Below are positions 1 to 48,257 of a stretch of DNA of 48,257 nucleotides, piece by piece; position 1 is the stretch's first letter; each line of letters begins with the position of its first letter. A program made the translations under genes and the position numbers. The notes beneath the pieces were generated by a model. The model had not been told where the DNA came from, did no database searches, and saw nothing but the letters and a program-made list of their open reading frames with translations. This stretch comes from an uncultured Spartobacteria bacterium (GTDB lineage: Bacteria; Verrucomicrobiota; Verrucomicrobiia; Chthoniobacterales; Chthoniobacteraceae). Where the stretch lies: contig CAIRYQ010000064.1 in NCBI GenBank assembly GCA_903882875.1, positions 1 through 48,257 on the forward strand. The letters are read 5' to 3'.

Positions 1-95
1 CCCAGGGCGTTGCCCTGGGCTGGCTTGGTGCGCACCGTTGGTGCTCAGAGGCAGCTCGCTGCCACAGTGCATGACACGTTCTAGGGCAGCTTAAG
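1..95. repeat. Truncated copy of a palindromic intergenic repeat
   Basis: The window opens inside a repeat. The block CCCAGGGC, then TTGCCCTGGGCTGGCTT, and further on AGTGCATGACA followed by GTTCT, recurs in the same order at about 13127-13257. It matches only the right arm of that larger inverted repeat, with different DNA in the middle. The left part lies outside the window or is missing. No coding sequence is apparent here. Confidence 0.7.
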
Positions 96-128
96 TGAAG
101 GTGTAGCCGAATGGGTGGAGTTGTGCGC

Positions 129-155
129 GGTGGAGCGCGACGCTCCGCGCGCGCT
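129..155 (+). repeat. 27-bp GC-rich repeat motif, copy 1
   Basis: The block begins GGTGGAGCGC and ends CGCTCCGCGCGCGCT. It recurs in reverse complement at 15249-15275 with only two differences. It is partly self-complementary (GGAGCG/CGCTCC), so it may form a small hairpin. A looser relative opens the inverted repeat at 35686. Confidence 0.6.
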
Positions 156-188
156 TCCTCCGACTGCAAGCAAGCCTTGCAGCCGATA

Positions 189-280
189 GTGGCTCAGTTT
201 GAAAATGGATGAAGCAGGAATCCATGAACACATGAAGGAGCTTTCCTGATTTCATGGCTTCCTGCTTCAAAATGAGCCAC
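189..280. repeat. MITE-like inverted repeat with GTGGCTCA ends
   Basis: The left arm (189-228) starts GTGGCTCAGTTTGAAAAT and continues through GAAGCAGGAATCCATGAA. The right arm (251-280) is its imperfect reverse complement, ending AAAATGAGCCAC. The outer sequence TAGTGGCTCAGTTTGAAAAT is shared exactly with the left end of the element at 29370-29606, so the two probably belong to one family of non-coding mobile or palindromic elements. No transposase is encoded. The rest of 1-492 holds no gene I can support. Confidence 0.7.
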
Positions 281-492
281 CACCTTCCAGCCCACGCCGA
301 AACGCGCGCGGCGCTGCGCGTTCCACCGCGCCAACGATCCCCTGACCACAGCGGCTGCACTTGGCCCAAACTCCCTTCGCGAGGCTGACACACCGCCGCC
401 CTGCGCAGCAGCCCCGCCGGATTTTTTCCCGGCGCATCGTTCCGGCTAAGGTTGCACGCACGCGCCGATTAGCAGGCGAGACTTCACCCTTT

Positions 493-2748
493 ATGAAAAT
501 CCCCCCGCTGGCTTGTTCCGTTTTGCTGTCCTCGATCGCATCCGTAATCGCGCAGACGCCTCCCCCGCCCGCCGCGTCCCCCCTTCCGGCAGGACCGACC
601 TTTTCGCTGGAGCAATTCGGCCCCGTGAAGACGCCTGCGGATGCGGAGAAGGCTTTTCAAAAGGCTTCGGCGGACATCATTGCCGCGGGCGGCGGCGTGC
701 TCGTGATTCCCGGCGATGCGGCCTCCGGCTGGAAGCCGAAGAACAACACGCAGGAGCAGTGGCGCAAGCCCGCCCCGCCGGCGACTGCGAAAGGCTGGGG
801 TTCCGGCGCGGGCGTGACCGTCGTGGACACGCGCAGCGGCACCGTGAAGATCCAGCCGCCGCAGGCGACCGGCATCCAGATCGAGCGCGACTTGAATCTC
901 CCGCAGGGCGAGAGCCTGCCGCACTGGGGCTACTACCCGATGCTGCGGATGAAGAACACGGTGCTCCACGGTTCGACGAGCTATCACGACTGGATCCAGG
1001 AGGATGTCGAAGCGGGCACGGACCGCCGCTTTTACGTCGCGACCATCCGCGGGATTTTCCCCGGAGAATTCCTCAATGCGCTCGGCTCCGGCGTGTCGCG
1101 CATCTATGTGAAGTCGCTCGGCTACGACAAGGAGAAGAAGGCGTGGTTCCTGGTCGCGGACACGGAGACGCCCGTGAAAAAGGGCGCGCTGCTGAGCAAC
1201 AAGAACCATGTGAACATCCTCGACATGGAGACGTTTTCGCACAACGAGAACCAGACGTTCGACGTGCGCATGTGGCGGCACAATTATTCGCAGGGCGACA
1301 ACTATCTCTTCGACGCGCGATTCAAATATATGGGCGACGTCCACTCGACCGCGGGCGATGAGAACGGCGTGCTCTACGCGGCGTTTGTCGAGGCGGAGAC
1401 GAAGATTTTCCGCGGCAAGGTGGAGTCGTGGGACGCGGCGACATCGGCGCTGAAATTCGCGCCCGGCCCGCTCGGTGATACGCTCGGCAGCGGGCGTCCG
1501 ATCATCAATATGAACCCCTCGAAGTGGATCACGAAGGGCAGCGTGAACCTCGTGCGCCCCGGCTCGTGGACCGGCGAGGATCCCGCGCAACCGAATCCCG
1601 TTTTCCACGGCAAGAGCTACCCGACGACGGTCGGGAAAAACAAACTCGGGATCAATGCGCTGAACATGGGCGGGCTCATCCATTTCTCCGCCGACGCGCC
1701 GGTGACGGAGGACGCGATCGGGCACTACTTTTCCGTGGATGAAAAGGACGAGTATGTCCCGAACACCGATGTCCGCCGCTGGTTCCTGATTGATAGCGTG
1801 ACGAAAAATGAAGACGGCACGAAGGACATCCGCATCATCCGCCACTGGTGGGGCGCGAAGTCCGCGGGCGGCATCACGCTTTACAAGCCCGAGAGCTATT
1901 CGTGGGACGGCCACGACAAGCCGCTGCACTACATCATCGCGCCGGGCGCGAACGCATTCGATGTCTCCGACGGCGTGAACAATCCGAAGCGCACGCTGAA
2001 GCTCGTGCCGACGCCGTTCACGGGGACGGATGCAGACTTCGCGCAGGGCGATGCGATCGAGCAGGCCATCGGGCCCGATCCGTTCAAGCCGATCTCATTC
2101 CGAAGCTGGCTGTGGGATGCCGTGCCAGGCGCGTTCCCGGCGCCGGTGATTGACATCGCAAACAACGGCGCGGTGATGCGCGACTCGATGCTCTGGGTCC
2201 ACGGCGGCTCGGGGAGCTACGAGAAAGAAACCACCGCCCGCTACGACCGGAATCCCGCATGGGATCGGATCATTGATCTCGGCTCGGCGAGCAACACGGC
2301 GCTGAAATTTTCCGCCGACACGGGCAATGCGGCGATCCTCTTCGCGCAGCCGAACGACCGCGTGCAGCCGATCAAATGGTACTTCGGCACCGACCCTGCC
2401 GCTGCGCCGAAGATCGCCTCGCTCACCGTCGCGCGCGACACGGGCGAGTTCAATTTCACCGGCGGCAGCGGGGCGCGTTTCGACGGCCCGCTCACGGCCA
2501 CCGGCCTTTCCGCCGACGCCAAGCCGTCGCGCAATCTGCGGGGGAAAAATGTCGCGGTGAGTGCGGGGCAGACGAGCGCGAGCATCGCATTCGCCGTCGA
2601 GGAGAGCGACGAGGACTACGCGGTCTTTGTGGAGCAAAACTGGATCAGCAACCGCGCAATCGTGAAGAAGGAGGCGAAGGGATTCACCGTGCAGTTCGAG
2701 AAGCCCGCGCCCGAAGGCGCGAAGCTCGACTGGATGATCGTGAGGTGA
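493..2748 (+). CDS. Secreted protein with pectate-lyase-like N-terminus and lectin-like tail
   Basis: This is a 751-residue protein with a signal peptide (MKIPPLACSVLLSSIASVIAQ). I chose ATG 493 because the open frame upstream is basic, low-complexity sequence and the leader begins here. After a proline-rich linker, residues around 35-75 (ADAEKAFQKAS, AAGGGVLVIPGD) have the form typical of pectate-lyase-fold proteins at their first coil. The middle is unassigned. The last 80 residues (VSAGQTSASIAF, DYAVFVEQNW, GFTVQFEKPAPEGAKLDWMIVR without its final residues) resemble the H-type-lectin or tail-fibre-like domain often found at the end of secreted proteins. A cell-surface or extracellular carbohydrate-related role is inferred. 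It heads a run of three exported proteins on the same strand. Confidence 0.75.
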   Translation: MKIPPLACSVLLSSIASVIAQTPPPPAASPLPAGPTFSLEQFGPVKTPADAEKAFQKASADIIAAGGGVLVIPGDAASGWKPKNNTQEQWRKPAPPATAKGWGSGAGVTVVDTRSGTVKIQPPQATGIQIERDLNLPQGESLPHWGYYPMLRMKNTVLHGSTSYHDWIQEDVEAGTDRRFYVATIRGIFPGEFLNALGSGVSRIYVKSLGYDKEKKAWFLVADTETPVKKGALLSNKNHVNILDMETFSHNENQTFDVRMWRHNYSQGDNYLFDARFKYMGDVHSTAGDENGVLYAAFVEAETKIFRGKVESWDAATSALKFAPGPLGDTLGSGRPIINMNPSKWITKGSVNLVRPGSWTGEDPAQPNPVFHGKSYPTTVGKNKLGINALNMGGLIHFSADAPVTEDAIGHYFSVDEKDEYVPNTDVRRWFLIDSVTKNEDGTKDIRIIRHWWGAKSAGGITLYKPESYSWDGHDKPLHYIIAPGANAFDVSDGVNNPKRTLKLVPTPFTGTDADFAQGDAIEQAIGPDPFKPISFRSWLWDAVPGAFPAPVIDIANNGAVMRDSMLWVHGGSGSYEKETTARYDRNPAWDRIIDLGSASNTALKFSADTGNAAILFAQPNDRVQPIKWYFGTDPAAAPKIASLTVARDTGEFNFTGGSGARFDGPLTATGLSADAKPSRNLRGKNVAVSAGQTSASIAFAVEESDEDYAVFVEQNWISNRAIVKKEAKGFTVQFEKPAPEGAKLDWMIVR

Positions 2749-2778
2749 TGCGGGCGTGAATTCGTAATCCGCTGCGGA

Positions 2779-5430
2779 ATGACAACGCGACGAACGATGC
2801 AGCTCCTCACAAGCAACCCAAAGCGAGAGAATGATGGATGGCGTGCATCGGGTAGCGCGGGCGTCCTCGCCTGCTGTGCGACGCATCCTGCGTCGCACCC
2901 GGCGGACGTCTGCTTGCGAACGAATGCCGCTCGACGCCCGGTGTGCTGCGCGCGACGCACAGCACGGCAGGCGGGACGCCCGCGCTACCCGAGACATGCC
3001 GTCCTTATCGTGGCATTGCTCCTCGTGCTGCAGTCCGTCACGAGCACCGTTGCGGCGGACGTGCTGAAATTCGATCCCACGCGCAAGGGCCTTGCGGCGG
3101 TCGCCGATCCTGCGGCATCGGACAAGCGCGCGGTCGCAGTGGATGTGGAGAACGAGTCCGGCAAGATCGTCCTCGGCGCGCTGAAGAAACCGCTGCCGCC
3201 GGGGCTGTATCGCTTCGCGCCGCGCATCCGCCTGCACCTGCCGGCGGACTACGACGCAGCGCGGCTGAAGCTCACATTCTCCATCGTGACGGATGGAAAA
3301 GCGGTCGCGCAGATTCCGCTCACCTGGCCGCACTTCAACGCGCGGCCCGGCGCCTACACGGAATTCGAACGGGAGATTTCCTTCACGGGATCTGCGATGC
3401 CGTCGTTCGAGCTTTCATGGTCAGTCGCGGCGCTGGCCGCGGGAGAAAAGCCGCGCGCAGTGCGTCCGACGAAAGCTCCCTCGATTGACGATGCAAACAA
3501 GACGCCGGGCCCGAAAAAAACGAAAGGCCCGGACTCGGGAATCGGCGATCTTGTGGGCGAGCTTCAGGCCGATGTCGCGGTGCCGCTCGCGAGCATCACG
3601 TATCCTGCGGTGCTTGCGGATCAGCTCACATTCTCTGCGGAGAGCACGACGCTCGCGGTTGAAAAAGTCTGGCCGGAGAAAGTCCATGTCCACCCCGGCG
3701 AGGCGAATCCAGTTGAGGTAACCGTCCGCAATTTTCAGCAGAAGCCGGAAACCGCGCTCGTGCGTTTCGAGATGCACACCGGGCTCGACGCAGCATCCGC
3801 TTCAATCGAAACACAGCTTACCATTCCACCGGGCGGCACGGCGAAGCATCGCTTCGAGTGGACGGCTGGAAAGCGCGAGTTCGGACACGAGGCGCGCGTG
3901 ACGATCCTCTCAGCAGGCAAGCCCGTTCACTCGGCGTCGGAATATTTTTCCGTCGGCGCGCCGATCTGGAAGACGGCGATTCAAGGCAGCGGATTTCTCG
4001 CGTGGTTCGGGCGCGAGGCGCAGTTCCCCGAGCACGTCGAGGAAAACCGCCGCGCATACATCAACGTCGAGGAGGCGTTCAGTTGGCAGCCGAGCAGTTG
4101 GACCGATTTGAATCCGACCGGCGACGACTGGTGGACGGGCCAGGGCGACGTCCACAACAGCATGATCGGCCTCCGGCTTTGGATGAAGCTGAGCCACGAC
4201 AACGGCATCAAGATGATCACCTACTCGTGGCCGAGCGCGAGCGGCCCGGCGGGGATCGAATGGGGGCGCAAGCATCCCGATCTGATCACGCACGTCGGCG
4301 TCGGGCTCGCGAGCGAGTTTCACGACGTGGAAGATCTGCGGCTCTCCGAACTGCTCCACACAAATCCGCTTTTCCGCGGGCACCGCTACGGCGTGTGGCA
4401 CGGCTTTGGGATCAACCGCGGCTACTTCGAGGCGATCGATCTCGGCGCGGAGGAGATCATCAAGTCCGCACACAATTTCGGCTGGGACGGCGTGCGCTTC
4501 GATTCGCCTCCGAGCTGGAGCACGATGGATGCGGCGGAAGTCCACGCGGATTTCGATCGCTTCGGCGTTGCAAAAAAAATGGCCGAATTGCTCCCGGAAT
4601 TTTTCAGCGTGAAGACCGGCAACTGGGACGACCTCGCGATCTCGACGCGCAATGTGCGCTGGCTGCGGCACCGCTTCGAGACGGAAATCGGCGCGAACTT
4701 TGCCGTGTCATACAACTTCGGCATCGAGGTGGATGCGTCCGGAAAGCCCGTGCGCCCCGTGGATTTCCTGCGCGAATGCAGCCGCGGCGGCGGGCAGCTC
4801 ATGCACGAGGCCATCCGGCTTTCATCGAGCTGGGAGACGTACCGCAAAATCGCGCTGCACCAGGCCGAGATCACGCGGCAGAACGGCGGCTATGACACGG
4901 TTTTCGCTCCCGACCGCGCACCAGCGTGGCTGCATTCGTTCGCGGCGATTTATACGTTTGCCTCCGGTTCGCATCCGTACGGGAACTACGGCTGGGGCCC
5001 GACGATGACCGGCGCATACAGCCAGTTCATGACGCGCTACGGCGAGTACTGCTGGGACCTCGCGCTCGCGCCTGTGCCTGCCGAACAGTCGGGCATTTCC
5101 GTGAAGTGCGAAGCCGCGCTGCTGTGGCAGGACTATGTGCGCCAGCGGAAATTCTCCGACAGCACAGTTCAGACGGTCGTGCATCTCGTCTCGCCACCGC
5201 CGACCGATGCCGTCGTGCCCGCGGGAAAAAACGGAACGATGATGCCTTGGCAAAAGGATGTCGTGGTGCGCAAAAAATGTGCGGCTAAGCCGATCGTCTG
5301 GCTGTTCAGCGCGGAGCCAAGCACCCGCGCCGAGCAACTTATCGTGCATGCTGATGGCGACGGATTTGCCGTGACGGTGCCGGAGCATCGGTACTGGAGC
5401 GTGCTCGTGTGGACGGAGGGCGGGAAATGA
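2779..5430 (+). CDS. Exported glycoside-hydrolase-like TIM-barrel protein
   Basis: The reading frame is open from ATG 2779 (883 residues), but residues about 25-75 are translated from an inverted repeat at 2846-2999, so the true start is uncertain. GTG 2941 or GTG 3010 would place the hydrophobic leader (VLIVALLLVLQSVTSTVAA) at or near the N-terminus. After beta-rich domains (about residues 100-390), residues about 400-700 look like a catalytic TIM barrel: SWQPSSWTDLNPTGDDWW, GIKMITYSWPSASGPAG, and GWDGVRFDSPPSWSTMD, where the Asp of RFDS is where a retaining glycosidase nucleophile would lie. The exact family was not recognised. Its stop codon overlaps the start of the next gene (ATGA), so the two are probably translationally coupled. 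Confidence 0.7.
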   Translation: MTTRRTMQLLTSNPKRENDGWRASGSAGVLACCATHPASHPADVCLRTNAARRPVCCARRTARQAGRPRYPRHAVLIVALLLVLQSVTSTVAADVLKFDPTRKGLAAVADPAASDKRAVAVDVENESGKIVLGALKKPLPPGLYRFAPRIRLHLPADYDAARLKLTFSIVTDGKAVAQIPLTWPHFNARPGAYTEFEREISFTGSAMPSFELSWSVAALAAGEKPRAVRPTKAPSIDDANKTPGPKKTKGPDSGIGDLVGELQADVAVPLASITYPAVLADQLTFSAESTTLAVEKVWPEKVHVHPGEANPVEVTVRNFQQKPETALVRFEMHTGLDAASASIETQLTIPPGGTAKHRFEWTAGKREFGHEARVTILSAGKPVHSASEYFSVGAPIWKTAIQGSGFLAWFGREAQFPEHVEENRRAYINVEEAFSWQPSSWTDLNPTGDDWWTGQGDVHNSMIGLRLWMKLSHDNGIKMITYSWPSASGPAGIEWGRKHPDLITHVGVGLASEFHDVEDLRLSELLHTNPLFRGHRYGVWHGFGINRGYFEAIDLGAEEIIKSAHNFGWDGVRFDSPPSWSTMDAAEVHADFDRFGVAKKMAELLPEFFSVKTGNWDDLAISTRNVRWLRHRFETEIGANFAVSYNFGIEVDASGKPVRPVDFLRECSRGGGQLMHEAIRLSSSWETYRKIALHQAEITRQNGGYDTVFAPDRAPAWLHSFAAIYTFASGSHPYGNYGWGPTMTGAYSQFMTRYGEYCWDLALAPVPAEQSGISVKCEAALLWQDYVRQRKFSDSTVQTVVHLVSPPPTDAVVPAGKNGTMMPWQKDVVVRKKCAAKPIVWLFSAEPSTRAEQLIVHADGDGFAVTVPEHRYWSVLVWTEGGK
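2846..2999. repeat. Inverted repeat overlapping the 5' end of a gene
   Basis: The left arm (2846-2884) contains GGTAGCGCGGGCGTCC and CGCCTGC. The right arm (2953-2999) carries the reverse complement, GCAGGCGGGACGCCCGCGCTACC in broken form, with further pairing of GCGACGC and CATCGGG/CCCGAGACATGC. The middle carries a smaller palindrome (GCGACGCATCCTGCGTCGC). This looks like an abundant non-coding palindromic repeat. Here it lies inside the open frame of the glycosidase-like protein. Confidence 0.8.
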
Positions 5431-7178
5431 AGACTCCCGTGCTCAGTTCGGCGGTGCAGTGTCGCATGAGAGGATGGCTCCCCGTCGTTCTTGCGCTGAT
5501 GTGCGCGACCGCCGCCCGCGCGGACGATGCGAAGCCGTGGCGATGGGAGCTTTCGCTCGTGCCGCGTGCGCTCGTCGTCGAAGGATTGTGGGGCGACTTT
5601 TTTCACATCGAACCCGCGTTGCACAGCGCGGGGCTGCGTTACGAGCAGGCGTACATTTCGCGCAGCCCGTACTTCGGCGGCTACTCGCGGCTCTACCACA
5701 TGCCGAATGACGCGGAGCTGAACCGCTTTTCCGTCATCGTGATCGCAAACCTCGATGCACCGACACTGAAACCCGAGCGGCTGGCCGCGATCCGCGAGTT
5801 TGTCTCGCAAGGCGGCGGACTCGTCGTGCTCGGCGGATATTGGGCGTTCAGCCGCGGCGCGTACGACGGCACGCCGCTCGCGGAAATGCTGCCCGTGACA
5901 TTCCCGCCGGAGCATCGCATCCCGCCGAACCGCGACGGACTGCCGCTGCGTGCCGCGCCGGATGCAACGTGGAAAATGCCGTTCGATTTCGCTGCGAAGC
6001 CGTCCGCATTTTACATGCAGTCGCTCGTGCCAAAGGCGGGCGCGACAGTGCAGGTTTTCGCGGGCGAAAAGCCCGCGCTGATCTCCGGGACATTTGGCAA
6101 AGGCCGCGTCGTCGCGTGCGCGCTGACCGCGAATGGAGATCCGCCCAAGGGTGTACTGCCATTCTGGGACTGGCCCGATTTTTCCAAGCTGCTCGGGCAC
6201 TCGCTCGACTGGGCCGCAGGCTCGCGTCCGCTCGCACCGGATGCGGCATCCGCGCAGGCAAAGCCGGCGATTTCCGACGACGAGATGAACAGCCTTGCAC
6301 TCGGCAGCGGCGTGACGCCGGAACTTGCGCGACGGATCTGCGAGCATCCGGATCGCCAGACGGCGGACGCGCTCTTCTCGCATGTCGTGCGGCCCGAGGG
6401 TGGCGGCAAGGTGGATCTCGCGGGCGTGTTCCGCGCACTGCTGCCTTTCGCGAAAATAGAATGGGGCGCGAAGCTCCGCGAGTCGCTGGAAAAATTCAGC
6501 CCGGACATGAAGGGACGGCAGGCCGCGCTGATCCTACTGGGCGCGACGAAAGATCCGGCGGCTTACGCGATCATCCACGAGGCAGTGCAGAAGGAGCCGA
6601 CGAAGGACGCCGCAATCGAGGCGTTCGGATGGCTCGGAAATGCGGATGCACTCCCGCTGATCCGCGAACTCCTCGCGCGCGCCGAATCCGCGTGCAAGAC
6701 GATGGCCACGGAGGACGATCCCGCGCCCGATGTATTCGCGCGACAGCAAGGCAGCACGATCGTGGAATGTGCGATCGCGCTCTTCCGTCTCGGCGATCCC
6801 GACGCCGTGCCGCGGATGCTGGAAGTCTATCGCCGCGTGCGGCTCTATGACCGAATTTTTCACAATGCGATTAAGCGCCGTGTGCGCGAGACGGACGCAC
6901 AGGGAATCGGCATTCTCCGACGGCTGAACGAGGGTGCGGACAAACTCGCCGCAACACTTGCGCGGCTCCGCGAACAGGCCGGCCCCGTGCCGGAATCGCA
7001 GCGCGCGGCATTCATCAAGGCCGCCGCGGAGGCGATCGATCCCGCTGATGTCGAATGGTTCTGCCTCGCGATGGAGCAGTCTGCGTCCTCCGTGCCCGCG
7101 GCAGCATGGCAGCCGCTCACAAAGGCGCGCGACGGAATCATCGCGCGCATGGCTGCGGCGCTCGCTATCGGGAAGTGA
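5427..7178 (+). CDS. Exported GATase1-like domain plus HEAT-repeat protein
   Basis: The protein has 583 residues, starting at ATG 5427 in an ATGA overlap with the previous stop and preceded by a purine-rich stretch (GGAGGGCGGGA). A signal peptide ends near ATAARADD. Residues about 50-260 resemble the glutamine-amidotransferase-like fold seen in ThuA/DUF1355-type proteins: RALVVEGLWGDFFHIEPAL, FSVIVIANLDAPTL, REFVSQGGGLVVLGGYW, GKGRVVACALTANGDPP. No catalytic Cys nucleophile is evident, so it is probably a binding rather than amidotransferase module. Residues about 350-480 are helical repeats of HEAT type (AALILLGATKDPAAYAIIHE, AIEAFGWLGNADALPLIREL). A scaffold or sugar-binding role beside the two preceding secreted proteins is inferred. 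Confidence 0.7.
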   Translation: MKTPVLSSAVQCRMRGWLPVVLALMCATAARADDAKPWRWELSLVPRALVVEGLWGDFFHIEPALHSAGLRYEQAYISRSPYFGGYSRLYHMPNDAELNRFSVIVIANLDAPTLKPERLAAIREFVSQGGGLVVLGGYWAFSRGAYDGTPLAEMLPVTFPPEHRIPPNRDGLPLRAAPDATWKMPFDFAAKPSAFYMQSLVPKAGATVQVFAGEKPALISGTFGKGRVVACALTANGDPPKGVLPFWDWPDFSKLLGHSLDWAAGSRPLAPDAASAQAKPAISDDEMNSLALGSGVTPELARRICEHPDRQTADALFSHVVRPEGGGKVDLAGVFRALLPFAKIEWGAKLRESLEKFSPDMKGRQAALILLGATKDPAAYAIIHEAVQKEPTKDAAIEAFGWLGNADALPLIRELLARAESACKTMATEDDPAPDVFARQQGSTIVECAIALFRLGDPDAVPRMLEVYRRVRLYDRIFHNAIKRRVRETDAQGIGILRRLNEGADKLAATLARLREQAGPVPESQRAAFIKAAAEAIDPADVEWFCLAMEQSASSVPAAAWQPLTKARDGIIARMAAALAIGK

Positions 7179-7325
7179 AGTGAACTACTTTCCTCAAAAA
7201 AACGGCGCATGAAGGAGTCGTGCGGGATGGCTTGCGCTACACTAGGCAGGTCTCTTGCTTTCCCATCAGCCGGGTTTATTCTGCAAGTTGATTGAGATCC
7301 GGCGGACAGGATCGTCCGTTATGCG

Positions 7326-8771
7326 TCACGCCAACAGCGCCTTGATCACGTTCCCCTCGACATCCGTGAGGCGGAAGTCGCGGCCTGCGTAGTTGAACGT
7401 GAGCTTCTCGTGGTTCAGGCCGAGCAGTGCGAGGATCGTCGCGTGCAGATCGTGGATCTGCACTTTGTTCTCCACAGCCTCGTAGCCGTATTCGTCCGTC
7501 TGCCCGTGGCTGAGGCCGCCTTTCACGCCGCCGCCTGCCATCCAGAGCGTGAAGCCCTTGTTGTTGTGGTCGCGTCCGTCGCCTCCCTGCGCGTGCGGCG
7601 TGCGTCCGAATTCGCCGCTCCACACGACGAGAGTGTCTTTCAAAAGGCCGCGCTGCTTGAGGTCGGTGAGCAGGCCCGCGATAGGCTGGTCCACGGACGT
7701 GCAGTTTGCCTGGAGCGCGTTGCCGAGGTTGAAATGCTGATCCCAGTTGCCGTGGTTGATCTCGACGTAGCGCACGCCGGCCTCGATGAATTTCCGCGCG
7801 AGCAGACACTTCCGGCCCATGTCATCCGTGCCGCCTCCGCCGGGGCCGCCGCCTGCGAAAAATCCGCCCGTGCCGCGGCCCGTGCCACCGATGCCGTAGA
7901 GCTTCTTCGTCGCGTCGGATTCCTTTTCGATGTCCATCACCGCGGGCATCTGGCTCTGCATCTTGAATGCGAGTTCGTAGCTCTCGATCACGCCTTCGAT
8001 CTCGGGATTGTATTTGTCGCGGCGCAGCGCCTCGCGGTTCAAAGTCTGGATCAGTTCGAGTTCCGCGCGCTGCGCGGTCGGGCCGAGCGTGGTCTGGATG
8101 TTGCGCACCTGCGCGCCGACGACCGGGCGGTTGTCCTGGCCGATGCGCGTGGCCTGATAGATCGCGGGAAGAAATGCGCTGCCGTAATTTTGCGCGCCGC
8201 CGAATCCCGCGGGCGGCGAGAGCGTGATGAAGCCCGGCAGGTTCTGATTTTCCGTGCCGAGGCCGTAGAGCGTCCACGCGCCGAGCGATGGGCGCACGAA
8301 TTGCGAATTGCCCGTGTGCATTTTCACGAAGGCCTGCGGATGCGCGGGAAGATCGGTCTGCATCGAGCGCACGAGCGCCATCTCATCCGCGTGCTGCGCG
8401 ATATTCGGAAACAGCTCGGAAATCCACAACCCGCTCTTGCCATGCTGCGCAAATTTCCATTTCGATCCGAGCAGCTTCGTGCCGGGGCGCTTGCCGGGCT
8501 TGTCGTTGTCGGCCGTGAGCTTCGGTTTGTGATCAAACGTATCCACATGCGACGGCCCGCCCCTCATGCAGAGGAAAATCACGCGCTTCGCCCGCGGCGG
8601 AAAATGCGGTTGTTTCGGCACGAGCGGATTCGCGTCGGCTGCGACTGCGTTCCGTCCCGCGAGTCCTGCGAATGCGAGCCAGCCGAAGCCGCAGGCGAGA
8701 TTTCCGAGCACGGCGCGGCGCGTGAAAAGCGGCGTGATGTCTCCGCAGGTGTTCGATGTCATCGGGTTCAT
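7326..8771 (-). CDS. DUF1501 family exported protein
   Basis: The protein has 481 residues. ATG 8771 (MNPMTSNTCGD) was chosen because a Tat-like leader follows: FTRRAVLGNLACGFGWLAFAGLAG. Family markers include RVIFLCMRGGPSHVDTFDHK, ALVRSMQTDLPAHPQA, GVRYVEINHGNWDQH and VVWSGEFGRTPHAQGGDGRDH, which is the metal-site region shared with the alkaline phosphatase/sulfatase superfamily. DUF1501 proteins are abundant in Planctomycetes and Verrucomicrobia and are usually encoded next to DUF1553/DUF1549 proteins. No such partner is seen here, so it appears to be an orphan. Its substrate is unknown. Confidence 0.9.
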   Translation of the reverse strand: MNPMTSNTCGDITPLFTRRAVLGNLACGFGWLAFAGLAGRNAVAADANPLVPKQPHFPPRAKRVIFLCMRGGPSHVDTFDHKPKLTADNDKPGKRPGTKLLGSKWKFAQHGKSGLWISELFPNIAQHADEMALVRSMQTDLPAHPQAFVKMHTGNSQFVRPSLGAWTLYGLGTENQNLPGFITLSPPAGFGGAQNYGSAFLPAIYQATRIGQDNRPVVGAQVRNIQTTLGPTAQRAELELIQTLNREALRRDKYNPEIEGVIESYELAFKMQSQMPAVMDIEKESDATKKLYGIGGTGRGTGGFFAGGGPGGGGTDDMGRKCLLARKFIEAGVRYVEINHGNWDQHFNLGNALQANCTSVDQPIAGLLTDLKQRGLLKDTLVVWSGEFGRTPHAQGGDGRDHNNKGFTLWMAGGGVKGGLSHGQTDEYGYEAVENKVQIHDLHATILALLGLNHEKLTFNYAGRDFRLTDVEGNVIKALLA

Positions 8772-8929
8772 TGGCGTGAGTCTTGGCGGAATGGACGCGC
8801 GCCGCTCGCAAAGGGTTACGGCTGCGGCGCAGGATGACATTTCAAACACGCGCACCGTCCCGAGGTTGCGGGGAAAATTTCGGATGAGGCGAACGCAACG
8901 CAGCCGGTGCAAATGCTCTGCGTCGCGGA

Positions 8930-10405
8930 TCAACCATCGATCGGAAAGATTGGGCGGAGGATTTTCCGGTAGGGAAGCGAGCGCACATTGCTCGTGCAGG
9001 GGCCGGGCGTGTCCACCCAGAGCATCCGAGCCGCGATCGGATCATAGACGCGCCGGTGCGCGACCGCGGCCTTTACGGCGATCACGGAGAGCTGTGTCGG
9101 CTCGATCCCCTGGCTGCGCCACTGGCCGAGATCGAAGGGCGGTGTCTTGTGCGATGTGAGCAGGATCGTGAGCCCGTCGTGCCGGACAACCGCGCACGAC
9201 CCCATGTCGAAACGATCGCCGCACATCGAGGCGAGGTGGCTCTGCCTGTCTTCCAGATCAAATTTTCCGTCGCTCCCGCGCACGAGTTCCACTTCGAGAA
9301 TGAGCGGCCCTGCGTCGAGGCGGCTGCCGCGTCCGCCGATGGGCAGCGTGATCCGCGCACCGGGCGCGAGCGAAGCGAGGCGCTGCACGGAGTGAGGATC
9401 GTTGATGCAGATCGCAGCATTCCGGATTCGGCGTGAGACGAGTGCACGAAGCAATCCTGTGCCGTCGCCGGGCGCTCCGCCACCGATGTTGTCTGACGGC
9501 TCTACGAGCACCGTAAGGCCGGGCGGGAGCGGGTCGAGCCGCGCGAAAATCTCATCGAGCGGCGGATCGGTCACATTGCCCGCATCCTTTTTCTCCAGCG
9601 CGAAATCACCGAGCCGAGCCAGTGCCGCGCGCGCATTTTCCTCAGCGCCAACCGTGGCGATGACGAAGCTCGCACCGGTGTCCGGCGTGTCGGCGAATGC
9701 AAAACCCGCGCAGACGTTGACGGCCCAAAACTCCGGCGACTCGTCTTCCAATTTGCGTGCAAGCTGTTCGAGCGAACGCATCGGATCGTCCGCTGTACAA
9801 ACGCCGGTGGGCGGCCACACAACGGGCGGGTGATGCCAGAACATGCGCGGGACTTCGCCCGTCGTGAGAGTGCGCTGGAGCAAGCGCGCGGCGATCACCG
9901 AGGCGTTGCGCGCATCGGCGTGCGGATTTTCTCGGTAGGCTACGAGGCAGTTCGCGTGGTCGGCCATGCGCTGCGTGAAATTCGCGTGCAGATCGAACAC
10001 ACCGAAGACCGGAACCGTCGCACCGATCTGTTTGCGCAGGCGGACGAGAATTTCGCCTGTCACGTCGGGCAGCGACTCCGAGGTCATTGCGCCGTGCAAA
10101 ATCAGAAAGACCGCATCGGTGGCGTCGTCGCATTGCGTGAGGCGCGCGCTGAGTTCATTCCAGAACGTCTCCACGGCCTCATCCTCAACGATTGCGCCCG
10201 GCGTCGCGCGGAAATCCACAGCGGGTATGATCTCCCATCCAAACTCACGCGCGCATTCCAACACGGCACCGAGCGGTGAACTGTCGCCCGTGCAGCACAA
10301 CATCTCATCGCCGCGGAGCACGGCAAAATCGCTCAGCCCCGTCGTTCCGTCGAGAAACGTGTGCGTCTCATGAAACAGCCCGGCGATGAGGACGCGCTTC
10401 GGCAT
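8930..10405 (-). CDS. M81 family metallopeptidase (MlrC-like)
   Basis: The protein has 491 residues from ATG 10405 (MPKRVLIAGLFHETHTF). The GLFHETHTF opening, the segment VFLILHGAMTSE, VFGVFDLHANFTQRM and VAYRENPHADARNA, and the C-terminal VEPSDNIGGGAPGDGTGLLR and GGRGSRLDAGPLILEVELV match the two-domain MlrC family. MlrC itself is a zinc peptidase acting on linearised microcystin fragments. Most homologues have unknown substrates, and many sit next to amino-acid or amine enzymes. The gene lies only 5 bp downstream of the aminotransferase gene at 10411-11751, so they are almost certainly co-transcribed. No signal peptide, so it is probably cytoplasmic. Confidence 0.9.
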   Translation of the reverse strand: MPKRVLIAGLFHETHTFLDGTTGLSDFAVLRGDEMLCCTGDSSPLGAVLECAREFGWEIIPAVDFRATPGAIVEDEAVETFWNELSARLTQCDDATDAVFLILHGAMTSESLPDVTGEILVRLRKQIGATVPVFGVFDLHANFTQRMADHANCLVAYRENPHADARNASVIAARLLQRTLTTGEVPRMFWHHPPVVWPPTGVCTADDPMRSLEQLARKLEDESPEFWAVNVCAGFAFADTPDTGASFVIATVGAEENARAALARLGDFALEKKDAGNVTDPPLDEIFARLDPLPPGLTVLVEPSDNIGGGAPGDGTGLLRALVSRRIRNAAICINDPHSVQRLASLAPGARITLPIGGRGSRLDAGPLILEVELVRGSDGKFDLEDRQSHLASMCGDRFDMGSCAVVRHDGLTILLTSHKTPPFDLGQWRSQGIEPTQLSVIAVKAAVAHRRVYDPIAARMLWVDTPGPCTSNVRSLPYRKILRPIFPIDG

Positions 10406-10410
10406 CGGGT

Positions 10411-11751
10411 TCACACCGGTTTCCACTCCGCAGCGTGCCGCGCGAAGCTGCGCCCCGCCTTTTGCAGCGCCTCGACCACGTCGGCTTCGCGATGCGCGAG
10501 GCTGATGAACCACAGCCCACGCTCAATGGCGCGCACGCCGTCCTCCAGCAGGCAGCGCCGCAGGTGCGCCCATCGCGGTGCATCGTGACGCTTCACGTAG
10601 TCGCGATAATCGCGGATCGGCCCCTCGGGTGCGCCGGGCTTCAGCATCGCGCTGTGAAAGACGAGCCCCGGCCCCTGCGGACGCAGCGGGATGCCGTGAC
10701 GATCTGCGAGCGTACGCAAGCCGGTCATCATCGTCTGTCCGAGCGCGGTAACTTCGCGCGGATGCCGTTCGCCGAGCGATGCGACGGAGTCGAGGCACCA
10801 CTTGCTCGCGGCGAGACAGAGCGGATTTCCGTTGAGCGTGCCCGCATGAACGACTGCGCCCTCGATGATTTTGCTCATCGCGGATTTTTTCCCAGCGAGC
10901 GCCGCGAAGGGCACGCCGCCGCCGATTGCCTTGCCGAGGATCGTGAGGTCAGGCGTAAAGCCGAGATGCTTCTGCGCGCCGCCGGGGCCGAAGCGAAAGC
11001 CGGTGATCGTCTCGTCGGCGATCATCAGCATTCCCTCGCGGTCGCAGAGTTCGCGGATCGATTCGAGCATGCCGGGCACCGGCTCCATGCAGCCGGTATT
11101 GCACAGCACGGGCTCAAAAATGATCGCTGCGACCTGCCCGGAAAATTCCGCAACACGACGACGCAGATGTTCGGGATCGTTCCAGCGCGCGACGACGAAT
11201 TTCTCCAGCACCTCGGGGATCACGCCCGTGCTCGGGTGCAATCGTGTCGGCTCGTCATCGCTGCCCCACTTGTCCGGCGGCGGCGCGAATCCGACGAGCC
11301 CTTCATCCGCCCAGCCGTGGTAGTGGCCCTCAAATTTCAGCACGAGCGGCCTGCCCGTGTGTCCGCGCGCGAGGCGCAGCGCCGAGAGCACGGCCTCGGT
11401 CGCGGAGTTGTTGAAACGCACAAGTTCCGCCGACGGAATCATCGCCTGCAGCCGCTCGGCCACTTCGATCTCCAGTTCCGACTGCGCGGCCCAGTGCGTG
11501 CCGAGCCGCGCCTGCGCCGCGATTGCATCGGCCATTCCGCGCGGTGCGTGGCCGTAGAGCAGCGCGCCCTGGCCGATTTGGAAATCAATGAATTCGTTGC
11601 CGTCCACGTCCCACACGCGCGGGCCGTCGCCGCGTGCGAAATAGAGCGGCACCGGCTGCTCCATTTTGCGGATGCCGCTGTTCACACCGCCTGCGATGCT
11701 GCGCTGCGCGCGTTCAAAAAGGCTGCGGGATTTGGCGTATCGGTCGGTCAT
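10411..11751 (-). CDS. Class III aminotransferase, glutamate-1-semialdehyde aminomutase-like
   Basis: The protein has 446 residues from ATG 11751 (MTDRYAKSRSLFERAQ). It is a PLP enzyme of the HemL-like branch: IAGGVNSGIR, GNEFIDFQIGQGALLYGHAP, RFNNSATEAVLSALRLAR, FEGHYHGWAD, ADETITGFRFGPGGAQ, and the PLP-lysine region LTILGKAIGGGVPFAALAG. True HemL is a haem enzyme, but this copy is coupled to an M81 peptidase gene and not to hem genes. The QPVPLYFARGDG segment and the unusual C-terminus suggest one of the many HemL paralogues that act on other amino acids. A substrate cannot be named. The two genes probably form one pathway unit. Confidence 0.85.
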   Translation of the reverse strand: MTDRYAKSRSLFERAQRSIAGGVNSGIRKMEQPVPLYFARGDGPRVWDVDGNEFIDFQIGQGALLYGHAPRGMADAIAAQARLGTHWAAQSELEIEVAERLQAMIPSAELVRFNNSATEAVLSALRLARGHTGRPLVLKFEGHYHGWADEGLVGFAPPPDKWGSDDEPTRLHPSTGVIPEVLEKFVVARWNDPEHLRRRVAEFSGQVAAIIFEPVLCNTGCMEPVPGMLESIRELCDREGMLMIADETITGFRFGPGGAQKHLGFTPDLTILGKAIGGGVPFAALAGKKSAMSKIIEGAVVHAGTLNGNPLCLAASKWCLDSVASLGERHPREVTALGQTMMTGLRTLADRHGIPLRPQGPGLVFHSAMLKPGAPEGPIRDYRDYVKRHDAPRWAHLRRCLLEDGVRAIERGLWFISLAHREADVVEALQKAGRSFARHAAEWKPV

Positions 11752-11871
11752 GCGGGGACGGATGATTTGGAAAAGTGCGCGCGGGTGCAATTGGGAAGCG
11801 CAATGCTGCGGACGGAGCCGTTAAAGCAATCTCATGGCGACACCATTGCTTCTGCCGCCACAGGATGCGTT

Positions 11872-12858
11872 TCACGGCTTGCGGACAAATTTCTGAACAC
11901 GCTTCCCCGAGCCCTCGGCGACGTACACCGCGCCATCCGCTCCGACTGCGATGTCATGGCCGAGCTGGAATTGCCCCGGCCCTTTTCCCGGCGAACCGAA
12001 CGTGTCCAGCACACGCCCTTCGCCATCCAGTTCCACGACTTTGCCACGCTGTGCGGGCTCCGCCGAGGGATCGCCGCCGTCCACGCTGAAGACATGATCG
12101 TCCGCGCCGACTGCGACGCCGTACGGCCGTCCGAGGTGCGGGCCTTTCCACTGCGTGAGAAATTTTCCCCGCGCATCGAATACCTGCAGCCGTGAGTTGC
12201 TGCGATCGCACACGATCACCCGGCCTTTCGTATCCACCGCGATCCCATGCGGGAGATTGAACTGCCCCGGCCCGTCTCCCTTCCCGCCCCACTCGAAGTC
12301 ATACCGCCCGTCCGCCGTGAACTTCACAACGCGCGTGTTCTTATATCCGTCGCTCACGTAGAACGAGCCGTCGGCCAGCACGACGACATCCGTCGGCAGG
12401 TTGAAGTGCGAGTGATCGTCGCCGGGCTTCGCGCGTTCGCCGAGCGTGAGGAGCAGCTTGCCGTCGTGCGTGAACTTGAAGACCTGATGCAGCCCCACAT
12501 CAGTGAGCCACACATTGTCCTCGCGATCGATCGTGAGCCCGTGCGGCATGATGAACTGTCCCCCGCCCCACGACGTGATCAGCTTTCCGCTTTTACCATC
12601 CACGACGCTCACCGTCGTGCCCGCGATCGGCTCCGTCGGAAAAGGGCTGCTCCACACGCGCTCGCGGCGGTGAAAGATGAAGACGTGATTGTGCGAATCC
12701 ACGCCGACACCGGCGCATAGGCCGAGCACGTAGTTTTCCGGCAGCGACGGCCAGGCCTTCACTACTTCGTGGTGCGGCTCGGCGGCCCGGAGTGGAGCCG
12801 CTGTCATCAGGACGAGCGCGGCAAAAGCGGAAGTCCGGCGATGCACATTGTTGCTCAT
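11872..12858 (-). CDS. Secreted NHL-repeat beta-propeller protein
   Basis: The protein has 328 residues from ATG 12858 with a signal peptide (AFAALVLMTAAPLRAAE). It is built from repeated NHL blades, each with a core like GQFNLPHGIAVDTKGRVIV, RPYGVAVGADDHVFSV or FIMPHGLTIDREDNVWLTD. About six blades are visible. It resembles the propeller of peptidyl-alpha-hydroxyglycine amidating lyase and related bacterial NHL proteins, including the opening VKAWPSLPENYVLG. Enzymatic activity is unproven. It may simply bind a ligand or partner in the periplasm. It is on the same strand as the aminotransferase and peptidase genes, 120 bp upstream, so co-regulation is possible. Confidence 0.85.
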   Translation of the reverse strand: MSNNVHRRTSAFAALVLMTAAPLRAAEPHHEVVKAWPSLPENYVLGLCAGVGVDSHNHVFIFHRRERVWSSPFPTEPIAGTTVSVVDGKSGKLITSWGGGQFIMPHGLTIDREDNVWLTDVGLHQVFKFTHDGKLLLTLGERAKPGDDHSHFNLPTDVVVLADGSFYVSDGYKNTRVVKFTADGRYDFEWGGKGDGPGQFNLPHGIAVDTKGRVIVCDRSNSRLQVFDARGKFLTQWKGPHLGRPYGVAVGADDHVFSVDGGDPSAEPAQRGKVVELDGEGRVLDTFGSPGKGPGQFQLGHDIAVGADGAVYVAEGSGKRVQKFVRKP

Positions 12859-12939
12859 GGGAAAAAGGCTGTGGGGAATCGGAACGTAAGGGAGAGCGCG
12901 GGGCGCGCGGAAGGAAAGAGCCGATCACCCGCGGTTCTT

Positions 12940-13257
12940 AGAGCCTGCCATGCACTTTGGCAGAAGCGGCGGTGCATCGCGGACCAAAGGTCCGACACAA
13001 GCCAGCCCAGGGCAAGCGACGCACGAGCGCAGCCCTGGGATCTCCCGTTCAAAAGATCACCAGCCCCAACGGGGCGCGACAACTTGTGCCGCCCCTTCAG
13101 GGCTTTGTCCTTTTTACCATGCAAGACCCAGGGCGGCGCTCGTTCCTCGCTTGCCCTGGGCTGGCTTGTGCAGGGCCTTTGGCCCTCGATGCCGCGTCTC
13201 CTAAACCTTCGGCCCTCATCGCTACATCGCCTTCAAAGTGCATGACAGGGTCTGGCC
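12940..13257. repeat. Large imperfect inverted repeat
   Basis: The left arm (about 12947-13040) reads outward to inward through TGCATCGCGGACCAAAGGTC, ACAAGCCAGCCCAGGGCAAG and GAGCGCAGCCCTGGG. The right arm (about 13127-13250) contains the reverse complements CCCAGGGC, CTTGCCCTGGGCTGGCTTGT, GGCCTTTGGCCCTCGATGC and AAAGTGCATGACA. The two arms together span more than 300 bp. Its right half resembles the sequence at 1-95. The element is non-coding and fills most of the gap between the NHL protein and the next gene. Confidence 0.85.
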
Positions 13258-13323
13258 CGCAAAAAACCGTTCGGCCCCGGGATCTGTCCGGGCGGCCGTA
13301 GCTACTCGATGCAAGAAGCCCGG

Positions 13324-13935
13324 CTATTTCTTGGCCGGGAACTCCTGCTTCCATTCCCCGTCCTTGAGGATTCCCACGGTCTTGTCCTTCTCCGTGCGGC
13401 CAGGAGGAGCTGTCCACACGGTCGTCTGCTTGAAGCGCACCGGGAGCGCGCTGCGGGGCACCACCTTCACGTGATAAGGCCATGCCCGGAATGACGCATC
13501 CACGGCTCCTCCCCACAGCGTCGCACGACAGTCCACGACCACCTCGTCCTTGAGGATGGTGACATCCTCGATCCAGCATTTCTCGTTTTGGCTGGAGAAG
13601 TTCATCTCACCCCAGAGCACCGCCACGATCATCTGCTTCTGGAAGTCCGTCCCGTCCAGCAGGCTCAGGTCGCCACCTTTTTTCATCCCGATGGGAAGCA
13701 TCTTCGGCGCTCCGAAAGCCTGCTTCACCTTTTCCCACGTCGCCTGGTCTCGCGCCACAAAGACCGTCGGTGTCTTGCCACCCGCGTCGGTCCCCTTGGC
13801 TTCCGTCGCCTTGGGTTGTGCGGGGGAAGCGGACGCAAATCCCATCAGGAGCACGGCGATGAGCCGGGGCATCATCGTGGCGAGCAAGGCGGGGCGGGGC
13901 GGGAATGTTGCGGAGTGCGGGTTGGAAGCGTTCAT
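13324..13935 (-). CDS. Exported hypothetical protein
   Basis: The protein has 203 residues from ATG 13935. A second possible start, ATG 13875 (MMPRLIAVLLMGFASASPAQ), would give a more compact signal peptide. The mature part is a single small domain: TVFVARDQATWEKVKQAFG, FQKQMIVAVLWGEMNFSS, WIEDVTILKDEVVVDCRATL, AWPYHVKVVPRSALPVRFKQT. The alternating strand pattern and the phrase 'WPYHVKVVPRS' recall protease-complex-like PrcB domains, but I cannot assign it firmly. It is secreted and stands alone between a repeat and another small exported protein on the same strand. Confidence 0.65.
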   Translation of the reverse strand: MNASNPHSATFPPRPALLATMMPRLIAVLLMGFASASPAQPKATEAKGTDAGGKTPTVFVARDQATWEKVKQAFGAPKMLPIGMKKGGDLSLLDGTDFQKQMIVAVLWGEMNFSSQNEKCWIEDVTILKDEVVVDCRATLWGGAVDASFRAWPYHVKVVPRSALPVRFKQTTVWTAPPGRTEKDKTVGILKDGEWKQEFPAKK

Positions 13936-14079
13936 GGGTTCGAGCATCCGCCGTCTGGCCGCCGGGATTGTCAAACTCTTGTGCAGACTTTGCAAAACCG
14001 GTGTCTGCACGGGGAAGACCACGGGATGGAATGAGACAGGCCTATCTTCGGTGAATGTATGAATCGTTCCGCCCGCACG

Positions 14080-14565
14080 CTATCGCTGGACGAGATTCTC
14101 CAGAAAGCTTCCCATTTTAGCTTCGATCAAGTCGTTGAAAACGCGGATATAGCGCAGGTGTGACTTGCGGTTGAAGACCTGAATCGTGCCATTCAGGCGC
14201 GTGTATTCCGGAGAGTGGTCTCCCTCCGGCCAAGTCTCTCGTTCGACTTCCACCCAGACGATGGATTGAACCCCGTCCGGAGTATCCGCACGATACCGCT
14301 CGGCGACATCGAAGTGATAGCGGCTCAAACCCATAAAACGCATTCCGGGCAAATCATGATTGCGCGAAAAGACCGCCATCTTTCCTTCGATGATCCGCTC
14401 GGCGTCAAGCGGACGTTCGTTGGGATGTTCGAGTTGGACATCCGCTTCGGATTCCTCCAGGCGAGGCTTGTAGGCTTCTCGCACAGAATTGATATAGGCT
14501 TGGGCCGGGCGTGATTTTGGCAGATTGCAATAGACGATGCCAATCAGCAACGGGATGGCGAGCAA
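14080..14565 (-). CDS. Membrane-anchored hypothetical protein
   Basis: The protein has 161 residues from TTG 14565. The frame is open back to TAG 14673 and has no ATG or GTG. A CTG at 14640 would add 25 residues (TFSSPSSQNRSISAAQRRNR) and would put positive charges before the membrane segment LILGLLAIPLLIGIVYC, which looks more natural. After this single N-terminal anchor the rest is soluble: AYKPRLEESEADVQLE, MRFMGLSRYHFDVAERYR, GTIQVFNRKSHLRYIRVFND. No family was recognised. It begins within about 30-105 bp of the end of the lipoprotein gene upstream and is probably co-transcribed with it. Confidence 0.6.
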   Translation of the reverse strand: MLAIPLLIGIVYCNLPKSRPAQAYINSVREAYKPRLEESEADVQLEHPNERPLDAERIIEGKMAVFSRNHDLPGMRFMGLSRYHFDVAERYRADTPDGVQSIVWVEVERETWPEGDHSPEYTRLNGTIQVFNRKSHLRYIRVFNDLIEAKMGSFLENLVQR

Positions 14566-14670
14566 GCCGAGGATGAGGCGGTTTCGCCGCTGAGCCGCAC
14601 TGATGCTGCGATTTTGGCTGGAGGGGGAACTGAACGTCAGTGATACACCGCCGTGGAGCGGGTGTGCAGG

Positions 14671-15075
14671 CTAATGAACGGAACCGTCTGCGTATGCCGC
14701 CGGGAGCGATGTGTCGCGAACTCCGCCTTTCAATTGATAGAGCACGACTCCGGATGCGGCGCGGCCGGCCGGCTTCACATACTCATAGCCAGGGTTCGCG
14801 CCCGTGAGGGGATTCTGGATCAGCGTGGCGAAATCCTTTCCACCGCCGATGATGCCGATGGGCCCCTCCTTTCCGATCAATGGCTTGAGCTGTTCCAGGC
14901 TGTCGGGCCATGCCTTTTTGGATTCATGATAGGCGATGATGGCCGAGGACAATAGCTTGAGATTGCCGGAGGACTCCCTGCGTTTCTTCGTATCACTACA
15001 GCCGGCAAGCGCCAGCACGAGTGAGATGAGCAGGGCGAACGCGACGCGGGCAGAAGGATGGGAGGTGTCTTTCAT
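14671..15075 (-). CDS. Lipoprotein with pseudopilin-like mature domain
   Basis: The protein has 134 residues from ATG 15075 (MKDTSHPSARVAF). A lipobox LALAGC places the lipidated Cys at residue 26. The mature part starts SSGNLKLLSSAIIAYHESKK and continues WPDSLEQLKPLIGKEGP, then AGRAASGVVLYQLKGG and ends AYADGSVH. This is the arrangement of the soluble part of GspG/DUF1559-type pseudopilins (alpha-helix, 'WP.SL..L', then the Ala-Asp-Gly-x-Val/His end), but with a lipobox instead of a prepilin leader. It is probably anchored to a membrane. The longer open frame reaching back to 15981 overlaps lpxA out of frame and was rejected as its start. Confidence 0.7.
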   Translation of the reverse strand: MKDTSHPSARVAFALLISLVLALAGCSDTKKRRESSGNLKLLSSAIIAYHESKKAWPDSLEQLKPLIGKEGPIGIIGGGKDFATLIQNPLTGANPGYEYVKPAGRAASGVVLYQLKGGVRDTSLPAAYADGSVH

Positions 15076-15248
15076 GCGGGCGATCTCATCCACTTTTGAG
15101 AGGGCTTGAAAAGCGAAAATTGAGCGCTTCGCTGCAACGCGCATCCAGCGTCCATTCGGGCTTTGCCCACGCGGGAAAAGCGCCGGGGAACCACATCCAA
15201 TGGCTGATGCATGAAGTTCGCGCTGGCGGGCGAAGGTGACTCCGGGAT

Positions 15249-15275
15249 AGCGCGCGCGGAGCGATGCGCTCCACC
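15249..15275 (-). repeat. 27-bp GC-rich repeat motif, copy 2
   Basis: This is the reverse complement of the block at 129-155, with two differences. It lies in the 245-bp gap between lpxA and the lipoprotein gene. That gap otherwise holds no gene I can support. Confidence 0.6.
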
Positions 15276-15320
15276 GCGGATTTCCATGCTGCTTGAGGCT
15301 GCACTTTGGCCTGAAGCGCC

Positions 15321-16100
15321 CTATTTGATGATCCCGCGCTCGCTCTTGGTGACGAAGCCGGTGAGGTGGCCGATTTCGGCGATGTCGGGAAGCTGCTCGC
15401 TCATCTGCTCGACGGCCTGCGCGACGTTGAGATCCGAACGGTAAAGGAGGCGGTAGGCTTCCTTCAGCGCGCGCGCGGCTTCGGAGCTGAAGCCGTGGCG
15501 CTCGAGGCCGGTCTTGTTGATGCCGCGGATGCGCGCAGGGTTGCCGTCGGCAATCATGTAGGGCGGCACGTCCTGGACGATCTTTGAGCAGCCGCCCGTC
15601 ATGGAATGCCGACCGAGGCGGCAGAACTGATGCACGGCGGTGAAGCCGCCAAGGACGACGTGGTCCTCGACGGTGACGTGGCCGGCGAGCGTGCCGTTGT
15701 TGGAAAAAATCACGTCGTCGCCGACCGTGCAGTCGTGGGCGATGTGGCAGTAGGCGAGGAAATTCCCGCGACTGCCGATGCGCGTGTAAGCGCCCGGCGC
15801 GGTGCCGCGGTTCACGGTGACGAATTCGCGGAAGGTGTTGCCGTCGCCGACTTCGAGGTGCGTGGGCTCGGCGGCATATTTCAAATCCTGCGTGCGCCCG
15901 CCGATGGAGCAGAAGGCGTGGAAGCGGTTGCCTTTTCCAAAGCGCGACGGCCCGGTGAGGCTGACGTGATGCTGGAGCCACGAGCCCTCGCCGAGCACGA
16001 CGCCCGCGCCGATGACGGAGTATGGCCCGATCTCGCAGTCCGCGCCGATTTCAGCGCCGGAATCGATGACGGCTGTGGGATGGATGCGCGCGCCGCTCAC
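15321..16100 (-). CDS. lpxA: Acyl-ACP--UDP-N-acetylglucosamine O-acyltransferase
   Basis: The protein has 259 residues from GTG 16100, which overlaps the stop of lpxC-fabZ (GTGA). LpxA transfers the 3-hydroxyacyl chain to UDP-GlcNAc, the first step of lipid A synthesis in the cytoplasm. The left-handed beta-helix hexapeptide repeats are plain: IHPTAVIDSGAEIGADCEIG, IGPYSVIGAGVVLGEG, GNTFREFVTVNRGT and HVTVEDHVVLGGFTAVHQFC. The catalytic His lies in the region LAYCHIAHDCTVGDD (His-x-x-His-Asp type). Length and the C-terminal helical domain fit the family. Overlap with the LpxC-FabZ gene indicates translational coupling of the first two lipid A enzymes. Confidence 0.95.
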   Translation of the reverse strand: MSGARIHPTAVIDSGAEIGADCEIGPYSVIGAGVVLGEGSWLQHHVSLTGPSRFGKGNRFHAFCSIGGRTQDLKYAAEPTHLEVGDGNTFREFVTVNRGTAPGAYTRIGSRGNFLAYCHIAHDCTVGDDVIFSNNGTLAGHVTVEDHVVLGGFTAVHQFCRLGRHSMTGGCSKIVQDVPPYMIADGNPARIRGINKTGLERHGFSSEAARALKEAYRLLYRSDLNVAQAVEQMSEQLPDIAEIGHLTGFVTKSERGIIK

Positions 16101-17410
16101 TGGTCAACAATTCCAAAGAGCATCTCCGCCTCGCTCACGACTTCGCCATTCACAATGCAGCGGCCTTTTGCCTTTGCGATCGAGCGGCCCTTTTTCGACG
16201 TAAGCTCCACCTCGATGAAGAGCGTGTCGCCGGGGACGACAGGTTTGCGGAATTTCACCTCGTCCGCGCTCATGAAGTAGCCGATGCGGCCTGCGTTGCC
16301 GGGGATGCGCAGGAGCAGGATGCTACCGACCTGCGCCATCGCCTCGAGCTGGAGCACGCCGGGCATGACCGGGTGGCCGGGAAAGTGGCCCTGGAAATAG
16401 TATTCGTTGACGGTGACGTTTTTCACGCCGGTGCATTTCATCTCGCCGTCGAGCGACACGATGCGGTCCACCATGAGGAACGGGAAGCGGTGCGGGAGCA
16501 GCTTCATCACGTCGTTCACGTCGAGGATGTCGCCGCCCTTCGGCGTGACGGCAGGCGGGATCATCGCATTTGCGCGCGCCTGCTGCTTCGCGATGGCGCG
16601 GCAGAGATCGGAGTTCGGCCCGTGGCCCGGCTTCACGGCGATGACGTGGCCTTTGATCGCACGGCCGAGCAGCGAGAGGTCGCCGACGATGTCGAGAATC
16701 TTGTGCCGCACGAACTCGTCCCTGAATCTCAGCGGCTCCTTGCCGAGCACCTGCTCGCCTCGGATGACGACCGCATTTTCGAGCGAACCGCCCTTGATGA
16801 GCCCCTTGTCCATGAGCGGCTTCACGTCCTCGTAATAGACGAACGTGCGCGCAGGCGCGATGTCCTTCTCGTAAATCGCGGGCGTGATTTCCGTGGAGAA
16901 AAATTGAGTGAAGCGCCCGTCCGGGCCGACGTTCGTGCAGGAGACGCGGAACTTCGGATCGGGCACGATGGTCATCAGCGATCCGCTTTTCGTCTCAATG
17001 TAGATCGGCTCGGTGACTTCGTAAAATGCACGCGGCACCGGCTGCTCCACGATGCCGGCCTTCTTGATCAGCTCGACATATTGCTTCGCCGATCCGTCGC
17101 CGATGGGCGGCTCGTCCGCGTTCATCTCGATGAGGCAATTGTCCACGCCCATGCCCGTGAGCGCGCTCAGCACGTGCTCGACGGTCTGCACGCGCGCGTT
17201 GCCCTCGGCGATGGTCGTCGCGCGCTCGACGGTCTTCACGTGGTCAATGCGCGCATCAATCACCGTCTCTCCCGGCAGGTCCGCGCGCTTGAATTTCATC
17301 CCATGCCCCGGCTGCGCCGGGTGCAGCGTGAGGACGACCTCATTGCCAGTGTGGAGCGAAGCGCCGGAGACGGAGACGCTCTTGCCGAGCGTGCATTGGT
17401 TGGAACTCAT
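16097..17410 (-). CDS. lpxC: Bifunctional LpxC deacetylase / FabZ dehydratase
   Basis: The protein has 437 residues from ATG 17410 (MSSNQCTLGKSVSVSG). Residues 1-290 are LpxC, the zinc UDP-3-O-acyl-GlcNAc deacetylase that commits the cell to lipid A: TVEH at 77-80 with Glu78 and His79, HKILD at 236-240 giving zinc ligands His236 and Asp240, and catalytic His263 in PGHGPNSD. Residues 296-437 are FabZ, the 3-hydroxyacyl-ACP dehydratase: LPHRFPFLMVDRI, GHFPGHP with His342, and LQLEAMAQ with Glu356. All key residues of both enzymes are intact. The fusion is known from Bacteroidetes and Verrucomicrobia. It overlaps lpxA by 4 bp. No lpxD or lpxB is in this window. Confidence 0.95.
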   Translation of the reverse strand: MSSNQCTLGKSVSVSGASLHTGNEVVLTLHPAQPGHGMKFKRADLPGETVIDARIDHVKTVERATTIAEGNARVQTVEHVLSALTGMGVDNCLIEMNADEPPIGDGSAKQYVELIKKAGIVEQPVPRAFYEVTEPIYIETKSGSLMTIVPDPKFRVSCTNVGPDGRFTQFFSTEITPAIYEKDIAPARTFVYYEDVKPLMDKGLIKGGSLENAVVIRGEQVLGKEPLRFRDEFVRHKILDIVGDLSLLGRAIKGHVIAVKPGHGPNSDLCRAIAKQQARANAMIPPAVTPKGGDILDVNDVMKLLPHRFPFLMVDRIVSLDGEMKCTGVKNVTVNEYYFQGHFPGHPVMPGVLQLEAMAQVGSILLLRIPGNAGRIGYFMSADEVKFRKPVVPGDTLFIEVELTSKKGRSIAKAKGRCIVNGEVVSEAEMLFGIVDQ

Positions 17411-17483
17411 CGTGTGGTTTGCCGGAAAAGAGCGCCGCTTATGGAGGCTCGCACCGCGCACGGCAAGCGTGATGATCCACGGT

Positions 17484-19082
17484 TCAGCGCCGGATGAGCG
17501 AGCGACCCGTCATCTCCGCGGGCTTCGCCACGCCGAGCATGTCAAGCAACGTCGGGGCAACATCCGCGAGGATGCCGCTGTCGAGCTTCACGCCCGCTGC
17601 GTCGTCGGCGACGTAGATGAAATGCACGAGGTTCGTCGTGTGCGCGGTGTTCGGCGAACCGTCGGGGTTGCGCATCAGCTCGCAGTTGCCGTGGTCGGCG
17701 GTGAGCAGCAGCTTGCCACCGAGTTCCAGTGTGCGCTCGACGAGCAGCCTGCACGCGACATCAATCGTCTCGACCGCGTGAATGCCCGCCTCGACCACGC
17801 CCGTGTGCCCGACCATGTCTGGATTAGCGAAGTTCACGATCACGAGGTCGAACAGCTCCAGCCTCCGCCGCACCTCGAACGCGAGATCCGGCGCACTCAT
17901 CTGCGGCATCATGTCATACGTCGGCAGCGGCGCTTCCTTGCCGTCCTTGCTGTAATTCTTCGGGCTCAGCGTGAGGTAGCGCGACTCGCCCTCGAACGGC
18001 GTGTCGCTGCCGCCGTTGAAGAAGAACGTCACGTGCGGGAACTTCTCGGTCTCCGCCGCGCGCAGTTGCTTCAGCCCCGCGTTGGCGACCACTTCGCCGA
18101 GAATGTGGTTCATGCTCGCGGGCAGGAAGACCGGCTTCACGCCGAGCGCCGCGTATGTCTCCTTGTATTCCGTCAGCGTATAGTAGCCCGCGAGCTTCGG
18201 CTTGCCCTCGGTCGCGAATCCGCTGAACGCCGGGTCCATGAACGCCTCGGTGAGCTGCCGCGCGCGGTCGGCGCGGAAGTTGAACCACAGCACCACGTCG
18301 CCATCGCGCATCCGCTGCTCGTTGGCGTGGGAGAAAATGATCGGCTGGAGAAACTCATCCCCGCGCGCGTCCGCCGGATACGCGGCGCGGATTGCCTCGC
18401 TCGGCTTCGCCGTGCTCACCGGCCCGCGCCCGAGCACGATGGCATCCCACGCGAGCTTGTTGCGCTCCCAACGCTTGTCGCGGTCCATCGCGTAGTAGCG
18501 CCCGATGACCGTCGCCACCTTCGCCGCAGTCCCCGCGATCCCCTGCTCCACCTCCGCCAGCGAATCCGTCCCGCTCGTCGGCGAAGTGTCGCGCCCGTCG
18601 GTGATCGCGTGGATGAGAATGTCCTTCACGCCCGCCGCCGTCGCCGCCTTGCACAGCGCGATGAGATGTTCCTGATGCGAATGCACCCCGCCATCGCTCA
18701 CCAGCCCGAGCAGGTGCAAGCGCCCCGCGGTTCCGTCCGCGCGCGGCGCGCACGCCTTCGCGAACGTCTCCACCAATACAGCATTAGTCGCGAACTCCCC
18801 GTCGAGGATCGCCTTGTTGATGCGCGTGAGATCCTGATACACGATGCGCCCCGCGCCGAGGTTGAGATGGCCCACTTCGCTGTTCCCCATCTGCCCGTCC
18901 GGCAGGCCCACGTCCATGCCGCTCGCGGAAAGGCGCGACTGCGGATACTTCGCGTAAAGCTGATCGTGGAACGGCGTGCGTGCGAGCAGTGTGGCGTCTC
19001 CGTTTTCAACCGCCTTCGCGCGGCCTCCCGGATTCACGCCCCAACCGTCACGGATGATGAGGACAACAGGCTTCTTGGACAT
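17484..19082 (-). CDS. gpmI: 2,3-bisphosphoglycerate-independent phosphoglycerate mutase
   Basis: The protein has 532 residues from ATG 19082. It interconverts 3- and 2-phosphoglycerate in glycolysis, using Mn2+ and a phosphoserine intermediate. Metal ligand Asp12 lies in IIRDGWGVNP. The catalytic serine is Ser68 in GNSEVGHLNLGAGR. Other family markers are VSDGGVHSHQEHL, AITDGRDTSPTSG, GRYYAMDRDKRWER, FNFRADRARQLTEA, NFANPDMVGHTG and LTADHGNCELM. Length fits the family. The long open frame on the opposite strand across this gene and lpxC is a high-GC shadow. Confidence 0.97.
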   Translation of the reverse strand: MSKKPVVLIIRDGWGVNPGGRAKAVENGDATLLARTPFHDQLYAKYPQSRLSASGMDVGLPDGQMGNSEVGHLNLGAGRIVYQDLTRINKAILDGEFATNAVLVETFAKACAPRADGTAGRLHLLGLVSDGGVHSHQEHLIALCKAATAAGVKDILIHAITDGRDTSPTSGTDSLAEVEQGIAGTAAKVATVIGRYYAMDRDKRWERNKLAWDAIVLGRGPVSTAKPSEAIRAAYPADARGDEFLQPIIFSHANEQRMRDGDVVLWFNFRADRARQLTEAFMDPAFSGFATEGKPKLAGYYTLTEYKETYAALGVKPVFLPASMNHILGEVVANAGLKQLRAAETEKFPHVTFFFNGGSDTPFEGESRYLTLSPKNYSKDGKEAPLPTYDMMPQMSAPDLAFEVRRRLELFDLVIVNFANPDMVGHTGVVEAGIHAVETIDVACRLLVERTLELGGKLLLTADHGNCELMRNPDGSPNTAHTTNLVHFIYVADDAAGVKLDSGILADVAPTLLDMLGVAKPAEMTGRSLIRR

Positions 19083-19367
19083 TGGAGCGGGGAGCAAAGC
19101 AGACGCACGCGGCGGCGCAAGCGCGGTGCGCGTCTGACGCATGCAATCGGAGCGATGAGGCGGCCGCTGCGGACGTCGTCCGTTGTGAAAGGCGACTGGT
19201 CTCCAGCTCCGCTCACAGGCGCGTGACCGGAAGCGCCAGCCACCTTTCACCAATCACCAGTCACAGCACCGAACTCACGCAATCGCACCGCCAACCGACG
19301 GCCGGCGAATCCCCCGCCCGCTTCCGTGCTTGAACAAAACGCGCCGTGCTGTGTCTCATCCGCGGCC

Positions 19368-20732
19368 ATGTCCAAACTTCCGTTCCTCTCGTGCGCCCTC
19401 GCATTCACATCGCTCGCGTTTGCTGATGCGCCCGCTGGTGCTCCGCATTCCGCGCTGAAGCCTCTCAATTTCACCGAATACGATTTGCCGAACGGCCTGC
19501 ATGTGATCCTGCACGAAAATCACGCCTCGCCCGTCGTCTCCAGCTACGTGCTCTACCACGTCGGCTCGAAGAACGAGCGGCCGGACCGGACGGGCTTCGC
19601 GCACTTTTTCGAGCACCTCATGTTCGAGGGCAGCGAGAACATCCCGCGCGGCACGATTGACAAGCTCGTCTCCGGTGCGGGCGGAAATCTCAATGCGAGC
19701 ACGGGCTTCGACAAGACGGACTACTTCCTCAACCTCCCGAGCAACCAGCTCAAGCTCGCGCTCTGGATCGAGAGCGAGCGCATGATGCACAACCGCATTG
19801 ACGAGACCGGCGTGGAGACGCAGCGCAAAGTCGTGAAGGAGGAACGCTCGATGCGCTACGACAACCAGCCGTACGGCTCGCTCTTCGAGAAGCTCGTCGG
19901 CTTCACGCTGAAGGACACGCCCTACGCGTGGACGCCCATCGGCTCGGTGCAGTACATTGACCAGGCGAAGATTGAGGAGTTCCGCGACTTTTGGAAAACG
20001 TACTACGTGCCGAACAACGCGACGCTCGCGATTGCGGGCGACATCAAAATCGAGGAGACGAAAAATCTGATCGCGGATTATTTCAGCGCAATCCCGAAAG
20101 GCGCGGAGCCGCCGCGCCCGAAGTTCGAGATCAAGGATCCGGCCGGCCCGCAGAAGCTCGTCGTGAAGGAGGAGAAAACTCCGCTGAACGCCTCGCTGCA
20201 CGTCTGGCATGCGTGTTCCGAGCGCGACCCGGATTCGTATGCGCTCGACATGCTTGCAAACATCCTCGCGAGCGGACGCAGCTCGCGCCTCTACCGCCGC
20301 CTCGTGGACAAGGAACAGGTGGCGCTCGCCGCGGAGGCATTCCCCGAGCTGTTTGAACTCACGGGCGTGGTCGGACTCTTCGCGACCGGCATCACGGGTG
20401 TTCCGCTGGAAAAGCTCGATGCGCTCATGACCGAGGAGATAGAGAAAGTGAAAGCCGAGGGCGTGTCTGAGGAGGAATTCGCAAAGGCGATGAACCAGAA
20501 GGAATCCGAAATCGCGAACGGCAACGGCTCGATGCTCGCCCGCGCGAAGAGCCTCGCCAACGCGCACGTCTTTGAGGGCGGCACCGACGAGGTGAACAGG
20601 CAGCTCGACCACTATCTCGCTGTGAAGCGCGAGGATCTGCAGCACGTCGCCAAAAAATACTTCGCCACCGACAAGGTGTTCATCCTGCACTACCCCGCGG
20701 CTGAACAGGGCAAGGCGCACGGTGACAAGTGA
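19368..20732 (+). CDS. M16 family zinc peptidase (active subunit)
   Basis: The protein has 454 residues from ATG 19368 with a signal peptide (LPFLSCALAFTSLAFADA). The inverted zinc-binding motif HFFEH is at residues 79-83 in GFAHFFEHLMFEGSENIP, with the downstream acidic ligand in VKEERSMRYDNQPYG. The R/Y pair typical of the second half appears in GRSSRLYRRLVDKE. The family is pitrilysin-like, similar to mitochondrial processing peptidase and to bacterial exported M16B enzymes that degrade peptides in the periplasm. It is followed after 72 bp by a second M16 gene that lacks the zinc motif. Together they probably form an active/inactive heterodimer. Confidence 0.93.
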   Translation: MSKLPFLSCALAFTSLAFADAPAGAPHSALKPLNFTEYDLPNGLHVILHENHASPVVSSYVLYHVGSKNERPDRTGFAHFFEHLMFEGSENIPRGTIDKLVSGAGGNLNASTGFDKTDYFLNLPSNQLKLALWIESERMMHNRIDETGVETQRKVVKEERSMRYDNQPYGSLFEKLVGFTLKDTPYAWTPIGSVQYIDQAKIEEFRDFWKTYYVPNNATLAIAGDIKIEETKNLIADYFSAIPKGAEPPRPKFEIKDPAGPQKLVVKEEKTPLNASLHVWHACSERDPDSYALDMLANILASGRSSRLYRRLVDKEQVALAAEAFPELFELTGVVGLFATGITGVPLEKLDALMTEEIEKVKAEGVSEEEFAKAMNQKESEIANGNGSMLARAKSLANAHVFEGGTDEVNRQLDHYLAVKREDLQHVAKKYFATDKVFILHYPAAEQGKAHGDK

Positions 20733-20804
20733 TGGGGATACCAACCCGCGCCGTCCGACATTTCACTCATCACCCATCCTATTTCACCTTTCATCCCGTC
20801 ACCC

Positions 20805-22217
20805 ATGATTCGCATCCTTCCACTCGCCGTCCTCTCACTCGTCCTAACGGCGAATGCCGACATTGACCGCACGAAAAAACCAGAGCCCGGCCCCGCGCCC
20901 GAGGCGGCATTCCCCGACTACGTCACGAAGACGTTGCCGAACGGCCTCAAGGTTTTCGTCATCGAGGACGACCGCAAGCCGACGATCACCATGCGGCTCG
21001 TGATCAAGGCCGGCGACGTGAACGACGCCGACAAGCACGGCACCGCAGGCTTCGTCGCGAGCCTGCTGAACCGCGGCACGACCACGCGCGACGCGCTTGC
21101 CTTTGCAAAGGCCGTGGACTCGCTCGGAGCGACACTGGAAGCCGGTTCGGGCGCCGATGCGATCAGCGTGAGCACGAGCGGGCTGACGAAGATCACCGAT
21201 CCGCTGCTCGAGCTTTTCGCCGACGCGGTGATCCATCCGGTCTTCGCGCAGGAGGAATTTGCGAAGGCGCAGAAACGCACGTATTCCTCGCTCACCGCGC
21301 AGAAGAAGGAGCCGCATTCGCTCGTCGCAAAACTGATGAGCGTGACGCTGTTCGGCGAGCATCCGTACGGGAAATTCACGACGCCCGAGAGCGTGAAGGC
21401 CATCACTCGCGACGACCTCGTGAAGTTTCACGCAACGTGGTTCGCGCCGAACAACGCGTCGCTTGCCATCGTCGGCGACGTGAAGGCCGCGGACATTTTG
21501 CCGAAGATCGAAAAGGCGCTCGGCGGCTGGGCGCGGAAGGACATCCCGGCGGTGCCGAAGACGGCCATCGCGCCCGTGACCGGCCTCACCATTCATCTGC
21601 TGGATCTCCCCGGCAGCGTGCAGAGCAACGTGATCGTGTGCCGCAACGGCCCCTCGCGCGCGGAAGCCACAGACCTGCCCGAAGTGAACGTGATGAACTC
21701 CGTGCTCGGCGGCGGATTCAGCGGACGGCTCTTCCAGAATCTCCGCGAGAAACACGGCTACACGTACGGCAGCAGCAGCGCATTCGGATACAACAGGGAG
21801 GCCGGCTATTTCCAGGCCACCGCCGAGACGCGCAACGACGTGACCGCGGCGGCCATCAACGAAATCCTCGGCGAGATCAACCGCATCAAAACCGAGCCCG
21901 TCGCCGCGCCCGAACTCGAACTCCAGCGGCAATACAACACCGGCAACTACCTGCTCTCGCTCGAAAACGCCGGCCGCGTCGCATCGCGCGTGCAGGACAT
22001 TGACCTCTACGGACTCGCGCCGGATTTCTACAAGACCTACGCGAAGCGCATGGCCGCGGTGACACCTGAAAAGGTGAAGGAGCTTGCGGAAAAATATCTC
22101 AGCACGAAGGACACCGCCATCGTAGTGGTCGGCGATGCGAAGCAGATCCGCGAGAGCCTGGAAAAAATCGGCAAAGTCGTGCTCTACGACACGGATTTGA
22201 AAGTCGTCAAGCCGTAG
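20805..22217 (+). CDS. M16 family protein without zinc motif (inactive partner)
   Basis: The protein has 470 residues from ATG 20805 with a short signal peptide (IRILPLAVLSLVLTANA). Where the active subunit has HxxEH, this one reads KHGTAGFVASLLNRGT, so neither the His nor the Glu ligands are present. The C-terminal half keeps the substrate-grasping region SVLGGGFSGRLFQNLREKHGYTYG, which is the R/Y motif of M16. This is the usual division of labour in paired M16B proteins. It is co-oriented with its partner and exported. Proteolysis by the pair is inferred; this subunit alone should be inactive. Confidence 0.92.
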   Translation: MIRILPLAVLSLVLTANADIDRTKKPEPGPAPEAAFPDYVTKTLPNGLKVFVIEDDRKPTITMRLVIKAGDVNDADKHGTAGFVASLLNRGTTTRDALAFAKAVDSLGATLEAGSGADAISVSTSGLTKITDPLLELFADAVIHPVFAQEEFAKAQKRTYSSLTAQKKEPHSLVAKLMSVTLFGEHPYGKFTTPESVKAITRDDLVKFHATWFAPNNASLAIVGDVKAADILPKIEKALGGWARKDIPAVPKTAIAPVTGLTIHLLDLPGSVQSNVIVCRNGPSRAEATDLPEVNVMNSVLGGGFSGRLFQNLREKHGYTYGSSSAFGYNREAGYFQATAETRNDVTAAAINEILGEINRIKTEPVAAPELELQRQYNTGNYLLSLENAGRVASRVQDIDLYGLAPDFYKTYAKRMAAVTPEKVKELAEKYLSTKDTAIVVVGDAKQIRESLEKIGKVVLYDTDLKVVKP

Positions 22218-22339
22218 CGTCCGACGGCAGGAGGCGGGCTGTTCTCCCACGCTGCCATGCACCGCACGCTTGCATTTCAAAGTGACCGCATCCTTTCGTC
22301 GGCGGCCACGGGAAAATGCCCGCTCCGCAGCGTTGCGCC

Positions 22340-23209
22340 ATGACGGGGATCTACCGCGGGCGCATCGCCCCGTCGCCGACCGGCCATCTCCACCTCGGCC
22401 ACGCGCGGACTTTTTCCATCGCGCAGCAGCGCGCCGAAGCCGCAAACGGCGCGCTGATCCTGCGCATGGATGATCTCGACGGCCCGCGCTGCACGGCGGA
22501 ATTTTCCGCCGCCGCAATCGAGGATCTGCGATGGCTCGGCCTGCGCTGGCACGAGGGGCCGGATGTCGGCGGCCCGCACGGGCCTTACACTCAGAGCGAG
22601 CGGATGCCGCTCTACATCGAAGCATTCGAGAGGCTGCGCGCGAGCGGCCTCATCTACCCGTGCAAATGTTCGCGACAGGATGTGCTCCGCGCACTCTCGG
22701 CTCCGCACGAGGGCGAAGAGGAGCCGCTGTATCCCGGCACCTGCCGCCCCGCGACGTCGATTGTCTCGACGGAAGATCGCGACGGCATCAACTGGCGCTT
22801 CCGCGTTCCCGACGGCGAGACGATCACCTTTCACGACGGAAATTTCGGCGAACAGCGCGCGATCGCCGGGCGCGACTTCGGCGATTTTCTCGCATGGAGA
22901 AAAGACGGCTTCCCGAGCTACCAACTCGCGTGCGCGGTGGACGACGCGCTCATGCAAATCACCGAGGTCGTGCGCGGCGCGGATTTGATCACGAGCACAT
23001 TCCGTCAGCTTCTCATCTTCCGCGCGCTCGGCCACACGCCGCCCGCATGCTTCCACTGCGAACTGATGACCGACGAAACCGGCACGCGCCTCGCGAAACG
23101 CAACGACGCCCTCAGCCTGCGCACGCTGCGCACACAGGGCCGCACGCCGGAGGATTTGCTCCGCGAGATGCGCGGTGCGCAACCGGGAAACAAATTGCCT
23201 CGCGCGTAA
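22340..23209 (+). CDS. gluQ: Glutamyl-Q tRNA(Asp) synthetase
   Basis: The protein has 289 residues from ATG 22340 (MTGIYRGRIAPSPTG). It is the catalytic core of a glutamyl-tRNA synthetase without an anticodon-binding domain, as in GluQRS, which attaches glutamate to queuosine in tRNA-Asp. The HIGH motif is HLGH at 18-21. The zinc site typical of this family is present: Cys108, Cys110, Tyr131 and Cys135 (YPCKCSRQD and LYPGTCR). The KMSKS equivalent is RLAKR in TGTRLAKRNDALSLR. Length matches GluQRS (about 290-310) and not full GltX. The next gene is an ECF sigma factor on the same strand. Confidence 0.92.
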   Translation: MTGIYRGRIAPSPTGHLHLGHARTFSIAQQRAEAANGALILRMDDLDGPRCTAEFSAAAIEDLRWLGLRWHEGPDVGGPHGPYTQSERMPLYIEAFERLRASGLIYPCKCSRQDVLRALSAPHEGEEEPLYPGTCRPATSIVSTEDRDGINWRFRVPDGETITFHDGNFGEQRAIAGRDFGDFLAWRKDGFPSYQLACAVDDALMQITEVVRGADLITSTFRQLLIFRALGHTPPACFHCELMTDETGTRLAKRNDALSLRTLRTQGRTPEDLLREMRGAQPGNKLPRA

Positions 23210-23261
23210 CGATTGCCCATCGTCTTCCGTCTGCACCCCGCCGCACTGCGAACGAGCCACG

Positions 23262-23879
23262 ATGAACGACGACCCCAGCTTCCAGGCCGACGCATCCGGC
23301 GATGACCCGGAGCGCGACATCCGCCTCATGGAAAAGGTGCGCGCGGGCGACATGGATGCCTTCCGCGAACTCGTCGAGGCACACCAGCAGCGCGTCATCG
23401 GCACCGTCACGCGGATGATCGGCGACCACAACGATGCCGAGGATCTCTCGCAGCAGATTTTCGTCCGTGTGTGGAAAAGCGCGCCGCGCTGGGAACCGAC
23501 GGCGAAATTCACGACGTGGCTCTACACGATTCTCCGCAACCTCGTCTTCAACGAATGCCGACGCCGCGCCCGGCACAAGACGATCTCGCTCGACGCCGCC
23601 GCGGACGACGAGGATCACCCGCAGCAATTCCCCGACGGCAACACCAAGGCCCCTGACACGACGATGCTCGACGAGGAGATGCAGGACGCCATCGAGCGCA
23701 GCATCCAGGAACTCCCCGAAGCGCAGCGCATGGCCGTCATCATGCGCCGCTACCAGGACGTGAGCTACGAGGAAATCGCCGAGGTGCTCGACCTCACCGT
23801 GCCCTCGGTGAAAAGCCTGCTCTTCCGCGCGCGCACCGAGCTTCGCGAGAAGCTGAGGCGGTATCTCGGGGATACCTAG
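23262..23879 (+). CDS. RNA polymerase ECF-type sigma factor
   Basis: The protein has 205 residues from ATG 23262. Region 2 is visible as LMEKVRAGDMDAFRELVEAH, DHNDAEDLSQQIFVRVWK and KFTTWLYTILRNLVFNECRR. Region 4 is QRMAVIMRRYQDVSYEEIAE followed by LTVPSVKSLLFRARTELREK, a helix-turn-helix. The acidic linker between them (DDEDHPQQFPDG) is family-typical. No anti-sigma factor gene follows: the next feature is tRNA-Ala and then a gene on the opposite strand. Its regulon cannot be read from here. Confidence 0.93.
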   Translation: MNDDPSFQADASGDDPERDIRLMEKVRAGDMDAFRELVEAHQQRVIGTVTRMIGDHNDAEDLSQQIFVRVWKSAPRWEPTAKFTTWLYTILRNLVFNECRRRARHKTISLDAAADDEDHPQQFPDGNTKAPDTTMLDEEMQDAIERSIQELPEAQRMAVIMRRYQDVSYEEIAEVLDLTVPSVKSLLFRARTELREKLRRYLGDT

Positions 23880-23930
23880 CCGATGCACAGGAGCCAGCCG
23901 CTCCGATGAGCCGTGCGCAAAAAATTCGCC

Positions 23931-23959
23931 TTGCAAACCGCACGCTGCATTCCCATGTT
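23931..23959 (+). promoter_or_regulatory. Possible promoter of tRNA-Ala
   Basis: TTGCAA at 23931-23936 and CATGTT at 23954-23959 are separated by 17 bp and end 17 bp before the tRNA. The -35 box is good and the -10 box weak, so this is a suggestion only. Confidence 0.3.
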
Positions 23960-23976
23960 CGCCGCCCGCTGCGAAC

Positions 23977-24052
23977 GGGGTCTTAGCTCAGTTGGTAGAG
24001 CGCCTCAATGGCATTGAGGAGGTCAGGGGTTCGAACCCCCTAGGCTCCACCA
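23977..24052 (+). tRNA. tRNA-Ala (anticodon GGC)
   Basis: The 76-nt tRNA folds as a full cloverleaf. The acceptor stem GGGGTCT pairs with AGGCTCC (with wobbles), the D arm is GCTCAGTTGGTAGAGC, the anticodon stem is CCTCA/TGAGG around the loop ATGGCAT, which gives anticodon GGC, and the T arm is AGGGGTTCGAACCCCCT. The CCA end is encoded at 24050-24052. It is a single tRNA with no partner nearby. Confidence 0.97.
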
Positions 24053-24197
24053 GTTCCGCACACGGGAGGAAAATGTCGGACGGAAGCGATCAAAACGCGA
24101 ACGCAATGCACACGGCGCCGTAAGCTGAACCAACCGCGGGACCGGATGATGCCCTTCCTGGATCGTGCAGCTCGTCATCCTTCCCGCGGATTTGAAT

Positions 24198-25313
24198 TCA
24201 ACCTTCGGCCCCTGCATTCGCAAAGCGGAACCCGAGCAGCGGCTCACCGGACGCGATGCCTTTTGAAAACGCCACCGCCTTGAACACCGTGCCCATCAAC
24301 TGCGGGTGCATGAGCGTCTGGAATGCGCGCCGCTCCGCAGCATTCGCGCCGTCCGCAAAGTGTTCGAGGCCGAGCGCGACCATGAAATGATGCTGATCCG
24401 TGAAGCTCGCGGGTTGCAGCCCGGCCGCGGTTCCCGCCTCGATCAGGCTGTCGAATTCCACATGCGCCGTAAGATCGATCTCACCGGGGCGCGCGAGCGG
24501 ATCGGACTCGCGCCGATGGCTTGAATACGCCGAGAGCGTCCCGGCGATCCGATCCGGCGCGTAGTATTCATGCCGCCGGAATCCGTAGTCCACCGCGAGC
24601 ACGAACCCCCGCTGCATCGTCGCCGCGACTTCGCGGATCCACGCGGCCGCGGCGAGATTCACCTCGGTCGTGTAGCCCTCCGGCAGCGGGCCGGGAATCC
24701 GCGCACACGCCTCGCGCAATTCGTCCGATGCAATCGGCGCATCCACAAACACCAGCCGTCCGTCCTGGGCGGTTATCACGCGCTCACACCACTCACCGCC
24801 CGTCCATCTCACGACATGCACCGGAAATGCATCCGGCAGCTCATTCGAGATGTGTACGCCCGCGGCGACACGGATCTCATCGAGCCCGCGCGACCATTCC
24901 AGTCTCGAGGCCATCGCCCGGAGTTGCTCCTGCTGCCGTGCCGCGAGCTTCGCAAATGGCTCCGCGATCCGGTAGCTCACCGCGGCAAGGCACTCAGGCG
25001 CGATCGCGTGCAATCCGCCGAGCACATCCGCCGCAAGCTCGCCGCCATGCGCGCCCTGCTCGATGATCGAGAAATCCCTCGGCTCGCCGAGCGCGCTCCA
25101 CATCCCCGCAATCTGCCTCGCGAGCAGCCGGCCGAAGAGCGGCCCCACGCTCACATTCGTGAAAAAATCCCCGCGCCGCCCGATCCGCGCACGCCCCGAC
25201 GCGTAGTAGCCGTGTTCAGTGTGATACAGCGCCAGCTCCATGAAGCGCCGGAACGACATCGGCCCGCACGCGGCAATCTCGGAAAAAATACTTGCGCTCA
25301 ATTCTGCTGGCAT
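24198..25313 (-). CDS. MidA/NDUFAF7-type class I SAM-dependent methyltransferase
   Basis: The protein has 371 residues from ATG 25313 (MPAELSASIFSEIAACGPMSF). Family markers are MSFRRFMELALYHTEHGYYA, GRRGDFFTNVSVGPLFGRLL, the SAM-binding loop IIEQGAHGGELAADVL, ISNELPDAFPVHVV, VLAVDYGFRRHEYY and the C-terminal MGTVFKAVAFSKG. The mitochondrial relative NDUFAF7 methylates an Arg of complex I. The bacterial substrate is not established. The gene stands alone between tRNA-Ala and the repeat-flanked toxin-antitoxin region. Confidence 0.9.
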   Translation of the reverse strand: MPAELSASIFSEIAACGPMSFRRFMELALYHTEHGYYASGRARIGRRGDFFTNVSVGPLFGRLLARQIAGMWSALGEPRDFSIIEQGAHGGELAADVLGGLHAIAPECLAAVSYRIAEPFAKLAARQQEQLRAMASRLEWSRGLDEIRVAAGVHISNELPDAFPVHVVRWTGGEWCERVITAQDGRLVFVDAPIASDELREACARIPGPLPEGYTTEVNLAAAAWIREVAATMQRGFVLAVDYGFRRHEYYAPDRIAGTLSAYSSHRRESDPLARPGEIDLTAHVEFDSLIEAGTAAGLQPASFTDQHHFMVALGLEHFADGANAAERRAFQTLMHPQLMGTVFKAVAFSKGIASGEPLLGFRFANAGAEG

Positions 25314-25469
25314 CGCCGTGCCAATGCTTGCGACACACTCGCGGGCGCAACAAAAAAGTGCTCGCGGACGGGATGGGGTGGAGCGGAAAAGCCGGACGTT
25401 CAAACTCTTTGAACAAGCATTTGGATTTGCCCGTCCGTGCCAAGCTGGTTTCGACACAGCCCTCATGCG

Positions 25470-25704
25470 GTTGCCCATGCGTCCGCCGCGGCAGCCGCCT
25501 CTCCGCCGCGCAAAACCCACCGCCCGTTTTTCCGCGCAAGACTTCCGCGGGAGACTTCGGGCTCGCGCAGGGGATCGCGTTCACGGAAGAGCACGCCCTT
25601 TTCCGTTTCCGGCCATTCCTTCACCGCTCCGATGATTTCGGCGGCGGTGCTCATGGCCCGAAACTCGGGCACGCGCTTGCCGTGAGCGGCAAGGGGATGA
25701 AAAA
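25470..25704 (-). repeat. 235-bp direct repeat, copy A (with small ORF)
   Basis: This segment matches 26471-26705 base for base at a constant 1001-bp offset, with seven substitutions by my count (about 97% identity) and no gaps. On the minus strand it contains a reading frame from ATG 25654 to 25463, beginning MSTAAEIIGAVKEWPETEK. That start resembles the first helix of small addiction-module antitoxins, while the rest (REPEVSRGSLARKNGRWV) does not. It may be a decayed antitoxin gene. The rest of 25314-25875 holds no other gene I can support. Confidence 0.75.
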
Positions 25705-25841
25705 ATTTGGGATTCGCGACGTGGAGCAGACCACCGAACTCCTCGCCCGCTTCGTCGAGAGCGCGACTGACGAGGATGACTTCGCACACAAGCTGTGAGG
25801 CGGCCAATCCCGTCCGCCCCGCCAGCCATCCATGTTGGGGA

Positions 25842-25869
25842 TTGAGCCCTGGAGTTCTTCCGCTATGCT
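25842..25869 (+). promoter_or_regulatory. Possible promoter of toxin-antitoxin operon
   Basis: TTGAGC at 25842-25847 and TATGCT at 25864-25869 are separated by 16 bp. The -10 box ends only 6 bp before ATG 25876, so transcription may start at or next to the start codon, giving a leaderless or near-leaderless message. No ribosome-binding site is seen before this ATG. Confidence 0.35.
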
Positions 25870-25875
25870 CGCGTC

Positions 25876-26094
25876 ATGATCGTCGAACGCATTCCCGAAG
25901 TTCTCGCTTTGCCGACTGAGCAGAAGGAGCTTCTTGCTGAAGAACTCTTGAACCAGGTCGTGCTGGAGAAGGAAAAAGATCCCGCCCTGCTGAATCTCCT
26001 GCGCCAGCGCCTCGCGGAACACGGGGCGGATCCGGCGGGCGGTGTGCCATGGGAGGAATTGCGTGACCGCCTGCTGAGTCGTCGGAATGGCTGA
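25876..26094 (+). CDS. Addiction-module antitoxin
   Basis: The protein has 72 residues: MIVERIPEVLALPTEQKELL, then AEELLNQVVLEKEKD and VPWEELRDRLLSR at the end. This fits the small 'addiction module component' antitoxins (TIGR02574 type), which are short helical proteins that wrap a RelE/ParE toxin and repress their own operon. It overlaps the toxin gene by 8 bp, as expected for a toxin-antitoxin pair. Confidence 0.82.
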   Translation: MIVERIPEVLALPTEQKELLAEELLNQVVLEKEKDPALLNLLRQRLAEHGADPAGGVPWEELRDRLLSRRNG

Positions 26095-26401
26095 GATCGT
26101 TTGGAAGCGGGGCGCGGAAGATGACTTGTTGCGCATTTTCGCGGAGCTGGAGGATTTCCGCGCCGGCTCCGGTGAGACCTTCACATTGAAGCTTGATGCC
26201 GTGTTGCAAAATCTCCGAAGCCATCCGGGCCTGGCGCCTGTCTTTGAACAGCCGATGCGGCGCCTTGTGGTCGGCAACACCGGCTATGGGGTCTTCTACA
26301 CGACGGAAGATCGCGGAATCATCATTCACGCTCTCATTCATCTCAGTCAGCACCCCGAAGGCATCCGGGCGAAAATCCGACGCCTGCTCGGCTTGGGTTG
26401 A
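26087..26401 (+). CDS. ParE/RelE family toxin
   Basis: The protein has 104 residues: AEIVWKRGAEDDLLRIFAEL, RAGSGETFTLKLDAVLQNLR, PMRRLVVGNTGYGVFYTTED and IIIHALIHLSQHPEGIR. This is the small alpha/beta fold of RelE/ParE toxins, which either cut mRNA at the ribosome or block gyrase; the target cannot be told from sequence. The start overlaps the antitoxin's last codons. The pair lies between two direct repeats at 25470-25704 and 26471-26705. Confidence 0.85.
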   Translation: MAEIVWKRGAEDDLLRIFAELEDFRAGSGETFTLKLDAVLQNLRSHPGLAPVFEQPMRRLVVGNTGYGVFYTTEDRGIIIHALIHLSQHPEGIRAKIRRLLGLG

Positions 26402-26470
26402 GTGAGAAAAACCGGGTGTGTCGGGGAACACCCTCATCCGGGCAGTTCCCGCGAGCGGCTTTCACGCGTC

Positions 26471-26705
26471 GTTGCCCATGCGTCCGCCGCGGCAGCCGCC
26501 TCTCCGCCGCGCAAAACCCACCGCCCGTTTTTCCACGCAAGACTTCCGCGGGAGGCTTCGGGCTCGCGCAGGGGATCGCGTTCACGGAAGAGCACGCCCT
26601 TTTCCGTTTCCGGCCATTCCTTCACCGCTTCGATGCTTTCGGCGACGGTGCTCATGGCTCGAAACTCTGGCACGCGCTTGCCGTGAGCGGCAAGGGGATG
26701 AAAAA
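26471..26705 (-). repeat. 235-bp direct repeat, copy B (with small ORF)
   Basis: This is the second copy of the segment at 25470-25704. The minus-strand frame runs from ATG 26655 to 26434 and begins MSTVAESIEAVKEWPETEK. Of the seven differences from copy A, at least five change the protein, which argues against selection on this reading frame. Outside the repeat the two flanks diverge at once. The remainder of 26402-26778 is non-coding as far as I can tell. Confidence 0.75.
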
Positions 26706-26778
26706 GCTCGGCTTCCCCGCGCAAATACGGCGTTGCCAAGTCCTCAACTTGACGGTGAGGGTGGTAGGCTCCATCTCA

Positions 26779-27897
26779 ATGAACCTATTCGACGACATTC
26801 TGCGTACGCACCGCGGGACGGCAACCCACACGGAAGATACATTTTCCTTCCTGAATCGGTCTGCTTGGCCTGCATGTGAAAGCGTGCGCAATTTACTCGA
26901 ATCCTCTTTCCGTCGGTATCCCACCTCTGAATCCGCAGAACTAAAGAGTAGGTTCAAGACCCAATTTGACTCTGCGTTTTTCGAGCTTTTCCTCCACGAA
27001 CTTCTGCTTCGATTAGGTTGCGAAGTTGCCGTGCATCCGACTCTCAATGGAACAGACGCAAAACCTGATTTTCTCGCCCGTTTCCCTCAGGGACAAGAAG
27101 TGATTGTAGAGGCGGTGCTTGCAACCGAACGCACGGAAAAAGAACGAGCGCGAGAGAATCGACTGAATGCCCTATATGATGCGATTACCAGCAAGACGAT
27201 CTCACCGAACTTCTTTATATGTCTTGGAGCAATTTCCGACCGGGATGCTATTCCGACCCCCAAGAAAATTCGGAAGTTTATCAAGGAAAGGATCGCGGGG
27301 CTTGACCCTGACGCGGTCGAACGTGCGGTTCAAAGCGGCTACCAATTACCATCATGGACTTATCGGGATGAGGGCGGTTTTGAACTCGAAATAACGGCCG
27401 TTCCAAAATCACCTGAATCTCGCGGCAATCCAAAGGCTCGCCCGATTGGAGCATATCCCGGAGAAGTAAGATGGGGCGACAGCAGAGCCATGTTGAAAAA
27501 GTCGATTGACGGTAAAGCAACGAAATACGGAGAGTTAGGCCGACCCTTCGTCATTGCCGTGAATGCAACCAGTAGATGGGGAATTGGTCGAGACGTTGTA
27601 GTAAAGGCACTCTTCGGCTCGAAAGAATTGGGTGACGAATCAGATGGGGTCTGGAACGTTTCCAGAAACACGCGGCTAAGCGGTGTGTTGGTAACTACGA
27701 TGGTGCCGTGGAGTATTCATTGCGCGCCTTTATGCCTTTACCACAACCCGTTCGCCAAGCGCTCGTGCCGAGAGATCCCTTGGAGAATCCCGCAAGCGAT
27801 TGCACGGAATTCTGGAATGCAATGGTTGGAAGGAACCAACACTCCTCAGTTGTTCGAGCTTCCGAATGACTGGCCAGGTGAGCGATTAGACGATTGA
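26779..27897 (+). CDS. Putative PD-(D/E)XK-like nuclease, lower-GC island gene
   Basis: The protein has 372 residues from ATG 26779 (MNLFDDILRTHRGT). The open frame upstream is repeat DNA and was excluded. A possible nuclease core is FFELFLHELLLRLGCEVAVH (helix), then TDAKPDFLARFPQGQEVIVEAVLATE, where Asp of KPDF and Glu of VEAVLA are spaced as in the D-x(n)-E-x-K fold, although the usual Lys is Val. The C-terminal half includes RPFVIAVNATSRWGIGRDVV. GC content is visibly lower than in neighbours (AT-rich codons such as AAA, GAA, ATT), which suggests recent transfer. No methyltransferase partner is present. It may be a defence protein; the function is unproven. Confidence 0.6.
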   Translation: MNLFDDILRTHRGTATHTEDTFSFLNRSAWPACESVRNLLESSFRRYPTSESAELKSRFKTQFDSAFFELFLHELLLRLGCEVAVHPTLNGTDAKPDFLARFPQGQEVIVEAVLATERTEKERARENRLNALYDAITSKTISPNFFICLGAISDRDAIPTPKKIRKFIKERIAGLDPDAVERAVQSGYQLPSWTYRDEGGFELEITAVPKSPESRGNPKARPIGAYPGEVRWGDSRAMLKKSIDGKATKYGELGRPFVIAVNATSRWGIGRDVVVKALFGSKELGDESDGVWNVSRNTRLSGVLVTTMVPWSIHCAPLCLYHNPFAKRSCREIPWRIPQAIARNSGMQWLEGTNTPQLFELPNDWPGERLDD

Positions 27898-28079
27898 AGG
27901 AAGAGGTGCGCTGTTTTTGTGTGACAGTAGTTCCTGTCCACTGAAAGCCGATTTCGCCCAAGCGCCGAACGCGTTGCTTGGGAACAAGGGACAGATTATC
28001 GTGTGATCGCACCGCAAAGCTCTGTCTTATCGCCGACTATCTGTCCTTGTTTGGGGATCTAATCACCTCACGCATTGAC

Positions 28080-28469
28080 TCATTTCACGAACCGGCAGTC
28101 CGTAAAAACGAGGATTGATAGAGTCATGCCCTTAACGGTGCCCTCGACGATCACGCGACCGGCGAGCGGCAGTGCGCGCAAGGCGTCGGCATCCTTATCG
28201 GTGAACGTGCATTTCACGCTACCGAGTTCACCTGTCACCATAAGAAGAATGTATGGGTTGCCGTCAGAATCGCGCGCGATCTTCTCCACGTTTCCGAAAA
28301 TGGCCTTTCGCTTGCCGATGGTGTGCTCAACTTTCAACGGATTCACGTTGAATACCTGCCACGCCGCTTTCGCAGACAGGATTATTTTGCCGTCTGCCAG
28401 TTGCATTTGATCGGCATCCGCAAGGGCGCAGTGGGCTAGTGTGAGAAACGCAAAGATTAGGATTTTCAT
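28080..28469 (-). CDS. Exported small OB-fold (tRNA_anti-like) protein
   Basis: The protein has 129 residues from ATG 28469 with a signal peptide (MKILIFAFLTLAHCALADA). The mature part fits the small OB-fold called tRNA_anti-like: NVEKIARDSDGNPYILLMVT, GSVKCTFTDKDADALRALP, GRVIVEGTVKGMTLSILVF, ending TDCRFVK. Proteins of this family are exported and of unknown function; they probably bind a ligand. It lies between the lower-GC nuclease gene and a second toxin-antitoxin pair. Confidence 0.8.
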   Translation of the reverse strand: MKILIFAFLTLAHCALADADQMQLADGKIILSAKAAWQVFNVNPLKVEHTIGKRKAIFGNVEKIARDSDGNPYILLMVTGELGSVKCTFTDKDADALRALPLAGRVIVEGTVKGMTLSILVFTDCRFVK

Positions 28470-28604
28470 CGGCGCGCTGTTGATCGCCCGCAGTGCGCCA
28501 CAGTCAATCCCGGAATCTGAGGCAACCAATCATCAAAGTGCCCGAGCGACGGACTGATTATCGTGCGTTCCATTCTGATGCCCCGTGATGACCTGCAACA
28601 TTTA

Positions 28605-28922
28605 CTACCTGAGAACGGTAACTGTGCCCGGCTGCAATTGAGGAAGCATGGCGAGCAACGGCGGCATGAGGGGCAGTGTGTCTTTGAGTTGCGTGCTCGT
28701 GGCGGCGAGGCCGACGACCGCGATGCGGAACTGCGGGATGTCCTGCTGAAAGCTCACGTTTCGGTCGCCGGTGATGAAGACATCTAATTCCTGTTCGGCG
28801 AGCGCGAGCAGGCGGCCGTTTTTGATGCCAGCCCAGCCCATTCGTTGCACAGAGGTCACCGTGTGGCCCGGCAAACCTCTTGCAAGGCGCCAGTCGAGAC
28901 ATTCGTCAATCAGCACCCGCAT
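28605..28922 (-). CDS. DUF5615 PIN-like toxin
   Basis: The protein has 105 residues: MRVLIDECLDWRLARGLPGH, then TSVQRMGWAGIKNGRLLALA and DVFITGDRNVSFQQD. The conserved acidic residues Asp6, Glu7 and the FITGDRN segment belong to the DUF5615/PIN-like nuclease family, toxins that cut RNA. Its start follows the DUF433 gene stop by one base (TGAGATG), so the two are translationally coupled. This is the second toxin-antitoxin locus within 3 kb. Confidence 0.85.
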   Translation of the reverse strand: MRVLIDECLDWRLARGLPGHTVTSVQRMGWAGIKNGRLLALAEQELDVFITGDRNVSFQQDIPQFRIAVVGLAATSTQLKDTLPLMPPLLAMLPQLQPGTVTVLR

Positions 28923-28923
28923 C

Positions 28924-29145
28924 TCACACGAGTTCCAGCATCTTCAAGCGGCCCGCCTCGATGACGGCGATGGCCTGCGCGCGTCTCACGCTCGGGAAGC
29001 CTTCGAGGAACTCGTCAATGGACTCGCCACCTTCCAGGGCATCAATGAGGTTTTGCAGCGGCACGCGTGTGCCGACGAAGACGGGAGTGCCGCCCATGAT
29101 TTCCGGGTCGGAATGGATGACGCCTTGAAGGTCTTCGAAGTTCAT
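28924..29145 (-). CDS. DUF433 antitoxin
   Basis: The protein has 73 residues: MNFEDLQGVIHSDPEIMGGT, PVFVGTRVPLQNLIDALEGG and ESIDEFLEGFPSVRRAQAIA. This is the complete DUF433 winged-helix domain, known as the antitoxin partner of DUF5615 toxins. It lies upstream and is co-transcribed, so it probably autoregulates. Upstream of it, 29146-29369 holds no gene I can support. Confidence 0.87.
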   Translation of the reverse strand: MNFEDLQGVIHSDPEIMGGTPVFVGTRVPLQNLIDALEGGESIDEFLEGFPSVRRAQAIAVIEAGRLKMLELV

Positions 29146-29369
29146 GGCGGCACGCTACCACCCAGCCTGCGGACTCGCGAGCGCAAATTCCTGCGGGGCG
29201 ACGTGCCGCGCCCGGACGGCGTCGCCTTGCACGAGGACTTCGTCGTGACGGAGGACGTGCGGTGCAAACATGCCTGCGATTTGGAGTGGGTTGGGGATGT
29301 CGTCACCGCTGGTGCATTTGCATTCTGCATGGAACGGGCGGTCAGTGTCAAAACTTGCTCCGGGCCGGT

Positions 29370-29606
29370 AGTGGCTCAGTTTGAAAATCTCCGGTCCTTT
29401 TGAGCGGAGTTGCACCGCATTGGTGCGGCATCAGCAGTCGCTGTGTTTTCCTTGCCTGCCCAGCCACGGGCCAAAAAACAGTAGCGCGGGCGCACACGCG
29501 CGTAGGTGTGCGCGTAGGTGTGCGCATACGCGCGCGCGCTCACGCGCGCGCGAGGCCGTGTCCTTTTCTTCATTCAGAACACCGGAGATTTTCAAACTGA
29601 GCCACT
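29370..29606. mobile_element. MITE-like element with perfect 26-bp inverted ends
   Basis: The left end (29370-29395) and right end (29581-29606) are perfect inverted repeats over 26 bp: AGTGGCTCAGTTTGAAAAT then CTCCGGT, and the reverse complement ending ACTGAGCCACT. The 185 bp between encode no transposase. The same left end is found at 188-208. This fits a miniature inverted-repeat element mobilised by a transposase elsewhere, or an abundant palindromic repeat. Confidence 0.75.
29489..29553. repeat. Alternating purine-pyrimidine GC tract inside the MITE-like element
   Basis: About 65 bp consist almost only of alternating CG/CA/TG steps, with two direct copies of GTAGGTGTGCGC and a perfect 8-bp stem GCGCACAC/GTGTGCGC. 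Such tracts can adopt Z-DNA or cruciform structure under negative supercoiling. No coding function is seen. Confidence 0.7.
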
Positions 29607-29698
29607 GCCTCCGGGCACCCCTGCTGCGGCATCCCGCGGCGATACGAAAAGATGGATTGCCCGCACCTGTGGCACGGGATAGACAGCGCGAATGCCCC

Positions 29699-32383
29699 AT
29701 GAATAAGCCCTTGCTCAGTGCGGTTCTGACTGCGTATGCGGCTGTTTTTTCCGCCGCACCGTCCCGTGCGCAGAGCAGCACGGAACAGCTCACCACGGCG
29801 GACGTGACACAGATCATCGCACAGGCCGCCACGCAGGCGATGCGGATTGATCCCGGCGCAATCATCGCCGTGACGGATCGCGAGGGCTTCGTGCTCGGCG
29901 TATGGGATGTGCAGGGCCGCCTGCCGAATCCGCTCCCGCCCTTTGATCTGGATTCGCCTGCCACGCTGAGAATTTACGGGCTTCTGGCCGGGGCAATCAC
30001 GCGGGCGGGCACCGCGTCATTCCTGAGCAGCGACCAGGAGGCGCTGACTTCGCGCACGGCGGGCTACATCGTCCAGCAGCACTTTCCGCCGGGGGTCTCG
30101 AACACGCCGCCGGGGCCGCTCGTCGGCGTGGGATTTTCAAATTTGTTTTTTTCCGACATCAACCGGCTCAAGCAAATCGCCAATCCGCTTGTGCCCGCAA
30201 ATCCCTTCGACCCGACGGATCTCCGCGCGTCGCTTGTCGTCGGCGACCCTAAGCGCATTTCTCCCGGTGTCCGCGGCAATCCCGTCCTGCCCGGCTCTCT
30301 GAATGATTCGCCGGGCGGAATCCCACTATTCAAGAATGGTCATCTGGTCGGCGGCATTGGCGTGACCGGGGACGGTGTCCCGACTGACCTCGCACCGGCG
30401 GCAGCGATTATCCTCGGTGAGGTACAGACTTTTGCCACGCCGGGCTATGTTCCTCTTTCACAGGCGGACTTGGATGAACTCGTCGCGCAGGCCGGCCAGA
30501 CAGGTTTCCGCCCGTCCCCTGCGATTGTCGCGACTAATGTGCTGATCAATGGCATCCGCATTCCCTATGTCTGGCAGCCTGTGGAAACCATCACGGATGT
30601 CTCGGGAGTCTTGCCCTTGGGGAGCGTCGCCGGTCACGCCGTGGACGGATTTCCCATTCAGCCGCCGCCGCCGCCTTATCCCTATCCAGTCGTCAGTTTC
30701 GGCGCTGTGGTGGGTGAACTGCGAGGGCCGGTGGTCGCCCCTGCCGGCGGGGGCTCGGGAGGTGTGATCCAAATCATTGATGATCCGCTGACCGCAATGC
30801 CGGGCAGGAGCCTCATCAACGGCACCACAAGCCGGCTGACGGCCAGTGAGGTCTGGTCCATCATCAACCGGGCTGCGCAACGGGCTGCCATCACCCGCGC
30901 AGGAATCCGGCTTCCCGTCGGTGTTTCGGCACAGGTGTTCATCACCGTCGTCAATAATCCCGACAAGGCCCTTGATCCGCCGACGGTGCTGGGGACTTTC
31001 CGCATCGGCGACGCGACCATGTTCTCATGGGATGTCGCAGTGCAAAAGGCGCGGACGGCTGTCTTTTCCTCGAATAGCCAGCTAGCCATGTCCACCAGGG
31101 CGGTGGGCTTTCTTTCGCAGCGATTCTATCCGCCAGGGATAGATGGCACGCCCTATGGCCCGACCTTTGGATTCCAGGAGGCAGTCTCACTAAAGCGCGA
31201 CCCGTCCGGGAATTTCCCTGGGAATCCCAATCTTCCAAACGGATACACCATTTTTCCCGGCGGCTTCCCGCTTTATCGCAATGGCCAGCTCATCGGCGCA
31301 ATCGGCGTCTCCGGCGATGGCGTGGATCAGGACGACATCATAGCGGCGAGCGGATGCGCGGACTTCCTTGCAGACTATGGCATCCGTGCAGACTCCTATG
31401 CCTATGCGGGCTATCGGATGCCTTATGCGAAGTTTCCGCGCAATCCTGGTATCACGGCCATGCAACCGACCAAGGCGATGGTTGGAATCGCCAGCTATGC
31501 CTCGATCCCGAGCCTGCGCGACCTCAATGGCGATGGCACGACGGACTTCCTATTTCAAAACACGGCGGGGCAACTATACGAATGGAACATGAACGGCGCG
31601 GGCGCGATGACATCCGGCGGGTATGTGTATGGAGGCGGACTCGGTGATTGGAAGCTGAGAGCCGTTGCAGACATCAATAACGACGGATTCCCAGATCTGA
31701 TCTTCCAGAATACCGCCGGGCAGATCTATGTCTGGTACCTCGATGGTTCGGGCAATCCCGTGAACTTCATAACAGGGAGCGGACTCGCATCGGGGACGCA
31801 ATTCCTCTACGGCGGCGGGCTCGGCGACTGGAAGATAGTCGCATGCGCGGACGTGAATGGCGACGGCTTCCCGGATCTTATCTTTCAAAACAATGCCGGA
31901 CAGATTTATGTCTGGCTCCTCGACGGAAGCGGGAACGCGGTGAATTTCGCAACCGGCACCGGCCTCAAGACTGGTTCCGGATATCTCTATTCGGGTGGCC
32001 TAGGAGACTGGAGGGTCGTGGCCTGTGCGGATGTGAACAATGACGGGGCTGTGGATCTGATTTTCCAAAACAGCGCCGGTCAGATCTATGCGTGGTTCCT
32101 CGACGGCACCGGCAATACGGTGAACTATTCAACGGGAGCCGGACTCAGGCCGGGCTCGAAATTCCTCTATGGAGGCGGACTCGGCGACTGGCGGATCGCG
32201 CTTTGCGCCGACGTGAATGGCGACGGACTGCCCGACCTCGTTTTCCAAAACAATGCGGGGCAGATTTACACCTGGATCCTGGACGGGAGCGGGAACGCCG
32301 TGGACTTCACGAAAGGCACGGGAGTTCTGCCGGGTTCGCGGATGATTTACCCCGGCGCGCTCGGGGACTGGCGGCTGAGATAG
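29699..32383 (+). CDS. Secreted protein with two GlcG/HbpS-like domains and five FG-GAP repeats
   Basis: The protein has 894 residues from ATG 29699; the open frame before it crosses the MITE-like element. A signal peptide ends near AAPSRAQSS. Two related domains (about 30-270 and 370-600) have GlcG/HbpS (DUF336) features: IIAQAATQAMRIDPGAIIAV with ALTSRTAGYIVQQHFPPG and FKNGHLVGGIGVTGDGV; then IINRAAQRAAITRAGIRLP, LAMSTRAVGFLSQRFYPPG and YRNGQLIGAIGVSGDGV. The 'G-G-I-G-V-S/T-G' loop is the family signature. Residues about 605-894 are five FG-GAP repeats with DxNxDG loops (DLNGDGTTDF, DINNDGFPDL, DVNGDGFPDL, DVNNDGAVDL, DVNGDGLPDL), likely calcium-binding beta-propeller blades. A haem- or ligand-sensing extracellular role is inferred. 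Confidence 0.85.
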   Translation: MNKPLLSAVLTAYAAVFSAAPSRAQSSTEQLTTADVTQIIAQAATQAMRIDPGAIIAVTDREGFVLGVWDVQGRLPNPLPPFDLDSPATLRIYGLLAGAITRAGTASFLSSDQEALTSRTAGYIVQQHFPPGVSNTPPGPLVGVGFSNLFFSDINRLKQIANPLVPANPFDPTDLRASLVVGDPKRISPGVRGNPVLPGSLNDSPGGIPLFKNGHLVGGIGVTGDGVPTDLAPAAAIILGEVQTFATPGYVPLSQADLDELVAQAGQTGFRPSPAIVATNVLINGIRIPYVWQPVETITDVSGVLPLGSVAGHAVDGFPIQPPPPPYPYPVVSFGAVVGELRGPVVAPAGGGSGGVIQIIDDPLTAMPGRSLINGTTSRLTASEVWSIINRAAQRAAITRAGIRLPVGVSAQVFITVVNNPDKALDPPTVLGTFRIGDATMFSWDVAVQKARTAVFSSNSQLAMSTRAVGFLSQRFYPPGIDGTPYGPTFGFQEAVSLKRDPSGNFPGNPNLPNGYTIFPGGFPLYRNGQLIGAIGVSGDGVDQDDIIAASGCADFLADYGIRADSYAYAGYRMPYAKFPRNPGITAMQPTKAMVGIASYASIPSLRDLNGDGTTDFLFQNTAGQLYEWNMNGAGAMTSGGYVYGGGLGDWKLRAVADINNDGFPDLIFQNTAGQIYVWYLDGSGNPVNFITGSGLASGTQFLYGGGLGDWKIVACADVNGDGFPDLIFQNNAGQIYVWLLDGSGNAVNFATGTGLKTGSGYLYSGGLGDWRVVACADVNNDGAVDLIFQNSAGQIYAWFLDGTGNTVNYSTGAGLRPGSKFLYGGGLGDWRIALCADVNGDGLPDLVFQNNAGQIYTWILDGSGNAVDFTKGTGVLPGSRMIYPGALGDWRLR

Positions 32384-32457
32384 CGGCGCACGGACGGGAT
32401 GGAGAAATCCGTTGCCTTTCCGGGATCGCCCCCTAGAGTCCCCGCCCCTTTCACCTG

Positions 32458-33417
32458 ATGATCTACCGACCGCCAACTGAGCTGAAAATCTTCAGCGGCT
32501 CCGCGCACAACCTGCTTGCGCAGCGCATCGCGGACTATTGCAAGATTCCGCTCGGCAACGCCACGGTCGCATCGTTTCCCGACGGCGAGACGATGGTGAA
32601 GATCAACGAGAACATCCGCGGACGCGACGTGTTCATCGTGCAGCCGACCTGCCCGCCTACGAATCAGAACCTGATGGAGCTGCTCATCATGGTGGACGCC
32701 GCCCGGCGTGCGAGCGCGGCGCGCATCACGGCGGTCATCCCGTTTTTCGGCTATGCGCGGCAGGACAGAAAAGATCAGCCGCGCGTGCCGATCACGGCAA
32801 AGCTTGTCGCGAATCTCCTCGCGGCTTCCGGCGTGAACCGCGTGCTCACCGTGGATCTGCACGCGCAGCAGGTCGCGGGATTTTTCGACATCCCGGTGGA
32901 TCATCTTTTCGCAGCGCCCGTCATCCTCCAGTATCTCAAGTCGAAAGCCCTCAACGATCCCGTGGTCGTCTCGCCGGATGTCGGCGGATTGAAAATGGCG
33001 AACGCCTACGCGCAGGCGCTGGATGCGAGCCTCGCGATCGTCGCGAAGCGCCGCAAGAGCCCGACGGAAGTTTCCGCGACGAGCCTCATCGGCGAAGTGG
33101 ACGGGCGCTCGGTGATCCTCGTGGACGATCTCACGGAGACCGCCGGCACGCTCACCGCCGCCGCGAGATTGCTGAAGGAGCATGGCGCGAAGGAAATCAT
33201 GGCGTGCGTGAGCCACGCGGTGCTCAGCGACCTCGGCATCTCGCGCCTGAAGGACTCGTGCATCACGGAACTCGTCTGCACGAACAGCGTGCCGGTACGC
33301 GAGGGCAGCGGCATCCAGATCACGCCGCTCTGCATCGCGTCGCTTCTCGGCGAGGGCATCAGGCGCATCTACGGCGACGAATCAGTCTCCTCACTTTTCC
33401 AAATCCCCGGAGCGTAA
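32458..33417 (+). CDS. prs: Ribose-phosphate pyrophosphokinase
   Basis: The protein has 319 residues from ATG 32458. It makes phosphoribosyl pyrophosphate from ribose 5-phosphate and ATP for nucleotide, His and Trp synthesis. Family markers are FSGSAHNLLAQRIADYCKI, FPDGETMVKINENIRGRDV, VIPFFGYARQDRKDQPR, VDLHAQQVAGFFDIPVDHL and the PRPP-binding loop ILVDDLTETAGTLTAAA. VSPDVGGLKMANAYA is also typical. Length is the family norm. It heads a co-oriented block with the bL25, pth, rpsF and ssb genes, an order seen in many bacteria. Confidence 0.96.
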   Translation: MIYRPPTELKIFSGSAHNLLAQRIADYCKIPLGNATVASFPDGETMVKINENIRGRDVFIVQPTCPPTNQNLMELLIMVDAARRASAARITAVIPFFGYARQDRKDQPRVPITAKLVANLLAASGVNRVLTVDLHAQQVAGFFDIPVDHLFAAPVILQYLKSKALNDPVVVSPDVGGLKMANAYAQALDASLAIVAKRRKSPTEVSATSLIGEVDGRSVILVDDLTETAGTLTAAARLLKEHGAKEIMACVSHAVLSDLGISRLKDSCITELVCTNSVPVREGSGIQITPLCIASLLGEGIRRIYGDESVSSLFQIPGA

Positions 33418-33462
33418 ACCGCAACAACAAACCACAAACCACAGCAGTAGCTGCACACAGCA

Positions 33463-34167
33463 ATGGCCAAAGCAATCCAACTCAAAGCCCAGCCCCGCAC
33501 GGGCGCTGGCACCGTCGAAGCAAAGAAGGCGCGCAAGGCGGGCCTCGTCCCCGCAGTCATCTACGGACGCCACCTCGGCAAGCCGCAGAACCTCCAGCTC
33601 GACGCAAAGGAACTCAAAGCCGCACTCGGCAAGACCACCGGCGAGCACGTCCTCGTGGACCTCGAAATCACCGGCGGAGACAAGACCCTCGCACTCATCC
33701 AGGACGTGCAGCACCAGCCGCTGAGCCGCGCCATCCTGCATCTGGATTTTCACGCGCTGCGCGCGGATGAAAAGATGCACACCACCGTGCCCGTCGTCGT
33801 CTTCGGCGAGGCGAGCGGCGTGAAGAATTCCGGCGGCATCCTCGAGCAGCTCCTGCGCTCCATCGAGGTCTCGTGCTTGCCGAAGGATCTCCCCGATTCC
33901 ATCGTCGTTGACGTCACCCCTCTCGAAATCGGCAACGCCGTCCACATCAAGGATCTTCCCCTTCCCGCGGGCGTCACCGCGCTCGGCAATCCCGAGACCA
34001 GCGTGCTGCACATCGCCGCACCCGCCGTCGAGGAAGTCGCGGCACCTGCCGCCGAAGGCGCAGCCGCGAAGGAGCCCGAAGTCATCAAGGAAAAGAAGCC
34101 CGAGGCTGGCGCAGAAGCCGCAGCGGGCGACAAGGGCAAGGACGCGAAACCCGCCGCGAAGAAGTAA
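33463..34167 (+). CDS. rplY: 50S ribosomal protein bL25 (general stress protein Ctc form)
   Basis: The protein has 234 residues from ATG 33463: QLKAQPRTGAGTVEAKKARK, GLVPAVIYGRHLGKPQNLQL, VQHQPLSRAILHLDFHAL and SCLPKDLPDSIVVDVTPLEI. This is the two-domain CTC-type bL25 that binds 5S rRNA, not the short E. coli form. The last 45 residues are a low-complexity Ala/Glu/Lys tail that is probably disordered. It is 45 bp after prs and followed closely by pth, the usual order. Confidence 0.95.
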   Translation: MAKAIQLKAQPRTGAGTVEAKKARKAGLVPAVIYGRHLGKPQNLQLDAKELKAALGKTTGEHVLVDLEITGGDKTLALIQDVQHQPLSRAILHLDFHALRADEKMHTTVPVVVFGEASGVKNSGGILEQLLRSIEVSCLPKDLPDSIVVDVTPLEIGNAVHIKDLPLPAGVTALGNPETSVLHIAAPAVEEVAAPAAEGAAAKEPEVIKEKKPEAGAEAAAGDKGKDAKPAAKK

Positions 34168-34185
34168 TTTTTCCAGCCCGGATGA

Positions 34186-34770
34186 ATGGCTCCCGACGGA
34201 CCCACATTCCGGATGCTCGTCGGCCTGGGAAATCCAGGCCGGGAGTATTCGGGCACCCGTCACAACGTCGGCTTCATGGTCCTCGACCGTCTCGCCGCCG
34301 CTTCGGGAGCCACCTTCCGGGCTGAAAAAAAATGGCAAGCAGACGCAGTCCTCACCGATCGCGTCTGGCTCCTGAAACCGCAGACCTACATGAACCTCAG
34401 CGGCGAAAGCGTGAGCGCACTGGCGCGATTTTACCAAATCGAGCCCGCCCGCATTCTCATCGTGCTCGACGACATGGCGCTCCCGCTGGGACGCCTGCGC
34501 ATCCGCGAGCGCGGAAGCCACGGCGGCCACAACGGCCTCCGCAGCATCCTCGATCACCTCGGTACGCAGGACGTGCCACGGCTGCGCATCGGCATCGGCT
34601 CTTCGGAGCCTGGTGCCGCAGTCGGCCACGTGCTCGGCAGATTTGCCGTGGACGAGCGCCCGCTGGTCGAGCAGTCTCTCGACCGTGCCGCCGAGGCCGT
34701 CCGGTTTGCGCAGGAGCACGACCTGCCTTCCGCAATGAACCAATTCAACACCAACACACCGACAAAATAA
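34186..34770 (+). CDS. pth: Peptidyl-tRNA hydrolase
   Basis: The protein has 194 residues from ATG 34186; an internal ATG at 34213 (MLVGLGNPG) is also possible. It recycles peptidyl-tRNA released from stalled ribosomes. The core motif LVGLGNPGREYSGTRHNVGF contains catalytic His26. Also present are PQTYMNLSGESV, VLDDMALPLGRLRIRERGSH and GHNGLRSILDHLGTQDVPRL. It is 18 bp after the bL25 gene and directly before rpsF. Confidence 0.96.
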   Translation: MAPDGPTFRMLVGLGNPGREYSGTRHNVGFMVLDRLAAASGATFRAEKKWQADAVLTDRVWLLKPQTYMNLSGESVSALARFYQIEPARILIVLDDMALPLGRLRIRERGSHGGHNGLRSILDHLGTQDVPRLRIGIGSSEPGAAVGHVLGRFAVDERPLVEQSLDRAAEAVRFAQEHDLPSAMNQFNTNTPTK

Positions 34771-34771
34771 T

Positions 34772-35080
34772 ATGCAACACCGTTACGAGGGACTCCTCAT
34801 TCTCAATCTCAAAGGCAAGGAAGACAGCGCGCAGAAGGTCATTGACCGTCTCGAAAAGGAATTCACCGCCGAAGGCGCGAAAGTCGAGAGCGTCCAGAAA
34901 ATGGAACAGCGCCACCTCAGCTACGTCGCCGGAGATCTCGACAGCGGCTTCTATGTGAACTTCGTCTTCAGCGCAGCGCCCGCCGCGCTCGACAAGATCA
35001 AGGCCCGCTTCAAGCTCGACGGCGAAGTGTACCGCCAGCAGTACGCCCGTCTCCACGCGAAGCAGAAGGCCGCAGCCTGA
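34772..35080 (+). CDS. rpsF: 30S ribosomal protein bS6
   Basis: The protein has 102 residues from ATG 34772, one base after the pth stop (TAATATG). MQHRYEGLLILNLKGKEDSA, VIDRLEKEFTAEGAKVESVQ, RHLSYVAGDLDSGFYVNFVF fit bS6, which pairs with bS18 on the small subunit. The gene for bS18 does not follow; ssb does. Confidence 0.93.
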   Translation: MQHRYEGLLILNLKGKEDSAQKVIDRLEKEFTAEGAKVESVQKMEQRHLSYVAGDLDSGFYVNFVFSAAPAALDKIKARFKLDGEVYRQQYARLHAKQKAAA

Positions 35081-35154
35081 GGAACAGCGCGAGCCTTCGC
35101 ACCGCAGGCCCGCGCCCTTTTTCCCGACACCGAAACGCCCAGCTCCCCACGCAC

Positions 35155-35649
35155 ATGCCAAACCTGAACAAAGTCATGCTCATGGGAAATCTCACGAGAG
35201 ATCCCGAGATCAAGTACACGCCCAAGGGCACCGCGATTGCCAACTTCGGCATCGCCATCAACCGCGTGTTCACGCCCGAGGGCGGCGAGCGGCGCGAGGA
35301 GGTCACGTTCATTGACCTCGAAGCATTTGGCCGCACCGCGGAAGTCATCGGCGAGTATTTCAAAAAGGGCCGCCCGATTTTCATCGAAGGCCGGCTGAAG
35401 CTCGACTCGTGGGACGACAAGACGACCGGGAAGAAAATGAGCAAGCTGCGCGTCGTCGTGGAGAGCTTCGAATTCCTCGGCAGCCGCGAAGGCGGCCCCG
35501 CCAGTGGCGGCGGCGGTGGTGAGGAAGGCGGCTCGCATTCCGCCCCGCCCCGCAGCAGCGCGCCGCCCCAGCGTCGCGCCCCGTCGAGCCCGCCCCGCCC
35601 GCCCGCCGATCCCGACCTCGACGTTCAGGCCGACGACGTGCCGTTCTAG
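35155..35649 (+). CDS. ssb: Single-stranded DNA-binding protein
   Basis: The protein has 164 residues from ATG 35155. The OB-fold is typical: PNLNKVMLMGNLTRDPEIKY, TAIANFGIAINRVFTP, EVTFIDLEAFGRTAEVIGEY and GRPIFIEGRLKLDSWDD. After a Gly/Pro/Ser-rich linker the acidic tip DDVPF is intact; this tip recruits replication and repair proteins. It closes the prs-ssb block, with no rpsR or rplI behind it. Confidence 0.96.
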   Translation: MPNLNKVMLMGNLTRDPEIKYTPKGTAIANFGIAINRVFTPEGGERREEVTFIDLEAFGRTAEVIGEYFKKGRPIFIEGRLKLDSWDDKTTGKKMSKLRVVVESFEFLGSREGGPASGGGGGEEGGSHSAPPRSSAPPQRRAPSSPPRPPADPDLDVQADDVPF

Positions 35650-35685
35650 GACGGGCCAGGTGAAAAGGCAGCCGCGCGACTGCGT

Positions 35686-35769
35686 GGTGGAACGCGACCT
35701 CCGGGCGCGTTCCCAGAATGGAATGCTTGCGCCCAGCCCAGGCAGCGTGCCCGGAGGTCACGCTCCACC
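35686..35769. repeat. Inverted repeat downstream of ssb
   Basis: The left arm GGTGGAACGCGACCTCCGGGC (35686-35706, broken here for length) is matched by the reverse complement of GCCCGGAGGTCACGCTCCACC at 35749-35769, with a few mismatches. It belongs loosely with the GGTGGAGCGC motifs at 129 and 15249. It may also serve as a transcription end, but no T-run follows. Confidence 0.65.
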
Positions 35770-35890
35770 GGTGCGCGCGCCTCACTGCTAAAGGCTAAAC
35801 TTCGCTGCGAGCAATCACCGCCAGGAGCGTCGCCTCCGAAAAGGGACATCCCGTGAACGTCCGCAGCCCTGCGCTGTCCCACTGGAGCCC

Positions 35891-36223
35891 ATGAAATACG
35901 CACGCTCCCCGTTCGCCGATGCCCTGCTCCATCTCGTCTGGCCATTTCGCCGACGTGGCATCCGCCGTCCGGTCCGCATCGCATGGCAGCGATGCGTCGT
36001 CTTCGTGGTCGGGCTGGTATTCCTCTGCGTCTGGCTCGTGCCCGCGCTGCTCATGTGGGTGTGGGAAAAGCTCCGCCGGGATCGCAGCGGGCTTCCCGGC
36101 TGTGTCCGCTACGGCTGCCCCTGCATCGCGAGGGTGGAGTTCTCCAAAGGCTTCGCGGACCTGCGCCCGCTGAACATCGGCCAGCGCAAGCCGTCCCGCC
36201 GCCGCAGGCCTTCCCTCCGCTGA
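35891..36223 (+). CDS. Small hypothetical membrane protein
   Basis: The open frame encodes 110 residues with one hydrophobic segment, VVFVVGLVFLCVWLVPALLM, flanked by Arg-rich stretches (FRRRGIRRPVRIAWQR and the tail RRRRPSLR). Several Cys follow the membrane segment (GCVRYGCPCIARV). No family is recognised and there are other open frames here, so it could be spurious. It lies after the inverted repeat that follows ssb. Confidence 0.35.
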   Translation: MKYARSPFADALLHLVWPFRRRGIRRPVRIAWQRCVVFVVGLVFLCVWLVPALLMWVWEKLRRDRSGLPGCVRYGCPCIARVEFSKGFADLRPLNIGQRKPSRRRRPSLR

Positions 36224-36338
36224 GCCCGCCGCTGAGGCGCAAATCCAGGCCTTCGAGGACACGTGGGAGTGGAACAGCGAGAGCCGGCGCGCTCCATCGC
36301 TGCGGCACCGCTTCATCACGCCTCTTGGCCGGGGTGCC

Positions 36339-38381
36339 TCACTTGCGGCCCGGCTGGTTTCGCGTCGCGCTCTGATCTCCGTTCAGCCAGTCGTCGCCAG
36401 GCTGGAGCTGGAGCTTGCCGGTCTTTGCCGCATCGGATGGGCCTTTCCATCCGAGCCTTCCGTTCAGCACGACGTCCGCCGCGGCGACGACGCCGACATT
36501 CACCGCGAGCGGATGGTTTTTCAATATGGCGCGCATGATCTGCCAGCGGCGCTCCATGACGGCGTTCACGGCCTGCACGTCCGCCTTTTTCCCGTCCTCG
36601 ATCGCGTCGGCAAGGCGGTGCGCCTCGGCGCTGACCGCCGTGAACTCCAGCCCCGCGCGCAGGAACGCCACGCGGCGGTGCGACGGCTCGTCGTTCTCCG
36701 TGGCCTTTGCCGCTGCGACGAGCGACGCGCGCAGCCCGTCAATCGTCTCCTGCGTGATTTGCGGGAATGAGCCCTTGCCGGCGACCAGGACGACGCCCTT
36801 CTCGGCGAGCAGAAAATAGCTCTTCACCTGCTCCGCACCCGCGCCGAAGCCGCTCTTGCAATAGTCATCGAGCAGCGCGTCGAAATCCTGCGCCGGGTTC
36901 CAGATCAGCCGCGCCATCGCGTAGTAGTGAAGGCCCTGCGTCGCCCAGTTGTTATAGATGCTGTCCATGTCCGTCGCCAACATGCCGTGCGATGCGAGAT
37001 AGGTGAGCGTGGCGGAATTTTCGCGCGCACGCGGGCTGAGCGCGGCGTCGCGGTAGCCGCTGTGCAGGTTGTTCGGCCGCCAATAGACACGCTTCGCGCC
37101 CGCCGCCTGCCAGCCTTTCCAGCCGTCGGCGGTGTTCGGCACGTAGCGCAGCACGAGGTTCGGGTGCAGCTTCTCTCGGACCGGCGGATCGGAGTAGTAG
37201 CTGTATGCCTCGACGAGAAAAAGCTGATCGGGCACGGCCTTCGTCACGCGCTCGGCGACGGCGTTCCAATAGTGGACGTAGCGATCGCTCAGCGCGACGT
37301 AGTCCACCTCCGTGCGTTCCGCGCCGCCGACGTGCGCGAATTGCAGGAGCTTGATCTTCGCACCATTGGGCGCGTCGAGCGCCTTGCACGCATCGCACAT
37401 GCAGAAGCTCGAGTAGCCGCCGTCATTCGGGCACAGCGAAATGGCCGGCTGCGCCTTGCCGCCGAGCCGCGCGATGATGTCGTTCGCGACGTGCTCGACG
37501 AGTCCCGCATTGGAAACACAGAGCCGCCAGCGCTCCTTCGCCTTGCTCTGGTCGCGCGTGCCATCCGGCTGCAATGCGAACCACTCGGGGTGCGCCTTTC
37601 CGTGCTCCTCCCAGCCGCCGCGCAGCCCGCCGCCCGCCGCGCCGCCGACGATGCCGATGTTCCCGCCGAGCCCGTGCCACGCTGCCCATGAGCCTTCGGA
37701 TTCCGTCTTCGATGCCGCACTTTTCGCCGCAAGATATTCGTCCATCGAGGAGCCGAGCGTCGCGAGGCCCTGGGCCGCGCCGCGCAATTCAGCAGCGGCG
37801 AAACGGATGTTCCGCTGCCCGATCGGCGGCGTGAAATGCACGTCCAGATCCGCCACGGTGATCGTGCGCTTCTTCGGGACGACCTTGCCCGTCTCGCCGG
37901 GCCACAGGCTGCGACACCCGAGCGTTTCGAGGAAATTGAACACCGCGTGCGACGTCACATCCCTTCGCTTTCCACCGGAGCCGTCGTCGCGTCCGAGCAG
38001 CGCGATCGTGTTGCCGCCCGTCTTCAGCAAAATCCCGCCCGTGCCGATGCCCTCGGTGGAGAGGCCCAGCCGGCGTGTGATGTCGCTTTCTCCGAGCAGG
38101 ATGAAGTTCTCCGCGCCGCCTTTTCCTTCGGACGCGATCACTTTGCCGCCCTCGATGCGCGCATCGTGAAGGTCGGCCTCCGTCAGCACGGGCAGGGTCG
38201 CGCCGGACATCTGCTTCACATGCTCGACGAGCGCTTTCAACGAGCCGCTCTGAGCAGCACCGCGCGCGACGACGATCGCAGCGCGCGGCTGGCCGTCCTG
38301 CGTGATGGTGAGGTCCGCCGCCGTCAGTGCCATCAGCGGCGCGAGCGACAGCGCTGCGAGGATGAATCGTGATATCTTCAT
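36339..38381 (-). CDS. DUF4838 family exported protein
   Basis: The protein has 680 residues from ATG 38381 with a signal peptide (ISRFILAALSLAPLMALTAAD). The first 150 residues resemble the N-terminal domain of glucuronidase-like enzymes (QSGSLKALVEHVKQMSGAT). DUF4838 follows: LCPNDGGYSSFCMCDACKAL, FLVEAYSYYSDPPVREKLHP, NLVLRYVPNTADGWKGW and ARLIWNPAQDFDALLDDYCK. These proteins are predicted TIM-barrel glycosidases related to alpha-glucuronidases; no activity has been shown that I know of. It is the last gene of a run of exported enzymes on the minus strand, 15 bp after the SGNH-like gene, so an operon is likely. Confidence 0.88.
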   Translation of the reverse strand: MKISRFILAALSLAPLMALTAADLTITQDGQPRAAIVVARGAAQSGSLKALVEHVKQMSGATLPVLTEADLHDARIEGGKVIASEGKGGAENFILLGESDITRRLGLSTEGIGTGGILLKTGGNTIALLGRDDGSGGKRRDVTSHAVFNFLETLGCRSLWPGETGKVVPKKRTITVADLDVHFTPPIGQRNIRFAAAELRGAAQGLATLGSSMDEYLAAKSAASKTESEGSWAAWHGLGGNIGIVGGAAGGGLRGGWEEHGKAHPEWFALQPDGTRDQSKAKERWRLCVSNAGLVEHVANDIIARLGGKAQPAISLCPNDGGYSSFCMCDACKALDAPNGAKIKLLQFAHVGGAERTEVDYVALSDRYVHYWNAVAERVTKAVPDQLFLVEAYSYYSDPPVREKLHPNLVLRYVPNTADGWKGWQAAGAKRVYWRPNNLHSGYRDAALSPRARENSATLTYLASHGMLATDMDSIYNNWATQGLHYYAMARLIWNPAQDFDALLDDYCKSGFGAGAEQVKSYFLLAEKGVVLVAGKGSFPQITQETIDGLRASLVAAAKATENDEPSHRRVAFLRAGLEFTAVSAEAHRLADAIEDGKKADVQAVNAVMERRWQIMRAILKNHPLAVNVGVVAAADVVLNGRLGWKGPSDAAKTGKLQLQPGDDWLNGDQSATRNQPGRK

Positions 38382-38396
38382 GGGCTCCGCGGGTGC

Positions 38397-39308
38397 TTAT
38401 TTCGCCGGCACCGCGATGCCGGCAGGCGCGTAATTTGAAACCACATCCCACGCGAGCTTCTGGAGAATCGCGTGCTGCTCATCACTCACGCTGCGCTCCG
38501 TGATTTTGTGGCCGACGGGGCTCATGCGGTACATCGCCGCAAAGTCGCAATAGGCGGCAAGCACCATGATGGCTCCCTGCCCGTGGCCGATCGGATCCCG
38601 GAAAAGTTTCGACTGCTGCGTGATGCCGGGGAACTTCCCCTCCGCTACCATCGCGCGCAGCTTCACCACCGCATCGCCGACCGGGACGATGAACACATGC
38701 CTGCCATGCTGCTTGTTCAGCTCATCCGCCTGCGCCTCCATCCGCTTCCGCCATTCATCAATCGCCGCCTGCAAGTCCTCGATCTTCGCCGTGTCCCGCT
38801 GCGCATTGTCCTTGATGCGCCTGTCCGGTTCTCCCGGTGCCGGCGCGGCGACATCGTACGGATACCACGAGCCCTGGATGAGAAAGCGGATGTTCGGATT
38901 GTGCTTCAGCCCCAGCTCCACAAAATTCGTGATGCCCGGATCGGGAATCATGAGGTGCGGCGCCATCGTGAAGACATCCACCTTGCCGCTCACCAGCGCG
39001 GGCTTCGCCGTATTCTTGTCGTCGGGATAATCCCAGTGCTGGATCACTTTCGATCCGCCGATGCCCTGCTGCCCCACGCGGACGTGCCCCTGGATGCCCG
39101 CGGACTTCACCAGTTCATCAATCATCGGCGGCACGAACATGTGAAAGCTGTGCCCGGTGTAAAACACGCGCTGCCCGGCGGGCGCCTTTGCCTCCTCGGC
39201 GGACGCGATGGGGCAGAATGCCAGCGCGATCAGCGGGACGATCGCCGAGCAGAATGCGCGACGGGTGAATGGTGAAAGGGCGGCGGCGCGTCTGTGGTGA
39301 GTGTTCAT
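38397..39308 (-). CDS. Exported SGNH-hydrolase-like protein
   Basis: The protein has 303 residues from ATG 39308 (MNTHHRRAAALSPF). The leader is Tat-like, with TRRAFCSAIVPLIALAFCPI. The mature start RVFYTGHSFHMFVPPMIDEL resembles block I of SGNH esterases, with Ser in GHSFH. The sequence KVDVFTMAPHLMIPDPGI and the late His in IGHGQGAIMVLAAYCDFAAM fit the same fold. Catalytic function on an acylated polysaccharide is plausible but unproven. It is directly upstream of the DUF4838 gene. Confidence 0.7.
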   Translation of the reverse strand: MNTHHRRAAALSPFTRRAFCSAIVPLIALAFCPIASAEEAKAPAGQRVFYTGHSFHMFVPPMIDELVKSAGIQGHVRVGQQGIGGSKVIQHWDYPDDKNTAKPALVSGKVDVFTMAPHLMIPDPGITNFVELGLKHNPNIRFLIQGSWYPYDVAAPAPGEPDRRIKDNAQRDTAKIEDLQAAIDEWRKRMEAQADELNKQHGRHVFIVPVGDAVVKLRAMVAEGKFPGITQQSKLFRDPIGHGQGAIMVLAAYCDFAAMYRMSPVGHKITERSVSDEQHAILQKLAWDVVSNYAPAGIAVPAK

Positions 39309-39477
39309 CGTTGAGTCTCGCATTGTTGGTTGGCACTCTTCCTCACCCGGAGGTTGAATGGAAATTAGCCTGTGGTGAAACCACCGGCCTCCATCGCCCG
39401 TTTGCCGCGGGCACGTCTATCGCGTCTTTGGTGACGCTTCACGGGTGATCTGCACTGGGTGCTCGTCACCTCCGTCG

Positions 39478-40596
39478 TCACTTGTCCTTCTTTGCAGGAT
39501 GCGCGGTCAGTTCGGAGAGCGCGTGCTTCAGTTTCCCGGACTCTGCGGAATTGGCAGGCAGTGGTTCGGGGCGGAATGCGGGCAGCAATTTTTCCCAGAC
39601 AAGATCCAGCTCCGTCTGCATCTGTCCGGTCTGCGCGGTGATCGCGATCACTGCGTCCTGCTCGGGCATCACGAGACAGATCTGACCGTCACGCCCGTCA
39701 CCGCGGTAGGCGTTGTGCTGGCAGCGCCAGAATTGGAATCCGTAGCCTTGCCGCCAGTCGGGATTTTTTCCGCTCGGCGCGCGGTCGTTGTCCACCTGCT
39801 TGGCGGTCGCGGCTTCGATCCATTTTTCGGGGAGCAGTTGTTTGCCGTTCCATTTTCCCTTTTGAAGATAGAGCTGGCCGAATTTCGCGATGTCCTCGGT
39901 GCGGACGAAGAGGCCGAAGCCGCCGAGATTGTAGCCCTCAGCGGTGGCACCCCACGCGGGGTTCTCGATGCCGAGCGGCTCGAAGAGGCGCGGCTTGAGA
40001 AAATCGAGCACCGTCTGGCCCGTGGCCTTCGTGACAATCGCCGAGAGCATGTAGCTGCCGGGCGTGTTGTAACGGAACCATGTGCCCGGCTTGTGCGTGA
40101 CCGGCTGCGCGAAAAATTCCTTCACCGACGGGCCGGATTCGATGCTGAATTTCGGCTCGGTGTCATGCCCTCCGCTCATCGTGAGCAGGTCGCGCACGCG
40201 CATCGCGCTGAGATTTTCGCCGGGCTCTGCGGGCGCCTCGGCTTTGAAAAACTTCAGCACCGGGTCTTCGAGGCTGAGCTTGCCTTCTTCGGCCGCGAGT
40301 CCGACCGCGGTCGAGTTGAAGCTCTTGCTCAGCGACCACAGGACGTGCGGCTTGTCCGCGGCCTCGGGCTTCCACCAGCACTCGGCGATCACATGCCCGT
40401 GCCGCACGAGCATGAAGCTGTGCAGGGTGTTGATCTGCTTGTCAGCCGCCTCGACGAAATCGCGGATGGCCGCCGATGAAATGCCCTGCTCCTCCGGCGA
40501 ACTGCGCGGCAGCGGCGCGGCAGAACGGGCGATGCCGCCAAATGCGAGAAGCAGCAGCGCGAGAACGGAGAAGTGGAATGGCGTTTTGTTTTTCAT
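39478..40596 (-). CDS. Exported class C beta-lactamase-like serine hydrolase
   Basis: The protein has 372 residues from ATG 40596 with a signal peptide (FSVLALLLLAFGGIARSAA). The catalytic SxxK motif is SLSK at residues 88-91 (LWSLSKSFNSTAVGLA). Tyr176 in FRYNTPGSYML takes the place of the second motif. RDLLTMSGGHD, RLFEPLGIENPAW and FVRTEDIAKFGQLYLQKGKW are typical of this esterase/peptidase family. It is more likely an esterase or D-amino-acid peptidase than a resistance enzyme. It lies between the SGNH-like and amidohydrolase genes, all on the minus strand. Confidence 0.88.
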   Translation of the reverse strand: MKNKTPFHFSVLALLLLAFGGIARSAAPLPRSSPEEQGISSAAIRDFVEAADKQINTLHSFMLVRHGHVIAECWWKPEAADKPHVLWSLSKSFNSTAVGLAAEEGKLSLEDPVLKFFKAEAPAEPGENLSAMRVRDLLTMSGGHDTEPKFSIESGPSVKEFFAQPVTHKPGTWFRYNTPGSYMLSAIVTKATGQTVLDFLKPRLFEPLGIENPAWGATAEGYNLGGFGLFVRTEDIAKFGQLYLQKGKWNGKQLLPEKWIEAATAKQVDNDRAPSGKNPDWRQGYGFQFWRCQHNAYRGDGRDGQICLVMPEQDAVIAITAQTGQMQTELDLVWEKLLPAFRPEPLPANSAESGKLKHALSELTAHPAKKDK

Positions 40597-40791
40597 GGGT
40601 ACGGGTGGAACGGAGAATTCAGAGACGAAAAAATCGGGAATGCGAGTTTGGGTTCAATATTTTCCCCGGGCACCGCCTGCCGCTCGAACGGAGATTGGAC
40701 GCGGGGTTTCAAGCAACTTGCCCGGATCGTCGCCGGTCCGTGCTCCGACAAAAGTGATGCCACTTTTCCCGACGCCGACCGGCAGGACCAC

Positions 40792-41775
40792 TCAGACCTT
40801 CAGCGAGTAATGCCTCAGCGCGTTCGCCGACCAGAGTTTCTCCTGCTCCGCGGCGGGACGAGTCGCGACGATTTGCGTGAGAAATTCCACCCAGCGTTTC
40901 AACGGCGCACCGAGCAGGCAGACCGGCCAGTCGCCGCCGAACACCACGCGATCCGGGCCGAACTTGTCGAGGCAGTGGTTCACGGCCGGCGCGAGGTCGG
41001 AAGCATCGCCGCCCTTCGGCAGGCCCGCCGCGACACCGCTGATCTTGCCGATCACATTTGGCTGTTTCGCAAACGCCTCGATCGCGCGCTTCCATTCGTC
41101 GGCCGTGTGCTTCGGCTTTTCCCCGCCATCGCGCGACGGGCGGAAGCATTTGAGGTCGGGATTGCCGCAGTGATCCAAAACGAAGCGCGTGCCGGGGCAG
41201 TACGCGGCGAGTTTCGCTCCGTCGCTCAGATCCGTCGGCCTCATGCACAAGTCGAAGCTCATGCCCAGCTCGCCGAGCAGTTTCACGCCGCGGACAAAAT
41301 CTTCCTGCAGGCAATAGCCCGATGGCGTCTCCGGCACATGCAGCACCTGGCGCACTCCCTTGATGAGCGGGTTGCCCTTGAATTTCTTGGTGTAGGCCGC
41401 AAAGCCCGGCGAAGCAACCCGTCCGCCGATGACTGCGGCGATGGTCGGATTTTTTCCCGATCGCGCAAGTTCGAGAACCAGCTCCGCCTCGGCGTCGTGC
41501 TGTTCCGGCGCGACATCCACCTCCATGTAAACCGCGCGGATGTTCAGCCCCTCCGTCGCGGCGCGATATTCCTCGGTGCGATAGCTCTGATTCAGCACTG
41601 CGGGAACGCCGTCGAGCCACGGCAGCTTTTGTTTCGTCAGATCCCACAGATGCTGGTGCGTGTCTATGATGAGCGGCGGTTTCGATTCGGCCGCGCCGAC
41701 GTTGGCAAAGAGTCCGCTTGCCACGGTTGCGGCAGCAGTCTGCTGGATGAATGTGCGACGGTTCATGGAGGTCAT
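40792..41775 (-). CDS. Amidohydrolase-2 family protein with Tat leader
   Basis: The protein has 327 residues from ATG 41775 (MTSMNRRTFIQQTAAATVAS), a start preceded by AAGG; ATG 41766 is the alternative. NRRTFIQQ is a Tat-type leader. The TIM-barrel metal site begins IIDTHQHLWDLTKQ and continues GVRQVLHVPE, RFVLDHCGNPDL and FGGDWPVC. This is the COG3618 group, which includes lactonases such as L-fuconolactonase and other sugar-acid lactone hydrolases. The substrate is unknown, but the neighbours (glycosidase-like and esterase-like) make a sugar lactone plausible. Confidence 0.88.
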   Translation of the reverse strand: MTSMNRRTFIQQTAAATVASGLFANVGAAESKPPLIIDTHQHLWDLTKQKLPWLDGVPAVLNQSYRTEEYRAATEGLNIRAVYMEVDVAPEQHDAEAELVLELARSGKNPTIAAVIGGRVASPGFAAYTKKFKGNPLIKGVRQVLHVPETPSGYCLQEDFVRGVKLLGELGMSFDLCMRPTDLSDGAKLAAYCPGTRFVLDHCGNPDLKCFRPSRDGGEKPKHTADEWKRAIEAFAKQPNVIGKISGVAAGLPKGGDASDLAPAVNHCLDKFGPDRVVFGGDWPVCLLGAPLKRWVEFLTQIVATRPAAEQEKLWSANALRHYSLKV

Positions 41776-41909
41776 GGCCTTGAACTTGATGGACGCCGCC
41801 CTGTGTTCCAAGCCTTCAGCAAATCTCATTTTCGATCGCGATGTCACCGAAGCAACCTGAACCCAAAAAACGCATCCGCGTGACGCGTGCCTGTCAGTCC
41901 GTCACTCCC

Positions 41910-42863
41910 TCACGCCACGCAGCCTTCGAGTGATTTTCGAATCTTTACCTCGTCGAGATTTTTGCCGATGAAGACGAGCTGGCTCTGGCGCTTCTCGTCC
42001 TTGTTCCAAAGGCGATCCCAGAGGAGCGTGAAGCGGTTGTTCACGCCGTGGAAGATCGCGCGGCGCGGATTTCCGGCGATGTTCAGAAAGCCCTTGCTGC
42101 GGTAAATCTGCTCCTTCTCGGACATCTCCTGGATGAAGAACTCCAGCTTCTCGATGACCATCGGTTTCTCGAAGGTGAACGAGAAGCTGTTGATGTCGTG
42201 GTGATGCCGGTTGCGCATCTCGTCGAGGAAGCCGGGGTCGAGCTCGAGCTTTTTGTCGAGGTCGAACGCGTTCATGTCGAGCAGCTCCTTGAGGTTCGCC
42301 TGCGACTGGTTCGTGCGGATCGTGCGGCAGTGCGGGTTCAGTTCGCGGATGATGCCCTCGACTTTAACGAGCTGCGCCTCGTCCACGAGGTCGGTCTTGT
42401 TCAGCAAAATGAAATCGGCCATCGAGATCTGCTCGCGCGCGGTTTCCTGCGCTTTCATCTGCTTTTCGATCTGCTCGGCGTCCACGACGGTGATGATCGA
42501 GTCCAACATCACGACCTGCTGAAGCTGCGGGATGTTCAGGAATGTCTGCGCGACCGGCTGCGGATCGGCGGCGCCGGTAGTCTCGACGAGGATGTAGTCA
42601 AAGCCGCCGCGCTTGAGCAGCTTTTGCACGCCGGCGACGAGATCCTTGCGCACCGAGCAGCACACGCAGCCGTTGTTGAGTTCGAGGATGTCGTCGTCGG
42701 TTTTCTCAACGAGCGCACCGTCCACGCCGATCTTGCCCATCTCATTGATGATGACGGCAAACTTGTAGCCGTGGTTTTCCTTGAGGATGTAGTTGAGGAG
42801 CGTCGTTTTTCCCGCGCCGAGGAAGCCGGTGAGGATGGTGACAGGGATGCGTTTCTGGCTCAT
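41910..42863 (-). CDS. CobW/COG0523 family GTPase (putative metal chaperone)
   Basis: The protein has 317 residues from ATG 42863. The P-loop is GFLGAGKTT at 13-21, the metal-binding CxCC motif is at Cys66, Cys68 and Cys69 in [14 protein letters not shown], and the guanine motif is NKTDL in [28 protein letters not shown] is also typical. This group includes ZNG1/YeiR/YjiA proteins that load zinc onto client proteins and are often induced by zinc shortage. The C-terminal CobW domain is present ([20 protein letters not shown]). It lies next to rpmB and a 67-residue conserved protein, across a terminator. Confidence 0.92.
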
Positions 42864-42875
42864 GAAATGTGTGGG

Positions 42876-42921
42876 TTAAAAATGAAACTGGCGGCTCGGA
42901 GACAAGCTCCAGGCCGCCAGT
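42876..42921 (-). terminator. Intrinsic terminator after the rpmB unit
   Basis: On the minus strand the stem ACTGGCGGC pairs with GCCGCCAGT, extended by GGAG/CTCC around a short loop, and is followed by TTTCATTTTT. It lies 26 bp after the stop of the 67-residue protein and 13 bp before the CobW-like start, so it separates the two units. Confidence 0.85.
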
Positions 42922-42947
42922 GTTCGAAAGGAATTTTCCGCGCGGGG

Positions 42948-43151
42948 CTACTTGATCTTGCGGAGCATCGGCAGGCCGGTGCGCTCGTTCTCGGTGACTT
43001 CCATGCCCGCGGGCATGGCGTCAATCGCGCCTTCCTTGGCTTCGCCGCCGAAGTAGTAAAGGGTGACTTCCTGGCCGCCCTTGAGCTTCTGCTTGCGGGC
43101 GTGGAGGTGGTAGGTCTTGCCGGATTTTTTGCTGACGACGGTGAATGCCAT
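42948..43151 (-). CDS. Conserved 67-residue protein next to rpmB
   Basis: The protein is MAFTVVSKKSGKTYHLHARK, then QKLKGGQEVTLYYFGGEAKE, AIDAMPAGMEVTENERTGLP and MLRKIK. I recognise a pattern seen in short proteins of several phyla (hydrophobic 'LYYFG' strand, 'A.DAMP.G.EV.EN.RTGLP.L.K' ending), of unknown function. It follows rpmB by 36 bp on the same strand and is bounded by the terminator, so both share one message. A ribosome-linked role is possible. Confidence 0.8.
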   Translation of the reverse strand: MAFTVVSKKSGKTYHLHARKQKLKGGQEVTLYYFGGEAKEGAIDAMPAGMEVTENERTGLPMLRKIK

Positions 43152-43187
43152 GATGTGTGGTTGGGATTTGGAAAAAATACTCAGCGG

Positions 43188-43454
43188 CTAGGCTACGAGG
43201 CCAGCCTTTTTCAGCGTGGCGTATGCGCCGTTCTTCGCGACCGTCTTCAGCGCGCGCGCCGTGAGCTTCACCGTGATGAATTTCTTCAGCTCCGGCACCC
43301 ATACGCGTTTGGTCTTGAGGTTCGGCAGGAAATAGCGGCGGGTCGTCGCGGTGACGTGCTGGCCGATGCCCCCCTTCTTTTTCGCGAGACCGCGACGGTG
43401 AATTTTGCGGCCCTTCAGGGCTTTGGTTCCATTGATGTCACAGACGCGGCTCAT
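43188..43454 (-). CDS. rpmB: 50S ribosomal protein bL28
   Basis: The protein has 88 residues from ATG 43454: MSRVCDINGTKALKGRKIHR, RRYFLPNLKTKRVWVPELKK, FITVKLTARALKTVAKNGAY. The RRxFLPNL..KR.WV core is diagnostic of bL28. There is a single Cys (Cys5), so no zinc ribbon; this is the zinc-free form. The insert around KIHRRGLAKKKGGIGQHV is longer than in E. coli. It heads a two-gene unit with the 67-residue protein and is near a CobW-family gene. Confidence 0.93.
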   Translation of the reverse strand: MSRVCDINGTKALKGRKIHRRGLAKKKGGIGQHVTATTRRYFLPNLKTKRVWVPELKKFITVKLTARALKTVAKNGAYATLKKAGLVA

Positions 43455-43630
43455 ATTTTTGGTATGCTAGGTTTACGGGTGAAAAGGGCGCGGAGCATCG
43501 CGGGCACGCTTCGCATGGTCAAGAGCAATCTTGGTCCCCACAATAATCGCCCGCGGACTCACGGTGCGAGTCCCGGACGTTCGGTGCGAGGTTGAGGCTG
43601 CCGGGCGCACGCACCCGCTCATGCCCCGCG

Positions 43631-44212
43631 CTACGCCTTAAGCACCGGACTGGTTCCGAGACCCGAAGGCACGCTGCTGGGCTTTCCATTCTTCATCGCA
43701 TCCTCGATCAGCATCCTGAGCCGACGCGCCTGCCGCGATTTCGGATCGTTCCTCCCAAGCAAGTGACGCCGAGCGGACTCGACGCACCGCTCCTTCGTGA
43801 GCGCCTCCTCGTATTTCCCCTCGAACATCAGCGTCAGCGCCAGATTGTGCCGCGATGCAATCGCCTCCATGTGCAGGCGTCCCAGCGTCCTGTCGCGAAG
43901 AGCCATCGTGCGCCGATGCTCGACCTCGGCTCCGGCGAGATCGCCCATCGCAAAAAGCACCGCCGCGTAGTTGTTCCGGACATCGAGCGTCACCGGGGCG
44001 CACGGCCCGACCAACTTGGCCAGGCTCACCCGCGCCGCTTCAAAATCCGCCTTTGCCTCCTCAAGACGCCCGCGCGAATACTGCGCCATCGCGTGCTCGG
44101 AAAGCCGCGCAGCCTGCCACTGCAGGGCTGCATCATGCCCCGCTTCGGCCTGCCCGGAACGGCAGAGCATAGTAGTGATTCCGGCGAGGAGCAGCAGGAT
44201 GATTTTTTTCAT
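43631..44212 (-). CDS. Exported TPR-like protein
   Basis: The protein has 193 residues from ATG 44212 with a signal peptide (MKKIILLLLAGITTMLCRSG). It consists of tetratricopeptide-type helices: SEHAMAQYSRGRLEEAKADF, VRNNYAAVLFAMGDLAGAEV and ASRHNLALTLMFEGKYEEAL. This is a protein-interaction scaffold, function unknown. It diverges from the GlcF-like gene, with about 200 bp between starts. Confidence 0.8.
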   Translation of the reverse strand: MKKIILLLLAGITTMLCRSGQAEAGHDAALQWQAARLSEHAMAQYSRGRLEEAKADFEAARVSLAKLVGPCAPVTLDVRNNYAAVLFAMGDLAGAEVEHRRTMALRDRTLGRLHMEAIASRHNLALTLMFEGKYEEALTKERCVESARRHLLGRNDPKSRQARRLRMLIEDAMKNGKPSSVPSGLGTSPVLKA

Positions 44213-44418
44213 GGTACGTGAATTTTGTTTCGCGCTCATCCGACGTGTTGGTTGGGCATTCACCCGGCAAGCAGCTTGAAAAATGAGCAGGATGCAGGCC
44301 AGCCGCCAGCATCGCAAAACCGCAATTCCTGTGTCGCCTGCGCGCGGGAAATCGCGGATGTTCCCGCGCCTTGCTCCACACCATCCAACCCGAAACCCAC
44401 GGCCCGCTCGGCATCCCC

Positions 44419-45642
44419 ATGACGCGCGCCATCGAGTCATGCGTGCATTGCGGCTTCTGCCTTGCCGCCTGCCCGACGTATCGCGAACTCGGCCAGGAGA
44501 TGGACACGCCGCGCGGCCGCATCGTGCTGATGAAGCAGGTGCTCGAAGGCACGCTCCCGCTCGAAGACGCGCTGCCGCACACGGACCGCTGCCTCGGCTG
44601 CCTCGCGTGCGAGCCCGCGTGCCCGAGCGGCGTGCCGTATCGCGACCTGCTTTCCCCCTTCCGCGCGCTCGCGGAGAAAAAGCGGCGCCGCACTTTCATG
44701 GAACGCATCCGGCGCTGGCTCGTCTCCGCGACACTGCCGCATCCCGCGCGTTTCCGCATCGCCGCGTGGATGGGGAAATTCGCGCGTGAATTTGCGCCGC
44801 TGTTTCCGAAATCATTCCGCGCGATGCTCGGCCTCATCCCTGAAAGTGTGCCGCCGCGCGAATCGTGGCCCGCAGTCACGCCCGCCGTCGGCAAGCGCCG
44901 CGCGCGCGTCGCGCTGCTCACCGGCTGCGCGCAGCAAGTCCTCGCGCCGGACATCAACACCGCGACCATCGCCGTGCTCGCGCGCAACGGCATCGAGGTC
45001 GTCGTCCCGCCCGCGCAGGCGTGCTGCGGTGCGCTCGCGTGGCACGTCGGCGACATTGATTCAGCGCAGCGCTTCGCGCGGAAAAACCTCGCCGCATTTC
45101 CCGCCGACGTGGACGCGATCCTCACGAACGCCGCAGGCTGCGGCTCGGGGATGCACGAGTATCACCTCATTCTCGCCGGTACGGAGCTGGCGGATGCCGC
45201 GGAAAAATTCCGCCATCGCGTGATGGATGCCGCCGTCTTTCTTGCACGTCTCGGCGATCTCGCGCCGGTTCCCGATTCAGGAAAAATCACGCGCATCGCC
45301 GTGCATGACGCGTGTCATCTGCTGAACGCGCAGGGCATCCGCGACGAGCCGCGTGCGTTGCTCGGCGCGATTCCGGACGCACAAATCATCAACCTGCCCG
45401 ACCCGCACCTCTGCTGCGGCAGCGCGGGAACATACAACCTCGATCAGCCCGAGATCGCCGCGAGCCTCGGCGCAGCGAAAGCCCGCGCCATCGCCGCGAC
45501 ACGCGCGGATGTCGTCGCCACGGGCAACATCGGCTGCCTCACGCAACTCAAGCTGCACCTCGCAAAACAGGGCGCACAAATTCCCATCCGCCACACGATG
45601 CAGATTCTCCGCGACGCCTACGCCGGAGGCCCGCTTCCATAG
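44419..45642 (+). CDS. glcF: Glycolate oxidase iron-sulfur subunit (GlcF-like)
   Basis: The protein has 407 residues from ATG 44419; a TTG 48 bp upstream is possible but weaker. Two 4Fe-4S sites are present: CVHCGFCLAAC (Cys8, 11, 14, 18) and CLGCLACEPAC (Cys58, 61, 64, 68). Two CCG domains follow (QACCGALAWHVGD; PHLCCGSAGTYNLDQ), the pattern of GlcF, GlpC and LutA. Similarity of the opening (AIESCVHCGFCLAACPTYRE) and length favour GlcF, which passes electrons from glycolate oxidase. The flavin subunits GlcD/GlcE are not in the window. Confidence 0.87.
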   Translation: MTRAIESCVHCGFCLAACPTYRELGQEMDTPRGRIVLMKQVLEGTLPLEDALPHTDRCLGCLACEPACPSGVPYRDLLSPFRALAEKKRRRTFMERIRRWLVSATLPHPARFRIAAWMGKFAREFAPLFPKSFRAMLGLIPESVPPRESWPAVTPAVGKRRARVALLTGCAQQVLAPDINTATIAVLARNGIEVVVPPAQACCGALAWHVGDIDSAQRFARKNLAAFPADVDAILTNAAGCGSGMHEYHLILAGTELADAAEKFRHRVMDAAVFLARLGDLAPVPDSGKITRIAVHDACHLLNAQGIRDEPRALLGAIPDAQIINLPDPHLCCGSAGTYNLDQPEIAASLGAAKARAIAATRADVVATGNIGCLTQLKLHLAKQGAQIPIRHTMQILRDAYAGGPLP

Positions 45643-45657
45643 GCACGGAGAGGATGC

Positions 45658-46119
45658 TCACTGTTCGAGAATGTTCGTGAAAATCGCGCCTGCGGTCTGC
45701 TGAAATCCACCTGACGACAAGTTCCCGTCGTCAATCTTCGCATCCACCATCTCAGCCATCTCGGTCGGCGTGAAAGCGGGGCCGACCACGGAGATGCCGG
45801 CTGTGATATCGTGCGCGTCGTTATCCCAGTCCCATGCACCTCCGATCGGCGTGTCATCTGCGAAAGGGAAACTGCCGAGGTATGGGCCCATTCCCGCAGG
45901 CACCTCGCGCGAATCCGCCTCGGGCGGCCAGTCCTGATGTTCAAAACGGTACTGCTCAAATGCGCCGTTGAGCACGCGCAGGTCATTGAGAAAACGCCCC
46001 GCCCTTGCACGCTTCATCGCACGCTGCGAAGCCGGCACAGAGAGCGTGGCAAGGATGCCGATGATCGCGAGGATCACCATAATCTCGACCAGCGTGAAGC
46101 CATGCAAAGCGCGTTTCAT
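45658..46119 (-). CDS. Type IV pilin/pseudopilin-like protein
   Basis: The protein has 153 residues from ATG 46119 with the prepilin leader MKRALHGFTLVEIMVILAII. Cleavage by prepilin peptidase would be after Gly7, leaving Phe at +1 and Glu at +5. The mature C-terminal part (FLNDLRVLNGAFEQYRFEHQ; DWPPEADSREVPAGMGPYLG) resembles GspG/GspH-type pseudopilins. It stands alone between the convergent GlcF gene and accC. Other secretion or pilus genes are not in the window. Confidence 0.88.
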   Translation of the reverse strand: MKRALHGFTLVEIMVILAIIGILATLSVPASQRAMKRARAGRFLNDLRVLNGAFEQYRFEHQDWPPEADSREVPAGMGPYLGSFPFADDTPIGGAWDWDNDAHDITAGISVVGPAFTPTEMAEMVDAKIDDGNLSSGGFQQTAGAIFTNILEQ

Positions 46120-46201
46120 TGTTGCCTTGCGATTGCAGCAACGTGCGGGCCACCGGGGCTCACATCACAAATTGCTCATCTCACGTCACAGTGCGGACGA
46201 A

Positions 46202-47569
46202 CTATTTTTTCCGGAATTCCCCGCTGCGCACCTCGATCATTTTCCCGACGAAGCTCGTGTCGTACTTCCCTCGGACGAAATCCGGGTCGTGCATGATCGT
46301 CTGCTGGAAAGAGATCGTCGTCTTCACGCCGCGGATGATGTATTCGCCGAGCGCGCGCCTCATGCGGGCGATGGCGTTGTCGCGCGACGTGCCCATGGCG
46401 ATGACCTTCGCGATCATCGAGTCGTAGTACGGTGGCACCGTATAGCCCGCGTAGGCGTGCGAATCAATCCGCACGCCGCGTCCGCCGGGCGCGTAGTAGA
46501 GGTCAATGCGGCCCGGCGAAGGCTGGAAATTGTTGTATGGATCCTCCGCGTTCACGCGGCACTCGATGGCGTGGTATTTCCGCTTCGCGTGCCTGATGAA
46601 ATGCGACAGCGGCTCGCCAGCGGCGATCTTGATCTGCTCCTTCACGAGGTCCACGCCGTATGCCTCCTCGGTGATGCAATGCTCCACCTGGATGCGCGTG
46701 TTCATCTCCATGAAGTAGTAGTGGCCCTTGTCGTCCATGAGGCACTCGATGGTGCCCGCGCCGACGTAGCCGACTTCCTTCGCGAGCTTCACGCAATCCG
46801 CGCCCATCCGCTCCCGAATCGCCTCGGTCATGATCGGCGACGGCGTCTCCTCGATGATCTTCTGGTTGCGCCGCTGCATTGAGCAGTCCCGCTCGCCCAC
46901 ATGGACCACGTCGCCGTGCGTGTCGGCCATGATTTGAAATTCAATGTGGTGCGGATTCTCGATGAGCTTCTCAATGTACACCGCGCCGTTGCCAAAGGCC
47001 TTCTCCGCCTCCGCACGCGCGGCGCGGAATCCCTGCACCAGCGAGCCGTCGTTGTGCGCGGGCCTCATGCCCTTGCCGCCGCCGCCGGCGGTCGCCTTGA
47101 TCATCACGGGGTAGCCGATCTTCCGAGCGATCGCCATCGCCTCCTTTTCGCTCTCGATGATGCCGTCGCTGCCGGGCGTCACGGGCATCCCGGCGCGGCG
47201 CGCGGTGTCGCGCGCGGTGTTCTTGTCGCCCATCGCGCGGATGACCGCGGGCGGCGGCCCGATGAACTTGATGTTGCAGCTCGCGCACACCTCAGCGAAA
47301 TGCGCGTTCTCACTCAGGAATCCGTAGCCGGGATGAATCGCATCCGCATCGCCGACCTCGGCCGCGCTGATGATGCGGTCAATTTTCAAATAGCTCTGGT
47401 TGCTCGGCCCCGGCCCGATGCAGATCGCCTCGTCGGCGAGCTGGACGTGAAGCGAATCCACGTCGGCTTCCGAATAGACGGCGAGCGTTTTGATGCCCTG
47501 CTCCTTGCAGGCGCGGATGACCCGCAGGGCGATTTCGCCGCGGTTCGCGATGAGGACTTTCTTGAACAT
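46202..47569 (-). CDS. accC: Biotin carboxylase subunit of acetyl-CoA carboxylase
   Basis: The protein has 455 residues from ATG 47569 ([20 protein letters not shown]). It carboxylates biotin with ATP and bicarbonate for fatty acid synthesis. Markers are [19 protein letters not shown], the ATP-grasp glycine loop [32 protein letters not shown] and [13 protein letters not shown]. The C-terminal domain is complete. It lies downstream of accB (60 bp), the usual pairing. Confidence 0.97.
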
Positions 47570-47629
47570 GGAGAGTGTGTGCGCCGGGGAGAATGTCGGC
47601 GCGGACGGAAAAGCTCCGCGGTGGATTAT

Positions 47630-48091
47630 TTACTTCGGAACGATGCGGAAAAGCGCCTGACCATACTGCACAGGCTTGCCGTTTTCGCCGACGATTTCGG
47701 CAATGGTGCCGCGGGCGTCCGCCTTGATTTCGTTCATCACTTTCATCGCCTCGATGATGCAGACGACGGTGTTCTCATCCACTTCCTGCCCGACTTTCAC
47801 GCAAGGCGGCGCATCCGGCAATGTCGCGGCGTAGAAAGTGCCGACCATCGGCGAGGCGATGTCCTTGAGGTTCGACGCGGGCGCGGATGCGGCGGGAGCC
47901 GGAGCGACCGCAGCAGGCGTGGGAGCCGGTGCCGCGACCGGCGCGGCCACGGGCACCGCATGGTGGATGACTGGCTGGAATTCGTTCCCTTTTTTCAGGG
48001 TGATCTTGAATCCTTCGCTCTCCATTTTGAAAACGGAGAGGTCGTTTTTCCTCATGAGCGCAATGATCTCTTTGATTTCTTTTAAGTCCAA
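47630..48091 (-). CDS. accB: Biotin carboxyl carrier protein of acetyl-CoA carboxylase
   Basis: The protein has 153 residues if it starts at TTG 48091 (as Met, [20 protein letters not shown]), which is where family similarity begins. The frame is open further upstream (to 48205), but that part overlaps the repeat. No strong ribosome-binding site is visible, so the start is uncertain. The biotin-acceptor lysine is Lys117 in [10 protein letters not shown] Pro/Ala-rich linker (about 46-72) joins the N-terminal helices to the biotinyl domain. It precedes accC in the same unit. Confidence 0.93.
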
Positions 48092-48175
48092 GGTGTGAGG
48101 TGTTTTTGGGTTGAGAGGCGCGGATGCTACGGGCTGCGCGGAAAGCGGGTCAACTGCGCTTTTCCAAACGACCCT

Positions 48176-48257
48176 CCGTAGCCGCGCTTGTGAAAGCGCG
48201 GGCACACATTGTTTTGGTGACGGAAGTCAGCCCGCGCTTTCACAAGAGCGGCCACGG
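48176..48257. repeat. Inverted repeat at the window edge
   Basis: The left arm GCCGCGCTTGTGAAAGCGCG (from 48181) is matched by the reverse complement of CGCGCTTTCACAAGAGCGGC (to 48252), with one mismatch, and the flanks CCGTA/CCACGG also nearly pair. The loop is about 28 bp. It lies upstream of accB and may reach past the window edge. Confidence 0.8.

Follow-up and report, generated by a model that had tools for sequence, protein, structure and literature searches.

The gene at positions 29,699 to 32,383 on the plus strand of the window, by which we mean the whole 48,257-nucleotide stretch analysed here, encodes a protein with two HbpS-like domains in tandem (hereafter tandem HbpS), and our main finding is that genes of this kind are associated with two others: c1, which encodes a predicted beta-barrel, and c2, which encodes a multihaem cytochrome. 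This association is the discovery, and the order of domains, which was not known to the first-pass annotation as described, is only local. We suggest, with a probability of about 0.45, that tandem HbpS may be a secreted accessory subunit, itself without c-type haem, of a candidate trans-outer-membrane conduit made of the c1 barrel and the mostly decahaem, LVIVD-bearing cytochrome c2. In a wider version, which we put forward tentatively and with some doubt, it would be the constant third subunit of a hitherto unrecognised conduit class (barrel, multihaem-LVIVD cytochrome, tandem HbpS) occurring in no fewer than eight phyla; a ligand held non-covalently in the HbpS pocket would pass electrons on or gate the conduit, and several lineages, including that of the window, would have added differing C-terminal surface modules.

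The open reading frame comprises 894 amino acids and a stop, and the ORF and Pfam analyses divide it into a signal peptide, the tandem HbpS-like domains and an FG-GAP propeller. Residues 1-25 (29,699-29,773, plus strand) resemble a Sec signal peptide by eye, in agreement with the first-pass annotation's view that the protein is secreted. Domain 1 (residues 26-290; 29,774-30,568, plus strand; delimited by the structural model, BLAST and Pfam) has inserted loops, and domain 2 (residues 374-585; 30,818-31,453, plus strand; delimited by the model and Pfam) is nearer the family profile. Both domains had been assigned to the GlcG/HbpS family, and a search with PF03928 upholds this for either half: the profile matches the whole protein in two stretches (72.7 bits, E = 3.6e-20), and each domain taken alone passes the cut-off of 25 bits, domain 1 with 28.2 bits (E = 2.1e-6) and domain 2 with 54.1 bits (E = 2e-14). 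The two are 28% identical to each other (E = 9e-22 in a single BLAST comparison). A G-G-I-G-V-S/T-G-D-G loop had been ascribed to both copies; it is present in the first as GGIGVTGDG at residue 218, but the second copy has G-A in place of G-G (GAIGVSGDG at residue 533). A junction and linker (residues 586-606; 31,454-31,516, plus strand) lead to the propeller, and the open frames of relatives that have no propeller stop around here. The predicted propeller module itself (31,517-32,380, plus strand; Pfam and motif scan) contains the five DxNxDG repeats that had been noticed, starting at residues 608, 658, 718, 778 and 838, and residues 602-894 alone match FG-GAP_3 in five stretches with 97.5 bits against a cut-off of 26.9 (E = 6.7e-28). 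Domain, half-versus-half and fold scores all lie far above chance, and scans for promoters and terminators gave scores near chance level. A ribose-phosphate pyrophosphokinase gene follows downstream (32,458-33,417, plus strand; ORF and Pfam) and is mentioned for context; its homologue adjoins the propeller on contig C268 of the related genome G004.

An assembly artefact is unlikely as the source of the HbpS-propeller fusion, because a second genome, G003, has a fusion that is 78% identical across all 894 residues. The domain order is thus real, but it proves to be local. Tandem HbpS occurs in 23 of 57 related genomes (a set that includes the window's own, G000), and among these 23 the full fusion is found in two, G000 and G003, with the propeller absent in 20 and cut off in one; in G032 a contig end leaves the propeller state uncountable. 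In 19 of 21 loci that could be read through, the open frame (521-715 amino acids, upstream part included) terminates no more than a few residues from a conserved RLPYAKFPRDP-like end, and in G033 too the tandem HbpS protein ends without a propeller. A contig end in G004 leaves 174 amino acids of propeller only, 82% identical, possibly the tail of a third fusion. On the tree, the window's protein pairs with that of G003, and the pair is nested in a group of 13 rows that includes family members; the propeller was therefore gained late. Its joining is a recent, lineage-specific addition, and we dropped the domain order as the chief novelty. G000, G003 and G004 have further open frames with a propeller of this kind, the longer matches being 59-72% identical. 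Four of these frames, from G000 and G003, were scanned: the propeller is joined to a CAP domain in one, to a cadherin-like domain with an InlB repeat in another and to a cyclophilin domain in a third, and the fourth has nothing else above cut-off, so that within this one genus the module sits on several unrelated kinds of protein. Other C-terminal extensions exist as well: among the loci from named genomes described below (the best 80 of at least 545 relatives), ten open frames run more than 60 amino acids past the tandem part, the extension being an NHL propeller in L112 and without a Pfam match in L095. For the lineage of the window, the added FG-GAP repeats would provide a module for holding on to, or binding at, the surface.

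The association with c2 is close to one-to-one in two phylum samples. In 240 genomes from the window's phylum, which the titles of near kin identify as Verrucomicrobiota and which include G000, G042 and G052, tandem HbpS and c2 were found together in seven genomes, singly in none, and both were missing from 233 (E <= 1e-20, with at most 6 and 2 candidates scored per genome; Fisher p = 1.2e-13, kinship ignored). The 247 genomes from the phylum of L153, a locus with an Acidobacteria title, gave 24 with both, none with tandem HbpS only, four with c2 only and 219 with neither at the same threshold, so that c2 is present in 24/24 genomes with tandem HbpS and in 4/223 without it (p = 1.5e-29, kinship ignored); two of the four c2-only matches span the LVIVD part alone, and the tandem count includes one genome with the second half only (G563), three in which the match falls in two pieces (G340, G489 and G555) and one matched over positions 17-417 (G538).

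Among the 57 related genomes, tandem HbpS and c2 occur together in 21 and are both missing from 32, two have tandem HbpS only (G009 and G033) and two c2 only (G004 and G026); c1 is present in 24, of which 22 belong to the 23 tandem-HbpS genomes. Of the exceptions, G033 (84% complete) has a match to neither c1 nor c2, G009 (86% complete) has c1 and no c2 match, G026 (86% complete) has c2 and no tandem HbpS match, and G004 is counted as c2-only with its tandem gene cut by a contig end. Within the window's genus, all three genes are present in eight of the nine draft genomes with tandem HbpS, G009 missing c2 only, and tandem HbpS lies on a different contig from c1 and c2 in eight of nine, the exception being G003. 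That the genes are unlinked here and have nevertheless been kept makes it less likely that they simply hitch-hike together as a cluster.

Physical linkage is common elsewhere. A scan of named genomes that used tandem HbpS only, and was blind to its neighbours, returned at least 545 relatives; we retained the best 80 with up to 10 kb on each side of the gene. Within these best 80 of at least 545, c1, c2 or both lie near tandem HbpS in 57 loci (both in 49, c1 only in six and c2 only in two), and neither is nearby in 23, some of which are on short contigs. For 22 of those 23 (6/6 and 16/17), c2 is present elsewhere in the genome; the search that gave 6/6 also recovered c2 in all four genomes included as positive controls, and the one miss in the other search is G315, the genome of L159. 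Where c1 is nearby, its open frame is less than 600 bp away in 46 of 55 loci of the same best 80, on the opposite strand in 39 and on the same strand in seven. The record titles of the 57 linked loci include Verrucomicrobia, Acidobacteria, Planctomycetota (one of them Phycisphaerales), Wallbacteria, Zixiibacteriota, KSB1, Nitrospira and Duganella, which makes eight phyla if counted by label; MAG titles can mislead, as with L132 (Klebsiella) and L127 (Proteobacteria), which group inside the Verrucomicrobiota clade. Some named loci and numbered relatives also seem to be the same genomes (L092 and G014, L093 and G019, L131 and G038), so the two sets are not independent. An extra gene with 10 CXXCH motifs directly precedes tandem HbpS in L164 (labelled Nitrospira) and in L171, from Duganella radicis KCTC 22382, and in the latter this decahaem gene, tandem HbpS, c1 and c2 are consecutive on one strand. 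Could the association be real and yet purely ecological, with genes that travel with a way of life and make no direct functional contact? The genomes in which the genes are unlinked, and the restriction of both genes to few genomes in the phylum samples, would fit such an account, but it sits poorly with how closely the genes adjoin, whichever strands they are on, under eight phylum labels in the best 80 of at least 545, and with the presence of c2 in 31 of 31 tandem-HbpS genomes in the two phylum samples, and we consider it very improbable.

In the stretches first fetched from relatives, c1 lies near tandem HbpS in 12 and c2 in nine, and all nine of these c2 copies have 10 CXXCH motifs; the same number is found in 33 of 37 c2 frames of at least 1200 amino acids from the named loci (best 80 of at least 545), with nine motifs in three frames and eight in one. 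The c2 of G003 has an LVIVD match. Against the ExtM equivalog model NF040943, c2 scores 67.8 bits (E = 5.8e-19), far below the cut-off of 800 bits, and a search of PDB sequences gave weak matches only, to an eight-haem nitrite reductase and to NrfB. Two copies of c1 were without a Pfam match, and its profile found no PDB sequence at E <= 1. The c1 of the window's genome was modelled as a beta-barrel with some 18 long strands, and its top structural match is AlgE (E = 3.1e-16); the mean pLDDT of this model is 68, and its low-confidence parts lie outside the barrel. In the window's genome, c1 and c2 are side by side on contig C120, and another protein with 10 CXXCH motifs is encoded on C89. With a predicted barrel gene adjoining a multihaem cytochrome gene, c1-c2 has the layout of a porin-cytochrome cluster and may carry electrons across the outer membrane.

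Residues 26-585 of tandem HbpS were modelled with a pLDDT of 92.7 and a pTM of 0.94 from 82 aligned sequences. Domain 2 has the alpha-beta2-alpha3-beta2-alpha fold and matches EfgA, PduOC, 4nkp, HbpS, OrfY and NahX with Z scores of 13.9-16.6, the highest being EfgA (16.6), followed by PduOC (15.8) and with HbpS at 14.8 (3fpw) and 14.5 (3fpv). Rows from the structure aligner fall mostly on model residues 315-534, which is the second half; domain 1 appears to share the HbpS-like fold, since its helices and strands follow one another in a similar way in the model and its sequence resembles domain 2. The likeness to HbpS that the first-pass annotation had anticipated for both halves was thus measured for domain 2 and reached indirectly for domain 1, and neither of the outcomes that it had named as a refutation (no significant PF03928 hit for either half, or a structure lacking an HbpS-like fold) came about.

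The pocket proposed to hold formaldehyde in EfgA is described as formed by K57, S114 and D121 (PMC8153426). Mapped by hand through an alignment, with the offset from a 20-residue tag inferred, these align to K450 (31,046-31,048), S538 (31,310-31,312) and D545 (31,331-31,333; all on the plus strand) in domain 2. Tandem HbpS matches 81 open frames in the 80 named loci, 73 after eight partial or split ones were skipped. Our larger alignment, of 82 rows, combines 69 of these 73 with the window's protein and those of 12 relatives out of 20. All three residues are identical in 82/82 of its rows, a figure inflated for S538 and D545, as the patterns with which the named loci were fetched contain S538, D540, D545 and D445, and K450 alone is free of that bias there; the three are also invariant in the 21 rows of a separate alignment from the whole-protein search. 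Taken together, the alignments indicate that an EfgA-type pocket is conserved in domain 2. In domain 1, the lysine place holds K or R in 78/82 rows and the other two places vary, and because of that variation this domain may be mainly structural. According to a figure legend in the EfgA paper, the pocket residues are largely conserved across the HbpS/GlcG family, and therefore they name no ligand.

The same alignment bears on haem. The protein might bind free haem outside the cytoplasm and deliver or protect it during assembly of c2, an idea to which the multihaem nature of its partner lends some weight, as does the haem binding described for HbpS and PduOC (PMC3754957, PMC4923194). The haem ligand reported for PduOC, His18 in helix 1 (PMC4923194), maps by hand to T37 in domain 1 and W386 in domain 2 (the latter via the half-versus-half alignment), places at which histidine occurs in 0/82 and 1/82 rows, respectively. 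Nor is there an invariant Cys or His column among the 82 aligned sequences, the sole mainly-His column being H128 (His in 70/82). To our knowledge, well-studied multihaem systems require no such protein. This haem-handling role is, on balance, unlikely. Haem sensing likewise is not supported by ligand conservation, a comparison that rests on PduOC His18, with the Thr113/Lys108 stretch of HbpS outside the alignments; haem binding as such may still occur. With the PduOC-type ligands missing, we set haem sensing aside as the lead reading.

The first-pass annotation saw in the doubled domain an extracellular ligand-capture or redox-sensing protein, and this was partly upheld: its observation of a doubled HbpS/GlcG domain, of a secreted-looking start and of the attached FG-GAP propeller was confirmed, but the propeller came late and the evidence does not favour a sensor of haem or redox state, with histidine missing at the PduOC ligand place in both domains and no Cys or His column invariant. 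An extracellular sensor that reports on the electron acceptor, in the manner of HbpS with SenS-SenR, would be in keeping with a fold shared with HbpS, which is likewise secreted and is described as a sensory component (PMC3754957); however, ten window ORFs scanned around the gene contain no Pfam match to a kinase or regulator (seven of the ten match nothing), the recurrent neighbours are c1 and c2 instead, and such a role seems distinctly unlikely. As an enzyme, the doubled domain would have a small carbonyl or aromatic compound as its substrate and would exchange electrons with the cytochrome. The Lys/Ser/Asp pocket kept in domain 2, and reports that place family members in aldehyde-related and aromatic pathways, speak for this, but no cofactor motif was noticed. 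Haem degradation has been reported for HbpS; that apart, we know of no established enzyme in the HbpS/GlcG family, and we give enzymatic activity very little probability.

We favour the accessory-subunit reading since tandem HbpS is almost always accompanied by the barrel and the multihaem cytochrome, which makes a role in electron transfer across the outer membrane likelier than free-standing ligand capture. Tandem HbpS, c1 and c2 would work together, with tandem HbpS adjoining the cytochrome at or close to the cell surface. The Lys, Ser and Asp of the domain 2 pocket, as in EfgA, may hold a small ligand, and the protein could then present, carry or regulate a small redox partner such as a quinone or humic group, a flavin, a b-haem or an aldehyde. 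The window's own lineage has lost the adjacency to c1-c2 and has yet kept the gene. Models of the HbpS/GlcG family would label these proteins as small haem-binding or GlcG-like, whereas the near one-to-one occurrence with c2 in two phylum samples, along with the barrel gene that adjoins them in many genomes, gives them a specific context, one that points to a component of extracellular electron transfer not of the c type and to a new setting for a little-understood family. Duganella radicis KCTC 22382 is a named strain in which the role could be tested.

In the literature, mainly open-access, we found among the matches listed no link between HbpS, GlcG or DUF336 and extracellular electron transfer: texts containing both HbpS and extracellular electron transport had HbpS in their reference lists only, and matches for DUF336 with cytochromes concerned DUF3365 instead. 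HbpS of Streptomyces reticuli (3fpv, 3fpw) resembles the window's protein in its fold and in being secreted, but it is a single-domain octamer that acts with SenS-SenR, whereas the window's protein has both domains in one chain and occurs alongside a predicted barrel and a multihaem cytochrome. EfgA of Methylorubrum extorquens (6bws, 6c0z) is the closest solved structure in fold and sequence, with its three pocket residues present in domain 2; it is described as cytoplasmic and without conserved gene context, whereas the window's protein begins, by eye, like a secreted one. The C-terminal domain of PduO (5cx7) is alike in fold but has the bis-His haem ligand that both domains of the window's protein lack. 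As for the partners, porin genes beside multihaem genes are described in freshwater Verrucomicrobia by He and colleagues, who name strain IMCC26134, the source of L121 (PMC5615132); compared by description, those clusters differ in having periplasmic cytochromes with eight haem sites, and their text and figure legend name no HbpS-like gene. The ext cluster of Geobacter includes the porin-like ExtI and ExtM, the latter distantly matched by c2, and its gene list is without an HbpS-like protein (PMC5877670). MtrCAB of Shewanella, as described, likewise joins a barrel and decahaem cytochromes into a conduit; compared with it, c1 is a predicted barrel with no match in the Pfam (two copies) and PDB sequence (profile, E <= 1) searches, and tandem HbpS would be an extra component.

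Two MAG records that look mislabelled (L127, titled Proteobacteria, and L132, titled Klebsiella pneumoniae) are placed within the Verrucomicrobiota clade of the tree of tandem HbpS, the secreted-looking protein with two HbpS-like domains. At seven loci (L095, L096, L098, L100, L128, L142, and L160), tandem HbpS is followed by a C-terminal extension of 274-292 amino acids, in which NISTR-like stretches can be discerned by eye; the L095 extension, the single one of the seven that was scanned, has no match in Pfam or NCBIfam. The FG-GAP module also occurs with unrelated partner domains in the window's own genome and in the relative that carries the same full HbpS-propeller fusion: cadherin-like with InlB repeat, CAP, and cyclophilin (frames L052:985-3273, L053:6049-8190, and L057:4566-6488).

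Elsewhere in the window, a 499-amino acid open frame (26398-27894) without a match in Pfam lies in the most G+C-poor of the window's 2-kb blocks (0.555, preceded by 0.632 and followed by 0.595), and the minus strand encodes a 680-amino acid protein (36342-38381) that contains DUF4838.

Further multihaem frames are found near tandem HbpS. One open frame of a Nitrospira-labelled MAG (L164:7334-9238) joins an N-terminal FHA domain match to 10 CXXCH motifs, an unusual combination. In the Acidobacteria locus L153 (12488-16833), frames with 9, 9, 4, and 7 CXXCH motifs adjoin tandem HbpS, the outer-membrane beta-barrel c1, and the multihaem cytochrome c2. This gene set resembles a fuller electron-transfer chain, and some other Acidobacteria loci appear similar.
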